A stretch of 48,363 nt of DNA, from assembly GCA_947626515.1 (NCBI GenBank), contig CANQSL010000005.1, positions 1 to 48,363 on the forward strand, read 5' to 3'. Origin of the DNA: an uncultured Bacilli bacterium (lineage in GTDB: Bacteria > Bacillota_I > Bacilli_A > RF39 > UBA660). The translations under genes and the position numbers were made by a program. The notes beneath the pieces are model-generated. The model was not told the DNA's origin, did no database searches, and was given only the letters and a program-made list of their open reading frames with translations. This document shows, piece after piece, positions 1 to 48,363 of the stretch (positions are counted from its first letter, which is position 1; each line of letters opens with the position of its first letter).

Positions 1-68
<68 letters not shown>

Positions 69-125
69 AAATTTATTAATTTATTTTTTGTTTAATACTA
101 GCTACATAACTCAAATTTTTTACTT

Positions 126-140
126 AGTTTTCAAAGATCA
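126..140 (-). promoter_or_regulatory. rRNA leader boxA antitermination element
   Basis: The minus strand reads TGATCTTTGAAAACT, very close to the Bacillus-type boxA TGTTCTTTGAAAACT. It lies between the 16S promoter and the mature 16S start, as expected for NusB/S10-dependent antitermination of the rRNA transcript. Confidence 0.75.
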
Positions 141-175
141 TTTCTGCACCAATTCTTTTTGTTAAGTGCATTTGT

Positions 176-204
176 AATATACCAAATATAAATTTTAGTG
201 TCAA
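176..204 (-). promoter_or_regulatory. 16S rRNA operon promoter
   Basis: TTGACA (204-199), a 17-base spacer, then TATATT (181-176) on the minus strand. The predicted start near 169 gives a leader of about 100 nt containing boxA. This is a near-consensus sigma-A promoter correctly placed for the rRNA operon. Confidence 0.85.
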
Positions 205-331
205 TACTTTTCTAGCCTTTTTTCGATATTTTACATCTTTGTCATGTCTTTTCTGCACAACGTGTTTAATATTACTACACTTTTTTCTTTTTTGCAAGTA
301 TTTTTTTTATTTTTTCTTATTTTTATAAAAA

Positions 332-688
332 TTACTCCTCATAACCATTAGTTTCATAATTATCACATTTTATAAAAGCTTCATATTTAAATGAATTTGT
401 TAATCCTGTTATTTTTACATATCCATCGCATTCTTCATTTCCTATTTTATTATTTATTTCTAATCCTAATTTTTTTAATTCATCAAGTGTTATTTTTATA
501 TATTTTTTGTTTTGAGGCAATTTTTTAGAGTTAGCATCTTGGCCAAAATATACTTGAGAAATTTCTTTCAAATCATTTTCCAATGCAACATAATTTTTAT
601 TTTTATTTTTAATATTAACACCAATAAATAAAAGTAATGTTAATAATAGCATTAGCATTAACATCCAAGTAATAGTCATTTTTTTCAT
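332..688 (-). CDS. Membrane-anchored hypothetical protein, 118 aa
   Basis: No family recognised with confidence. A hydrophobic segment (about residues 8-24) looks like an uncleaved signal anchor, followed by about 90 mostly polar residues that would be extracytoplasmic. Two cysteines (in ECDGYV and IKCDNY), each beside aromatic residues, could form a disulfide in a small extracellular domain. It follows a 39-aa membrane ORF by 2 bases, so the two are probably co-transcribed and may act together. The 3' end approaches the rRNA promoter with no clear terminator between. Confidence 0.7.
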   Translation of the reverse strand: MKKMTITWMLMLMLLLTLLLFIGVNIKNKNKNYVALENDLKEISQVYFGQDANSKKLPQNKKYIKITLDELKKLGLEINNKIGNEECDGYVKITGLTNSFKYEAFIKCDNYETNGYEE

Positions 689-690
689 AT

Positions 691-810
691 CTAAACTCCG
701 ATTAATCTTAACAACATTTCCATGTAATAAAATGCTATATACAAAAATATCATAAAAATTATTACTACTGTAAATACAAATCCATAGCCATATTTTTTAT
801 TTGACTTCAT
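691..810 (-). CDS. Small membrane protein, 39 aa
   Basis: An ATG-initiated ORF on the minus strand encodes about 9 polar N-terminal residues (MKSNKKYGY), then one hydrophobic helix (about residues 10-29) and a short tail ending RLIGV. It stops 2 bases before the 118-aa gene, and a promoter-like sequence lies 20-50 bases upstream. Shine-Dalgarno support is weak (AGAGTGG). Function unknown; it may partner the downstream anchored protein. Confidence 0.55.
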   Translation of the reverse strand: MKSNKKYGYGFVFTVVIIFMIFLYIAFYYMEMLLRLIGV

Positions 811-829
811 AATACCACTCTTTACTACT

Positions 830-860
830 ATTATATTAACACACTTTTATTTTATGTTAA
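830..860 (-). promoter_or_regulatory. Promoter for the small membrane gene pair
   Basis: TTAACA (860-855) and TATAAT (835-830) on the minus strand, separated by 19 bases, which is longer than ideal. It lies just after the rplL terminator and just before the 39-aa ORF, so position supports it more than spacing. Confidence 0.45.
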
Positions 861-878
861 AGATTAAAATTAATTCCA

Positions 879-906
879 AAAAAAAAGACATGTATGTCTT
901 TTTTAA
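879..906 (-). terminator. rplL intrinsic terminator
   Basis: The minus strand reads AAAAAAGACA-TACA-TGTCTTTTTT followed by more T: a 10-bp stem with a 4-base loop and U-tract. The stem includes the rplL stop codon. It ends the rplJL transcript, so no rpoB follows here. Confidence 0.85.
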
Positions 907-1271
907 GCTAATTCTACAGTAGCTCCAGCTTCTTCTAATTTAGCTTTAATTTCATTTGCTTCTTCAGCAGGAATATTTTCTTTAATATTTCCACCTTTAT
1001 CAGCTATTCCTTTAGCTTCAACTAATCCTAATCCAGTAATTTCTCTTATAACTTTAATTACTGCAATCTTAGCTGCTCCAGCATCTTTCAAAACAACTGT
1101 TTTAGTAGAAGCTTCTGCTTCTTCGCTAGCAGCAACTGGAGCTGCAGCTACAGCTACAGCACTTGGATCTACTCCAAATTCTTCTTTCATTGCATCAACT
1201 AATTCTTTAACTTCAAGAATAGTCATTTCTTTTAAACCATTAATAAATTCATCTTTTGTAAATTTTGCCAT
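903..1271 (-). CDS. rplL: 50S ribosomal protein L7/L12
   Basis: The stalk protein of the large subunit, which recruits translational GTPases; forms dimers on L10. At 122 residues it has the usual layout: helical N-terminal dimerisation domain (about 1-35), an Ala-rich hinge with repeated AVA/AAP (about 38-55), and a C-terminal domain with the conserved EAKGIADK-type segment. It lies 19 bases downstream of rplJ under the L10 leader and ends in an intrinsic terminator. rpoB, the common downstream neighbour, is absent. Confidence 0.97.
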   Translation of the reverse strand: MAKFTKDEFINGLKEMTILEVKELVDAMKEEFGVDPSAVAVAAAPVAASEEAEASTKTVVLKDAGAAKIAVIKVIREITGLGLVEAKGIADKGGNIKENIPAEEANEIKAKLEEAGATVELA

Positions 1272-1290
1272 TTCAAATCATTCCTTTCAA

Positions 1291-1788
1291 TTATTTATTT
1301 TCACCTAATTTTTCGGCATATAAATTAAGTCCTATTGATAGATTTTTTACGTGTTCTATCATACCACCTGCAAGCATAGTAAGCAAGCCTTCCATTGATG
1401 GAATTGATGCATATTCTTTAATTACGTCAAGAGTAGCAACTTCACCATCGATAATACCCGTTAAAATTTTAACATTTTCATTTTCTTTTGCAAATTTAGT
1501 CAATATTTTAATTGGTTCAAGTATTTCTTTGCCAAAAACAACTGCATTAGGTCCTTTTAAATAAGAATCAATATCAATATTTTTATTGCTTAGTGCTCTT
1601 TTAAGTAACCTATTTTTATATATCTTTACTTCACTATCATCTTGTTTTAGTTGTTTTCTCAATTCAGAAATTTTTTCAACAGTTGATCCTTGATAACTAA
1701 ATACTAAAATACTTTTAGAACTATCTAATTTATCAACGATTTCATCGACGATATTTTGCTTTTCTTCTAATATTTTTGCACTTGCCAT
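1291..1788 (-). CDS. rplJ: 50S ribosomal protein L10
   Basis: Stalk base protein that binds 23S rRNA and carries L7/L12 dimers. The start is ATG at 1788 (MASAKILEEKQ), 165 residues, because AAAGGAGG lies at the right distance; an upstream in-frame extension would begin inside the leader hairpin. The family pattern is clear (VFSYQGSTV, KNRLLKRAL, KGPNAVVFG near the centre). Directly upstream are an L10-leader RNA and an intrinsic terminator, so expression is probably autoregulated by attenuation. Confidence 0.96.
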   Translation of the reverse strand: MASAKILEEKQNIVDEIVDKLDSSKSILVFSYQGSTVEKISELRKQLKQDDSEVKIYKNRLLKRALSNKNIDIDSYLKGPNAVVFGKEILEPIKILTKFAKENENVKILTGIIDGEVATLDVIKEYASIPSMEGLLTMLAGGMIEHVKNLSIGLNLYAEKLGENK

Positions 1789-1811
1789 TTTATATCCTCC
1801 TTTATTTATAT

Positions 1812-1835
1812 AAAAAAACTTTCCAAAAGGAAAGT
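1812..1835 (-). terminator. Attenuator terminator in the rplJ leader
   Basis: The minus strand has ACTTTCC-TTTT-GGAAAGT followed by seven T. This intrinsic terminator sits between the L10-binding leader and the rplJ ribosome binding site, where it can stop transcription before the gene. B. subtilis rplJL is known to be controlled by L10(L12)4-dependent attenuation; the same arrangement is seen here. Confidence 0.85.
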
Positions 1836-1921
1836 ACAAAGCTCTATATACTCTATAACTTCCCTCGGTAGGATTATTAAGAAAAATCCCCTACTGTCTT
1901 CGGTAAAAAGTTCTTTTATTT
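1836..1921 (-). ncRNA. L10 ribosomal protein leader
   Basis: The minus strand contains ACCGAAGACAGTAGGGG, then about 17 bases later CCTACCGAGGG. These are the two conserved halves of the Firmicutes L10 leader (CCGAAGACAGUAGG and CCUACCGAGG), which fold together to form the L10 binding site. It starts at the predicted transcription start and runs into the attenuator hairpin. Confidence 0.88.
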
Positions 1922-1927
1922 CAATTT

Positions 1928-1956
1928 ATTATATTATATTTTCTTTTACTTGTCAA
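1928..1956 (-). promoter_or_regulatory. Consensus promoter for rplJL
   Basis: TTGACA (1956-1951), 17 bases, TATAAT (1933-1928): a perfect sigma-A consensus on the minus strand. The -35 lies inside the last codons of rplA. The predicted start, about 1921, is immediately upstream of the L10 leader, so rplJL has its own start independent of rplKA. Confidence 0.9.
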
Positions 1957-2644
1957 AAGAATTTTTGTCAATCTTAATTCCAGGACCCATAGTTGTACTA
2001 ATTGATATATTTGTAACATAAGTTCCTTTAACTGTAGAAGGTTTCAATTTTTGAATAGTATTCATTAAATGTTGAATATTTTCTATTAAAGATTTTTCTT
2101 CAAAAGAAACTTTTCCTATAATTGAATGAACATTTCCATATGTATCTGCTCTAAATTCAATCATTCCTTTTTTAACATCTTCAACAACTTTTTCTGGAGT
2201 AGTTGTTACTGTTCCAGTTTTTGGATTAGGCATTAATCCTTTAGGCCCTAGTAACTTACCAATTTTACCTAAAGCAGGCATCATTTCTGGTGTAGCTATA
2301 ATAATGTCGAAATCAAACCAATTTTCTTTTTGAATCTTATCTATTAAGTCAACATCTCCAACATAATCTGCACCAGCAGACTTAGCTGCTTCAGCTTGTG
2401 CTCCTTTAGCTAAAACTAATGTTTTTTTAGTTTTACCAGTACCATTTGGCAATACTAGTGATCCACGAATTTGTTGATCAGATTTTTTAGTATCAATATT
2501 TAATTTAATAGCAACTTCAACAGTACTATCAAATTTAGTAGTACTAGTTTCTTTTACCAATTTGATTGCTTCTTCAACAGAATATAATTTGTTTTTGTCT
2601 ACTTTTTTTGAAGCTTCCACGTATTTCTTTCCAAATTTCTTCAC
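1946..2644 (-). CDS. rplA: 50S ribosomal protein L1
   Basis: L1 binds the mobile L1 stalk of 23S rRNA, helps release deacylated tRNA, and represses its own operon in many bacteria. 232 residues, full length. It shows the conserved N-terminal [12 protein letters not shown], the central [11 protein letters not shown] segment with KTGTVT, and the C-terminal ISTTMGPG motif. Translation starts at GTG (2644), preceded by GGAGGG. It follows rplK by 38 bases and contains the rplJL promoter in its final codons. Confidence 0.97.
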
Positions 2645-2682
2645 TTTTTTCCCTCCAATCGTGGTTTATTAGCGGATATTCA

Positions 2683-3285
2683 TTAATTTTCTTCTTTATT
2701 TTCGTTTTCTTCGTTATCTTTTTCAGTTATTACTTCTACTTCTACATTACTATTAGATTTCATTTCTTCTTCTAATGCTTCTAATTTAGCTTCTCTTTTT
2801 GCTTCTTCAATCTCAGCTTGATGAGCTTCTTCAGCTTGATGAGCTAATTCAACATCATTTACACCTTTAACAGCAACGCCCATATTTCTTGCAGTACCTT
2901 CAATAATTTTCATAGCTGCATCCACATCATATGCATTAAGGTCAGGTAATTTAGCTTCAGCAATATTTTTTAAATCGTCCTTAGTAATTGTAGCAACAAC
3001 TTCATTAGCACCCTTCTTGCTTCCAGATTTAATCTTAGCTGCTTTCTTAATCATAAATGCTGCAGGAGCTGTTTTTAATACAAAATCAAATGTTCTATCT
3101 TCATATATAGAAATTTCAACAGGAATTATATCTCCCATTTTATCCCTAGAAGCTTCATTAAATTTTGTACAAAATTCTTGTAAATTGATTCCAGCAGGAC
3201 CTAAAACTGTTCCAACAGGTGGAGCTGGTGTTGCTTTACCGGCTTCAATTTGTAATTTAATTTTCTTTACGACTTCTTTTGCCAC
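2683..3285 (-). CDS. rplK: 50S ribosomal protein L11 with acidic C-terminal extension
   Basis: L11 forms the GTPase-associated centre with 23S rRNA and the L10 stalk. Residues 1-141 are a normal L11 ([29 protein letters not shown], and the RNMGV region). The start is GTG at 3285 (MAKEVVKK), with AAAGGA 10 bases upstream; a GTG three codons earlier sits too close to the SD. The protein continues for about 60 residues beyond the normal end: a helical stretch with a [20 protein letters not shown]-type pattern, then an Asn/Glu-rich tail. Total 200 residues against the usual 140-142. Confidence 0.96.
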
Positions 3286-3379
3286 GAAAAACACATCCTT
3301 TCATATTTTCGCTGTTGTGGTTTGGGCAAATCCGCTATTCCCTTCCACAAAGCATTATATAATAAAATATATAAATGCA
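3286..3379 (-). promoter_or_regulatory. Structured leader of rplK, possible L1-binding site
   Basis: Between the promoter and rplK the transcript can fold with TTGTGG pairing to CCACAA, closing an internal GGGAATAGC...GCCC segment. A hairpin with such an internal loop directly before rplKA is where L1 binds to repress its operon in other bacteria. Specific assignment to L1 is inference; the stem itself is visible. Confidence 0.5.
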
Positions 3380-3385
3380 TAATTG

Positions 3386-3415
3386 ATAATAACACACAAA
3401 TTAAATTTATGTCAA
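3386..3415 (-). promoter_or_regulatory. rplK promoter
   Basis: TTGACA (3415-3410), 18 bases, TATTAT (3391-3386) on the minus strand, with predicted start near 3379 and a leader of about 95 nt before rplK. It separates rplKA from ychF upstream. Confidence 0.75.
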
Positions 3416-3427
3416 TATTTTTATGCT

Positions 3428-4528
3428 TTAGACATTAAATCTAAAATAACAGATATCGCCATCTTGCATTATATAATCCTTTCCCTCTAAACGCATTTTA
3501 CCCGCTTCTTTAACTTTTAATTCAGTTCCATAAGTTTCTAAATCATTAAAGCTCATAGTTTCACATCTAATAAATCCTCTTTCAAAATCCGAATGAATTA
3601 TACCTGCACAAGCTGGTGCTTTCATTCCTTTTTTAAATGTCCACGCTCTACATTCTTTAGGTCCAGCTGTAAAAAACGTTGCCAATCCTAATAAATTATA
3701 TGTTTCAAATATTAATTTATCTAAACCACTTGAAGATAATCCAATTTCTTCCATAAAATTCTTTTTATCGCTCTCTTCTAATTCTGATAATTCACTTTCT
3801 AATTTAGCACATAATACGACAACTCCAGAAGATTCTTTACTTGCATAATCACGAACTAATTCAACATATTTGTTTGTGCCAACTATCGCATCTTCTTCAT
3901 TAACATTTGCAGCATAGATTATTTTTTTTAGTGTTATGAAACTAAAGTTTTTAAGTAACTCTAATTCTTCTTCAGTAAATACCACATTCCTTAAAGCTAT
4001 ATTTTTTTCTAGATTTTCTTTGCATTTTTTTAAAGTATTTATCTCTAACAGTTCTTTTTTATCTTTTGTCATATCAGCTTTTTTCCCAATTTTAGAAATT
4101 CTATTTTGAACTATCTCTAAATCAGACATAATAAGTTCAACATTAATTATTTCTATATCTCTTATCGGATCAACATTTCCTTCGACATGTGTTATATCCG
4201 CATTTTCAAAACATCTTACAACTTCAACAATAGCATCAACTTCTCTAATATGAGATAAAAATTTATTGCCCAAGCCTTCTCCATTTGATGCACCTTTAAC
4301 TAATCCAGCTATATCTATAAATTCATAAGTTGTAGGTACTAAACTATCAGGTGTATATAAATTTTCTAAAAATTCTAATCTAGTATCTGGAACTGTAACA
4401 ACCCCAACATTTGGTTCAATAGTTGCAAATGGATAATTTGCTGCTAATATATTTTTTTTAGTAATAGCATTAAATAAAGTACTTTTACCGACATTAGGTA
4501 ATCCTACTATTCCCGCTTTTAATGACAT
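3428..4528 (-). CDS. ychF: Ribosome-binding ATPase YchF
   Basis: OLA1/YchF family P-loop NTPase that prefers ATP and associates with ribosomes. 366 residues, normal length. Visible: G1 GLPNVGKST (about 9-17), switch region ANYPFATIEPNVGVV, DIAGLVKGAS G3 block, a coiled-coil insertion in the middle (about 130-180), and a C-terminal TGS domain ending MQDGDICYFRFNV. The start ATG has GAGGG upstream and its own extended -10 promoter. Its position next to the ribosomal protein genes is unremarkable. Confidence 0.96.
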   Translation of the reverse strand: MSLKAGIVGLPNVGKSTLFNAITKKNILAANYPFATIEPNVGVVTVPDTRLEFLENLYTPDSLVPTTYEFIDIAGLVKGASNGEGLGNKFLSHIREVDAIVEVVRCFENADITHVEGNVDPIRDIEIINVELIMSDLEIVQNRISKIGKKADMTKDKKELLEINTLKKCKENLEKNIALRNVVFTEEELELLKNFSFITLKKIIYAANVNEEDAIVGTNKYVELVRDYASKESSGVVVLCAKLESELSELEESDKKNFMEEIGLSSSGLDKLIFETYNLLGLATFFTAGPKECRAWTFKKGMKAPACAGIIHSDFERGFIRCETMSFNDLETYGTELKVKEAGKMRLEGKDYIMQDGDICYFRFNV

Positions 4529-4550
4529 ATAAATCCCTCATTTCTCTTGT

Positions 4551-4559
4551 ATTATATCA
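4551..4559 (-). promoter_or_regulatory. Extended -10 promoter of ychF
   Basis: TGATATAAT on the minus strand (TG-n-TATAAT), about 22 bases before the ychF start codon. No good -35 at 17 bases, as expected for an extended -10 promoter. Confidence 0.6.
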
Positions 4560-4600
4560 CAGTAAATTAATGAATTTACAATTAATTTTTATAATAAACT

Positions 4601-4626
4601 AAAAAAAGTTAAAATGCTATTTAACT
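4601..4626 (-). terminator. Terminator after the 82-aa gene
   Basis: Minus strand AGTTAAA-loop-TTTAACT followed by six or more T; the left arm overlaps the stop codon of the 82-aa gene. Ends the two-gene transcript 5597-4621. Confidence 0.7.
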
Positions 4627-4869
4627 CTCAATATTTACTTTGCTTAATAATTCTTTATTATGATCTTTAAGTAATGAAAGAGCAGAAAAATATTCATTTT
4701 TATCCTTAAGACCATATAGTGTATCACCATTTATTTTTCGTATACAAAAATCATTTTCATTCTCTTTATTAGAAAGATATACATATTCATCTTTATCTTT
4801 TTTTATTCTTTCTAGAATCATATATTCTTTGCCATTTTCTAGTGTAACTATTTCCATTTCTTTATCCAT
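4621..4869 (-). CDS. Small hypothetical protein, DUF1292-like
   Basis: 82 residues, acidic and basic, with no signal or membrane segment. The N-terminal part (EIVTLENGKEYMILERI, then EYVYLSN) resembles the short beta-strand pattern of DUF1292 (YrzB-like) proteins, whose function is unknown; this is a weak resemblance. Its ATG overlaps the stop of the upstream 242-aa gene (TAATG), so the two are translationally coupled, and a terminator follows. Confidence 0.65.
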   Translation of the reverse strand: MDKEMEIVTLENGKEYMILERIKKDKDEYVYLSNKENENDFCIRKINGDTLYGLKDKNEYFSALSLLKDHNKELLSKVNIES

Positions 4870-5597
4870 TACAAACTATAGCCTCTTTCTACTTCATTGC
4901 TTTTTTCTTCAATCATTTGTTTAAATTCATTTCTAATAATTGGAGCATATAATTTAGCTTTTTCTTTTGATAATTTCAAATATTCTTCTTTAGATAATTC
5001 TCCAAATAAATCTTCAAATTCGTATACATCCTTTAATTTATGAGCTAATTCTATATTTCTTTCTGGATCACCATTTAAAATTGAATTTAAATCAATTAAA
5101 ATATCTGAAACAAATTTATTAGCATGCTCTTCATTATTTTCATTTAAATCAGTTATATATATACTATAGATAACAGCATCAAAATATTCAGCTTTCGTTC
5201 TTGAAAGATATTTATTTATTTCTTGAATACTATAATACATATAATGAGTAATCGCATCATCCCCATTTGGAACTTCTACAATATTTCTTCGTTTAGCAAT
5301 CTCTAATATCGATTGATTATTTTTATCTGATATTTCATCATTTAATCCCACAATATCATCGGCATATTTTAATATTGTTTGTGTAGAACTATAATTTTCT
5401 ATTTTATCCTTTGCTACTCCATATAAATTTACTGATAAGTATGTTGAACCTATAAGTGCTGCTGCCATAAACATAGAAATAGCTTTGGCAATTTTTCTTT
5501 TTCTAATTTTTTCTTTTCTAATTCTTAACTTTTCTGCTTTTACGCCTACACTATTATTGTAAGACTCTTCAAAATCAATATTTTTATAATCTGACAT
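4869..5597 (-). CDS. Hypothetical single-pass membrane protein, 242 aa
   Basis: No recognised family. About 35 charged N-terminal residues rich in Arg/Lys (inside, positive), one transmembrane helix (about 38-62, containing FMAAALIGSTYL), then about 180 mostly helical, Asn/Asp/Glu-rich residues that should lie outside. AGGTGA precedes the start. Coupled to the 82-aa gene by a one-base overlap. The two probably work together, but nothing shows how. Confidence 0.75.
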   Translation of the reverse strand: MSDYKNIDFEESYNNSVGVKAEKLRIRKEKIRKRKIAKAISMFMAAALIGSTYLSVNLYGVAKDKIENYSSTQTILKYADDIVGLNDEISDKNNQSILEIAKRRNIVEVPNGDDAITHYMYYSIQEINKYLSRTKAEYFDAVIYSIYITDLNENNEEHANKFVSDILIDLNSILNGDPERNIELAHKLKDVYEFEDLFGELSKEEYLKLSKEKAKLYAPIIRNEFKQMIEEKSNEVERGYSL

Positions 5598-5676
5598 ATT
5601 ATCACCTAATTATATTTTAAATATATATATTTTTTTTTGCAAGAATTTCAAATAAAAAAACTAATATTTTACATAA

Positions 5677-5702
5677 AAAAAGTGAATCGCTATTCACTTT
5701 TT
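5677..5702 (-). terminator. htrA terminator
   Basis: Minus strand AAAAAGTGAAT-AGCG-ATTCACTTTTT with following T residues: 11-bp stem, 4-base loop, U-tract. The left arm contains the last codons and TAG stop of htrA. Confidence 0.88.
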
Positions 5703-6787
5703 GCCAACTTTAATTTAGCAGTTTCTGTCTTGCCATCTCTTACATATTTTAATGTTACTTCATCATTTGGATTAAATTTATATAGATAATATTTTAATTT
5801 TGCTACTGAAGTAACTTCATAATCACCTATTGCCGTTACGACATCACCAATTTTCAAACCAGCTTTATCAGCAGGAGATGAAGCTTCTACACTCATTACA
5901 ACTGCGCCAGTAACATCATTAGGAACTGAAATTCGATATTGAGCTAAAGCATAAGTATCAGTTGAATTTAACATAGATATTCCGATAAAAGGTCTATCTA
6001 TCTTTCCTTTTTCTCTTAATTGAGTAGCATAATTAATAGCATCTTCTATTGGAATAGCAAATCCAATTCCTTCAACACCACTACTTATAAGTTTCATATT
6101 AGTTATACCTATTACTTCACCATTTGAATTAGCTAGTGGTCCACCACTATTACCACTATTTATAGCAGCATCTGTTTGTAAAACATTTATTACCCAATCA
6201 CTGGCACTGCTTGTATTAACTTCTATTAACCTATCCTTATTCGATAATATTCCTCTTGTAACTGTCCAAGAATATTCATCAGATATAGGAGCACCTATTG
6301 TAAATACAGTATCTCCTAGCCTACTATTATCATTATTGCCTAACGTAGCAACTTTAATAACTTTTTCTTTTTCTATTTTTAATACAGCTATATCTGAATA
6401 AGAATCATTACCTACTAATTCAACTGTCTCAACAGAATCATTTGTAAATTTTACTTTAATAGAAGTTGAATCTTCTACTACATGAGAGTTTGTCAATATA
6501 TATGCATATTTATCATCTTCATCATAAACAAAACCTGTACCACTACTAAATAGTCTTCCGTTTTGATATGCTCCAACAACTACAACAGCATCATATAATT
6601 TTTCAACAGAATCTGCAATACCTTTATCTGTTACTGTTACCTCTTTCTCACTTTTATTAATTACTGTTTGTGCTCCATCTTTTTTAGCAAATACAGGTAT
6701 ATATTGAACTGCGGCATACATGCCTATCGCTCCTATAAAAAATGCAAAGAGAAGTATAATTACATTCAATAAAGTATTTTTTTTCAT
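5690..6787 (-). CDS. htrA: HtrA/DegP-type serine protease with PDZ domain
   Basis: Membrane-anchored quality-control protease for misfolded exported proteins. 365 residues: N-terminal transmembrane anchor (about 6-26), trypsin-like domain with catalytic His102 (TNSHVVED), Asp132 (SDIAVLKI) and Ser214 (NSGNSGGP), then one PDZ domain (about 265-360, starting FIGISML). AAGGAG lies before the start inside the end of the preceding Abi_2 gene, one base away, so the two share a transcript. The terminator overlaps its stop. Confidence 0.95.
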   Translation of the reverse strand: MKKNTLLNVIILLFAFFIGAIGMYAAVQYIPVFAKKDGAQTVINKSEKEVTVTDKGIADSVEKLYDAVVVVGAYQNGRLFSSGTGFVYDEDDKYAYILTNSHVVEDSTSIKVKFTNDSVETVELVGNDSYSDIAVLKIEKEKVIKVATLGNNDNSRLGDTVFTIGAPISDEYSWTVTRGILSNKDRLIEVNTSSASDWVINVLQTDAAINSGNSGGPLANSNGEVIGITNMKLISSGVEGIGFAIPIEDAINYATQLREKGKIDRPFIGISMLNSTDTYALAQYRISVPNDVTGAVVMSVEASSPADKAGLKIGDVVTAIGDYEVTSVAKLKYYLYKFNPNDEVTLKYVRDGKTETAKLKLAKSE

Positions 6788-6788
6788 T

Positions 6789-7751
6789 TTATAACTCCTT
6801 ATCTAAATAGCTTATTTCTTTAAAGTTAGTTGGGAATCCTATTACATTTAATACTTTTTCTATTTTTATTGTTTTTAACTTTCCTTCTAAAACATCTATT
6901 TCGTAAGTTATTTCATTTATAAACAATTTAAATTCTTCTGTAGATAACATCTTTTTAAGTATTATTGTCAATGCAAATAAATCATCTTTTCCATAAATAT
7001 ATTCCCCATCAAGCTTAGAAATATTCAATAAATTGTGATAAGTTGTATCTGGTATAGGTCTATTAGTTTTATAATCATATAAGATATCTTCATGTGCACA
7101 CAAATTTCTATAATTAGCTAAAATAGGTAAATATATACTTAAAGTTTCTGAAGGTATGTTATATATTTCGGAAATTTCTATTTGATCCTCTTTCTTCATA
7201 ATAGTATATAATTCACATACTATTCCAAAAGATAGTACTTTTACAACAATCCATAAAGGAATATAACCATAATTTGTTTGATAGTGTTTTGTTGCTGAAT
7301 GTTGACTTCCATTTATTCTAATTTGTCTTTTCATTTTCTTTATCAAATCATTAACTTGTCTAAATTTTTCTGGATTATTTGTAAAGTTAGAAGGTTTCAA
7401 ATAATCTTTTTCTTTAAAACCATATTTTTTAGATAATTGATAAGAAAAAATACTTTTTATATTATTTTCTATTATTAACAAATTTTTAAAAATAACATTT
7501 CTTATTTGTCTATCAAAATTAAATAGAGCATACAATTCCCTGAAGTTTGCTCCAGGCAAATAATTTTTATCTTCTTTTGATTTTAACAATAGATGTCTAT
7601 AGCCACTTAAAAAGAAATAGTTTTCTCTCAATAATATTTGTTTAGCAGCATCTACATCTTCTATAATTAGCCCTCTTTTTTTTAGTATGTCTATTTGTTC
7701 ATCTAAGGTTTTAAATATTTTACTATTTGAGTCACTATTATTTCTAGTCAT
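6789..7751 (-). CDS. Abi_2 (AbiD/AbiF-like) HEPN-type abortive infection protein
   Basis: Abi_2 family (PF07751), whose lactococcal members abort phage infection and whose fold belongs to the HEPN RNase group. Conserved order is present: LDEQIDILKKRGLII near the N-terminus, LRENYFFLSGYRHLL, FDRQIRNVIFKNLLIIENNIKS, YIPLWIVVKVLSFG, and the HEPN R-N-x4-H-like motif RNLCAH (Arg215-His220). Start chosen at ATG 7751 because AGGTGAT lies 4-10 bases upstream; a GTG nine codons earlier lacks an SD. 320 residues, intact. No antitoxin or restriction partner is adjacent; it precedes htrA by one base. Confidence 0.88.
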   Translation of the reverse strand: MTRNNSDSNSKIFKTLDEQIDILKKRGLIIEDVDAAKQILLRENYFFLSGYRHLLLKSKEDKNYLPGANFRELYALFNFDRQIRNVIFKNLLIIENNIKSIFSYQLSKKYGFKEKDYLKPSNFTNNPEKFRQVNDLIKKMKRQIRINGSQHSATKHYQTNYGYIPLWIVVKVLSFGIVCELYTIMKKEDQIEISEIYNIPSETLSIYLPILANYRNLCAHEDILYDYKTNRPIPDTTYHNLLNISKLDGEYIYGKDDLFALTIILKKMLSTEEFKLFINEITYEIDVLEGKLKTIKIEKVLNVIGFPTNFKEISYLDKEL

Positions 7752-7833
7752 ACTATCACCTATTATAAATTTTATCACAACTCACATAAAAATAATATAT
7801 AATTATTATGAAATTTTTATGAATTTTACATTA

Positions 7834-8469
7834 TTATTTTGTGAAATATTTAATTATTGATTTTTTTATTTTAACAGCTATTTCTCTTTGATATTTTTCA
7901 TTTACCAATTTTTTTCTATCATTTGCATTTGATAAAAAGCCACACTCTATTAATATACCATTACTATTTAATTTATTAAACATATACAAACTATTATCAA
8001 TAGCTTTAATATCTCTCTTTTTATTTAAGCTATTTTGTATTATCTCAGCTAATTTTTTATCACCTTTATAAAAAACTTGTGCTCCACTATATAATGAATC
8101 TTGATAAAAGTTTTGATGTATAGAAATAAATAAAGTAGGATTACTTTCATTTATTATTTTTATTCTATTATCAAAATCACTTCTTTTTCTCAAAGTAGCA
8201 TTTGGAGTTGATAGATCATAGTCTCCCTCTCTAGTTAAAATTATATTAGCTCCAACACTTTCTAATTCTTCTTTTAATTTTAACGATATACTTAAATTTA
8301 TATCTTTTTCATAAATATTTTGGTATGATGTCCCTTTATCTACTGATCCATGTCCGGGGTCAATTGCAATAACTACACCATCTAATACCATGCTTTTTTC
8401 TTTAGCAATAGTAGGTACATATAATATTAAATTTAAAATAATTAAAAAAAATAAAACAAATTTTTTCAT
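7834..8469 (-). CDS. N-acetylmuramoyl-L-alanine amidase (CwlD/Amidase_3-like)
   Basis: Zn-dependent amidase cleaving the lactyl-peptide bond of peptidoglycan. 211 residues: signal peptide or anchor (about 1-22), then the Amidase_3 domain. Zn ligands and catalytic Glu are visible: His40 in AIDPGHG, Glu54 in YEKD, His118 in ISIHQN, Glu175 in IECGFLSN. Length and form resemble CwlD, which makes spore cortex muramic lactam, but one amidase does not prove sporulation. No clear SD precedes the ATG; a TATAAT ends 5 bases upstream. Confidence 0.9.
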   Translation of the reverse strand: MKKFVLFFLIILNLILYVPTIAKEKSMVLDGVVIAIDPGHGSVDKGTSYQNIYEKDINLSISLKLKEELESVGANIILTREGDYDLSTPNATLRKRSDFDNRIKIINESNPTLFISIHQNFYQDSLYSGAQVFYKGDKKLAEIIQNSLNKKRDIKAIDNSLYMFNKLNSNGILIECGFLSNANDRKKLVNEKYQREIAVKIKKSIIKYFTK

Positions 8470-8482
8470 ATAATATTATATT

Positions 8483-8512
8483 AAAAAAGAGTTATTAAAA
8501 TTCATTAATAAC
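8483..8512 (-). terminator. Terminator after the YitT-family gene
   Basis: Minus strand GTTATTAA-TGAATT-TTAATAAC then TCTTTTTTAA: 8-bp stem and a U-rich tail, 16 bases after the YitT stop codon. Confidence 0.75.
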
Positions 8513-8528
8513 CTTAATTAAATTTTAT

Positions 8529-9374
8529 TTAATTTTCTTTTTCAAATTCATTATTTTTATTTATTACTTCATAGTTATCTGTTATTGATATAAATGCATT
8601 TTTATCAATTAATTTTATTCCCTCTTTAAGTCTAAAATAATCTTTTGTCGGTATAACTGACATAATTATCTTATTTTGATTTTTAGAGTAACCACCTTCT
8701 ACATCAAAAACTGTAAAATCATATTTTAATTCATCCATTATAAATTTTCTTACTTCTTTTTCTTTTTCAGTTATAATATAAAAAGCCTTTGAATCGCTTA
8801 TTCCAATAGAAGCTTTTGTAGTAAGATATCTTATAATTACTATTACAATAAGAGAATAAAGTATTTGTTCTAATCCATAACTTGTAAATGACAAAAATAT
8901 TAAAAATATATCAAATCCTCTTGAAATCCACCTAGTGTTTTTATCATTTAAATCATTGAATACATCTTCGATAATATTAATTGCTCCAACTTTATATCCT
9001 TCTTTATATAGAAATGCATAACCATAACCTATAATCATTCCACCAAATATAGCTAAAAGTAACTTTTCAACTTCATTTATTAAACTTAGATGAATAAATG
9101 AAGTTAAATATATAAAAATAGGTATTAAAATAGATGGTAAAAAATATTTTTTTAAACCTTTTGTATCATATATCATATATATTAACCATAAAGTCCAAAA
9201 ATTAATAATCGCTAATAATATTGGAATATTTAAATTATAGTCATAATAAAGTAAATTAGCTATTCCCATTGTTCCACTTGCAATTAATCTAGAAGGAACT
9301 ATAAAAAAATTTACTCCAACACTAATTAATAAACATCCAAATATTATTTTTATATATTTTTTTACCTGATTCAT
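8529..9374 (-). CDS. YitT-family membrane protein (DUF161/DUF2179)
   Basis: 281 residues. Five to six hydrophobic segments fill the first about 180 residues (SVGVNFFIVPSRLIASGTMG is typical of the family). The C-terminal about 80 residues form a soluble DUF2179 domain (KAFYIITEKEKEVRKFIMDEL, then a YSKNQNKIIMSVI block). Biochemical role is unsettled. It follows prfB by 4 bases, an order shared, from memory, with B. subtilis prfB-yvjA. Confidence 0.9.
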   Translation of the reverse strand: MNQVKKYIKIIFGCLLISVGVNFFIVPSRLIASGTMGIANLLYYDYNLNIPILLAIINFWTLWLIYMIYDTKGLKKYFLPSILIPIFIYLTSFIHLSLINEVEKLLLAIFGGMIIGYGYAFLYKEGYKVGAINIIEDVFNDLNDKNTRWISRGFDIFLIFLSFTSYGLEQILYSLIVIVIIRYLTTKASIGISDSKAFYIITEKEKEVRKFIMDELKYDFTVFDVEGGYSKNQNKIIMSVIPTKDYFRLKEGIKLIDKNAFISITDNYEVINKNNEFEKEN

Positions 9375-9378
9375 AATC

Positions 9379-10474
9379 TTACCTCTTTATTCTTAAAAAC
9401 GCCCTCATAAATTCTATAATATCTCCATCTAACACTTTAGATGCATTATTTGTTTCATAACCAGTTCTAACATCTTTTACTAATTTATAAGGTTCTAGCG
9501 TATAATTTCTTATTTGACTTCCAAAATCAATATTGAGCATATCACCTTTTAAATTATTTATTTCTTTTTCCTTGTTCTTTTCTTCTATTTGAAATAATTT
9601 ACTTTTTAATAAATTCATTGCAGTAGCCTTATTTTTTATTTGACTTCTTTCGTTTTGACAAGTTACAACTATTCCAGTTGGTATATGTGTAATTCTAACT
9701 GCCGAATCAGTTGTATTCACTCCTTGACCACCGCAACCACTACTTCTATATACATCTATTTTTAAATCTTCTTCCTTTATATCTACTTTTATTTCGTCAT
9801 CTATTTCAGGAATAACAGAAACTGAAGCAAATGAAGTTTGCCTTTTACCAGCTGCATTAAAGGGACTTATCCTAACAAGCCTATGAACTCCTATTTCTCC
9901 TTTGAAATATCCGTATGGAAAATTTCCTTTTATCTTTAAAGTAACACTCTTTATTCCCGCTGTATCTCCTTTTAATTTGTCGATTACTTCATAAGTATAT
10001 CCATTTTTTTCACAAAACATTGTATACATTCTAAGAAGCATATCTGCCCAATCTTGAGCTTCGGTTCCACCAGCACCAGGATGTATTTCTAAAAAACAAT
10101 TATATTTATCATATTTACCATTTAATAAAGTTTCTATTTCTAAATCATTAGTTTCTTTTTTTATCGAATCAAGTTCATTATATAATTCATTGATTTCTTC
10201 AGTATTACTATCATTTAAAATATCGCATAAAGATATAGCTGCATCAACATTATTAATTAGGTCTTCTATTTTTCCAATATTCTTTTCTAAAGTTGAAACT
10301 TTATTATTTAATTCATTAGCATAATTAATATCATTCCATATATTTTCTTTTTCGAGTTCTTTTTTTAAATTATTTAAAGTCTCTTTTTTATTTTCTACTT
10401 CAAAGAGACCTCCAAAGTATTTCTATTTTCTCTCTAATATTTAAATATTCGTTTTTTATAGTTTTTAAATCCAT
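9379..10474 (-). CDS. prfB: Peptide chain release factor 2, with programmed +1 frameshift
   Basis: RF2 recognises UGA and UAA stop codons. The gene starts at ATG 10474, runs 24 codons to CTT, meets an in-frame TGA (10402-10400), and continues in the +1 frame as CTT-GAA to the stop at 9379, giving 364 residues. The +1 part begins EVENKKETL and holds the peptidyl-hydrolase motif GCGGQGVN (GGQ) with the HPGAGGTEAQDW block before it. A SD-like GGAGG lies 3 bases before CTT. An ORF call starting at 10041 covers only the second half and should not be used. Extended -10 promoter upstream; yitT-family gene follows. Confidence 0.95.
10398..10413 (-). promoter_or_regulatory. RF2 programmed frameshift site
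   Basis: The minus strand reads GGAGG-TCT-CTT-TGA-A. SD-like GGAGG pairs with 16S rRNA, then a 3-base spacer, the CTT slip codon and the UGA stop. When RF2 is scarce the ribosome slips +1 and makes full-length RF2. Spacer and codons match the classic bacterial site. Confidence 0.93.
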
Positions 10475-10497
10475 TTAATCACATCCTACTAGAGTAA

Positions 10498-10506
10498 AGT
10501 ATATCA
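10498..10506 (-). promoter_or_regulatory. Extended -10 promoter of prfB
   Basis: TGATATACT on the minus strand, giving a start near 10491 and a short leader. It separates prfB from the nrtR-like gene that ends at 10531. Confidence 0.5.
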
Positions 10507-10530
10507 AAATATTGTATTTTTTCATAGTAT

Positions 10531-11298
10531 TTATTTTATATTTTTATATTCATAAAGATTAGACGGCCTATGTCCACCAGTTTTTATAATTTCTTTACTT
10601 TTCTTAATTTTAGGAGCAATAACTCTTCTAAATGCAGAATTAACTAACGATTTACCTAAAATTATTTCATATACTTGTTTTAATTCTCCAATAGTAAATA
10701 ATTTTGGCATTAAATTAAAAATAATATCTGTTGTATTAGCTTTATTTCTTAATTCTAAAATTCCTTTATTAATTATAAGTCCATGATCAAATGCAATATT
10801 ATTACTATACTTAAGTATATATTCATATTGTTCAGCTTGTTTATTAATATAAGTTCTTAATATATTGATATCTATAACATCTTCATTTTCTAAATGTATT
10901 TTAATTAAATCATCATCTTCATCAATATAAATATCAAACCATTTAGCATATTCATTTAAATCTTCTTTTAATTTAGTTTTATCAATTAAAGAAATATAAG
11001 TTGTAGAAATAGTCCTACATCTCGGATCTCTTTTCACATCATCAAAAACAGACAACTGCTCCATATAGCAAGCTGATATATTAGTTTCTTTTTTTAAAAT
11101 TCTTTTTGTCGCCTCATATGATGTCTCATCTTCTAAAACATAACCACCAGGCAAACACCACATATCTTTAAATGGTTCTTTTGTCCTTTTTACCAAAAGA
11201 ATACTAAAATATTTTTTAGGTAATCCTCTACAATTTTCATTCTTTCGACTATCAATTGAATAAATTAGTATGTCTGTTGCATAATCAACTTTACTCAT
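10531..11298 (-). CDS. NrtR-like Nudix/winged-helix regulator
   Basis: NrtR proteins join an N-terminal Nudix domain, which senses ADP-ribose or related nucleotides, to a C-terminal winged helix; they repress NAD and nucleotide salvage genes. 255 residues. The Nudix box region is at about 51-74 (GGYVLEDETSYEATKRILKK); the usual REL-x-EE core is replaced by RILKKE, so hydrolysis is doubtful. The winged-helix part is about 185-255 (FTIGELKQVYEIILGKSLVNS and GHRPSNLYEY). It follows apt by 3 bases with a weak SD and probably shares its transcript. Confidence 0.85.
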   Translation of the reverse strand: MSKVDYATDILIYSIDSRKNENCRGLPKKYFSILLVKRTKEPFKDMWCLPGGYVLEDETSYEATKRILKKETNISACYMEQLSVFDDVKRDPRCRTISTTYISLIDKTKLKEDLNEYAKWFDIYIDEDDDLIKIHLENEDVIDINILRTYINKQAEQYEYILKYSNNIAFDHGLIINKGILELRNKANTTDIIFNLMPKLFTIGELKQVYEIILGKSLVNSAFRRVIAPKIKKSKEIIKTGGHRPSNLYEYKNIK

Positions 11299-11301
11299 AG
11301 C

Positions 11302-11847
11302 CTATTTATAAACTTTCTTTAGAACAAGTTCATCACTAGTCATAAGAAAATTTACTTTATCATCAGTTAATAATACATTTAAAACAACATAAGCCCCTTC
11401 TAAAATACCATTATTTTCTTCTATTAATTTTTTGCACGCTTTATAAGTACCACCTGTTGCATACACATCGTCGACAAATACACAAACTTTTCCAGACAAA
11501 TCAACAATTGGTAAATCGAGCTCAATATTAGAATATTCCGTAGTATCTTTTGTAGAAGACATTACACAGCTTTCTGGAAGTTTCCCATGTTTACGTACTG
11601 GTATTAAAGGTTTTTCCATCAATGCAGCTATATAGCTTCCCCATAAAAATCCTCTAGCATCTGGTGATACTATATAATCTATTTGTTCACAGTTTTCGAT
11701 AATTTTGTTTTTTAATAACTCAGCTACTCTTTTAAAATTTTTAGCATTAATAAGTGTTGGAGTTAAATCGACAAAATTAACTCCTTTTATAGGAAAATCT
11801 TCCTGCACTCTATATAAAATATCTTTATTTTCAATTACATCTTTCAT
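11302..11847 (-). CDS. apt: Adenine phosphoribosyltransferase
   Basis: Converts adenine and PRPP to AMP in purine salvage. 181 residues. The PRPP-binding loop is VFVDDVYATGGT (about 130-141), and the N-terminal FPIKGVNFVDLTPTL and SPDARGFLWG blocks are typical. Start chosen at ATG 11847, five bases after GGAGG; an upstream GTG would overlap the SD. It is first in a transcript with the NrtR-like gene and has its own promoter flanked by an inverted repeat. The upstream mtnN product releases adenine, its substrate. Confidence 0.92.
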   Translation of the reverse strand: MKDVIENKDILYRVQEDFPIKGVNFVDLTPTLINAKNFKRVAELLKNKIIENCEQIDYIVSPDARGFLWGSYIAALMEKPLIPVRKHGKLPESCVMSSTKDTTEYSNIELDLPIVDLSGKVCVFVDDVYATGGTYKACKKLIEENNGILEGAYVVLNVLLTDDKVNFLMTSDELVLKKVYK

Positions 11848-11867
11848 ATTATCCTCCACATATTTAC

Positions 11868-11896
11868 ATTTTAATACTAAGTAATTAAAAAATCAA
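11868..11896 (-). promoter_or_regulatory. apt promoter
   Basis: TTGATT (11896-11891), 17 bases, TAAAAT (11873-11868) on the minus strand. A perfect inverted repeat sits immediately upstream of the -35. Confidence 0.65.
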
Positions 11897-11897
11897 T

Positions 11898-11922
11898 ACT
11901 TTGTATTAAAAAAATACAAAGT
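11898..11922. repeat. Inverted repeat upstream of the apt promoter (candidate operator)
   Basis: ACTTTGTATT, five A/T bases, AATACAAAGT: a perfect 10-bp inverted repeat abutting the apt -35 box. It is not followed directly by a U-tract in the minus direction, so a regulator site is as likely as a terminator. The NrtR-like protein encoded downstream is an obvious candidate binder; that is inference. Confidence 0.5.
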
Positions 11923-11924
11923 AA

Positions 11925-11944
11925 AACACAAATTAATTTGTGTT
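11925..11944 (-). terminator. Weak terminator at the end of the nucleosidase gene
   Basis: A 20-base perfect palindrome AACACAAATTAATTTGTGTT spanning the stop codon of the nucleosidase gene, followed by TTT on the minus strand. The U-tract is short, so termination would be partial. Confidence 0.45.
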
Positions 11945-12637
11945 ACTTATTTCTAATAATATTTCATTTAATGCTTTAGATATAATTTCACAACTACTTT
12001 CAAGAAAAGTTTCATAAGTTACTACATTATGATTATTAGGTACATCTGATATACTTCGTAAAATTAAAAAAGGTATATGACTCAAATAACACACTTGTGC
12101 TATACTTGCACCTTCCATTTCTACGCATAGTGCATTAAATTTTTTATTTATCTTTTCACTCATTTTTAATTCTGTACAAAATATATCTCCAGAAGCTATT
12201 ACCCCTCTAAAAACATTTATATTATCAATTTTTTTTAATACTGCATCAGCTATTGTTTGTAAATAAATATCTGTATCAATATAAATTCCTACGTTTGGTA
12301 TATAACCTTTTTCATGATTAAATGATGTTATATCAAAATCGTGTTGCACCAGTTTTTCGCCTATGACAATATCTCCAACTGACAATTTATCACTTACTCC
12401 TCCTGCTACCCCTACATTCAATATATAATCTACTTTCATATTATCAATTAGAATTTGCGTAGTCCTTGCAGCATTTACTTTACCTACGCCACATTGTACC
12501 ATTACACATTCTAAATTATTAGATATTCCCTCATAAAATTTTAAATCAAAAATACTATATTCATTATTTATTTTAATATATTTCTTAAAAGCATTTATTT
12601 CTTCTTCCATAGGAAATATCAAGCCTATTCTTTTCAT
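11933..12637 (-). CDS. mtnN: 5'-methylthioadenosine/S-adenosylhomocysteine nucleosidase
   Basis: Hydrolyses MTA, SAH and 5'-deoxyadenosine to adenine plus the thioribose. 234 residues, family length. Conserved: IFPMEEE near the N-terminus (catalytic Glu), GVAGGVS nucleoside-binding loop, CVEMEGASIAQVC, and RSISDVPN with the catalytic Asp. Adenine made here can feed apt, next downstream. It lies 35 bases after a HEPN gene; an inverted repeat AATCAATT-AATTGATT in that gap could fold close to its weak SD. Confidence 0.95.
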   Translation of the reverse strand: MKRIGLIFPMEEEINAFKKYIKINNEYSIFDLKFYEGISNNLECVMVQCGVGKVNAARTTQILIDNMKVDYILNVGVAGGVSDKLSVGDIVIGEKLVQHDFDITSFNHEKGYIPNVGIYIDTDIYLQTIADAVLKKIDNINVFRGVIASGDIFCTELKMSEKINKKFNALCVEMEGASIAQVCYLSHIPFLILRSISDVPNNHNVVTYETFLESSCEIISKALNEILLEISNTN

Positions 12638-12672
12638 ACAATCACTTAATCAATTTTTTAATTGATTCCCTT

Positions 12673-13227
12673 CTATTTTGTTCTATTAATTTCATTTACA
12701 AAATCTATCCAATTTAGCAAAGTCTTTTCTTTCAATCTAATTCTAGCTTTAATTATATTATTGTTTTTAGATTCAAAATAATATATTTTTTTTCTTTGAT
12801 TTATTGTTTTTATAGAAAAAGTTCCATGAGCAAAAGCATTTCTAATTGCATAAAATATACTCATAGTTTTATTGTTAGGAATTAAAGATTTATATATTAT
12901 GAAATCATATTCAGGATCTTTTAATTTAATATTATTTACAATAATATTGAATTCACTTTCTAAATTCTTATCATTTTCTAAAAAATAATATTCCATATAA
13001 GACTTAATTGGCTTTCTTATTTTATTTAGCAATTTTTTAAAGTCTTGTTGTTTATAATTCAAATCATAAAATGATTTATTATGTTTTGATACATTATTAA
13101 TTACTTTATGATTATTAGAGCCTTTAATAGTATAAACAGGACAATTAAACAAATAAAAATCTATTATTTTTAAAAAATTTTTATTATTATAAGGAATATT
13201 TAAATTTCCATTTTTCCACCAATTCAT
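12673..13227 (-). CDS. HEPN-like protein, possible RNase
   Basis: 184 residues, Asn/Lys rich, no signal peptide. The only motif recognised is RNAFAH (Arg129-His134) in the helix YAIRNAFAHGTF, matching the R-x4-6-H motif of HEPN domains, many of which are RNases in toxin-antitoxin and antiviral systems. The rest resembles small unassigned HEPN proteins. It lies between a deoxyribosyltransferase-like gene and mtnN, with short gaps and a TTGCAAT hairpin (13238-13254) before it. Role unknown. Confidence 0.6.
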   Translation of the reverse strand: MNWWKNGNLNIPYNNKNFLKIIDFYLFNCPVYTIKGSNNHKVINNVSKHNKSFYDLNYKQQDFKKLLNKIRKPIKSYMEYYFLENDKNLESEFNIIVNNIKLKDPEYDFIIYKSLIPNNKTMSIFYAIRNAFAHGTFSIKTINQRKKIYYFESKNNNIIKARIRLKEKTLLNWIDFVNEINRTK

Positions 13228-13263
13228 TACATATCTCTTGCAATTTTATTGCAACCTTTCTTA

Positions 13264-13665
13264 TCACTTACATTCTTCAAATAATTTTATCCATCCAAGT
13301 TTTAACCACAAATTAATTTCGTCATAGCATCCCACATCAGTACTTGGCATTTTTAAAATTATTAATTCGGTATCTTTGTTATAAATCAATTTTTGAGAAA
13401 TTCCGAAAAGCAACTCAGCATAAGTTTCATAGCCAATATATCCTGATATCCCATTTTTATCTTCATTCATTATAAATAAAATATCTGTATTCGTAATATT
13501 TTTAAGAAATTGAACATGTATATTTGGATATACTTCCAAAAAATTTTTTTCATCAATTAATTTTGGATAATCTAATATTTCATAATTTTTTCTTTTATAA
13601 TAATTTAGCCAAATATTTACTTCTTTTTGTAATTTTGAGCTTCCGGCAATAACTACTTTCGTCAT
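13264..13665 (-). CDS. Nucleoside 2-deoxyribosyltransferase-like protein
   Basis: 133 residues. The fold is suggested by the N-terminal KVVIAGSSKL strand-loop, then ITNTDILFIMNEDKNGISGYIGYETYAELLFG, which matches the NDT/Rossmannoid pattern (D-x-n-x-N...G-x-G-x-E-x2-E-A) with a candidate nucleophilic Glu in YETYAELL. Members either exchange bases on deoxynucleosides or hydrolyse nucleotides; close relatives of this short form are uncharacterised. Weak SD. A second NDT-like gene lies at 17295. Confidence 0.6.
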   Translation of the reverse strand: MTKVVIAGSSKLQKEVNIWLNYYKRKNYEILDYPKLIDEKNFLEVYPNIHVQFLKNITNTDILFIMNEDKNGISGYIGYETYAELLFGISQKLIYNKDTELIILKMPSTDVGCYDEINLWLKLGWIKLFEECK

Positions 13666-13707
13666 ACTTTCTTATTCCACCATTTCATTACTAAAATAAT
13701 AACTTAA

Positions 13708-13761
13708 TTATATCTTAAATAAAAAACATTGTTTCATCTATTTGCTAAGCAAATTATATCA
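13708..13761 (-). promoter_or_regulatory. Promoter region of the deoxyribosyltransferase/HEPN/mtnN genes
   Basis: Two -10 elements lie in the 125-base gap: TGATATAAT (13761-13753, extended -10) and GATATAAT (13714-13708). Between them TTTGC-TTA-GCAAA can form a small hairpin. Neither has a good -35. One probably starts the leftward transcript. Confidence 0.45.
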
Positions 13762-13790
13762 AATAAGTATTATGATGTAAATTTAAGAAA

Positions 13791-14366
13791 CTATTTTCTA
13801 ACTTTTGATAATTTACTTTTTAAGTCTTTAAGAGCTAGAGATCTTGCACTAACTTCATTTTTTTCTTCAGAAGTTAATTCAGCTAAAGTTTTTCCATTTT
13901 GAAGCTCAAATATTTCATCAAATCCAAAACCATTTACTCCTCTTCTATTTTTTGAAATATAACCATTTAAAATACCTTCTCCAACTACAATTTCTCTTCC
14001 ATTATAATAAACAATATAACAAACTACTTTTGCACTTCTATCAGCACATTGATTTGTCTTTTCAATAAGATAATCATTTCTCATTTCATCTGTAGCGTTT
14101 TCTCCTAAAAAACGATGTGTTAAAACCCCAGGGAATCCATCCAAAGCATTTATACAAAGTCCAGAATCATCAGCAATTACTTCTTCATGAGCAATATTAT
14201 AAATTTCTTGAGCCTTCTTTTTAGCATTTTCTAAAAATGTATCTTGATCTTCCTCTACATCTATATCAATATTTTTATCCTTTAAAGAATCTATTTTATA
14301 ATCGCTTAATATTTCTCTAATCTCTTTTAATTTTCCTTTATTATTTGTTGCAGCTATCATAACCAT
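13791..14366 (-). CDS. rdgB: Non-canonical purine NTP pyrophosphatase, RdgB/HAM1 family
   Basis: Removes dITP, ITP and XTP from the nucleotide pool. 191 residues. ATNNKGKLKEI at the N-terminus, EEVIADDSGLCINALDGFPGV (metal/substrate loop) and GVNGFGFDEIF with TLAELTSEEKNEVSAR are family signatures. Start kept at ATG 14366, 4 bases after GGAG; ATG 14360, overlapping the upstream stop as ATGA, is an alternative. The gene overlaps the second NrtR-like gene by 10 bases, so translation is coupled. Confidence 0.94.
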   Translation of the reverse strand: MVMIAATNNKGKLKEIREILSDYKIDSLKDKNIDIDVEEDQDTFLENAKKKAQEIYNIAHEEVIADDSGLCINALDGFPGVLTHRFLGENATDEMRNDYLIEKTNQCADRSAKVVCYIVYYNGREIVVGEGILNGYISKNRRGVNGFGFDEIFELQNGKTLAELTSEEKNEVSARSLALKDLKSKLSKVRK

Positions 14367-15070
14367 ATGTCTCCTTTTAATGGTTTAAATTTATATTTTT
14401 GAGTTGGTCTATAACCTTTTTTTACTAAATCATCGGTATCTATTTTTTCACAATACTTAGCTATCTTTTTTCTAAAATTAGATTTATCAACACTTTTATC
14501 TTTTATCAATTCATATACTATTCTTGCATCTTCTAAAGTAAAAGTTTTTCCTAAAAATTTAAATAATATATCTGTATTATCGATATTACTTCTTATTTTC
14601 TTATAACTAATCAATAAACTTAAAAGATTTCTTTTTAATTTAATATCTTTTGTATTAATTTCATGTATATATTCAATATTATTGTTTTCTTCTATTTCTT
14701 TAGTTTTATATTTATAATTATTTTTACCAAAAGTTATCCATTCATTATTTTCTATTTTAAAATCTCTCAATTCGTATTTTGAATCTAATTTTTGTACATT
14801 TTCCATGTTGGTTATTGCAAGGTAAATAATATCAATACAATTGTCATAATCTATAGTATATACTTGTTCTAAATGAAAGATATTAGATCCAATTATATTC
14901 TCTAATTGTTTTTTTAATATTTTCTTTATATCTCCATTTTTAAAAGAAAGATTTAAAAGCATTCCAGAATGATCTGTTAAGACTTTTATATTTTTTATAT
15001 CATTTTTTCTTATATTTTCATTTTTTTCACTGTTTAAAATATATAAACAACATACTATATTAACTTGCAT
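14357..15070 (-). CDS. Degenerate NrtR-like protein with winged-helix C-terminus
   Basis: 237 residues with the same architecture as the NrtR-like protein at 10531. The C-terminal winged helix is clear (about 165-235: FLGKTFTLEDARIVYELIKD, SNFRKKIAKY, GYRPTQKYKF). The N-terminal part keeps Nudix-like length and strand pattern, but the Nudix box has become KKILKKQLENIIGSNIF, lacking the catalytic glutamates. It would act as a sensor-regulator without hydrolysis. It overlaps genes on both sides (rdgB and the phospholipase-C-like gene), so it belongs to a tight operon. Confidence 0.75.
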   Translation of the reverse strand: MQVNIVCCLYILNSEKNENIRKNDIKNIKVLTDHSGMLLNLSFKNGDIKKILKKQLENIIGSNIFHLEQVYTIDYDNCIDIIYLAITNMENVQKLDSKYELRDFKIENNEWITFGKNNYKYKTKEIEENNNIEYIHEINTKDIKLKRNLLSLLISYKKIRSNIDNTDILFKFLGKTFTLEDARIVYELIKDKSVDKSNFRKKIAKYCEKIDTDDLVKKGYRPTQKYKFKPLKGDIWL

Positions 15071-15608
15071 AATCTCTTATTTCCTCACTTATTTTTTGAG
15101 ATATATTGTAAAGAAAATTAGAAAATTTATCAAGATTTAAATATTTTGTCTCTCCTGTTTCTTTATTCAATAAACTTTTTAAATTTTTTAATAATTTTTC
15201 CTTATCTATATCACCATTTATTTCACTTAATATTTTTTGTAAATACAAAACATCTAAATTAAATTCTTTTACAAGTTGATAATTAATCAAATCGTATTCT
15301 TTATAAATTTTTTTATTTTCAAATATTTTTAAATCATTAATATTAGAAGGTATATATTCTTCTAAAAAATATTTGTCTAAAAGTAAATGAGTAAAATATC
15401 CTAATTCTAACTTTTTATTAAGATTTAGCTTTTGTTTAAAATAATTTATATCTGGTATTAAATAATATTTTCCTTGTATTTTATGATGACTTTGATCATT
15501 ATTAATAATATCCGGCAACAAATTTCCTTTTATAAAATCTACATCATTTATTTTTAGTTTTTCTTTTATTAATTTTGCAACTGCCATATGACTTGCTATA
15601 CTTGGCAT
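15060..15608 (-). CDS. Zn-dependent phospholipase C-like domain protein
   Basis: 182 residues, no signal peptide, therefore probably cytosolic. The N-terminal MPSIASHMAVAK, the FIKGNLLPDI segment, and LGYFTHLLLDKYFLEEY supply His and Asp residues in the arrangement of the zinc-dependent phospholipase C/S1-P1-like fold (PF00882). Proteins of this short cytosolic type are common in gut Bacillota and uncharacterised; in this nucleotide cluster a phosphodiester or nucleotide substrate is as likely as a lipid. It overlaps both neighbours (11 and 13 bases). Confidence 0.6.
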   Translation of the reverse strand: MPSIASHMAVAKLIKEKLKINDVDFIKGNLLPDIINNDQSHHKIQGKYYLIPDINYFKQKLNLNKKLELGYFTHLLLDKYFLEEYIPSNINDLKIFENKKIYKEYDLINYQLVKEFNLDVLYLQKILSEINGDIDKEKLLKNLKSLLNKETGETKYLNLDKFSNFLYNISQKISEEIRDYAS

Positions 15609-16015
15609 TTTATTACCTTCTTCACTTTATCTACTTGTTCTTTTAAACTTAAATTTGTTACATCTACTAAAAACAATTTATTTAAAAGCATATCATGCTC
15701 CTTCATATAATAGTAAGTTTCTTTATAAAGATTATTATACAAACCAGCCTGCAAATCAAATTCACCAATTTTTTCTCTACTTAATACTCTTCTTCTTAAT
15801 TCTTTTTCGTCATTATTTATTAAAAATATTATTGTATTATTTGTATTTTTTAAATATTCATAATATTTTTGAGCCCTAAATTCTGTAGTATAATCAAATA
15901 ACATATATTTAGATATCATATCTTTACTACGATCACTACATATAATATTTTCTTGTTTTAATTCATTAATTGTAGATGTTTTACCAACTGCATCAGTTCC
16001 TTCAATTATTATCAT
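15596..16015 (-). CDS. Small thymidylate/deoxynucleoside kinase-like protein
   Basis: 139 residues; the start is ATG 16015 (MIIIEGTDAVGK), since the longer TTG start has no SD spacing. Walker A is EGTDAVGKTS (about 5-14). SDRSKD resembles the DRY/DRS motif, and RRRVLSREKIGEFD with later YKETYYYM resembles the LID and following helix of thymidylate kinases. It is much shorter than Tmk (about 205 aa), lacking parts of the substrate domain, so the substrate is uncertain. Confidence 0.65.
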   Translation of the reverse strand: MIIIEGTDAVGKTSTINELKQENIICSDRSKDMISKYMLFDYTTEFRAQKYYEYLKNTNNTIIFLINNDEKELRRRVLSREKIGEFDLQAGLYNNLYKETYYYMKEHDMLLNKLFLVDVTNLSLKEQVDKVKKVIKCQV

Positions 16016-16026
16016 TACACACAACC

Positions 16027-17803
<1,777 letters not shown>

Positions 17804-17804
<1 letters not shown>

Positions 17805-18364
17805 TATTTGCCTTCTTTCATTAATTTTCTCCAATTAATATAAGAGCCAACAGCCATAATTGTCCAAATTAAATTAAGAGCAAATAAGTATAGTGCTTGA
17901 TCTGGCAAAATAAAATATTCTATAGCATAAAATATATCGTTTATAAACCAAATTATCCATGTATCTATTTTTTTCTTCATCATATAATATGTAGCTACTA
18001 AACTAGATACAGTAGTAAAGGCATCTAATATTGGAAGTGGATCATCAGTTTTATTTAACACTGCTGAAAGACCAATAGTTCCTATAATAATTAAAAGTAC
18101 ATATATAATTTTTTCCTTAATACTTGCTCTTTTAATTTTATTAGAACCTTCTTTATTCCAAAGAATAAAACCGACTACTCCCATGACTAAATAAATGCTA
18201 TTATTGGCAACATCTCCATATAAATGATTAATTACAGAAAAGGCAATTAAGAAAGCCATTTGCAAAATATAAAATATCCAATTACTCCTCTTATTAAGCA
18301 TTACTAATACTCCCTGTATTAGTCCCAAAATTGTTGCTCCAATCTCTAAAATTATATCAATCAT
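17804..18364 (-). CDS. PnuC-family nucleoside transporter
   Basis: Seven or so hydrophobic segments in 186 residues. The C-terminal part WFINDIFYAIEYFILPDQAL followed by a helix ending VGSYINWRK is the PnuC signature (conserved Trp, Asn, and terminal Gly-x2-x-W). PnuC carriers move nicotinamide riboside, thiamine, riboflavin or deoxynucleosides by facilitated diffusion, trapped by phosphorylation. The downstream deoxyribosyltransferase-like gene favours a nucleoside. First gene of the purA transcript, with promoter and palindromic operator upstream. Confidence 0.85.
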
Positions 18365-18369
18365 CTCCT

Positions 18370-18396
18370 TACATATAGTATGTTACACCATATGTA
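18370..18396. promoter_or_regulatory. Palindromic operator candidate before the PnuC-like gene
   Basis: TACATAT, 13 bases, ATATGTA: a perfect 7-bp inverted repeat with about two helical turns between arm centres. It covers the -10 box and transcription start of the pnuC-purA transcript, an ideal repressor site. The cognate regulator is unknown; either NrtR-like protein is a candidate. Confidence 0.55.
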
Positions 18397-18408
18397 TTAA
18401 ATTGTCAA
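18380..18408 (-). promoter_or_regulatory. Promoter of the pnuC-purA gene set
   Basis: TTGACA (18408-18403), 17 bases, TAACAT (18385-18380) on the minus strand. Perfect -35, moderate -10, overlapped by the palindromic operator. Confidence 0.7.
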
Positions 18409-18439
18409 TATATTTATGGTATTCTTTACTATAAGTTAT

Positions 18440-18477
18440 AAAATTAAAAAATTCACCAGTCAAATTAGTGAATTTTA
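18440..18477 (-). terminator. Terminator after the RyR-domain gene
   Basis: Minus strand AAAATTCAC, 12-base loop, GTGAATTTT then TTAATTTT. 9-bp stem with U-rich tail, 13 bases after the stop of the RyR-domain gene. Confidence 0.7.
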
Positions 18478-18489
18478 TGTTTACTATAA

Positions 18490-19032
18490 TTATAATTTTT
18501 TTCCAACCGAATGAATTCCATATTGTTCACAAATTGCATCAACATCTATCAAACCATTCAAATACGCTTGTATCTTTGCTTGAGCTGGGCCAATTTGTGC
18601 TTTATCTTTATCTTGTTCTTCTTTTGATAATTGTTCATAAGGTAATGCTAAATTGGGATTACCATAGTTTGGATCATAAACCCAAGAATTTCTTTTTAAC
18701 CATTCTTCGTGAATATTCGCTCCCATACGTTCCAATTCTTCAGGCATAATAGTTTCTCCAGCAATAATTTTGTCATAAACCTGTTCAATAGCAACTTTGG
18801 CAGCTTCTAAATTTTCATATTGCCAATTTGATGGTAATTGTTCAAAAGAACAATTAGCAATATCTACTTCATCAGTTCCATGACTTTCATTCCAAGCTTT
18901 ATCTTTAGATTTTTTTATTCTTGGCTCAAAAGTACCGTCTTCTAACTTTCTAGGAGCTCTCCAAGCTTCATGTAAATCAGCTCCTAAAGAATAAGCTAAT
19001 GCAATTTTTATAGTTTTATCGTCTATATTCAT
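18490..19032 (-). CDS. RyR-domain protein
   Basis: 180 residues, soluble. It contains the RyR (ryanodine-receptor) repeat: IHEEWLKRNSWVYDPNYG, then a segment ending LPYEQLSKEEQDKDKAQI, at about 108-150. The first half (ADLHEAWRAPRK, IANCSFEQLPSNWQYENLEA) is a separate conserved block often found with it. Bacterial RyR domains occur in nucleotide-centred signalling and conflict systems and are proposed to bind nucleotide-derived ligands; no direct function is established. TTAAGGAGG precedes the start. Located amid nucleotide genes. Confidence 0.75.
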   Translation of the reverse strand: MNIDDKTIKIALAYSLGADLHEAWRAPRKLEDGTFEPRIKKSKDKAWNESHGTDEVDIANCSFEQLPSNWQYENLEAAKVAIEQVYDKIIAGETIMPEELERMGANIHEEWLKRNSWVYDPNYGNPNLALPYEQLSKEEQDKDKAQIGPAQAKIQAYLNGLIDVDAICEQYGIHSVGKKL

Positions 19033-19072
19033 TACTCCTCCTTAAATAAATAATAACATATAAATACTATTT

Positions 19073-19638
19073 TTATTTAAATCTTAATTTTCTTTCCAAT
19101 TTTTCATATGATGTCTTGCAATTTTTCATAAACTCATAAGCACTTATTATAGATGTTGAATCAAAGACACTTCTATAATAATAACCATTGGTTAAATACC
19201 CACTTATTCCATTATTTTTTTATTTTCTTTTTTATCTAGCATTTCTTCAATAACTTTATTTAAAGATTGCCCACTTTTTATCCATTCAAACATATTTTTA
19301 GTAATTTGCAATCCTTGTGATTTACCTATAAATTCGCATCCCTCTTTATCTAAAATTGAAGCATAAGTAACTATAAAATAATAGTCTTCTACTTGCTCAT
19401 AACCACCTTCTATACTTATTAATAAGTCATAAGCAATATTATTTTTTAAGCAATATTTCATTACTTCTTGATTTCTATTATGTGCTCCAAGTAATATTTC
19501 ACCATTTATAGGTTTTGAACTAACATGAGAAGGAACTTCTAAAGATTCAATCTCATAATCACTAATATTTAATACATTTAATGCCAACTCAATTGCAACC
19601 TTTTTAGATTTATTTTTAGAACCAAGAATAATTTTCAT
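19073..19638 (-). pseudogene. DUF84/YjjX-type inosine/xanthosine triphosphatase, frameshifted
   Basis: The upstream 144 codons encode a DUF84 NTPase (ILGSKNKSKKVAIE, GAHNRNQEV, LISIEGGYE, GKSQGLQI) and end abruptly after KENKKIME. In the next frame the family's C-terminus continues without gap: NNGISGYLTNGYYYRSVFDS to a TAA at 19073-19075. The switch falls in a run of seven A on the minus strand; one extra A would restore a single 188-residue protein. Either a real one-base deletion, a sequencing error, or slippage at the A-run. The second house-cleaning NTPase of the cluster besides rdgB. SD GGGGGACACTT present. Confidence 0.85.
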
Positions 19639-19724
19639 AAGTGTCCCCCTAATTTTTAATTTATAATTTTCACCTTACCACAAAAGATAAAAGAATATTT
19701 TTGTCTCTTTTGTTTAACAAAGGT

Positions 19725-19753
19725 ATTATATCTAAATTTTAAATATTAAGCAA
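19725..19753 (-). promoter_or_regulatory. Promoter of the DUF84 gene
   Basis: TTGCTT (19753-19748), 17 bases, TATAAT (19730-19725) on the minus strand, giving an about 80-nt leader in which CAAAAGA and TCTTTTG could pair. Lies just after the aminotransferase stop. Confidence 0.55.
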
Positions 19754-20752
19754 CTACATAAAACTACATATATTTATTCTTGTCTCTTTTTCATGACCAT
19801 TTTCAATATAATAATTATTACCAGATTCAAAGATATTTGTATCTACTTCTTCATTAAATTTAACTAGATAAAATATGCCTCCTTTAGTATTAGTGTAACT
19901 AATTATTTTATCTTTATATTCATCTTTTAAATATTTAAGACTTTTACTTAATAGTTCTTTATATTTATCTATTTTTTTATTGATTAATTCTTTTAAATCA
20001 TAATTACTTAAATAATCTAAAATAATATATTGGAGAAAAGCTGATGTGGATAAATCATAACTTTTTTTGTATAAATAAATTTTATCTATTATATTTTTTT
20101 CAGCAATTATATACCCAACATTAATTGCTGGACTAATCAATTTGGAAAAAGTTCCTAAATAAATAATATTTTTTTGATTGTTTAATTCTGTTAAACTATA
20201 ATATTTTTTATTAGTAAAATTAATATAACTATAAGGATCATCTTCTATTACAAAAACATTATATTTATTAATTATTTTTAAAAATTCTGTTCTTTTTTGA
20301 TTAGACCAAGAATACCCCGTTGGATTATTAAAAGTTGGTGTTACATAAATCATCTTAGGGTTGTATATCTTTATATATTTTTCTAGTTCACCTAAATTAA
20401 ATCCATCTTTTTCTATGTTTAGACCAACTATATTTATCTTCCTTTTTTTTAATACATCCAATGCTCCAAAATAAGTTGGTTGTTCTACTAAAATAGTATC
20501 ATTTTCTTCTAGAAGAGCATCGGCAATTAAATTAATAGATTGTTGGGATGAAGTAGTTATTAAAATATTTTTATAATCAATTTTTTGATTCCATAAATCA
20601 TTTAAAATATTAATTATTTTAAGCCTAAGTTCTTTTAAACCTTTTGGAGTTAAATAAGTATTAAAGTTTATATTACTTTTTATTACTCTTTTTATACTTG
20701 CTTTTATTTCTTTTTCATTAATTAAATTATATATTCCACTAGATCTATTCAT
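19754..20752 (-). CDS. PLP-dependent class I/II aminotransferase
   Basis: 332 residues; the start is ATG 20752, 6-7 bases after CAGGAG and overlapping the methyltransferase stop (TAATG). Fold-type I features: TTSSQQSINLIADALL, PTFNNPTGYSW, EDDPYSYINF, and the PLP lysine in GTFSKLISPAINVGY. It resembles the aminotransferase half of MocR/LysN (2-aminoadipate type) proteins without the HTH. The C-terminus ends RINICSFM, slightly shorter than usual. Fifth gene of the coaC operon; substrate not determinable. Confidence 0.85.
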   Translation of the reverse strand: MNRSSGIYNLINEKEIKASIKRVIKSNINFNTYLTPKGLKELRLKIINILNDLWNQKIDYKNILITTSSQQSINLIADALLEENDTILVEQPTYFGALDVLKKRKINIVGLNIEKDGFNLGELEKYIKIYNPKMIYVTPTFNNPTGYSWSNQKRTEFLKIINKYNVFVIEDDPYSYINFTNKKYYSLTELNNQKNIIYLGTFSKLISPAINVGYIIAEKNIIDKIYLYKKSYDLSTSAFLQYIILDYLSNYDLKELINKKIDKYKELLSKSLKYLKDEYKDKIISYTNTKGGIFYLVKFNEEVDTNIFESGNNYYIENGHEKETRINICSFM

Positions 20753-21387
20753 TATTTTCTCCTGCAAACATATAAAGAACTTTTTTCATCTTCGATTACT
20801 TGAATATCAAAATATGGAGAAAGTATTTTTAAATACTCTTCCTTACTTATCCAATCAAAGACAGTAAAATGAGGTTCATAACCTTCCCTTATTTGAATAT
20901 GATTTACTTTTTTCCCTATTAGATATGATATTTCTATATAGTTTATATTATCAATAGAATATTCTTTTACTAAAGGTTTAATAGAAGGTTTTTGATTGAA
21001 AGTATTAAAAATAAAAAGCCCATTCTTATTAAAAATATTACTAAGTTTTTCAGGATTAATATCTAATAGCCAATAATTAATAGCTTGTTCACAAAAAACT
21101 TTATCATATTTCTTAGTATTAGTATCTAAAAAATCTTTAATACTTTTATTTATTACTTTTATTCCCATACTTTCTAAATTATCTGGAATCATATCTTTTT
21201 CTTGATCAACATAAGTTACATCATTAGCAAGATTTATTAGTTTTATAGTAAGTCGACCATTACCACCACATAAGTCTAAAACTTTATCTTTCTTATTAAT
21301 ATTTGCATGTTCTATTAGGTAAAAAACCCCTTTTTTAAAATATCTTTTATATAATTCTTCATAAATTTCATGTTTAGGATATTTCAC
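20752..21387 (-). CDS. Class I SAM-dependent methyltransferase
   Basis: 211 residues. Motif I is KVLDLCGGNGRLTIKL (about 35-50, GxGxG-like as CGGNG), with VDQEKDM as the acidic residue after strand 2 and YDKVFCEQAINYW as motif IV region. The C-terminal ISKEEYLKILSPYFDIQVIE fits small-molecule methyltransferases. It sits between the aldolase-like and aminotransferase genes and is coupled to the latter, suggesting a small-molecule pathway; substrate unknown. Confidence 0.82.
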   Translation of the reverse strand: MKYPKHEIYEELYKRYFKKGVFYLIEHANINKKDKVLDLCGGNGRLTIKLINLANDVTYVDQEKDMIPDNLESMGIKVINKSIKDFLDTNTKKYDKVFCEQAINYWLLDINPEKLSNIFNKNGLFIFNTFNQKPSIKPLVKEYSIDNINYIEISYLIGKKVNHIQIREGYEPHFTVFDWISKEEYLKILSPYFDIQVIEDEKSSLYVCRRK

Positions 21388-21401
21388 ATTATCACTTCTT
21401 T

Positions 21402-22082
21402 CTATAAAATATTATCATCTTTATCAAATAAATAGATAACACCATGATATCTAATATTAAATGATGTATTATTGCTTCTAAATGAATCGCGAACAGTTCC
21501 AGGAAAAGCATATTCATAAAATGGTAATTTATCATCAAAATAATTATTGATATGAACTATTACTTTTACTTTTTTATTTTCAAACAGTTTCGCAAGAAGA
21601 GGAGCATTCAAAGTAGCCTTTTTACCAATAACTTTAACAAAATGATTTTTATGATCAACATTACTTATAGTGGTATACTCTTTAAAGTCTTCTTTACCAC
21701 GAATGGTTGTTATAAAACTATTATTATCTGTTCGAACAGCAATACTTCCAAATAAATATTTTTCACCATAAACTTGTTTTGTCATTAAAGATTTGTATTT
21801 ATCAATATAATTATAATAAATAATTAAATCTTTAGGTGACACCTTATCTTTTATATTATTTGAAATAATAACAGTTTGATAAAAGATATCGTTTTCAGCA
21901 TTTTTTATAAATTTTGTTTCATCATTAATTAAGAAAAAACTTTTTTCTTTAGTAAGAACATACTCTTTGTCATTATTCTTTATTAACAAAAATGACCTTT
22001 TATTATTAAGCAATTCTTGATATTTTTCATCAATAATTTTGTCATTTAATTCATTAAGTTCTATCTTTTTATAATTTATCAT
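21402..22082 (-). CDS. Class II aldolase/adducin-like domain protein
   Basis: 226 residues. The central part SIAVRTDNNSFITTIRGKED, then NAPLLAKLFENKKVKVIVHINNYF, follows the class II aldolase/adducin pattern (GNISVR...ITP-G..., S-E..LH, V.AVVH-x-H), with His in VHINN as one possible metal ligand. Other ligands are not clearly kept, so catalysis is doubtful. The start overlaps the coaB end by 14 bases. The association with coaB/coaC is unusual and gives no clear role. Confidence 0.5.
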   Translation of the reverse strand: MINYKKIELNELNDKIIDEKYQELLNNKRSFLLIKNNDKEYVLTKEKSFFLINDETKFIKNAENDIFYQTVIISNNIKDKVSPKDLIIYYNYIDKYKSLMTKQVYGEKYLFGSIAVRTDNNSFITTIRGKEDFKEYTTISNVDHKNHFVKVIGKKATLNAPLLAKLFENKKVKVIVHINNYFDDKLPFYEYAFPGTVRDSFRSNNTSFNIRYHGVIYLFDKDDNIL

Positions 22083-22812
22083 TTTTAAACATCTCTCTTA
22101 TTAATTTTAATGCTATATCTAATTTATCTTTAGCAGTTATATATTCATTATTTTTATTGATAATAAAGGCAAGATGGTTACCATTTCGAATATTAGATAA
22201 ATCATTAGCTACTACTAAATCACACTTATTTTTATCGCGAAGATTTCTTGCGATTTGGATTAATTCATCTTTAGATACTCCATCTAAAAGTTTGAATCCA
22301 ATTAAATGAGTATCAGGGCTTAATTTTTTAATTATAGAAATTATCTTCGGAGTTCTTTTTAATTTAATTATTAGATCATCTTCATATGAGGATATTTTAT
22401 TAGCTTTAATATTGTCTTTACTATGACAAATTAAATCATAAATATCACCATTTGGATTATTTTTAATATTTTCACTTATCTTAGTAGCTGTTGTAACAAA
22501 GTCAACAGTATAGTCAGAAACAGCCATAGAATGAACAAAATAATCTATTTTTTCACTTTTTAGTAATTTTTCAACAATATTTTTTAAGTCATTAGTATCT
22601 ACTACTTCTATTATTTCAATTTTAGAATTAGTTGGCCTAACTGCATTTTTAGAACAAATATAATAGATTTTTTCAATCTTAGAATCATTTAATTCAATTA
22701 ATTTGCTAGCAATTAAAGACCCTAATTTCCCTGAACTACTATTAGTAATTTTTCGAACATTATCGATTTTTTCACTAGTACCCCCAGCTGTTACAATAAT
22801 TTTATATTTCAT
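22069..22812 (-). CDS. coaB: Phosphopantothenate-cysteine ligase (stand-alone CoaB)
   Basis: Joins 4'-phosphopantothenate and cysteine in CoA biosynthesis. 247 residues. GGTSEKIDNVRKITNSSSGKLG at the N-terminus (nucleotide and substrate loop), HSMAVSDYT, and KLKRTPKII with LIGFKLL are CoaB features. Stand-alone CoaB next to a stand-alone CoaC is the streptococcal arrangement rather than the fused Dfp. It overlaps coaC by 11 bases. Confidence 0.9.
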   Translation of the reverse strand: MKYKIIVTAGGTSEKIDNVRKITNSSSGKLGSLIASKLIELNDSKIEKIYYICSKNAVRPTNSKIEIIEVVDTNDLKNIVEKLLKSEKIDYFVHSMAVSDYTVDFVTTATKISENIKNNPNGDIYDLICHSKDNIKANKISSYEDDLIIKLKRTPKIISIIKKLSPDTHLIGFKLLDGVSKDELIQIARNLRDKNKCDLVVANDLSNIRNGNHLAFIINKNNEYITAKDKLDIALKLIREMFKNDKL

Positions 22813-23392
22813 TATGATTACCTCTTTTTCTAGATAAAATTAAATCTTTGTTTTCAAAAAACTGTTTTATATAATTGATAATTGTTTCTTTTTTAGCCAA
22901 TTTGCCAATTGCTTTGTATCCACAAGCCAAATTGCCTTCAATAGGATCAATAAATTTATATCCATAGCTTCTTAATTTTTTTATATTATTTTGAACAATA
23001 CGATTTGTATACATAGCATTATTCATCGCTGGAGCAAACACAACAGAATTTAAAGTTGCCATAATAGTTGTTGATAACATATCATCAGCAATACCATTGG
23101 CAACTTTGCCAATAATATTAGCACTGGCTGGTATAATTATAGTTAAATCAGCTTTTTGAGCAAGACTAATATGTTTTACTTCAACATATTCTTTTTCTTG
23201 AAACATATCAACTACTACTTTATTTTTAGATAAAGTTTCCAATGTTAATGGAGTAATAAAATTAGTAGCGTTTTTTGTCATAATAACATTGACATTTGCC
23301 CCTTCACTTTTTAATATTGAGATTACTTCACAAACTTTATAACAAGCAATTCCTCCTGTTATTCCAATTAAAATATTTTTATCTTTTAACAT
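22802..23392 (-). CDS. coaC: Phosphopantothenoylcysteine decarboxylase (stand-alone CoaC)
   Basis: FMN-dependent decarboxylase of the HFCD family, forming 4'-phosphopantetheine. 196 residues; the start is ATG 23392, after AAAGGAAG, not the GTG six codons upstream. GITGGIACYKVCE (FMN-binding), catalytic His in VKHISLAQ, PASANIIGKVANGIADD, and PAMNNAMY are diagnostic, and GNLACGYKAIG holds the conserved Cys. First gene of a five-gene operon. Confidence 0.92.
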   Translation of the reverse strand: MLKDKNILIGITGGIACYKVCEVISILKSEGANVNVIMTKNATNFITPLTLETLSKNKVVVDMFQEKEYVEVKHISLAQKADLTIIIPASANIIGKVANGIADDMLSTTIMATLNSVVFAPAMNNAMYTNRIVQNNIKKLRSYGYKFIDPIEGNLACGYKAIGKLAKKETIINYIKQFFENKDLILSRKRGNHNEI

Positions 23393-23415
23393 ATTATTTC
23401 TTCCTTTCACTTTTC

Positions 23416-23444
23416 ATTTTATTGCAAATTTATTGATAAGTGAA
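23416..23444 (-). promoter_or_regulatory. coaC operon promoter
   Basis: TTCACT (23444-23439), 17 bases, TAAAAT (23421-23416) on the minus strand. It lies back-to-back with the lysR promoter: the two -35 boxes abut, as is common for LysR-type divergent control. Confidence 0.55.
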
Positions 23445-23462
23445 ATATATATATGTTATAAT
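23433..23462 (+). promoter_or_regulatory. lysR promoter
   Basis: TTGATA, 18 bases, TATAAT, with TG one base before the -10 (TGTTATAAT). Predicted leader about 14 nt before an AAGGAGA ribosome binding site. Confidence 0.75.
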
Positions 23463-23482
23463 GTTCATAAGGAGAGCTTATA

Positions 23483-24355
23483 ATGAATATAGATTTAGAA
23501 TTATATAGAATTTTTTATGTAGTTGCAAAACATAAACATATGACAAGAGCTAGTGAAGAATTACATATCTCACAACCTGCTATATCTCAGTCAATAAAAA
23601 AATTAGAAGAACAATTAGATGGAACTTTATTTTTAAGAAGTAACAAAGGAATGGAACTTACCGAAGAAGGTAAAATGTTTTATGAATATGTCAAAGGAGC
23701 TTTAGAACTAATTAATAATGCTGAAAATGAATTTACCTCTTTTAAAGATTTAAATAAAGGAGAAATAAAAATTGGTTGTTCAACTACATTAACTAAACTT
23801 GTGTTATTAGATGCAATTGAAAAATTTCATATTGATTATCCAAATATAAATATTAGTATTAATAATGATTTAACTTGTAATTTAATTAATGATTTAAAGC
23901 TTGGTAAATTAGACTTTGTCATATTTAATGAGAGTAATATAAAAGAATCTAATGTAACTTTAAAAAAAATAAAAGAATTAAAACAAGGTTTTATTTATAA
24001 TCCAAAGTTTTTTCAAGATAATATAAAACATTTTAATGATTTAAATAAATATCCATTAATATTACAAAAAGTTGAATCTAATAGTCGTAAATTACTCGAT
24101 GATATTGCTTTAAATAAAAACGTAAAACTAATTCCTAAAATGGAAGTTGTAAGTCAAGAATTAATAACAGAATTTACTAATATTGGTTTAGGAATTGGTT
24201 TTGTAATTATTGATTTAGCTAAAAGAAATTTTACATATCTAAAGGAACTAGAAATAAATAAGGAAATTCCTAATATCAATGTCTATTTAGCTACGAATAA
24301 AAATATATATCTAACTTTTGCTAGCAAAACTTTTATAAATTATTTAAAAATCTAA
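23483..24355 (+). CDS. LysR-family transcriptional regulator
   Basis: 290 residues. The N-terminal winged helix-turn-helix (1-60) has the LTTR pattern LYRIFYVVAKHKHMTRASEE, HISQPAISQSIKKLEEQL, LFLRSNKGMELTEEG. The C-terminal effector domain (about 90-290) begins KGEIKIGCSTTLTKLVL. First plus-strand gene of the window. It diverges from coaC across 90 bases with adjoining promoters, so it probably regulates itself and the coaC operon; the effector is unknown. Confidence 0.93.
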   Translation: MNIDLELYRIFYVVAKHKHMTRASEELHISQPAISQSIKKLEEQLDGTLFLRSNKGMELTEEGKMFYEYVKGALELINNAENEFTSFKDLNKGEIKIGCSTTLTKLVLLDAIEKFHIDYPNINISINNDLTCNLINDLKLGKLDFVIFNESNIKESNVTLKKIKELKQGFIYNPKFFQDNIKHFNDLNKYPLILQKVESNSRKLLDDIALNKNVKLIPKMEVVSQELITEFTNIGLGIGFVIIDLAKRNFTYLKELEINKEIPNINVYLATNKNIYLTFASKTFINYLKI

Positions 24356-24403
24356 CATTATCATTAATATATTTCTTAAAATACAAAAGTTCTTTACACA
24401 AAT

Positions 24404-24432
24404 TTGACATTATGACCTATTTATGATACAAT
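24404..24432 (+). promoter_or_regulatory. Promoter of the phosphoesterase gene
   Basis: TTGACA (24404-24409), 17 bases, TACAAT (24427-24432). Predicted start near 24439, giving a leader of about 57 nt ending in AAGGGGG. Confidence 0.8.
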
Positions 24433-24495
24433 TTGACTAATAACGAGGAAGATTATAAATCAAATAGTTTTTATTAGTTTAAGGGGGAAATATAA

Positions 24496-25392
24496 ATGAA
24501 ACTTATAGAAAATGATTATAAAATAAAAAATCCTAAAATTACTGATAATATTAAATTAATTTCTATTACTGATATCCATAGTAATTATTATATCTTAGAT
24601 ATAATAAAAGAATTAATAAGTATAAATCCTGATTTAGTAATTGTTTCTGGAGATACAATAGATTCTATAGATAATCTTAATAATGATTTAATATTAGAAG
24701 CTTTTAAATATTTATCAAGTAATATTCCTACTTTCATATCATATGGTAATCATGATACAATAACATTTATCAATCATAAAGAAATTGATACACATAATGA
24801 AGAATTTTTTGATAAATTAAAAATACAAACTAATAGTATTATTCTTAATAATAGTTCTGAGCAATTTAAAAATTTAATTATAAAATCTTTTAATTTGCCT
24901 ACCGATAGTTGGTATGAAATTGGCGAGCCAAAAAACATGTTTATTGAAGAATTTACTAAAAATTATAAACCAGATAATTCTAAATATACAATATTATCAA
25001 GTCATTCTCCAAATGGATATTTAAATAAAAAAGGTAAAATAAATGAAGAATTACGTAAATTATTATCAGATACATTAATATTATCTGGTCATAATCATGG
25101 AGGATTAGTACCTAAACAAATTCAAAATTTGTTAAAAAATACTCCTATCAATGGTATAAGTTTAATTGGTCCATATTATAAATTATTTTTTAAAAATGCA
25201 TATGGATATTATAATACAGATAATACAAACTTAATTATATCTAATGGTATAACAAAATGGGCTGATCGTTATGGTGTTTTAGGAAAATTAGTAAATAAAA
25301 TTTTAATTCCAGAAATAGAAATTATAAATTTAGAAAATGGAGAAAATGACTTAAAATATAATGGATATAAAGTTAAAAAATTAATGAAATAA
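24496..25392 (+). CDS. Calcineurin-like metallophosphoesterase (YkuE-like)
   Basis: 298 residues, cytosolic. The dinuclear metal motifs are complete: TDIHSNYY (D-x-H), VSGDTID (GD), YGNHDT (GNHD), LSSHSPNG (H) and LSGHNHGG (GHxH). C-terminal segment includes a basic tail. Members hydrolyse phosphomonoesters or UDP-diacylglucosamine; substrate here is unknown. Own strong promoter; followed 31 bases later by a glycosylase-like gene. Confidence 0.88.
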   Translation: MKLIENDYKIKNPKITDNIKLISITDIHSNYYILDIIKELISINPDLVIVSGDTIDSIDNLNNDLILEAFKYLSSNIPTFISYGNHDTITFINHKEIDTHNEEFFDKLKIQTNSIILNNSSEQFKNLIIKSFNLPTDSWYEIGEPKNMFIEEFTKNYKPDNSKYTILSSHSPNGYLNKKGKINEELRKLLSDTLILSGHNHGGLVPKQIQNLLKNTPINGISLIGPYYKLFFKNAYGYYNTDNTNLIISNGITKWADRYGVLGKLVNKILIPEIEIINLENGENDLKYNGYKVKKLMK

Positions 25393-25423
25393 ATTATCAT
25401 TATTAAAAAATATAGGGAAAAAG

Positions 25424-26080
25424 ATGCTTATGAAAAAACAAGTCAAAAATGCAAAAGTATATCATCCTAAGTGGAGTGATGATGGTCAAGAATGTAATTT
25501 TATCCCCCCAAAAATGAAAAAAATAATTATAGGTACAATGCCTCCTAAAAAGCTTTGCGTTAATAAAAAAGGAATAAAAATTTATAGTAATACTCATAAA
25601 AAGAATAATGTTGATTTTTTCTATGGTTCTACAAAAAATAAATTATGGAAAAAATTAAGTGAAATTTCTGGCAATGATAACATTGTTGATAATACAAAAA
25701 ACTTAGTCGATATAAGAAAAAATTTTTCCAAAAAATATCATATAGGATTTGCTGATGTTATTCAAAGTTGTATTCATAATAATAATTCATCATATGATTT
25801 AAACTTATTGAGTATTGAGCCTAATAAAACATTAATAAAAATATTAAAAGAATATCCAGATGTTAAAATTTTTTGTACTAGCAAAAATACTTTAAATTTA
25901 TTAAAAATATATTTTGTCAAAGAAATAAAAGAAAAAGAAAAAGATATTTATGAAGTTAAATTTAGAGGAATTAATCATTATTTTGAGATTTATACAATGA
26001 TAGCAGCAAGTGGAAGAGCAAAAAAAGATGATAAATACAACAATAAATTAAAAAAATTGTTATTAAATAAAGGAGAATAA
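25424..26080 (+). CDS. Uracil-DNA glycosylase superfamily-like protein
   Basis: 218 residues. The N-terminal half has IIIGTMPPKK, where the uracil-DNA glycosylase superfamily carries its G-x-x-P water-activating loop, then FFYGSTKNKLWKKL, typical of this branch. DVIQSCIHNNNSSYD follows. The C-terminal IAASGRAKKD is near the expected second motif. Relatives are annotated only as UDG-family proteins. SD AGGG lies 6 bases before ATG 25424. Substrate and activity unproven. Confidence 0.6.
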   Translation: MLMKKQVKNAKVYHPKWSDDGQECNFIPPKMKKIIIGTMPPKKLCVNKKGIKIYSNTHKKNNVDFFYGSTKNKLWKKLSEISGNDNIVDNTKNLVDIRKNFSKKYHIGFADVIQSCIHNNNSSYDLNLLSIEPNKTLIKILKEYPDVKIFCTSKNTLNLLKIYFVKEIKEKEKDIYEVKFRGINHYFEIYTMIAASGRAKKDDKYNNKLKKLLLNKGE

Positions 26081-26082
26081 TT

Positions 26083-26121
26083 ATGGAAAAAGAAAAATTA
26101 ATAATCATCTACTTTCATTAA
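26083..26121 (+). pseudogene. Truncated start of a lost plus-strand gene
   Basis: A strong SD (AAAGGAG) precedes ATG at 26083, but the frame encodes only MEKEKLIIIYFH before TAA. It looks like the 5' stub of a third gene of the phosphoesterase/glycosylase transcript, cut where the GNAT remnant begins. Its identity cannot be recovered. Confidence 0.5.
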
Positions 26122-26137
26122 TAAAATTGGTAAAAAA

Positions 26138-26335
26138 TCAAAATTTCTTTTCATATATAAACGCTTGCTCTTTTGTAATATTTCCAAATTTTCTATACTA
26201 TTTATTTTCTACAATAGTTTCAAAAATTTTTTTACAGTTAACACTTTCGTATACCTTATAACTACAAGATTCATCGGTTAAGATTTGTAAATTTTTTATT
26301 TTATCATTTTTAGCTAATTCAAATATTTCTTCCAC
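26138..26335 (-). pseudogene. GNAT acetyltransferase C-terminal remnant
   Basis: The minus strand translates to a fragment (KNLQILTDESCSYKVYESV, then KKIFETIVENK-stop-YRKFGNITKE, ending AFIYEKKF) that matches residues about 135-200 of the intact GNAT gene at 36886. An in-frame TAG replaces a Glu codon, and the acetyl-CoA-binding half is absent. It is a decayed second copy about 10.5 kb from the intact one, in the same orientation. Confidence 0.88.
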
Positions 26336-26360
26336 TTAAATCTTACTATTTTAATTTCTT

Positions 26361-29300
26361 TTAATTGTTTTTGAAATCTATTAATTCAAAATCATTTTTA
26401 CTTATACTATAAGCAGATTTATCTGTTATAATTGTTGAATCTAAGAAGAATTTTACATCTACAGAGTATTTTTTGTTTAACTCGTCGATATAGTCTGTTA
26501 ATGGTTTGCTTGCTTCTGGAATAGATATTTTTATTTTTTGAAGCAAAGGATATTTTTTTTGAAGATTTTTTAAATCATTTTTTGTATTAGGACCTTGAAC
26601 ATAATAGTAATAAAATTTTAGTAACTCTTCACTTGTTTTTCTATGATCATCATTTGTATACCCTATAATCGTCCAAAAATGAATTTTATCAATCTCTTTA
26701 ATCTTCTTAGGATCCGTTTCTTCATCAAGGGCACAACGTCGATAATTTAGGTATTCTCGAAGAGACTTTAAGAATTCTTTTTTTGTCTTTCCTTGGCTTA
26801 ATAATTCGTGAATATCAGATAAGTGCTTATGTACGCCATTGTCACCACCTATCACGGATTCATTTACTTTTAATTCGATTAAGTATAAATCGGCTGTCTT
26901 CTCTTTTATACCAAAAAATATAGCATCAATTCTTCCTTTTTTATTTAAAATAAAATACTCTTGTTCAAAAGGATAAATTATTTGATTTTTAGATTCTTCG
27001 TTAGCTTTTTGTATTTTAAATTTAATTTCATCTTGAATCATAAATTGAAATTGATATATTTTTTCAACTTCTTCTTTGACAAGCTCAGTATATTTATCGA
27101 CTTTATCTTTCATTTTTGTAGTTATATTGTCTATATCATTAAAGCTTTCAAAATCTTTTATAGCGAATGATTTACCCTTTACAGTTTTAAAATCGGGTTT
27201 TGATATTTGATGAGCATTTAAATCTTTATCATATATTCTACTTCGAATTATTTCATACTCAATATTAGCAAGAGCTTGGATTTCAGTTTCAGTAAGCTTT
27301 TCTTTTTTACTTGAGTCAAAATTTATATGGTATATAATATAATCCTTAATTTCAATATATTCTTCTTTAAATTCTTCTGGATATTTATCTTTAATTGCCT
27401 TATTATCAACAAAATTTTCATCATCGCACAAGATATTTTGAATAGTTTCCTTTATTTCAGGTTGTTCACTAGATAATAAAGTATAAGAAAGAATATATTC
27501 TTTATTCCCATAATTTCTTCTTTTTTCTTGTTCTTCTTGTAAACGTTTCGTTAAGTTTTCTTCACTTAATTCTCCATAGTATGTATTGATATGTAATTTA
27601 GCATTTAGGTTCTTATCTCTTAAATTTTTTTCTAATGTTTCTTTTCGAGCTTGGGCAAAATTAAATAACATATTATCTAATTCTTTTTTTAAATCAGAAG
27701 ATAATTTATCACGTTTTTTTAACTTATACTCTTTACGATATTCAATATCGACTTTAAGAATTTGATGATTTTCCAAATGATTTAATATTTTATTAAGTCC
27801 AGCATGCTCTAGTTTAGATAAGTTTTCCTTGTATTTTCTTTCAATTTTAATACTACAATCTTCTTTATTGACTTTTAAAAGACCCTCTTCAAACATTTCT
27901 TGACGCATTTCTTTTATGTTATTTAAAATTTTTTCTTTTACTTCTTCTTCAAGATTCTTATTTAAGGAAGCGTCTTCTTCAACTGATTTAATCACCTTAT
28001 CTATAGAAGCTTTATTAAACTGAACAACATCATCGCTTACTTTTAAAGATTCCGGTTTTATTTCTAATACTTTTATTCCTTTGTAGTAAAGAATATCTCC
28101 TTTTTCACGAATTCTAATGACAAATTCTCTGTTTCCTTCTTCATCTTTTTTATTGGCAAAATATTTTCTTATTCCTTTTTGATTTTTCCATTCTAAATTT
28201 TCTTCCATACTTTTTTGTTTCCTTTCTACTACTAAAGTTTCACCATCGTCTATAGTGCATAAATTTTTCCCAAAAATCTTTTTTGCAATCTTATGGGATT
28301 CTTCTTTATTTTCTGTATGAATTACAATTACTTTATCAGGTTTTGTTATTTCACTTAATTTTTGCATCGCTTCTATGTCAGCATGACCAGAAGTATGAAT
28401 GAAGTAAGGTTTCATTTTCAATTCTTTCGTTAGATAATTATAAAAATCACGTAATTTAGAATCTTTCCAATCATCTTCTATATATCCGTCCCACATAGAG
28501 TATACTAAACAAGCATTCTTTATATGCTCACTATTTTTTCTAATATAACTTTCTGATGATTGTTTTAAGGATATAGCAAACTTTTGGTCCCATGGTAAAT
28601 CATAAATTATATTTTTAGCGTGATTAATATATCTTTGATGGGGTTCTTTTTTATTCTGATGGGGATTTACAAAAGTTTTAATATCAAGAAAAGTATTAGA
28701 GTTAGGAATATTTGGTAACTTTGATGTAATAGCATTCATGCATAAGTCTTCAATTAAGACATGACTATCTTTGACGGCTTTATAAATAGTAACAATTCTA
28801 TCAATGTTAGTACTAGAACACATAAAATATATTTGGTCATATTTTAAAGTTTCCTTAAAATCTTCTATTAAATATTTTTCGAACTTAGATTTACCTTTTT
28901 TTCTCGTTAATGTAGTTCCTTCTGTTATCAACAAATCAATTTTACCAATCTTTTTTAAGACTTGTTCAAAAAGAATTCCTTTTCTTCCATGATTACGATA
29001 ATCACCAGTATGTAAGACTTTTAAGTTATCTACTTCAATTAAAAACATAGCGGAATTATAACAAGAGTGATCAACAATATAAGGAGTAATAGTAATATCT
29101 TTTACATAGTATTTTTTTTCAAACTCAAAGAAATGAATATCAGGATTTTTTTCAGGTCGAATTTTTTTCTCATATTCATCGATAAATTCGCAGAGAACGT
29201 TATGAATCTCCATTCCCTTTTCTTCTAAATAAATAGGAACTCCCTTTTTTATTTTACTGACACAACCGATATGGTCACCATGAGAATGGGTAATGAAAAC

Positions 29301-29471
29301 CCCATCATAAGTAATATTTGGAGAATCATCTGTAAGTCCTTCAATTGACGTTTGCTCAGTATTATCGAGATTTTCTCCATAATCAATAATAATTTTTGTG
29401 CCCTTACTACTTTTTATTTCGGTAATACAGCCACCTATTTGGTTCGTTCCTTTTATAATCCTTACTTCCAC
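26361..29471 (-). CDS. RNase J-like metallo-beta-lactamase fused to a PD-(D/E)XK nuclease domain
   Basis: 1036 residues, no signal peptide. Residues about 1-415 form a metallo-beta-lactamase/beta-CASP nuclease: HSHGDH (62-67), VDHSCYN, HTGDYR, then HTSGHAD and VIVIHTEN, an arrangement like RNase J and other beta-CASP RNases. Residues about 420-840 are charged helical sequence with no recognised fold. At about 846-870 a PD-(D/E)XK core appears: RIDAIFF...DLYLIELKVN (Asp849, Glu866, Lys868). RNase J itself is about 555 aa and lacks this domain. Start is GTG 29471, with AAGGAGG upstream. Last gene of the six-gene operon. Confidence 0.8.
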   Translation of the reverse strand: MEVRIIKGTNQIGGCITEIKSSKGTKIIIDYGENLDNTEQTSIEGLTDDSPNITYDGVFITHSHGDHIGCVSKIKKGVPIYLEEKGMEIHNVLCEFIDEYEKKIRPEKNPDIHFFEFEKKYYVKDITITPYIVDHSCYNSAMFLIEVDNLKVLHTGDYRNHGRKGILFEQVLKKIGKIDLLITEGTTLTRKKGKSKFEKYLIEDFKETLKYDQIYFMCSSTNIDRIVTIYKAVKDSHVLIEDLCMNAITSKLPNIPNSNTFLDIKTFVNPHQNKKEPHQRYINHAKNIIYDLPWDQKFAISLKQSSESYIRKNSEHIKNACLVYSMWDGYIEDDWKDSKLRDFYNYLTKELKMKPYFIHTSGHADIEAMQKLSEITKPDKVIVIHTENKEESHKIAKKIFGKNLCTIDDGETLVVERKQKSMEENLEWKNQKGIRKYFANKKDEEGNREFVIRIREKGDILYYKGIKVLEIKPESLKVSDDVVQFNKASIDKVIKSVEEDASLNKNLEEEVKEKILNNIKEMRQEMFEEGLLKVNKEDCSIKIERKYKENLSKLEHAGLNKILNHLENHQILKVDIEYRKEYKLKKRDKLSSDLKKELDNMLFNFAQARKETLEKNLRDKNLNAKLHINTYYGELSEENLTKRLQEEQEKRRNYGNKEYILSYTLLSSEQPEIKETIQNILCDDENFVDNKAIKDKYPEEFKEEYIEIKDYIIYHINFDSSKKEKLTETEIQALANIEYEIIRSRIYDKDLNAHQISKPDFKTVKGKSFAIKDFESFNDIDNITTKMKDKVDKYTELVKEEVEKIYQFQFMIQDEIKFKIQKANEESKNQIIYPFEQEYFILNKKGRIDAIFFGIKEKTADLYLIELKVNESVIGGDNGVHKHLSDIHELLSQGKTKKEFLKSLREYLNYRRCALDEETDPKKIKEIDKIHFWTIIGYTNDDHRKTSEELLKFYYYYVQGPNTKNDLKNLQKKYPLLQKIKISIPEASKPLTDYIDELNKKYSVDVKFFLDSTIITDKSAYSISKNDFELIDFKNN

Positions 29472-29473
29472 TT

Positions 29474-30208
29474 TTATATTTCCTCCTTAATAGAATGACT
29501 ATCGTAATTTACTTTATAACTCTTTATTGAAGTTACACCATTTTCAGCATTGTGTTCTAAAATAGTTAATATATTTTTATCTTCTCTTTTAGATAATAAA
29601 TATTTATTAGTATATTTACAAATTGTTTCATATTCCACAATGTCATTTAATTCAAGATTTTGAGTATTTGTATATTTAGCTTCTGCAATTAAAATTATTT
29701 GAACTTTACTTTTTTTCGCAAAATTAAAAAGTTTTTTAAGTACTATTTTTTTATTATAATTAGTCTTCTTTAAAAGAGCATCCAAAGTATTTATAATATA
29801 AATATCTCTTGCTTTTTTATTAACATCCTGATGATAGTCTAGCAAATAGTCTAAATAATCTTTAGAAATTATTTGTTTAATAAAATCCACCATTATTATA
29901 TCATGTTCCTGTAATAATTTTATAGCATAATCCAATCGTTTTATATCTAAGGAATCTTTATAAAGCTTACCTACTACTTCACAAGGATTAAAATAAGCTT
30001 CGACTTCATATTTATCAATTTGAGATATACTAGCGATTAAATTTTCTGTGAACCAATGGTTATTTCCATCAAAGTTAAAAATTTGTATACTTTTTTTATC
30101 ATTTATTCCATAATCACTAATAATTTTATAAATTAATTCCATTTTACCATTTAAAGGTTCTGATGCAACGACTGTTAAAGGTGTATAAATTTCTTTTAAT
30201 TCATTCAT
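29474..30208 (-). CDS. DnaB/RecA-like protein with degenerate Walker A (copy B)
   Basis: 244 residues. The order resembles the DnaB C-terminal RecA domain: VVASEPLNGKMELIYKII where Walker A should be (Gly-Lys kept, Ser/Thr lost), a Walker B-like strand RDIYIINTLDALL, LFNFAKKSKVQIILIAEA (the 'LSQL' strand), and a C-terminal block EYETICKYTNKYLLSKREDK then LTILEHNAENGVTSIKSYKV, as in DnaB's EQDAD...KNRNGPTG. ATP hydrolysis is doubtful. It is paralogous to the gene at 32975. AAGGAG precedes the start; gaps of 2 bases on both sides. Assignment is by pattern only. Confidence 0.55.
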   Translation of the reverse strand: MNELKEIYTPLTVVASEPLNGKMELIYKIISDYGINDKKSIQIFNFDGNNHWFTENLIASISQIDKYEVEAYFNPCEVVGKLYKDSLDIKRLDYAIKLLQEHDIIMVDFIKQIISKDYLDYLLDYHQDVNKKARDIYIINTLDALLKKTNYNKKIVLKKLFNFAKKSKVQIILIAEAKYTNTQNLELNDIVEYETICKYTNKYLLSKREDKNILTILEHNAENGVTSIKSYKVNYDSHSIKEEI

Positions 30209-30210
30209 TT

Positions 30211-30891
30211 TTAAAACTCCTTTGCATTTTTATCAATTAAATCAAAAATTTCAGCATCATTAATAGTATCATCATTATATTCTGTTATTACTTTATAATA
30301 TTTCTTTATAAATTTTTTTAAAAGCATCATATCTTCTTCTTTTATATTAATTTTTCTATTCACTAATACTTGAGGATTATCTTTATCAACACTCATCATA
30401 ATCATATTATTATAATTAAGTTTCCCACAATCATTTTGAAAAAATAATATATTATCTCTATCAAGTGTATAGGAACAATAGAAAACTAAATTCATGGGTA
30501 AACCTGATTTTCTTTTACTTAAACTAGTACAGCCAAAATGATCATTTGTTTCATCAAAAAATATTTGTTTTGCTTCAAATTCTGGTATATCAGCATTCCA
30601 ATAATCTAATAATAATTTTTGATGTATTTTTACATATTCAATCACATTTTTAATATACAATTTATCATTTTTATTAATTTTTTTTAATTCTTCTAAAATT
30701 TTAATACTTTCTATATCAACTGTTAGAAATTTTTCTTGTTCCCAAATTTTAAATTTTATTTGTGGAATAAATCCTTTTAATTTTTCTTTTCCATTATAAA
30801 CTAAATATAAAACTATATTCATATATCTATCATTCTCAAACGATATGGTGGCTTTAAATAATTTGTTTGTCTTTTCTTCTTTTAATTTCAT
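30211..30891 (-). CDS. Hypothetical protein of the PolC-like operon
   Basis: 226 residues, soluble, no family recognised. The N-terminal half alternates hydrophobic residues as in beta strands (ATISFENDRYMNIVLYLVY, FIPQIKFKIWEQ), and the C-terminal half is charged and helical. ATG 30891 is chosen because GGG lies 9-11 bases upstream; ATG 30900 immediately follows that GGG. It sits between the polymerase-like and RecA-like genes with gaps of 2-16 bases, so it is part of the same unit, perhaps a small binding or accessory subunit. Confidence 0.7.
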   Translation of the reverse strand: MKLKEEKTNKLFKATISFENDRYMNIVLYLVYNGKEKLKGFIPQIKFKIWEQEKFLTVDIESIKILEELKKINKNDKLYIKNVIEYVKIHQKLLLDYWNADIPEFEAKQIFFDETNDHFGCTSLSKRKSGLPMNLVFYCSYTLDRDNILFFQNDCGKLNYNNMIMMSVDKDNPQVLVNRKINIKEEDMMLLKKFIKKYYKVITEYNDDTINDAEIFDLIDKNAKEF

Positions 30892-30907
30892 TTTTATCAT
30901 CCCATAA

Positions 30908-32959
30908 CTATTCTTGATATTTTCGCATTATCTCACTAAAAATTGTTGGGAATTTAGCTTTATACCAAGAAAATTTATATGTGATTAAAGTATAAGAAAT
31001 AATATGAGATTTTAAAGGTACATAACCTATATTTTCTAAGTTAGAAATATCTTCTCGGTAGACTTTTAAGTCTTTAATTAGTTCTTTATTTTTTGATAAA
31101 TCTTTAATTTTATCTGTTATACCATTACTATGTAAAAGACCAACTATATTAATTAGATCATCAAAGTTATGAGGTTTTATAATATTTATTATAGATTTAG
31201 CAAAATCATAGTCTAACTCAAACAAATCTTCTGTATCACCCTTATTTATTAAATCAAAAACATCTTTATCATTTAACGGTATATCAGATAATTTAACTTT
31301 AGTTAAATCTTCTAATTCTTTTATTATTGTAGGTAATCTATGTCCTAATATATCACATTTAATAATATTTGAATCAAGATCATGATAATCAAAATGTGTA
31401 CTTAAATAATTATATTTATTATCGTTATTGGGATAGTTACAAGGAGTAAAATCATATACTTCTTTGTCCTTAGGTATTAAAAATACTCCCCCAGGATGTT
31501 GACCAGTATGTTTTAATTTGCCTTCTAGTTTTTTTATTAATCGAGATTTTTCTTGTTTACTTATATCTAAATTCTTTTGAATAATCTTTTCTTCAGCACT
31601 AATAGCCTGCGTTAAGGCAATAGCTCCCGCTCTAATCGCATAATCTTTTCCCCAAAAATCAATTAAATAATTGATTAAATCTTTTTGAATACAATTAGCA
31701 AAATTAATATCAATATCTGGAATTTTTTCGACATTTGACCCAAGAAAATTATAATAAGGAATATTAAAGCCATCTTTTTTTAGTTCATTATGACATTTTG
31801 GACAATCTTTATTAGGCATATCTAATCCATAACTATAAATTAAAGTATTATCAAAATAAAATTTTTTACACTTTGTGCAATAATAATGAGGAGGAAGAGG
31901 ATTTATATTGGTAATACCAATTAAATAAGCAATAAATGATGAAGCAACACCACCGCGAACAAATGAAGGGTATCCCATATCATAAGACTTATCAACAAGT
32001 TTTTTAGATATTAAAAATAAAGATTCTGTATTAGTATTAATTATTCCATATTTATTAGAACTATCTTTACCATATAATTCTTCATGTATTCTATTTGTGA
32101 TAATATTCGGAACGTTTTCACCACATAATTCATTTATTTTTTTATTGATTATTCTTAATATTTTATTTTTACTATCTTTTATTTGAGGCAAATAACATTT
32201 ATCACTAAGTATTTTTATATCATTAATTAAACTTGCGAGTTTATTTGTGTTTTTAACAACTATGTCATAAGCTAAATCTTTATCTAAAAAGTTAAAGTCA
32301 TTTAACATTTCCTTAGTTGTCTTTAAATAACTAGCTAGTTTATTATCTTTAAAAAGCATTTTATAGTCGTCTTGTTCTTCTTTCTTTAAATAACAAACAT
32401 TACCTGTTGCTATAACAATTTTACGAACTTCTTTAGCAATATTTATTATTCTTTTCAAATAATTCTTATCTAAAGCTGAATTTACCTCAATAAAATCCCA
32501 CCATATTAAATCATCTTTAATTTGATAATCTTCTAAATTATCATATATATCTTCCATATAAGATAAATCTAAACCATATAATAATCCTTCACTTAAAAGA
32601 CCTAATTCATCTTTAGTTATAACTTGTTTTCCATATTTATCTAAATAAGTAGTTTTAATTTTAGTAATTATTCTATATAAGTTTTTTAATCCTTCTTGGG
32701 TTCTTACTAATATTGTAATTGGAATAATAGTATCAAATACAAGCATTTTTACAACAGTTCCATAAATAATCTTAAAATCAGTAATATTGTTAGTCTTTAG
32801 ATATTTCTCTATTTTAGGAAAATTATAAACATTATTAAAATCAGTAATAGCGACTCTATTTAAGCCTATACTTTTTGCATAGTTAATTAACTCTTTAAAA
32901 TTAATAATACTATCTTTAGTCATTTTAGTAAAAACTTTAAATTCTACTCTTTCTAACAT
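30908..32959 (-). CDS. Minimal PolC-like DNA polymerase III alpha homologue
   Basis: 683 residues against about 1440 for PolC. Residues 1-75 resemble a PHP domain whose metal ligands are lost (HLHTPMS becomes FKVFTKMT; TDH becomes TDF). No exonuclease is inserted. The palm is clearly PolC: VRGGVASSFIAYLIGIT, NPLPPHYYC, a four-Cys zinc motif (Cys361, 364, 386, 389), KIPDIDINF with Asp415 and Asp417, TGQHPGGVFLIP, and KCDILGH with Asp536, giving all three catalytic Asp. After about 560 the fingers are short, ending WYKAKFPTIFSEIM; no OB or beta-clamp-binding tail. SD AAGGAG. Confidence 0.85.
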   Translation of the reverse strand: MLERVEFKVFTKMTKDSIINFKELINYAKSIGLNRVAITDFNNVYNFPKIEKYLKTNNITDFKIIYGTVVKMLVFDTIIPITILVRTQEGLKNLYRIITKIKTTYLDKYGKQVITKDELGLLSEGLLYGLDLSYMEDIYDNLEDYQIKDDLIWWDFIEVNSALDKNYLKRIINIAKEVRKIVIATGNVCYLKKEEQDDYKMLFKDNKLASYLKTTKEMLNDFNFLDKDLAYDIVVKNTNKLASLINDIKILSDKCYLPQIKDSKNKILRIINKKINELCGENVPNIITNRIHEELYGKDSSNKYGIINTNTESLFLISKKLVDKSYDMGYPSFVRGGVASSFIAYLIGITNINPLPPHYYCTKCKKFYFDNTLIYSYGLDMPNKDCPKCHNELKKDGFNIPYYNFLGSNVEKIPDIDINFANCIQKDLINYLIDFWGKDYAIRAGAIALTQAISAEEKIIQKNLDISKQEKSRLIKKLEGKLKHTGQHPGGVFLIPKDKEVYDFTPCNYPNNDNKYNYLSTHFDYHDLDSNIIKCDILGHRLPTIIKELEDLTKVKLSDIPLNDKDVFDLINKGDTEDLFELDYDFAKSIINIIKPHNFDDLINIVGLLHSNGITDKIKDLSKNKELIKDLKVYREDISNLENIGYVPLKSHIISYTLITYKFSWYKAKFPTIFSEIMRKYQE

Positions 32960-32974
32960 TTTAATATCAACTCC

Positions 32975-33580
32975 TTAACATATATCTATAATATTATAGT
33001 TTTTATCATCAAATACAAATTTTAATGAATCATTTACTTTAGCGATTTTCCAATCTAAGAATTTATTTTTTAATTTACTATCCTCAGTAAATAAAATTAC
33101 ATAAGTATTATTTTTTTTACTATACTCTTCTATAGTTTTTTTAATCATTTTAATATCTTTATTTGATTCTTTTAAAAGTTTGTCAAAATCATCAATTATA
33201 ATGACATCATAAGATTCAATTGTATTTTTATCAAATATATAATCTAGCCAATCTTCATCAAAAACTTTATTGTTACTTATTACAATGTAAGATTTACGTA
33301 TCTTTTCTATAGCTAATACAAATTTATTATAATCAATTTTCTCTTTTGTTACTGCCTTTGTTTTTGCTCCTACTGGAAACATATAACTTTCTACAAGTTT
33401 AAAGTCTATTTTTGAAATTAAAGAGATTAAACGATTTACATAATAAGAAGAATTAAATATAAATGATTGCAAATAAATCTTTTTTTGTTCTCTTATTCCA
33501 TATACTTCTAGAATATTAATTAACAAAGGAATATGGTTGTTTAAGTTATCACTAAGGATAACAGAAATATTATCATTCAT
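32975..33580 (-). CDS. RecA-like protein lacking Walker A (copy A)
   Basis: 201 residues, paralogous to the protein at 29474: VILSDNLNNHIPLLINILEVYG aligns with VVASEPLNGKMELIYKIISDYG, and later WLDYIFD with YLDYLLD. Walker A is gone entirely (NLNNHIP). Walker B-like YDVIIIDDFDKLL is intact, and NNTYVILFTED is the following strand. It lacks the C-terminal block of copy B. The start overlaps the KOW gene by 8 bases. Possibly one half of a pseudo-ATPase pair. Confidence 0.55.
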   Translation of the reverse strand: MNDNISVILSDNLNNHIPLLINILEVYGIREQKKIYLQSFIFNSSYYVNRLISLISKIDFKLVESYMFPVGAKTKAVTKEKIDYNKFVLAIEKIRKSYIVISNNKVFDEDWLDYIFDKNTIESYDVIIIDDFDKLLKESNKDIKMIKKTIEEYSKKNNTYVILFTEDSKLKNKFLDWKIAKVNDSLKFVFDDKNYNIIDIC

Positions 33581-34352
33581 GAGTTTCTTCCTCTTTCAAT
33601 ATTCTGTCATCCTCAGCAAATTCAATAGGACAATCTTCATTAAAAAGATTAACAGTAGCTCCAATATGATTGTTATCTAAATCAATATTCGTAATAATAG
33701 CTTGAAGATTTTTAAAAGGACCAGTTAAAATCTTTACTTTATCTCCTTTCTTTACATCTTCAAACGGAGTATATACATCAATTGTTTCTTCTTGGCTATT
33801 ATTTCTAGTCTTTCTTATATTTGGCCAAACACCTAATCTAACATGATTAGATTTTACTAATGGAACATCATACCCATAAAAATACTTATTAATGCAATAC
33901 ATTTCGTATTCCGTAGATAAGCCATAAAGTACTGGAGCATCATAGCCAAAATAAGTTGTAGCACAAGATATATATTTTTGAACATCAGTAGAATCTTGAT
34001 GTTCTTTTAATAATTTACATTGATCAATAATATTATCTTTAGAATCTAGAAGCTCTGCAATAAAATCCATATCATAATCGGCAGGTGTAATAATGCCAAG
34101 AGACTCAGGAATAATTAAAGGTTCCTCACTATCTCGTACTTCTAAACCATAATAATACTTAACAATACAATATAAAATATACTTGGCATCTAAATCATAA
34201 TCACGACATGTATTAGCAAAAATAAGTCTATCGATATATTGTCTTACCCCCTTTCGATACTTAAACTTGCTTAATTCCTTTAATTGATCAACAATATTAT
34301 CCTTGCTATCAACTATTTTTTGAACATACTTAGATGAGCGTGCATAATTCAT
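33573..34352 (-). CDS. NusG-type KOW protein with tandem N-terminal repeats
   Basis: 259 residues; the start is ATG 34352, with GGGAGG 10 bases upstream and a -10 close by. C-terminal residues about 198-252 match the NusG/Spt5 KOW domain (KKGDKVKILTGPFKNLQAII, then NHIGATVNLF). The N-terminal half holds two related units (about 8-72 and 97-163), each with DSKDNI-V/I-DQ and ending K-YY/F-YG-L/Y-[DE]V. The NusG N-terminal RNA-polymerase-binding domain is absent. First gene of the six-gene operon; could connect it to RNA polymerase or ribosomes. Confidence 0.75.
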   Translation of the reverse strand: MNYARSSKYVQKIVDSKDNIVDQLKELSKFKYRKGVRQYIDRLIFANTCRDYDLDAKYILYCIVKYYYGLEVRDSEEPLIIPESLGIITPADYDMDFIAELLDSKDNIIDQCKLLKEHQDSTDVQKYISCATTYFGYDAPVLYGLSTEYEMYCINKYFYGYDVPLVKSNHVRLGVWPNIRKTRNNSQEETIDVYTPFEDVKKGDKVKILTGPFKNLQAIITNIDLDNNHIGATVNLFNEDCPIEFAEDDRILKEEETHE

Positions 34353-34371
34353 TAAAATTTTTCCTCCCTTC

Positions 34372-34380
34372 ATTATATCA
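34372..34380 (-). promoter_or_regulatory. Extended -10 promoter of the PolC-like operon
   Basis: TGATATAAT on the minus strand 20 bases before the KOW start codon, placing the start near 34365. No clear -35. It lies downstream of a strong terminator, so the operon is transcribed separately from the winged-helix gene. Confidence 0.65.
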
Positions 34381-34418
34381 AGTATATCACTCTTTTTTTT
34401 ACACTTTTTAGGCGACAA

Positions 34419-34458
34419 TAAAAAAAATATTATTTCCTTGTTTTTAAGAAAATAATAT
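34419..34458 (-). terminator. Strong terminator after the winged-helix gene
   Basis: Minus strand ATATTATTTTCTT, 6-base loop, AAGGAAATAATAT and seven T: a 13-bp stem with one G-T pair and a U-tract, 17 bases after the stop codon at 34476. Confidence 0.9.
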
Positions 34459-34475
34459 AGTTTTTGTAATTGCAT

Positions 34476-35504
34476 TTAATGAATAATATACCATTCATTT
34501 TTACTATAATCATAACCAATATTGCGATATAATTTATTGTAATCTATCATATATCTTTCAGCTTGTCTTATTGAAATATTAAATTCATTTGCTAAATTAC
34601 TAGTTTTTATAGTTTTTTTATTCTTCAAAAATTTATTTATAGCAGAAAGAATTTTAATTTTAGATGAAGAAAAATTTATTCTTTCAGTATTTAAAATATA
34701 ATCATAATACAATTCTGTTATTTCATAATCGTCAAGTATTTCACTAGCAAAATTAATATTAGTATATTTAATATAACTTTGCTTAATCTTTTCTTCATCC
34801 TCAGTAATAATATAAACTAAATTAAAATGATTAAATAATTTCCGATATTTTTTATCTATACTAAGACAATCTTTTACTTCTAAAAAATTATCATAAATCA
34901 ATAATAGAAAACCTTGCTTTCTTTGAAGATCAATAATATTTTTTACAGATTTAATATAAGGAAAATGAAAAAAGGTATGATTTTCATCTTCATATTTAGC
35001 AATATCTCTTTTATCAGTAAGAGAACCATTATAATTACCACATATGTAAACATTTCTACCTACATGGTCTAAGCCAATACTATTTTTATAGGGTTCTATT
35101 TTAATAAATGGATACTTATCCATATTTAATTTTTTTAATAATTCATTTTGTAATTTTAAAGCTTCATCATAAGATGCATTTTCTTTAGTACATAATATTC
35201 TTAATATTTTAGGATTTACATAAATAAATATTATTAAATCACATGGAACAATTTTATTACTAAATAAAGGGATTCCATTTTTTATTTCAATTAATTTTTC
35301 AAGAGATTTAACATCATTTTGATTCACATTAATATAACCATACTTAGCTATAAATAAATCATCTAATACTTTTTGATATAATTCGCCTGTTTTTAATTGA
35401 TATTTTAAACTATTAAAATCTATTCCAATAGTACCTAATATTAAAATACTTTTATCTGTATTTTTATTTAATACTTTTTTGATTTCTTTATACTCTTTAT
35501 TCAT
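34476..35504 (-). CDS. Hypothetical protein with C-terminal winged helix-turn-helix
   Basis: 342 residues. The last about 60 residues form a winged HTH (KIKILSAINKFLKN, TSNLANEFNISIRQAERYM, then a wing ending SKNEWYIIH), like DeoR/YafY-type regulators. The first about 280 residues match no domain I recognise; SILILGTIGIDFNSLKYQ is a strand-loop start without a P-loop. AAAGGAA SD. It directly precedes the PolC-like operon in the same direction but is separated by a terminator, so it is a plausible regulator of it. Confidence 0.7.
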   Translation of the reverse strand: MNKEYKEIKKVLNKNTDKSILILGTIGIDFNSLKYQLKTGELYQKVLDDLFIAKYGYINVNQNDVKSLEKLIEIKNGIPLFSNKIVPCDLIIFIYVNPKILRILCTKENASYDEALKLQNELLKKLNMDKYPFIKIEPYKNSIGLDHVGRNVYICGNYNGSLTDKRDIAKYEDENHTFFHFPYIKSVKNIIDLQRKQGFLLLIYDNFLEVKDCLSIDKKYRKLFNHFNLVYIITEDEEKIKQSYIKYTNINFASEILDDYEITELYYDYILNTERINFSSSKIKILSAINKFLKNKKTIKTSNLANEFNISIRQAERYMIDYNKLYRNIGYDYSKNEWYIIH

Positions 35505-35525
35505 ATTATTTTCCTTTGTATATTT

Positions 35526-35534
35526 ATTATATCA
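35526..35534 (-). promoter_or_regulatory. Extended -10 promoter of the winged-helix gene
   Basis: TGATATAAT on the minus strand, giving a start near 35519 and a leader of about 15 nt before AAAGGAA. Confidence 0.6.
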
Positions 35535-35562
35535 TCATTTGTATTATTAATTTAAATAGTTA

Positions 35563-35712
35563 CTATATTTCTCTCTTTTGTAGGTGTCTATTAAATATTA
35601 GAATAAATAGCAATATTCCTAAAGAACCGCCCAATAATGAAAAAACTATTAAAACATTATCCTTTTGTCCTTTTTCTGTATTTGTAGAAATATTTATTGC
35701 TATTAAGTAATA
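35563..35712 (-). pseudogene. DUF1294-family membrane protein remnant
   Basis: An open minus-strand frame without start codon encodes YYLIAINISTNTEKGQKDN, then LIVFSLLGGSLGILLFILIF, then NRHLQKREI before TAG. The LLGGSLG helix followed by a basic RHK-like tail matches the C-terminal half of DUF1294 proteins; the YGIDK and RISE blocks have been lost. A decayed gene fragment. Confidence 0.55.
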
Positions 35713-35757
35713 TTAAAATAATTGCAGCTTCATAAAATCGACCTAAGATAATAATTA

Positions 35758-35979
35758 TCAATTTATGTATTTTTTTAGCCATTCTGGCATATTGGAATCT
35801 TTAATTTTCCAAGATTCTTCCATTTGCTCTTCTTCTGTCCAGTCATTTTCCTTTCCATCAAAAAATTTTTGTCTATGGCATTTATATTTAACAACAGTAT
35901 TTCCTTCTAATCTATACTCATTCCAATAATAATTTTGTTTTCCATATCCTTTCCATTCTTTAGTTCTATATATTACCAT
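35758..35979 (-). CDS. Small hypothetical protein, 73 aa
   Basis: The start is ATG 35979 because AAAGGAG lies 5 bases upstream; the 19-residue longer start has none. Sequence is Trp/Tyr/Lys rich ([46 protein letters not shown]), strongly suggesting a folded small soluble protein. No family recognised. Isolated between two gene-poor stretches. Confidence 0.65.
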
Positions 35980-36036
35980 ATATTCTCCTTTATATCCTAT
36001 TGATAAACTGACGTTTTCATAAAAAAATATTAACAT

Positions 36037-36885
36037 ATGTTTATAATTTTATCAATAAAGTTTTATCATAGATTATTTCCCATAAAATTAATGTGTTTTA
36101 GTCCATTTTTTATTATTGAAAATTGAACTCAAAGTTAAAATTTACTAATATATTAAAGAATTTTCAAAATTATAATCCTGATATCTATTATATAATGACT
36201 TAAGAATAATTAATCTATAAATAAGTGTGATAATGTTATTTTATTGTAGTACTAAAAATCTTGGTAAGTATATATCTATTTTAGATAATAAATAAGATTT
36301 TTTTGTATGTTTCAATAGCACGATATTTCAAATACATATTAATAAACCTTACCTCTCTTTTTAATTTGCAATTGTGCCATGATAAACTACTTCTTTACTA
36401 ATTTTGATTAGTAAACGAAAAATGCCAACATTCAGTTGACATATATCATTTTCCTCATATTATATTGATGTTGAGAAAATTACGAGGCATTTTTCCTCAT
36501 TTTTTGATAAAATGAGGTATAAATGAGGAAATTTTTATTATTTTTTACTTGTAAGCAATTTATAATTCCTTATAAAACCTACTATTTACCACAGCAATTC
36601 TTATACTTCTTGCCTGAGCCGCAAGTTCCTTATAATCTAGTACATATAGTATTTATAGTATTACCGGTATTATCGGTATTCTAAAGAATTTTAGGTCTGG
36701 TAACAAATAGTATTTATGTTATTTATAGTATTATGTTTACTATAAATATCTCATAAAATGGGAACAAATTGGGAACATTGTTATCATTCGCCTACAAGTA
36801 TATTTTAGCACAAATAATTAGTTAATAACAACTTTTTTATTTAGCTTATTACACAATTGTAGTTTTATATTATAAAGTAGTTAAT
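36037..36885. other. Gene-poor decayed stretch with short repeats
   Basis: About 850 bases without an intact gene. Visible: TTGACA at 36436-36441 with TATATT 19 bases on; repeated TGAGGAAA/TTTCCTCA words at 36450-36540 that can pair (TTCCTCATTTT with AAATGAGGAA); a secA tail remnant at 36582-36629; and tandem variants of TAGTATTTATAGTATTA and CGGTATTAT at 36645-36735, then two copies of TGGGAAC at 36759-36775. I see no tRNA or other RNA gene. Confidence 0.6.
36568..36629 (-). repeat. Duplicated secA 3' tail (SEC-C remnant)
   Basis: The minus strand encodes GTCGSGKKYKNCCGK-stop (36629-36582), matching the SecA C-terminal zinc motif PCGSGKKYKNCCGK. The 17 bases covering the stop and following it are identical to those after secA (36568-36584 versus 37836-37852). 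Coding bases differ at synonymous positions, so the copy is old or came from a related genome. No upstream coding part is present. Confidence 0.85.
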
Positions 36886-37488
36886 TTAAAATTTTTTTTC
36901 GTATATAAATGCTAGTTCTTTATTAACTTTTCCTAATTTTCCATATTCTTTATTTTCAATAATAGTTTGATAAACTTTTTTGCATCCAACGCTTTCATAT
37001 ACTCCATAACTACATGATTCATCAGTTAATATTTGAAGATTTTTCATATTGTCTTTTTTTGCTAAATCAAATACATCTAACAATAATTTTTTGCCTATGC
37101 CTCTTCCCCTATATGATTTATCCAAAATCAACATTGATAATTCACCATCAAAATAATCTCTCATATTATCAGGAACATAATCATAATTTTTTTCATATTC
37201 CTTTAAAGCATTAACATCTTTTATTTCTTTACTTTTATATAATAGCTTTTTAACAAAAGCATAAAATTTTTTCTTTAATATATGCTTTTTTGAGTTCCAT
37301 TTTGAATAACCTGCAAACCCCAACAATTTATTATTTTCCTTATAATAAACAAATTGTTCTGATTCTTCTAATATTTCTAATAGATAAATCCATGCACATA
37401 ATCTTCGACTGGCACCACTTTCAACTTCGCCTAAATCCCACTCATTTTCTAATAATTCTACAGCTCTCTTCATATCATTAAGTTTCAT
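36886..37488 (-). CDS. GNAT family N-acetyltransferase
   Basis: 200 residues; the start is ATG 37488, 4 bases after GGTGAT, rather than an upstream TTG. Acetyl-CoA loop RGRGIGKKLLLDVFDLA (about 127-143), preceding strand ELSMLILDKSY, and C-terminal NLQILTDESCSYGVYESVGC are typical of GNAT proteins. An insertion with basic residues (about 60-110) is unusual. Acceptor unknown. A truncated relative lies at 26138. Flanked by the duplicated secA tail on one side and true secA on the other. Confidence 0.88.
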   Translation of the reverse strand: MKLNDMKRAVELLENEWDLGEVESGASRRLCAWIYLLEILEESEQFVYYKENNKLLGFAGYSKWNSKKHILKKKFYAFVKKLLYKSKEIKDVNALKEYEKNYDYVPDNMRDYFDGELSMLILDKSYRGRGIGKKLLLDVFDLAKKDNMKNLQILTDESCSYGVYESVGCKKVYQTIIENKEYGKLGKVNKELAFIYEKKF

Positions 37489-37522
37489 TTTTATCACCAA
37501 TTTTAATATTTACTTTTTTAAT

Positions 37523-37531
37523 ATTATATCA
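37523..37531 (-). promoter_or_regulatory. Extended -10 promoter of the GNAT gene
   Basis: TGATATAAT on the minus strand, about 35 bases before the GNAT start codon; no clear -35. Confidence 0.6.
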
Positions 37532-37849
37532 TGAAAAAACAATGCTATAAATTTTTTTGTTAAATTTTATTGTCTTTTATAACTTTATTTCTTATTTATA
37601 CTTAATGAATCAAAAAACTTTACGGTAACACAAAAATATTCTTAATTACATAAAAAATCAGCACAATGCTGATTTACAATGTTATCATAAAATGTTCCCA
37701 TTGGGAAACCCTTGATTTTACGGGGTTTTTGGGCATTTTTGGGAACAAAATGAATTTTTTGTGCACATTTTGAGCACATTTTTCAATTTTTTGGGGTTTT
37801 TTTATGATTTTTTCAAAACCAAATGCCTCGTAAACCCTTATAAAACCTA
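37532..37849. other. Intergenic stretch downstream of secA with repeat motifs
   Basis: About 300 bases with no supported gene. It holds TTCCCATTGGGAA (palindrome), direct copies GTGCACATTT and GAGCACATTT (37761-37779), runs of G in an otherwise AT-rich context (ACGGGGTTTTTGGG), and AAATGCCTCGTAA (37821-37833), which is inversely repeated at 36480-36492. The base composition differs from neighbouring intergenic DNA. A 63-codon minus ORF here has no SD and no homology. Confidence 0.55.
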
Positions 37850-40348
37850 CTACTTTCCACAACAATTTTTATACTTTTTACCACTGCCACAAGGGCATTT
37901 ATCATTTCTACCTATTTTTTTATCATTTCTTTTAGGACTACTTTTTAATGCTTCTTTAGTATCATTAGTACGTCCTTCTTTTCTAGTTTTATTAGAGATA
38001 CTTTGTTTTATTTGCATATGCAATAAGAAATTTGCTATTTGTTCATCTATTCCATCTTCCATCATTTCAAACATCTTAAAGCCTTCTAACGAATAAGCTT
38101 GTAAAGGGTTTGTTTGAGCATAACCTCTTAAACCAATTCCTTCTCTTAATTGTTCCATTGAACTAATTTGTTTTACCCATGCTTGATCTATAACTTTAAG
38201 AGAAATATGTCTTTCAAAATCATTTATAATTGCTTGAGGTATTTCCTTTACTTTTTTGTCTAATTCGTCAATTATAACATCTGATATTTTATCTGAAACT
38301 TCTTCTACAGTTTTGGATTTAATATCTTCAACAGTAATTTTTCTATTTCTAAGCATATTAGCATTTACATGAGCAACAATATCCTCATAATCTTTTTCTG
38401 TTAAATAATTCTCAGGAGGTATATGATTTTCTACTAATCTATCAATAAAATCCCTAATTATATCCAAAGATATTTCATGAACATTATCTGAATCAATTAA
38501 TTCATTTCTTCTTTCATAAATAATCTTTCTTTGTTGACTGACAACATTATCATAATCAAGTAAGTTTTTACGCATGTCATAGTTATTTCCTTCTACCTTT
38601 TTCTGAGCACTTTCAATTTGTTTTGAAAGAATTTTATTAGTAATTTCTTGATCTTCTGGATATCCTAATCTCTGTATAATATCTCTTACTTTTTCAGCTC
38701 CAAAACGTCTCATCAATTCATCTTCAAAAGAAATAAAGAATTGAGAATATCCTGGATCTCCTTGACGTCCAGCACGACCACGCAACTGATTATCGATACG
38801 ACGAGACTCATGTCTTTCCGTTCCAATTACACAAAGTCCTCCTAATTCGACAACACCTTCACCTAATTTAATATCAGTTCCACGTCCTGCCATATTAGTT
38901 GCTATAGTTATTGCTCCCTTTACACCAGCTTTGGCAATAATCTCTGCTTCTCTTGCATGGTTTTTTGCGTTCAATACTTCATGAGGTAATTTTTCTTTTT
39001 GTAACATTTTACTTAAACGTTCATTAGCTTCAACAGAAATAGTACCAACTAATATTGGTTGTCCAGTTTCATGAACCTTTTTAATAAACTCAACAATAGC
39101 TTTATATTTACCTTTTTCAGTTGAATACATTTTATCAACCATATCAATTCTTATACAAGGCTTATTTGTAGGAATTTCAATAACATACATATTATAAATA
39201 TCTCTAAATTCCTCTTCTTCTGTTTTAGCAGTACCCGTCATACCAGCAATCTTTTTATACATTCTAAATAAATTTTGAAATGTAATATTTGCTAAAGTCT
39301 GTGTTTCTTCATTTATTTTTACGCCCTCTTTAGCTTCTATAGCTTGATGTAATCCATCACTAAATTGTCTACCCTGCATTAATCTTCCTGTAAATTGATC
39401 TACAATTACTATTTCGCCTTCACTTGATACAACATAATCAACGTCAATTTTCATTCCATAATTTGCTTTTAATGCTTGATTTATATGATGAACTAATGCA
39501 GCATTTTCTATATCATATAAATTGCTTAATTTAAAATGCTTTTCTAATTTTTCTGATCCTTCTTCAGTTAAAAGTACAGATTTAGTTTTTTCATCTATTG
39601 TATAATCTTCTTCTTCTTTTAATGTTTTTACTGCTTTATCAGCATCTCTATATAAATTAGCTGAATTAAATTTTCCACCAGAAATAATTAATGGTGTTCT
39701 TGCTTCATCAATTAAAATTGAGTCAACTTCATCAATTATTACAAAATTTAATGGTCTTTGACATCTGTCCTCTTTTTTTACAACCATATTATCTCTTAAA
39801 TAATCAAATCCGACTTCATTATTTGTAGAATAAGTTATATCACAATTATAAACTTTTTGTTTTTCTTGTGGAGATAATTCTCTTAAATTGACACCAACAC
39901 TTATTCCTAAAAAATCAAAAATTGGACCCATCCACTCAGCATTACGGGCAGTTAAGTATTCATTAACTGTAACAACATGTACTCCTTCTCCAGTAAGTGC
40001 ATTTAAATAAGCTGGCAAAACAGTAGTTAAAGTTTTTCCTTCTCCTGTTTTCATTTCTGCAATATTACCATAATGTATTGCTAAACCTCCTAATAATTGA
40101 ACATAAAAAGGTTTTTCTCCAATCATTCTATATGCTGCTTCCCTAGCAGTTGCAAATGCAGGAACAATAATATCATCTAATGTTTTACCATTTTTTAATT
40201 CTTCTTTTAAAACATTAGTCATATTTGCTAAATCTTTATCACTTTTTTTAGAATATTCTTCATCTAAAGCTTCTATTTGATCTGCTATTTTTCTAAATCT
40301 TTTCAATTCTTTATATTCAGTATCTACTAATCTTTTTATAATTCCCAT
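37850..40348 (-). CDS. secA: Preprotein translocase ATPase SecA
   Basis: Motor of the Sec export pathway, acting at the membrane with SecYEG. 832 residues. Walker A is MKTGEGKTLT (about 99-108); VIIDEVDSILIDEARTPLI is the DEAD-type Walker B; GTDIKLG with QLRGRAGRQGDPG is motif V-VI; the C-terminus ends in the SEC-C zinc motif CPCGSGKKYKNCCGK. GGAGG precedes the ATG. It follows hpf, as in many Bacillota, but prfB, its usual downstream partner, is 27 kb away. Confidence 0.98.
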   Translation of the reverse strand: MGIIKRLVDTEYKELKRFRKIADQIEALDEEYSKKSDKDLANMTNVLKEELKNGKTLDDIIVPAFATAREAAYRMIGEKPFYVQLLGGLAIHYGNIAEMKTGEGKTLTTVLPAYLNALTGEGVHVVTVNEYLTARNAEWMGPIFDFLGISVGVNLRELSPQEKQKVYNCDITYSTNNEVGFDYLRDNMVVKKEDRCQRPLNFVIIDEVDSILIDEARTPLIISGGKFNSANLYRDADKAVKTLKEEEDYTIDEKTKSVLLTEEGSEKLEKHFKLSNLYDIENAALVHHINQALKANYGMKIDVDYVVSSEGEIVIVDQFTGRLMQGRQFSDGLHQAIEAKEGVKINEETQTLANITFQNLFRMYKKIAGMTGTAKTEEEEFRDIYNMYVIEIPTNKPCIRIDMVDKMYSTEKGKYKAIVEFIKKVHETGQPILVGTISVEANERLSKMLQKEKLPHEVLNAKNHAREAEIIAKAGVKGAITIATNMAGRGTDIKLGEGVVELGGLCVIGTERHESRRIDNQLRGRAGRQGDPGYSQFFISFEDELMRRFGAEKVRDIIQRLGYPEDQEITNKILSKQIESAQKKVEGNNYDMRKNLLDYDNVVSQQRKIIYERRNELIDSDNVHEISLDIIRDFIDRLVENHIPPENYLTEKDYEDIVAHVNANMLRNRKITVEDIKSKTVEEVSDKISDVIIDELDKKVKEIPQAIINDFERHISLKVIDQAWVKQISSMEQLREGIGLRGYAQTNPLQAYSLEGFKMFEMMEDGIDEQIANFLLHMQIKQSISNKTRKEGRTNDTKEALKSSPKRNDKKIGRNDKCPCGSGKKYKNCCGK

Positions 40349-40380
40349 AATTAATCCTCCATTAACATATATTTTAACAT

Positions 40381-40407
40381 AAAAAATAGAGTTTTACACT
40401 CTATTTT
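40381..40407 (-). terminator. hpf terminator
   Basis: Minus strand AAAATAGAG-TGTAAAA-CTCTATTTTTT: 9-bp stem with U-tract, its left arm containing the hpf TAG stop. secA probably starts from its own promoter or by read-through. Confidence 0.85.
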
Positions 40408-40937
40408 GCATTTATTATACCAAATTTTCCGTCTTTTCTTTTATATATTATTGAAATACAATCTTCATTAGCATTTTTAAATATATAAAAATCATGGTTT
40501 AATAATTCAATTTGTAATAAAGCTTCATCTTCATCCATTAAATTAAGTTCTATATTTTTTCTTTTAACTATTAAATCTTCTTCTTCATCTTCATTTTCAA
40601 AACTTTCAATAAAATCAAAATTAAAATCCATAAAGTTTTCTTTTTTATATCTTTCATTTAATTTTGTTTTATTTTTTCTTATTTGTCTTTCAAGTTTATC
40701 AATAACTAAATCTATTGCTGCATATAAATCTTCATTTTGTTCTTCAGCTCTTAATGTATACTTATTAGTAGGTATTGTAACTTCTATTATCTGTCTATTA
40801 TTTGCAACTCTAACAACAATTTTAGCTTCAATATCTTTTCTATCAAAATACTTTTCTAATTTACTTATTTTCTCTTCTATATAGCTTTTTATAGAATCCG
40901 TAACTAAAAGTTTATCTCCTCTTATATTTAATTTCAT
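40401..40937 (-). CDS. hpf: Ribosome hibernation promoting factor, long form
   Basis: Binds the 30S A/P-site region and, in the long form, dimerises 70S to 100S ribosomes. 178 residues: N-terminal S30AE domain (about 1-95: MKLNIRGDKLLVTDSIKSYI, YTLRAEEQNEDLYAAID) and a C-terminal dimerisation domain (about 120-178: VKRKNIELNLMDEDEALLQ, ISIIYKRKDGKFGII). The acidic linker between is normal. AAGGAG before the start. Own promoter; stress control would be expected from the family. Confidence 0.95.
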   Translation of the reverse strand: MKLNIRGDKLLVTDSIKSYIEEKISKLEKYFDRKDIEAKIVVRVANNRQIIEVTIPTNKYTLRAEEQNEDLYAAIDLVIDKLERQIRKNKTKLNERYKKENFMDFNFDFIESFENEDEEEDLIVKRKNIELNLMDEDEALLQIELLNHDFYIFKNANEDCISIIYKRKDGKFGIINAK

Positions 40938-40957
40938 AAAATCATCTCCTTAATATT

Positions 40958-40986
40958 ATTTTATCAAAATGATTTTAAAATGTCTA
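40958..40986 (-). promoter_or_regulatory. hpf promoter
   Basis: TAGACA (40986-40981), 17 bases ending in TGA, TAAAAT (40963-40958) on the minus strand. It combines a good -35 with an extended -10; leader about 14 nt. Confidence 0.75.
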
Positions 40987-41001
40987 CTTCTATAAATAGA
41001 C

Positions 41002-41032
41002 AAAAAAACTTACAAAATTTGTATTTGCAAGT
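41002..41032 (-). terminator. Cold-shock gene terminator
   Basis: Minus strand AACTTGCAAA, loop, TTTTGTAAGTT and seven T: a 10-bp stem with one wobble pair. Confidence 0.8.
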
Positions 41033-41047
41033 TATTTAATATACTTA

Positions 41048-41263
41048 TTACAACACTGTAGTTGTTTCAACTTCTACAACGTCGATAGCTTGTAGTCCTT
41101 TACCAGTTTCGATTAATTTAAAATCTACTATATCTCCTTCTTTTAAGGTTTTATAGCCATCTTTTCTAATTGCAGAATAATGTACAAAGATATCTTCTAA
41201 GTCATTATATTCTATGAAACCGTATCCTTTCTCATTATTAAACCACTTAACTTTACCTCTCAA
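41048..41263 (-). CDS. Cold shock protein (CSD, CspA family)
   Basis: Small single-strand nucleic acid binding protein, RNA chaperone. 71 residues. RNP1 KGYGFIE and RNP2 DIFVHYSAI are present after the GKVKWFN start. Translation starts at TTG 41263 (the only start codon in frame before an upstream stop), with AAGGG 10 bases before; a rare start for this highly expressed family. A leader of about 100 nt precedes it. Confidence 0.93.
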   Translation of the reverse strand: MRGKVKWFNNEKGYGFIEYNDLEDIFVHYSAIRKDGYKTLKEGDIVDFKLIETGKGLQAIDVVEVETTTVL

Positions 41264-41382
41264 ATAAAATCATCCCTTTTCCTTAAAATTTTTTACTACA
41301 GCTACTACATTTCACAGCTTGATACTAATATTGTTGTCGACAATTACTAACTTTCTCTTACAGTGACTATTTGATTATATCA
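41264..41382 (-). promoter_or_regulatory. Cold-shock gene promoter and long leader
   Basis: TGATATAAT (41382-41374) on the minus strand gives a start near 41367 and a leader of about 104 nt. The leader contains the palindrome TTGTCGACAA and a direct repeat TTAGTA. Long leaders on csp genes often act as temperature-responsive RNA; that function here is inference. Confidence 0.5.
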
Positions 41383-41475
41383 AAAAATAAATAAAATGCA
41401 TTCATCCGTGCTATAAGCACTACTTTTATGTTCATTTTTTAATTTTATTCATTAATTTATATTTATTTCTATCAC

Positions 41476-41497
41476 TTCAACATATTTTTAACACATT
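41476..41497. repeat. 11-base direct repeats upstream of agrB (possible AgrA site)
   Basis: TTCAACATATT and TTTAACACATT follow each other at 11-base spacing with 9 of 11 positions shared; on the minus strand each has TGTT followed by AA or GA. LytTR regulators bind short direct repeats containing GTT upstream of weak promoters, though AgrA sites are usually about 21 bases apart. A weak -10 (TATAGT, 41531-41536) follows. Confidence 0.35.
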
Positions 41498-41557
41498 TAG
41501 ACTTATTTCATAATTTTTTTAATTAAATAATATAGTATAAAAATACTAGGAGTAGTA

Positions 41558-42175
41558 ATGAAAAAAAAAGTAATAAATTATTTAATGTCATGTATAACTA
41601 AAGAAAAGAAATATGACAAAGATAAATTAGAACAAATTCAATATGGTCTTGAAGGTTTATATACTATAATAACAAAATCTATTGGAATTATTATTTTAGC
41701 GATAATATTGAATTTTTTCAAAGAATTAATATATTTTCTACTATTATATATTCCTTTAAGAAGTGTAGGTTTTGGAACACATGCTAAATCTAATTTACAA
41801 TGTTGGATATATAGCATAATTCTTATTGTAGGTTTACCATATTTATTTCATTATTTAGACTTATCAAAAAGTTTAATAATAATAATTTGGACAATATGTT
41901 TTATAAACTATTTTATATTCTGTCCTGCTGATACAGAAAAAAGACCTATGATTAGCAATAAAAGAAAATTAAAATTTAAAATTGCTATATTTATAATAAG
42001 TTTTGTTTATTTAATTTTATTAATGAATTTTAATTATATATATAAATTTGTTTTACCGGCCATGATATTAGAAATGATATTAACAAATCCAATAGGATAT
42101 ATAATCATGGGCCAAAAAGTTAGATTTCGTTTAAATTATATAAATTTAAGCAAAATTAGAATGGAGGTAAAGTAG
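41558..42175 (+). CDS. agrB: AgrB-like peptide-processing membrane endopeptidase
   Basis: Membrane cysteine protease that cleaves AgrD and forms the cyclic signal peptide. 205 residues with about five hydrophobic segments. The catalytic pair is visible in RSVGFGTHAKSNLQCW (His75 and Cys82, the same spacing as S. aureus His77/Cys84), and FCPADTEKRP is the conserved loop. AGGAG precedes the ATG. Its partner agrD starts one base after its stop. The two-component genes lie on the opposite strand, converging on this pair. Confidence 0.93.
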   Translation: MKKKVINYLMSCITKEKKYDKDKLEQIQYGLEGLYTIITKSIGIIILAIILNFFKELIYFLLLYIPLRSVGFGTHAKSNLQCWIYSIILIVGLPYLFHYLDLSKSLIIIIWTICFINYFIFCPADTEKRPMISNKRKLKFKIAIFIISFVYLILLMNFNYIYKFVLPAMILEMILTNPIGYIIMGQKVRFRLNYINLSKIRMEVK

Positions 42176-42176
42176 T

Positions 42177-42281
42177 ATGGCAGATGTTTTAGCTAAAATT
42201 GGTGCTGTAGTTGGTGCTGCATCATTTACATTATTATTCTTCTTTGATGAACCAGAATGTCCAAAATCTTTAATTAAATAA
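42177..42281 (+). CDS. agrD: AgrD-like autoinducer peptide precursor, 34 aa
   Basis: A small ORF directly after agrB with SD GGAGG. N-terminal amphipathic helix (MADVLAKIGAVVGAA), hydrophobic centre SFTLLFFF and an acidic tail DEPECPKSLIK matching the conserved AgrD C-terminal motif (D-E-P-x-x-P-x-S/E-L). The ring residue expected about seven positions before the first Pro of the tail is Leu, not Cys or Ser; the only Cys lies inside the tail, so the mature signal cannot be predicted. Confidence 0.85.
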   Translation: MADVLAKIGAVVGAASFTLLFFFDEPECPKSLIK

Positions 42282-42311
42282 AAAGAATTAATTACTAATT
42301 CTTTTTTTATT
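42281..42311. terminator. Bidirectional terminator between agrD and agrC
   Basis: AAAAAGAATTA-ATTAC-TAATTCTTTTTTT works in both directions: U-tract for agrBD on plus, and the complementary A-run for agrC on minus. It overlaps the last bases of both genes. Confidence 0.85.
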
Positions 42312-43554
42312 TTTTACATAAAATATTAGTTATAAATAAATCATTAACTATATTAAAATTAACTTTTAAATTATTAGATTTTAATTTTTTTAAAGAATTT
42401 AATCCCAACCCTGATTTGTAAACTTTAGTACTATAATTTTTCTTACCTATTTGATTTAAATCTATAGAATTTATAAATTTATTTATCATTTTTATATTAA
42501 TAAAACTTTTAGTTTCTTCAATATTCACTACAATTATTTTATTTTTAGTCAATGAACTCGCATCAATTGCATTATCAATCAAAATACCAATAACATTACT
42601 TAAATCTAAAAAATTATTATTCTCAAACTTTGTAAAAATTTTAGTATTAACGATAATTTTTACTTTTTTATTTTCTGCTTCATGAATTTTTAAATAAAGT
42701 ATCCCTTGTATACCTTGAGGCATTTTATCAATTCTATTAATCCAATCTGTTTCTTTATTATATTTTAATATAATTTTATTAACAATAGGTTGATATTCTT
42801 CTGGTAATGCTACTTTTAAACTATATAATTCATTTTTTAAATTATGTTTAAACTCTTTATATTCATCAATAGTATTAGAATATGCATCGTAAGTTTCTTT
42901 CAAATGTTTATTTTTATCTTCTAAAATCCTAATATTATATTTATCATTAATAATTACTTTAAAGGTTATTATAATAAATATTATACATACAATAGATAAT
43001 ATTATTAGTGTTTTATTCTCAAATGAAACTCCTCTATAAACAACAATTAAATTTAAGAATAATATAATTGACATTGATACTGAATAAAAATTTATATTCC
43101 TTTTTATTTTATTAATAAAATTTACTGTATATCTATATTTAAATATAAATATAAGAAATATACAATCGATAACAGTAAACAAAAATTTTACAATCACACT
43201 ATTATTCAATTCTCCAATATTTTTGAACTTATATAAAAGAGCATATGATAAAGCTAATTCTACTATTATAGTTATTATCGAGCATATTATTGTATATGAT
43301 AAAGTATATTTGACATTATTTTTAAACCAAATTTTATTTAAAGCAAAATAAATTATTAATGAGCATAAATATCTTAACGAAACTAAGTTATATAAATTAT
43401 TAATCAAAAAAATAATCGCAAATACTATAAGACTTATTAAATTTTTTAAATTAAAATATATTTTTTGGGAAGTTAATTTTGCATAACAAAATATTACTGT
43501 AAAAGTCATAAATAACTCACCAATATAATATATTAAAAAGTTCCCAATTCCCAT
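42307..43554 (-). CDS. agrC: AgrC-like sensor histidine kinase
   Basis: 415 residues from ATG 43554 (SD AAGGG 8 bases before; the GTG start three codons earlier lies on the SD). About six transmembrane helices fill residues 1-200 (peptide sensor), then a coiled coil, H-box EYKEFKHNLKNEL (His about 237), N-box GILIDNAIDAS and G-box SGLGLNSLKKL of a GHKL (HATPase_c_5) kinase. Follows agrA by one base. Confidence 0.9.
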   Translation of the reverse strand: MGIGNFLIYYIGELFMTFTVIFCYAKLTSQKIYFNLKNLISLIVFAIIFLINNLYNLVSLRYLCSLIIYFALNKIWFKNNVKYTLSYTIICSIITIIVELALSYALLYKFKNIGELNNSVIVKFLFTVIDCIFLIFIFKYRYTVNFINKIKRNINFYSVSMSIILFLNLIVVYRGVSFENKTLIILSIVCIIFIIITFKVIINDKYNIRILEDKNKHLKETYDAYSNTIDEYKEFKHNLKNELYSLKVALPEEYQPIVNKIILKYNKETDWINRIDKMPQGIQGILYLKIHEAENKKVKIIVNTKIFTKFENNNFLDLSNVIGILIDNAIDASSLTKNKIIVVNIEETKSFINIKMINKFINSIDLNQIGKKNYSTKVYKSGLGLNSLKKLKSNNLKVNFNIVNDLFITNILCKK

Positions 43555-43555
43555 T

Positions 43556-44254
43556 TTATTCACCCTTAAAGTTCTTAGATAACATGTTTACTTTTTCACC
43601 ATTATCAGTTATAAAATATCCTTTAACATAGTTTTTCTTAGAAACTCTTTCTTCATTTATAATACAACTTCTATGACATTGTTTAAATCTTTTATCAAGA
43701 TGTTTTAGTATTTCATTTATAGACATATTTATAATAAATTCATTATTAGTAGTTTTAATTACCAATTTTCTATCAACAGTATCTCTATAGATATACATAA
43801 TATCTTTAAAATATATTTGCAAACTTATTTTTCTATTTTCATAAATAAATTTTCCATAATCATGTTTCTTATTTACTATTATTTTAATATCCTTTTTTAA
43901 TCTAACTTCAAAATCATGAAATTTTTCTATAAAATCAAATGTTTTATAAATTTCTTTATGAACAGTTTCAAACATTCTATCATGATTAGTTACTACAATT
44001 ATTTCACTATCCCAATCATCTTCTCTTATTTTTCTTAAAATATCCATACCAGTAAACTTTGTATCTAGTTGTAAATCTACAATATAAATTTTAGATTCAC
44101 TATTATCATTAATTAAAAGTTCTAACTCATTAGTATATTTTTTGAATTTATGAACTATATATTCTTTATTAGAATCAAATAATAATTCATTTACTATTTT
44201 TTCATATTCATTCAACCACTTTTCTTCATCATCTATTAGTATAAACTTTATCAT
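43556..44254 (-). CDS. agrA: AgrA-like LytTR response regulator
   Basis: 232 residues. Receiver domain 1-120 with acidic pocket IDDEEKW and phosphoacceptor Asp60 (IYIVDLQLD); conserved Thr/Lys positions follow (VVTNHD). The LytTR DNA-binding domain is about 140-230 (DIMYIYRDTVDRKLVIKTT, FKQCHRSCIINEERV, KNYVKGYF). AAGGAATGG SD overlaps the end of the upstream U32 gene (4-base gap), so agrAC is probably transcribed with gltX and the U32 gene as well as from any internal promoter. Confidence 0.9.
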   Translation of the reverse strand: MIKFILIDDEEKWLNEYEKIVNELLFDSNKEYIVHKFKKYTNELELLINDNSESKIYIVDLQLDTKFTGMDILRKIREDDWDSEIIVVTNHDRMFETVHKEIYKTFDFIEKFHDFEVRLKKDIKIIVNKKHDYGKFIYENRKISLQIYFKDIMYIYRDTVDRKLVIKTTNNEFIINMSINEILKHLDKRFKQCHRSCIINEERVSKKNYVKGYFITDNGEKVNMLSKNFKGE

Positions 44255-44258
44255 TTTA

Positions 44259-46484
44259 CTACCATTCCTTTATAAATTTTTTTATTATATTTTTATCTTC
44301 AATATCCATTAAAGATATATAATAATTAAGCCCTTCTATTTTTTTTATTTCGTCTATATTATCGCTAATTTTATAATTTAATATTGTATTTAAGCATTTA
44401 TTTGTTTTAATTCTATATAATTTGTCATTTCTATCTTTTAAATAATATTTTTTATTATTCATACAAATTGAACATTTATAACTATCATTTAAATTCGAAT
44501 TTATAATACAATGTTTTAAAATCATTAATTCAATTTTGCCATAGATAAATATATCTATATTTGGAGTAATACCAAATTTATTTCTAAAATTATTATACAA
44601 TTTATATGATTCTTTTGTTGAAAACTCGGGTGAAATACCCACTTTTTTTGCACCTAATTCATATAAATAAGCTAAAGTATATATATTAGTAACATTTCCA
44701 TATATATCTATAATCATATTATTATTTGAATTTTTATATAAAGTGCCTATATCGCTTAATATAATGTTATCATTTTTATATGAGATATTCCCTTTTACAA
44801 CTCTAGGTAATCTAAAATATATATTTTTATTTGTTTTATATTTTTCATATATATTTATATCTTCTGTATAATAATTAACACTTTGTTTAAAACTATAATC
44901 TTCCTCTTTATCAATTAAAACATTTAGTTTATTTGATGTATTTATTTTTTTTATGTTAAAAACTGGTTCTTTTTTAACATAATTAATTTTTTTATTAGAT
45001 CTTAAATTATTTAATTGTTCTATTAACTTTCTTCTAATATTATTTATTTCTTTTAACGGAATAAATATATTTTTATCTATTTCATATGTTTCATTTTCTA
45101 TTTCATATATAGTATCCCGTAGTTTGTTAATCTTACTTTTTATATCATTTATAGTTGTAGGATTATTTTTAGCTTCTTGAACAATTAAGCCTTTTTCAGT
45201 TATTGTATTTTTTCCATCACTAAGTATTATTTCTATAGGTTTACTTAGTTTACAAATTATACGTATATCTATTGGAATTCTCTTTTTGTCATAATTATGT
45301 ATTTCATTAATTAACTTTGTATCTATTGTTTTTAATACTATGCATTTGTTCTTTAGGTTTATTTTATTATCTAAATAAATAATTTCTTTTGGTTTACCAG
45401 AACTTATAAAATTTTCATTTTTATTATAAATAAAATTAACATACATTCCTTTATTTTCTTCTTTAAATTTAATTGCATCTCCTTGATTCAAATAAGAAGA
45501 CAACTCTATTTTGATTTTTTTAGAGTTAACTTCTAAAACCTTACCAACTTCTATACCTATATGATTAGAAGTAGTTTGATTTATAAAATCATCATTAAAT
45601 TTATTAAATAAATAACCTTCTGTAAATCCTCTATTATATAATACTTTTAAATTATCAATTTCATTTTTATTGATAATTAATTTTTTATTAGAATAATAAT
45701 CATTGATTAATCTTCTATAAAGTTTAGTAACATAGCCTACGTACTCAATACTTTTCATTCTTCCTTCTATTTTTATCGAGTCTACTCCAGCTTCTATAAT
45801 TTCTTTTAATCTATTAATGGAACATAACTCTTTGGGGCTTAATAAATATTCTCCTTTTGTATCTATTATTGAATCATCTTGAACTAGTTTATAGGGTAAT
45901 CTACACATTCCAGCACAAGCTCCTTCATTACCACTTCTTTTCATAACTATACTAGACATCAAGCATTCGCCAGAATAACAAATACAAAGAGCTCCATGAA
46001 CAAATACTTCTTTTTCAATGTCAACATTCATATTTTTTATTTCTTCTAAGGAAAGTTCTCTAGCTAAAACCGCTCTTTTTATACCCATATTCTTTAAAAA
46101 TTCTAAATCTGAATTATTATGATTATGGAATTGTGTAGATGCATGTATTTCTAAATTAGGAAAAGTTCTTCTAACAAGAGCCATCATTCCTAAATCTTGC
46201 ATTAATACAGCATCTACACCATTAATATAGATAAATTCAATAAAATGCATAAAATCGTTTACTTCATCATCTTTAACTAAAGTATTGGCAGTTACATAAA
46301 CTTTAACGCCATATAGATGCGCATACTTTATGGCTTCAACAATTTCTTCATCATTAAAATTTTGAGCAAATTTTCTTGCTCCAAATTTTTCCCCAGCTAA
46401 ATAAACAGCATCAGCGCCACAATTAATAGCTACTTTTAACATATCAAAATTACCAGCAGGCGACAATAATTCTATTCGTTTCAT
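44259..46484 (-). CDS. U32 peptidase-family tRNA/rRNA hydroxylation protein
   Basis: 741 residues; ATG 46484 (MKRIELLSPAGN) is chosen, with GAGGTG 4 bases before. The U32 signature is EVFVHGALCICYSGECLMSS followed by GACAGMC (Cys167, 169, 174, 190, 194), consistent with an iron-sulfur site. Related TrhP/RlhA proteins insert hydroxyl groups in tRNA U34 or 23S C2501 with prephenate. A long C-terminal part corresponds to DUF3656. It resembles the long RlhA-type proteins; substrate is not certain. Confidence 0.85.
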   Translation of the reverse strand: MKRIELLSPAGNFDMLKVAINCGADAVYLAGEKFGARKFAQNFNDEEIVEAIKYAHLYGVKVYVTANTLVKDDEVNDFMHFIEFIYINGVDAVLMQDLGMMALVRRTFPNLEIHASTQFHNHNNSDLEFLKNMGIKRAVLARELSLEEIKNMNVDIEKEVFVHGALCICYSGECLMSSIVMKRSGNEGACAGMCRLPYKLVQDDSIIDTKGEYLLSPKELCSINRLKEIIEAGVDSIKIEGRMKSIEYVGYVTKLYRRLINDYYSNKKLIINKNEIDNLKVLYNRGFTEGYLFNKFNDDFINQTTSNHIGIEVGKVLEVNSKKIKIELSSYLNQGDAIKFKEENKGMYVNFIYNKNENFISSGKPKEIIYLDNKINLKNKCIVLKTIDTKLINEIHNYDKKRIPIDIRIICKLSKPIEIILSDGKNTITEKGLIVQEAKNNPTTINDIKSKINKLRDTIYEIENETYEIDKNIFIPLKEINNIRRKLIEQLNNLRSNKKINYVKKEPVFNIKKINTSNKLNVLIDKEEDYSFKQSVNYYTEDINIYEKYKTNKNIYFRLPRVVKGNISYKNDNIILSDIGTLYKNSNNNMIIDIYGNVTNIYTLAYLYELGAKKVGISPEFSTKESYKLYNNFRNKFGITPNIDIFIYGKIELMILKHCIINSNLNDSYKCSICMNNKKYYLKDRNDKLYRIKTNKCLNTILNYKISDNIDEIKKIEGLNYYISLMDIEDKNIIKKFIKEW

Positions 46485-46494
46485 AAAACACCTC

Positions 46495-46525
46495 AAAAAA
46501 AGTGGAAAAGTATACACTAATCCAC
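46495..46525 (-). terminator. Terminator-like hairpin after gltX
   Basis: Minus strand GTGGA, 14-base loop containing GTATAC, TCCAC then seven T, ending just before the U32 gene's SD. The 5-bp stem with a large loop suggests partial termination or attenuation between gltX and the downstream genes. Confidence 0.5.
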
Positions 46526-48178
46526 ATTAAATATCAAAAAACGTTCTGAAACTTTTTCAGGACCTAACAATTTCATTATTTCATATAAATCTGGAGTCAT
46601 AGCTTTTGTTGTCAAGGATACTCTTATAACAGTAGTAATATCTGTTATATTTCCTTTATAATTAGACGGATTTTCTTTGTAATCTTTCATATTGCTAGCA
46701 TATCCCAATTCGTCACACATATCTTTAATTTTATTAAACCAAGTATCTTTATCATCATTAAAGTCATAGTATTTATTTAAATATAAATTTAATATCTTAT
46801 TAATTTCATTAAAATCTTTAATATTTTGAAAATCATAATCTTCTTTATCAGGTTTAAATAATTCATCATACATATACCAAATATGATTTTTTATATCACT
46901 ATAAGATGCATAATCTTTTCTTGGTTTTTTTTGAACTCTCTCAATATTTAAAATATTAGTAGTGTAATCTTTATAATTTTTTATTAACTTATTAAAATCT
47001 TTATCATATATAGCAGTAAATTTTTCTAAGTTAGCGTAAACTTCCTCTGCAGTTAATTTACTTATATAATTTTTAGAAATATTTAAAAGTTTTTCCACAT
47101 CAAATAATGAACCACTTTCACTCATCTTTTTAAAATCAAATTTAAATTCATTATAAGATTTATCTGGATTTGAGCTCAACCATGATTCAAAATTTGAATT
47201 CGCAATTGTTAATAAATATAATTTTACAGCATCAATAGGAATTCCTTTTTCATGATAGTAACTTACAGCAGCTTCTGGATCCTTTCTTTTGCTTAACTTT
47301 CTTCTAGCACCAGTTTCATCAACTTTCATAACTACTCCTAGATGGCCATATTTCGGTTCTTCAAATCTTAATAATTTGAATAATTGTGTGTGTATAGGAT
47401 ATGAAGAGATCCATTCATCTCCTCTTAATACATGAGTAGTTCTCATCAAATGATCATCAATTACATGTGCAAAATGATAAAGTGGTAAACCATCGCTTTT
47501 AATTAAAACAACATCCAAATCATTTTCAGGCATTTCTATTTTTCCACGAACTAAATCATTAAGTACTACTTTTCTTTCAAAATTTCCAGGTGATTTTAAT
47601 CTTATTATATATTTTTCACCATTTTTAATACGTTCTATACGTTCTTCATTTGATAAATCTCTACATTTAGTCCATGCACCATAATAACCAATACGTGTTT
47701 TTTTATGTTCTTGTTTTTCTCTTATAGAATCTATTTCTTCTTCTGTACAAAAGCAAGGATAAGCTAAGCCCTCTTCAATAAGTTTTTTTGCATAAGCTTG
47801 ATAAATACTTTTACGCTCACTTTGGATATAAGGACCATAATTGCCAATACTTTTAGTTTCAGACAATGCACCTTCATCAATAGTTATATCAAAATCATTT
47901 AAATCTTTAATTATACCTTCAATACCATTTTCTATGCTTCTTTTACCATCGGTATCTTCTATTCTTAAATAAAAAACACCACCAGAATTTTTTGAAACAA
48001 ATTGTGATACAAAAGCTGTACGTAAACTTCCCATATGCACAAAACCAGTAGGACTAGGTGCAAAACGAGTAACTATAGCCCCTTCTTTTAAATTGCGTTC
48101 AGGATATTTTTTTTCATAAATACTAGTATCACTAGAAACATTTGGAAAAATTACATTAGCTAAATCTTCGTTAGTCAT
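46517..48178 (-). CDS. gltX: Glutamyl-tRNA synthetase
   Basis: Charges tRNA-Glu (and often tRNA-Gln in Bacillota). 553 residues from ATG 48178, with AAAGGA 9 bases upstream. Class I signatures: HIGH-type motif in FAPSPTGFVHMGSLRTAF and KMSKS-type KLSKRKD; LRIEDTDGKRS follows. Slightly longer than the usual 480-500 aa, with an N-terminal about 35-residue extension before the catalytic core, as in some Bacilli-related and Clostridia-like GltX. It is the first gene after the upstream rRNA operon. Confidence 0.96.
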   Translation of the reverse strand: MTNEDLANVIFPNVSSDTSIYEKKYPERNLKEGAIVTRFAPSPTGFVHMGSLRTAFVSQFVSKNSGGVFYLRIEDTDGKRSIENGIEGIIKDLNDFDITIDEGALSETKSIGNYGPYIQSERKSIYQAYAKKLIEEGLAYPCFCTEEEIDSIREKQEHKKTRIGYYGAWTKCRDLSNEERIERIKNGEKYIIRLKSPGNFERKVVLNDLVRGKIEMPENDLDVVLIKSDGLPLYHFAHVIDDHLMRTTHVLRGDEWISSYPIHTQLFKLLRFEEPKYGHLGVVMKVDETGARRKLSKRKDPEAAVSYYHEKGIPIDAVKLYLLTIANSNFESWLSSNPDKSYNEFKFDFKKMSESGSLFDVEKLLNISKNYISKLTAEEVYANLEKFTAIYDKDFNKLIKNYKDYTTNILNIERVQKKPRKDYASYSDIKNHIWYMYDELFKPDKEDYDFQNIKDFNEINKILNLYLNKYYDFNDDKDTWFNKIKDMCDELGYASNMKDYKENPSNYKGNITDITTVIRVSLTTKAMTPDLYEIMKLLGPEKVSERFLIFNVD

Positions 48179-48223
48179 TATTATCATTCCTTTTCTCGAT
48201 AAAACTTGATATTTTCAATAATT

Positions 48224-48252
48224 ATTATAATATAATTCAATATTATATTCAA
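48224..48252 (-). promoter_or_regulatory. gltX promoter
   Basis: TTGAAT (48252-48247), 17 bases, TATAAT (48229-48224) on the minus strand; start near 48217, leader about 40 nt. It lies immediately after the rRNA terminator. Confidence 0.75.
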
Positions 48253-48253
48253 T

Positions 48254-48274
48254 AAAAAAAAGGGCTATACCCCC
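48254..48274 (-). terminator. rRNA operon terminator
   Basis: Minus strand GGGGGTATAGCCC flanked by T runs: a short G-C stem with U-tract downstream of the 5S gene. The stem is small, so strength is uncertain. Confidence 0.55.
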
Positions 48275-48293
48275 AAAAAAAAGGCAAAAAAAA

Positions 48294-48363
48294 AGGCGAC
48301 TTCCTATTTTCGCTTTTCAACTATTTTCGGCGTTTTAGTGCTTAACTTCCTTGTTCGGGATGG
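48294..48363 (-). rRNA. rrf: 5S ribosomal RNA, 3' part (partial)
   Basis: The minus strand begins CCATCCCGAACAAGGAAGTT, then TAAGCACT...CGCCGA and ends TAGGAAGTCGCC, the conserved core and 3' portion of 5S rRNA. About 70 of roughly 115 bases lie in the window; the gene continues past the right edge, presumably after 23S rRNA. Confidence 0.93.

Follow-up and report, generated by a model that had tools for sequence, protein, structure and literature searches.

Within a window of 48,363 nucleotides from a small gut bacterium (contig CANQSL010000005.1, to whose positions all coordinates refer), the minus strand at 26361-35504 carries a mobile-looking operon of seven genes and a regulatory gap, whose key feature is a catalytic contrast: judged from their residues, the two nuclease domains of the operon appear to be intact, whereas the parts derived from the replisome appear degenerate. 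The most likely interpretation is an undescribed immune system that uses broken copies of core enzymes to sense invaders. This would probably be a horizontally exchanged, nuclease-based defence operon directed against phages or other mobile DNA, with replisome-derived pseudo-enzymes serving as sensors or decoys; a defence role as such is moderately supported by the sequence evidence.

The six ORFs that the original prediction had placed in one tight operon were all confirmed on the minus strand together with their domain calls (table 1), and they are separated by an overlap of 8 bases followed by gaps of 15, 7, 2 and 2 bases. The set is larger than had been thought, however, as a seventh gene, which encodes a putative regulator, lies directly upstream and is conserved together with the six, and a cis element in the leader had been missed as well. 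When compared with the closest relative (L064), every operon gene shows a dN/dS of 0.20-0.28; for the regulator and the pseudo-enzymes in general, values are 0.14-0.40, mostly below 0.3. Ratios as low as those with L064 (about 0.2-0.3) indicate purifying selection, so that even the 'dead' genes are maintained, and together with conservation they rule out chance ORFs or decaying pseudogenes.

Table 1. Features of the operon.
Feature	Position	Strand	Evidence
Regulator, 342 aa	34476..35504	-	AF2 pLDDT 91; fold matches
Leader between regulator and operon, putative promoter/operator	34353..34475	-	conserved element and hairpin/T-run
KOW protein	33573..34352 (alternative start 34475)	-	KOW 1.5e-6, NusG 7.7e-7
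DnaB-derived RecA-fold pseudo-ATPase 1, without Walker A, 201 aa	32975..33580	-	profile matches
PolC-derived protein: PHP, palm/thumb, shortened fingers	30908..32959	-	3F2B E 2.8e-95
Unknown protein, 229 aa	30211..30900	-	present in relatives
DnaB-derived RecA-fold pseudo-ATPase 2, degraded Walker A (EPLNGKMEL), 244 aa	29474..30208	-	DnaB_C 0.0011
MBL/beta-CASP-type nuclease domain, residues 1-420	28212..29471	-	PDB 2AZ4 2.3e-25, RNase J1 3ZQ4 3.5e-24
PD-(D/E)XK nuclease domain, about residues 421-1036, fused to MBL	26361..28211	-	alignment

The MBL domain, which gives Lactamase_B_2/RMMBL as Pfam-type calls, shares with the beta-CASP MBL nuclease RNase J the HxHxDH and the beta-CASP-type acidic and histidine motifs (HxHxDH, D157, E184, H363 and H385 are intact in the window, and the catalytic residues are kept in 80/80 sequences), but it scores only 37.9 bits in the curated RNase J model, the cut-off of which is 820. 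In the adjoining PD-(D/E)XK part the predicted core consists of E838, GRID849 and E866-L-K868; its E/D/E/K and H residues, as assigned from the alignment, are conserved 29/29, and the domain is encoded by a separate gene in L054, L065, L066 and L117. Of the earlier view that every module is an altered version of a housekeeping factor, the altered housekeeping modules thus stand, but the two nuclease domains keep all of their catalytic residues.

In contrast to the nucleases, the PolC-derived protein has apparently lost much of its enzymatic equipment. Its PHP, palm/thumb and acidic triad (D415/D417/D536) are common to PolC-type DNA polymerase III (3F2B), with domain matches to DNA_pol3_alpha (1.4e-36) and PHP (1.6e-12), but it lacks the exonuclease and OB domains as well as the duplex/clamp-binding part, and its fingers are eroded. 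Domain-wise retention of residues amounts to 77/139, 25/91 and 0/47, the latter two values referring to the host-invariant residues of the fingers and the C-terminal part. Family-wide, the triad is kept in 17 of 41 PolC-like proteins and lost in the other 24, with NNN in its place in a relative from the same genus (L054). Since the window protein keeps the triad, weak polymerase activity may be possible; the proposal of a DNA-synthesising module, however, does not fit the eroded fingers, the missing C-terminal residues and the loss of the triad in most relatives. Other pieces of PolC recur in the loci as separate genes, namely a mostly dead exonuclease, which matches the exo region of PolC at 1.5e-19, and a PHP piece (4.7e-13). 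The range of PolC copies from near-intact to fully dead would provide a ready series for the evolution of a polymerase into a sensor. The PolC tree points to two well-supported groups, but because an AU test does not reject a single origin (p 0.119), repeated capture of PolC is only suggested; if true, it would favour decoys.

For both RecA-like proteins, a DnaB_C ancestry is secured at the level of profile comparison via intact relatives: although the direct match to DnaB_C is weak (0.0011 for pseudo-ATPase 2), the family profile of pseudo-ATPase 1 finds DnaB (6kza, E 0.007) and L123 (E 9.5e-6), itself a clear DnaB_C match (1.4e-55). The pair shares the RecA-type C-terminal domain ancestry of the DnaB helicase but lacks its N-terminal domain and an intact Walker A, which is kept in 9/35 surveyed sequences and is gone from nearly all Bacilli cassettes. 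The KOW protein combines two tandem repeats of ~85 aa, as seen in the alignment, with a NusG-CTD-like KOW domain; the NusG match is confined to the last ~54 residues, and the NGN domain, which accompanies KOW in NusG/Spt5, is absent. The 229-aa protein, whose AF2 model reaches a pLDDT of only 58, has no match in Pfam or PDB and occurs in close relatives as well as in two other elements that lack the nuclease.

The regulator, which is present in 24 of 75 loci, is predicted from its AF2 model to consist of an adenylate-kinase-like N-terminal domain without P-loop (residues 18-142, fold match to adenylate kinase with Z 9.7), a middle domain and a C-terminal winged helix like that of BrxR/CapW (residues 277-342; BrxR Z 8.8, CapW 24% identity over 66 residues). 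Downstream of it, the leader contains the element TTGTCGCCTAAAAA at 34405-34418, preceded by a hairpin/T-run. The element was found downstream of the HTH gene in 17/27 loci (shuffles: mean 0.22, maximum 2) and in 15/3200 control windows, these figures applying to a third pattern tuned on the same regions after two earlier ones had been too strict.

That these genes belong together is evident from 75 non-redundant loci collected with the MBL nuclease as the only seed. PolC- or DnaB-derived neighbours occur in 50 and a PD-(D/E)XK-like partner in 48 of them, whereas 16 control regions (256 kb) contain neither; the conserved unit postulated originally is therefore real, and its homologues are not simply scattered. 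The parts are further tied together by PolC-MBL, PolC-RecA and MBL-PDE fusions. At the same time, the set is mosaic and patchy: between the window and L117, six genes are 79-88% identical and the MBL just 45%, flanks and partner sets differ between loci within one genus, and the MBL occurs in only 6/98 relatives. Synteny is absent from G002, the one close genome with the LysR flank considered for an empty-site comparison. An FtsZ-like decoy suspected by eye in L055 had no family match and was dropped.

MBL relatives on plasmids of Bacteroidota and Pseudomonadota adjoin McrBC+WYL, DUF262+WYL (GmrSD-type), R-M and Fic/TA genes, and three have a PD-(D/E)XK-like neighbour; replisome-derived genes are mostly missing from those examined and hence are not universal. 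A WYL protein occurs in 12 loci, and more PADLOC families lie around the loci than in controls in a small comparison that counted families rather than proteins. The genes scanned in the flanks of the operon in the window include no known defence gene. PADLOC recognised no window protein as part of a system, its sole hit being the HTH segment of the regulator (to WYL at 8e-4), and among 15 MBL-family members a single one matched, to LmuA. Overall, the nuclease pair, the BrxR/CapW-like winged helix, the defence neighbourhoods and the patchy, mosaic distribution bear out the defence-like look noted in the original prediction; its altered modules and conserved unit are borne out too, and its DNA-synthesising part is not supported.

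In the model that we favour, the effector would be the RNase J-like MBL nuclease partnered with, and here fused to, the PD-(D/E)XK nuclease, and the sensor or controller would be formed by descendants of PolC, the DnaB RecA domain, NusG-type KOW and an adenylate-kinase-like protein, which keep the fold and have mostly lost the chemistry. Complex formation, inhibition, trigger, target and protection are parts that we infer: in an uninfected cell, the pseudo-enzymes would keep the nucleases off, until an invader attacking or engaging the host replisome, or abnormal replication intermediates, bound the pseudo-replisome and thereby released the nucleases, which would then destroy nucleic acid. The regulator may keep expression low by acting at the conserved site downstream of its own gene. 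The decoy step is likewise one that we infer, and within a defence reading a protein decoy or guard is a possibility to which we give somewhat less than an even chance. A broader and more doubtful proposal is that gut Bacilli and Clostridia have repeatedly captured their own PolC, DnaB and other core enzymes as bait with loss of catalysis, such that engagement of the bait by a replication-attacking invader protein would free the paired RNase J-like and PD-(D/E)XK nucleases.

Alternatively, pseudo-PolC and pseudo-DnaB could have kept their binding to primer-template or fork DNA and, instead of acting as bait for inhibitor proteins, direct the nucleases to replication intermediates of foreign origin. 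Across loci, the part of PolC that persists most is a palm segment with an RG...S motif, which would fit such structure sensing, as would the retained KOW domain and PHP and the recurring exonuclease pieces, but in strongly degenerate members (L098, L099, L085) most PolC features are gone; as a rival to our model we consider it rather unlikely, and as a variant within a defence reading it is doubtful. The C-family polymerase with RecA-fold partners in one operon, and the intact triad in the window clade, also recall a module for DNA repair or mutagenesis like the ImuA-ImuB-DnaE2 mutasome, which contains a C-family polymerase and a RecA-like protein; here, polymerase and RecA-like proteins would act at damage and the nucleases process ends. 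However, a domain search of the operon found no ImuB/Y-family polymerase and no LexA-type gene, the RecA-like parts derive from DnaB, the polymerase is often dead (even within the genus) and without its clamp-binding part, and the patchy, mosaic distribution is unlike that of a repair core, all of which makes this quite unlikely.

Serine recombinases occur in elements that carry relatives of some parts (L056, L060), and this, together with the differing flanks, could point to a mobile element or phage with its own polymerase and helicase, the operon being its replication module or its cargo. This is improbable, as a domain search found no primase, initiator or integrase in the operon, the helicase parts lack Walker A, and the PolC-derived protein (PolC NCBIfam 4.8e-147 over profile positions 617-1198 of 1445; 491.6 bits against a cut-off of 873) is nearer to cellular PolC than to phage families (1.1e-50); among the phage PolC matches listed, identity is 29-36% and most are small unannotated records. 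The searched collections of phage and viral records contain neither the MBL nuclease nor the 229-aa protein, which speaks against a phage origin and against a match to a phage or plasmid replication module of the kind that had originally been considered. Finally, an MBL of the RNase J/CPSF type would suit a housekeeping RNA/DNA decay complex, i.e. a degradosome variant without immune role, but the rarity of the MBL among relatives, the swapping of modules and the variation of partner sets within a genus render it very improbable.

The open-access literature searched contains no described system with the same gene set, and the broad nuclease pair exposed here, with 566 MBL relatives in GTDB species genomes, is one that the searched defence catalogue does not recognise. 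Acquisition of an MBL-fold nuclease by diverse immune operons has a parallel in the MBL nuclease-protease pairs of Hachiman, AVAST, Lamassu, DRT and canu, in which the MBL effector is held inactive until its partner triggers it; in these systems the MBL, described as similar to DNA-uptake nucleases, is paired with a trypsin-like or caspase-type protease (PMC12799240), whereas the window MBL is RNase J/2AZ4-like, its partners are the PD-(D/E)XK nuclease and replisome-derived proteins, and a domain search of the seven window proteins found no protease. With the WYL-family regulators BrxR and CapW (PMC9122601, PMC9122588, PMC9122589), the regulator shares the winged-helix fold and the position at the operon head, but it carries an N-terminal NMP-kinase-like pseudo-domain, and a WYL domain was not identified. 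The proposed logic, i.e. a decoy that releases an effector when perturbed by an invader, is that of guard immunity in PARIS and Panoptes (PMC12409349, PMC12657218), with which the operon has no homologous components. If the model is true, the bait here would be a pseudo-replisome, and a defence system built out of the replication machinery of the host itself would extend guard/decoy immunity to the replisome.

The PolC-like, RecA-like, KOW and nuclease genes form a recurrent set. A search of GTDB species genomes with the RNase J-like metallo-beta-lactamase (MBL) nuclease as sole seed returned 566 relatives, from which the best 80 loci, almost all from uncultured Bacilli and Clostridia, were fetched; the co-occurrence counts refer to the 75 non-redundant loci among these 80 closest, do not describe all 566 and are lower bounds, since many contigs end nearby. 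A gene derived from PolC, DnaB or the PolC exonuclease was present in at least 50 of the 75 loci and a nuclease partner in at least 48, with none of these cassette genes in 16 control regions, i.e. the set does co-occur. By component, at least 41 loci have a PolC-derived gene, 26 a PD-(D/E)XK (PDE) nuclease, 24 an HTH regulator, 23 a further protein bearing an ELK-type motif, 22 each a DnaB-derived gene and a KOW repeat, 13 a PolC-exonuclease-like gene and 12 a WYL regulator. PolC–MBL, PolC–RecA and MBL–PDE fusions were also seen.

In the window itself, which comes from a small genome (1.37 Mb in 61 contigs, completeness 95.6%), the six-ORF layout of the original prediction is borne out (overlap of 8 bases, gaps of 15, 7, 2 and 2 bases), but its gene count is not, as a seventh, an HTH regulator gene, belongs to the set because its homologues stand at the operon head in close relatives. 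In its confidently predicted fold (pLDDT 91), a middle domain separates an adenylate-kinase-like domain that lacks a P-loop from a winged helix, with BrxR and CapW among the fold matches of the latter. Of 27 loci, 17 carry the element TGTC[CG]..T..AAA on the downstream side of the HTH gene, versus a shuffle mean of 0.22, the pattern having been tuned on these same regions; its persistence in more distant loci beside regulators only 24–53% identical is notable despite this tuning. On the simplest reading, the gap between regulator and operon would be a putative autoregulated promoter.

Coordinates of features in the window and at compared loci
Place	Positions	Feature
Window	26361-35504	Operon (minus strand)
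Window	34476-35504	HTH regulator gene, 342 aa
Window	34405-34418	TTGTCGCCTAAAAA, after a hairpin with T-run, between regulator and operon
Window	25424-26080	Weak DNA-deoxyinosine-glycosylase-like gene (TIGR04274, 1.5e-4) adjoining the operon; missing from that place in the closest relative, L064
L094	5419-15098	Remaining cassette 92 bases upstream of the apparently sole full-length host polC of that genome; no other PolC-like cassette gene
L060	3292-5467	MBL relative in serine-recombinase element; on its flanks, small genes for SSB and ClpP as well as a protein with the KOW-protein repeat
L056	8707-13527	Element with serine recombinases: two DnaB-like genes with Walker A, PolC fragment, relative of 229-aa protein; no MBL
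L061	1590-6173	Host PolC with palm-segment insertions (1500-1900 aa; also other host PolC loci, several genomes); segment about 380 versus 311 residues, insertions absent from cassette copies
L127	11536-11874	DnaJ C-terminal-domain fragment near MBL in clostridial loci (112 aa, DnaJ_C 2.3e-8), possibly another housekeeping remnant
L139	10776-12281	DUF2779/Cas4-like gene, recurrent in clostridial locus versions (five loci)
L175 (Prevotella plasmid)	8953-11024	Metallophosphatase gene directly after MBL gene
L179 (Cereibacter plasmid)	8977-10847	Metallophosphatase gene directly after MBL gene

Judged by sequence, the 683-aa protein is PolC-derived (E 2.8e-95 to 3F2B), and contig C21 of the same genome carries a separate full PolC. 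It keeps all three catalytic Asp, but its retention of positions at which five authentic PolCs are invariant falls from 77/139 in palm and thumb through 25/91 in the fingers to 0/47 in the C-terminal part. Both RecA-like proteins show a weak direct DnaB signal and are assigned as descendants of the DnaB C-terminal domain because their profile matches a protein (L123; E 9.5e-6) that is itself DnaB_C at 1.4e-55. The KOW protein combines two tandem repeats of its own with a NusG-CTD-like end, and the 1036-aa protein fuses an RNase J/2AZ4-like MBL to a PD-(D/E)XK-type domain, two separate genes in a same-genus relative.

Catalytic residues are intact in the nucleases throughout (MBL metal and active site in 80/80 sequences, PD-(D/E)XK in 29/29). 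The PolC triad is intact in 17/41 PolC-like proteins, with all three Asp replaced by Asn in L054, which belongs to the same genus as the window, and the D-x-E motif of the PolC-exonuclease-like proteins is mostly gone. The Walker A signature GK[ST] is retained in 9/35 DnaB-derived proteins when counted by reading the list (5 by a stricter scripted pattern), mostly clostridial or from other elements. Among Bacilli-class loci, L135 has this signature, and the window clade lacks it throughout. The dN/dS ratios of the catalytically degraded genes against close relatives (0.14–0.40) nevertheless indicate maintained proteins.

In the palm tree, Bacilli cassettes fall outside all sampled host PolCs and three clostridial cassettes (L111, L130, L133) beside clostridial host PolCs (support 99/98). 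Repeated capture of PolC is suggested rather than shown by these sequences; a single clade of cassette PolC-like proteins is not rejected (p 0.119).

The cassette is mosaic and patchy and looks mobile: six genes are 79–88% identical between window and L117 but the MBL 45%; with L066 the PolC-like and 229-aa proteins share 83–86%, KOW and HTH proteins 44–53%. Flanks are not alike within one genus, and the MBL is present in 6/98 relatives. Around chromosomal loci, PADLOC finds AbiEi, AriA, RT, HEC and PDC families, fewer in controls (tallied per family, ABC ATPases matching mad3 discounted). Plasmid MBL relatives (24–30% identity) neighbour McrBC and WYL genes (Butyrivibrio), two DUF262 genes with one exonuclease and one WYL gene (Prevotella), R-M genes (Rhizobium), DUF262/UvrD/PD-(D/E)XK (Ochrobactrum) and TA/Fic genes (Cereibacter), the neighbour being PD-(D/E)XK-like by motif in three.

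Two invariant nucleases, variable and catalytically relaxed replisome parts, a defence-type regulator and a mosaic, patchy cassette together fit a defence system. The replisome-derived parts would sense the invader or restrain the MBL and PD-(D/E)XK nucleases, which would be the executors; the pseudo-replisome may be bait for proteins or else a reader of nucleic-acid structure. Window proteins match no system in PADLOC of 2023, and we too found no description of the gene set there or in the open-access literature; it thus appears new, with the caveat of this limited coverage. What makes the defence reading plausible is that guard logic is already known in immunity (PMC12409349), that MBL nucleases are known as gated effectors (PMC12799240) and that phage proteins are known to target host replication factors (PMC4887207).
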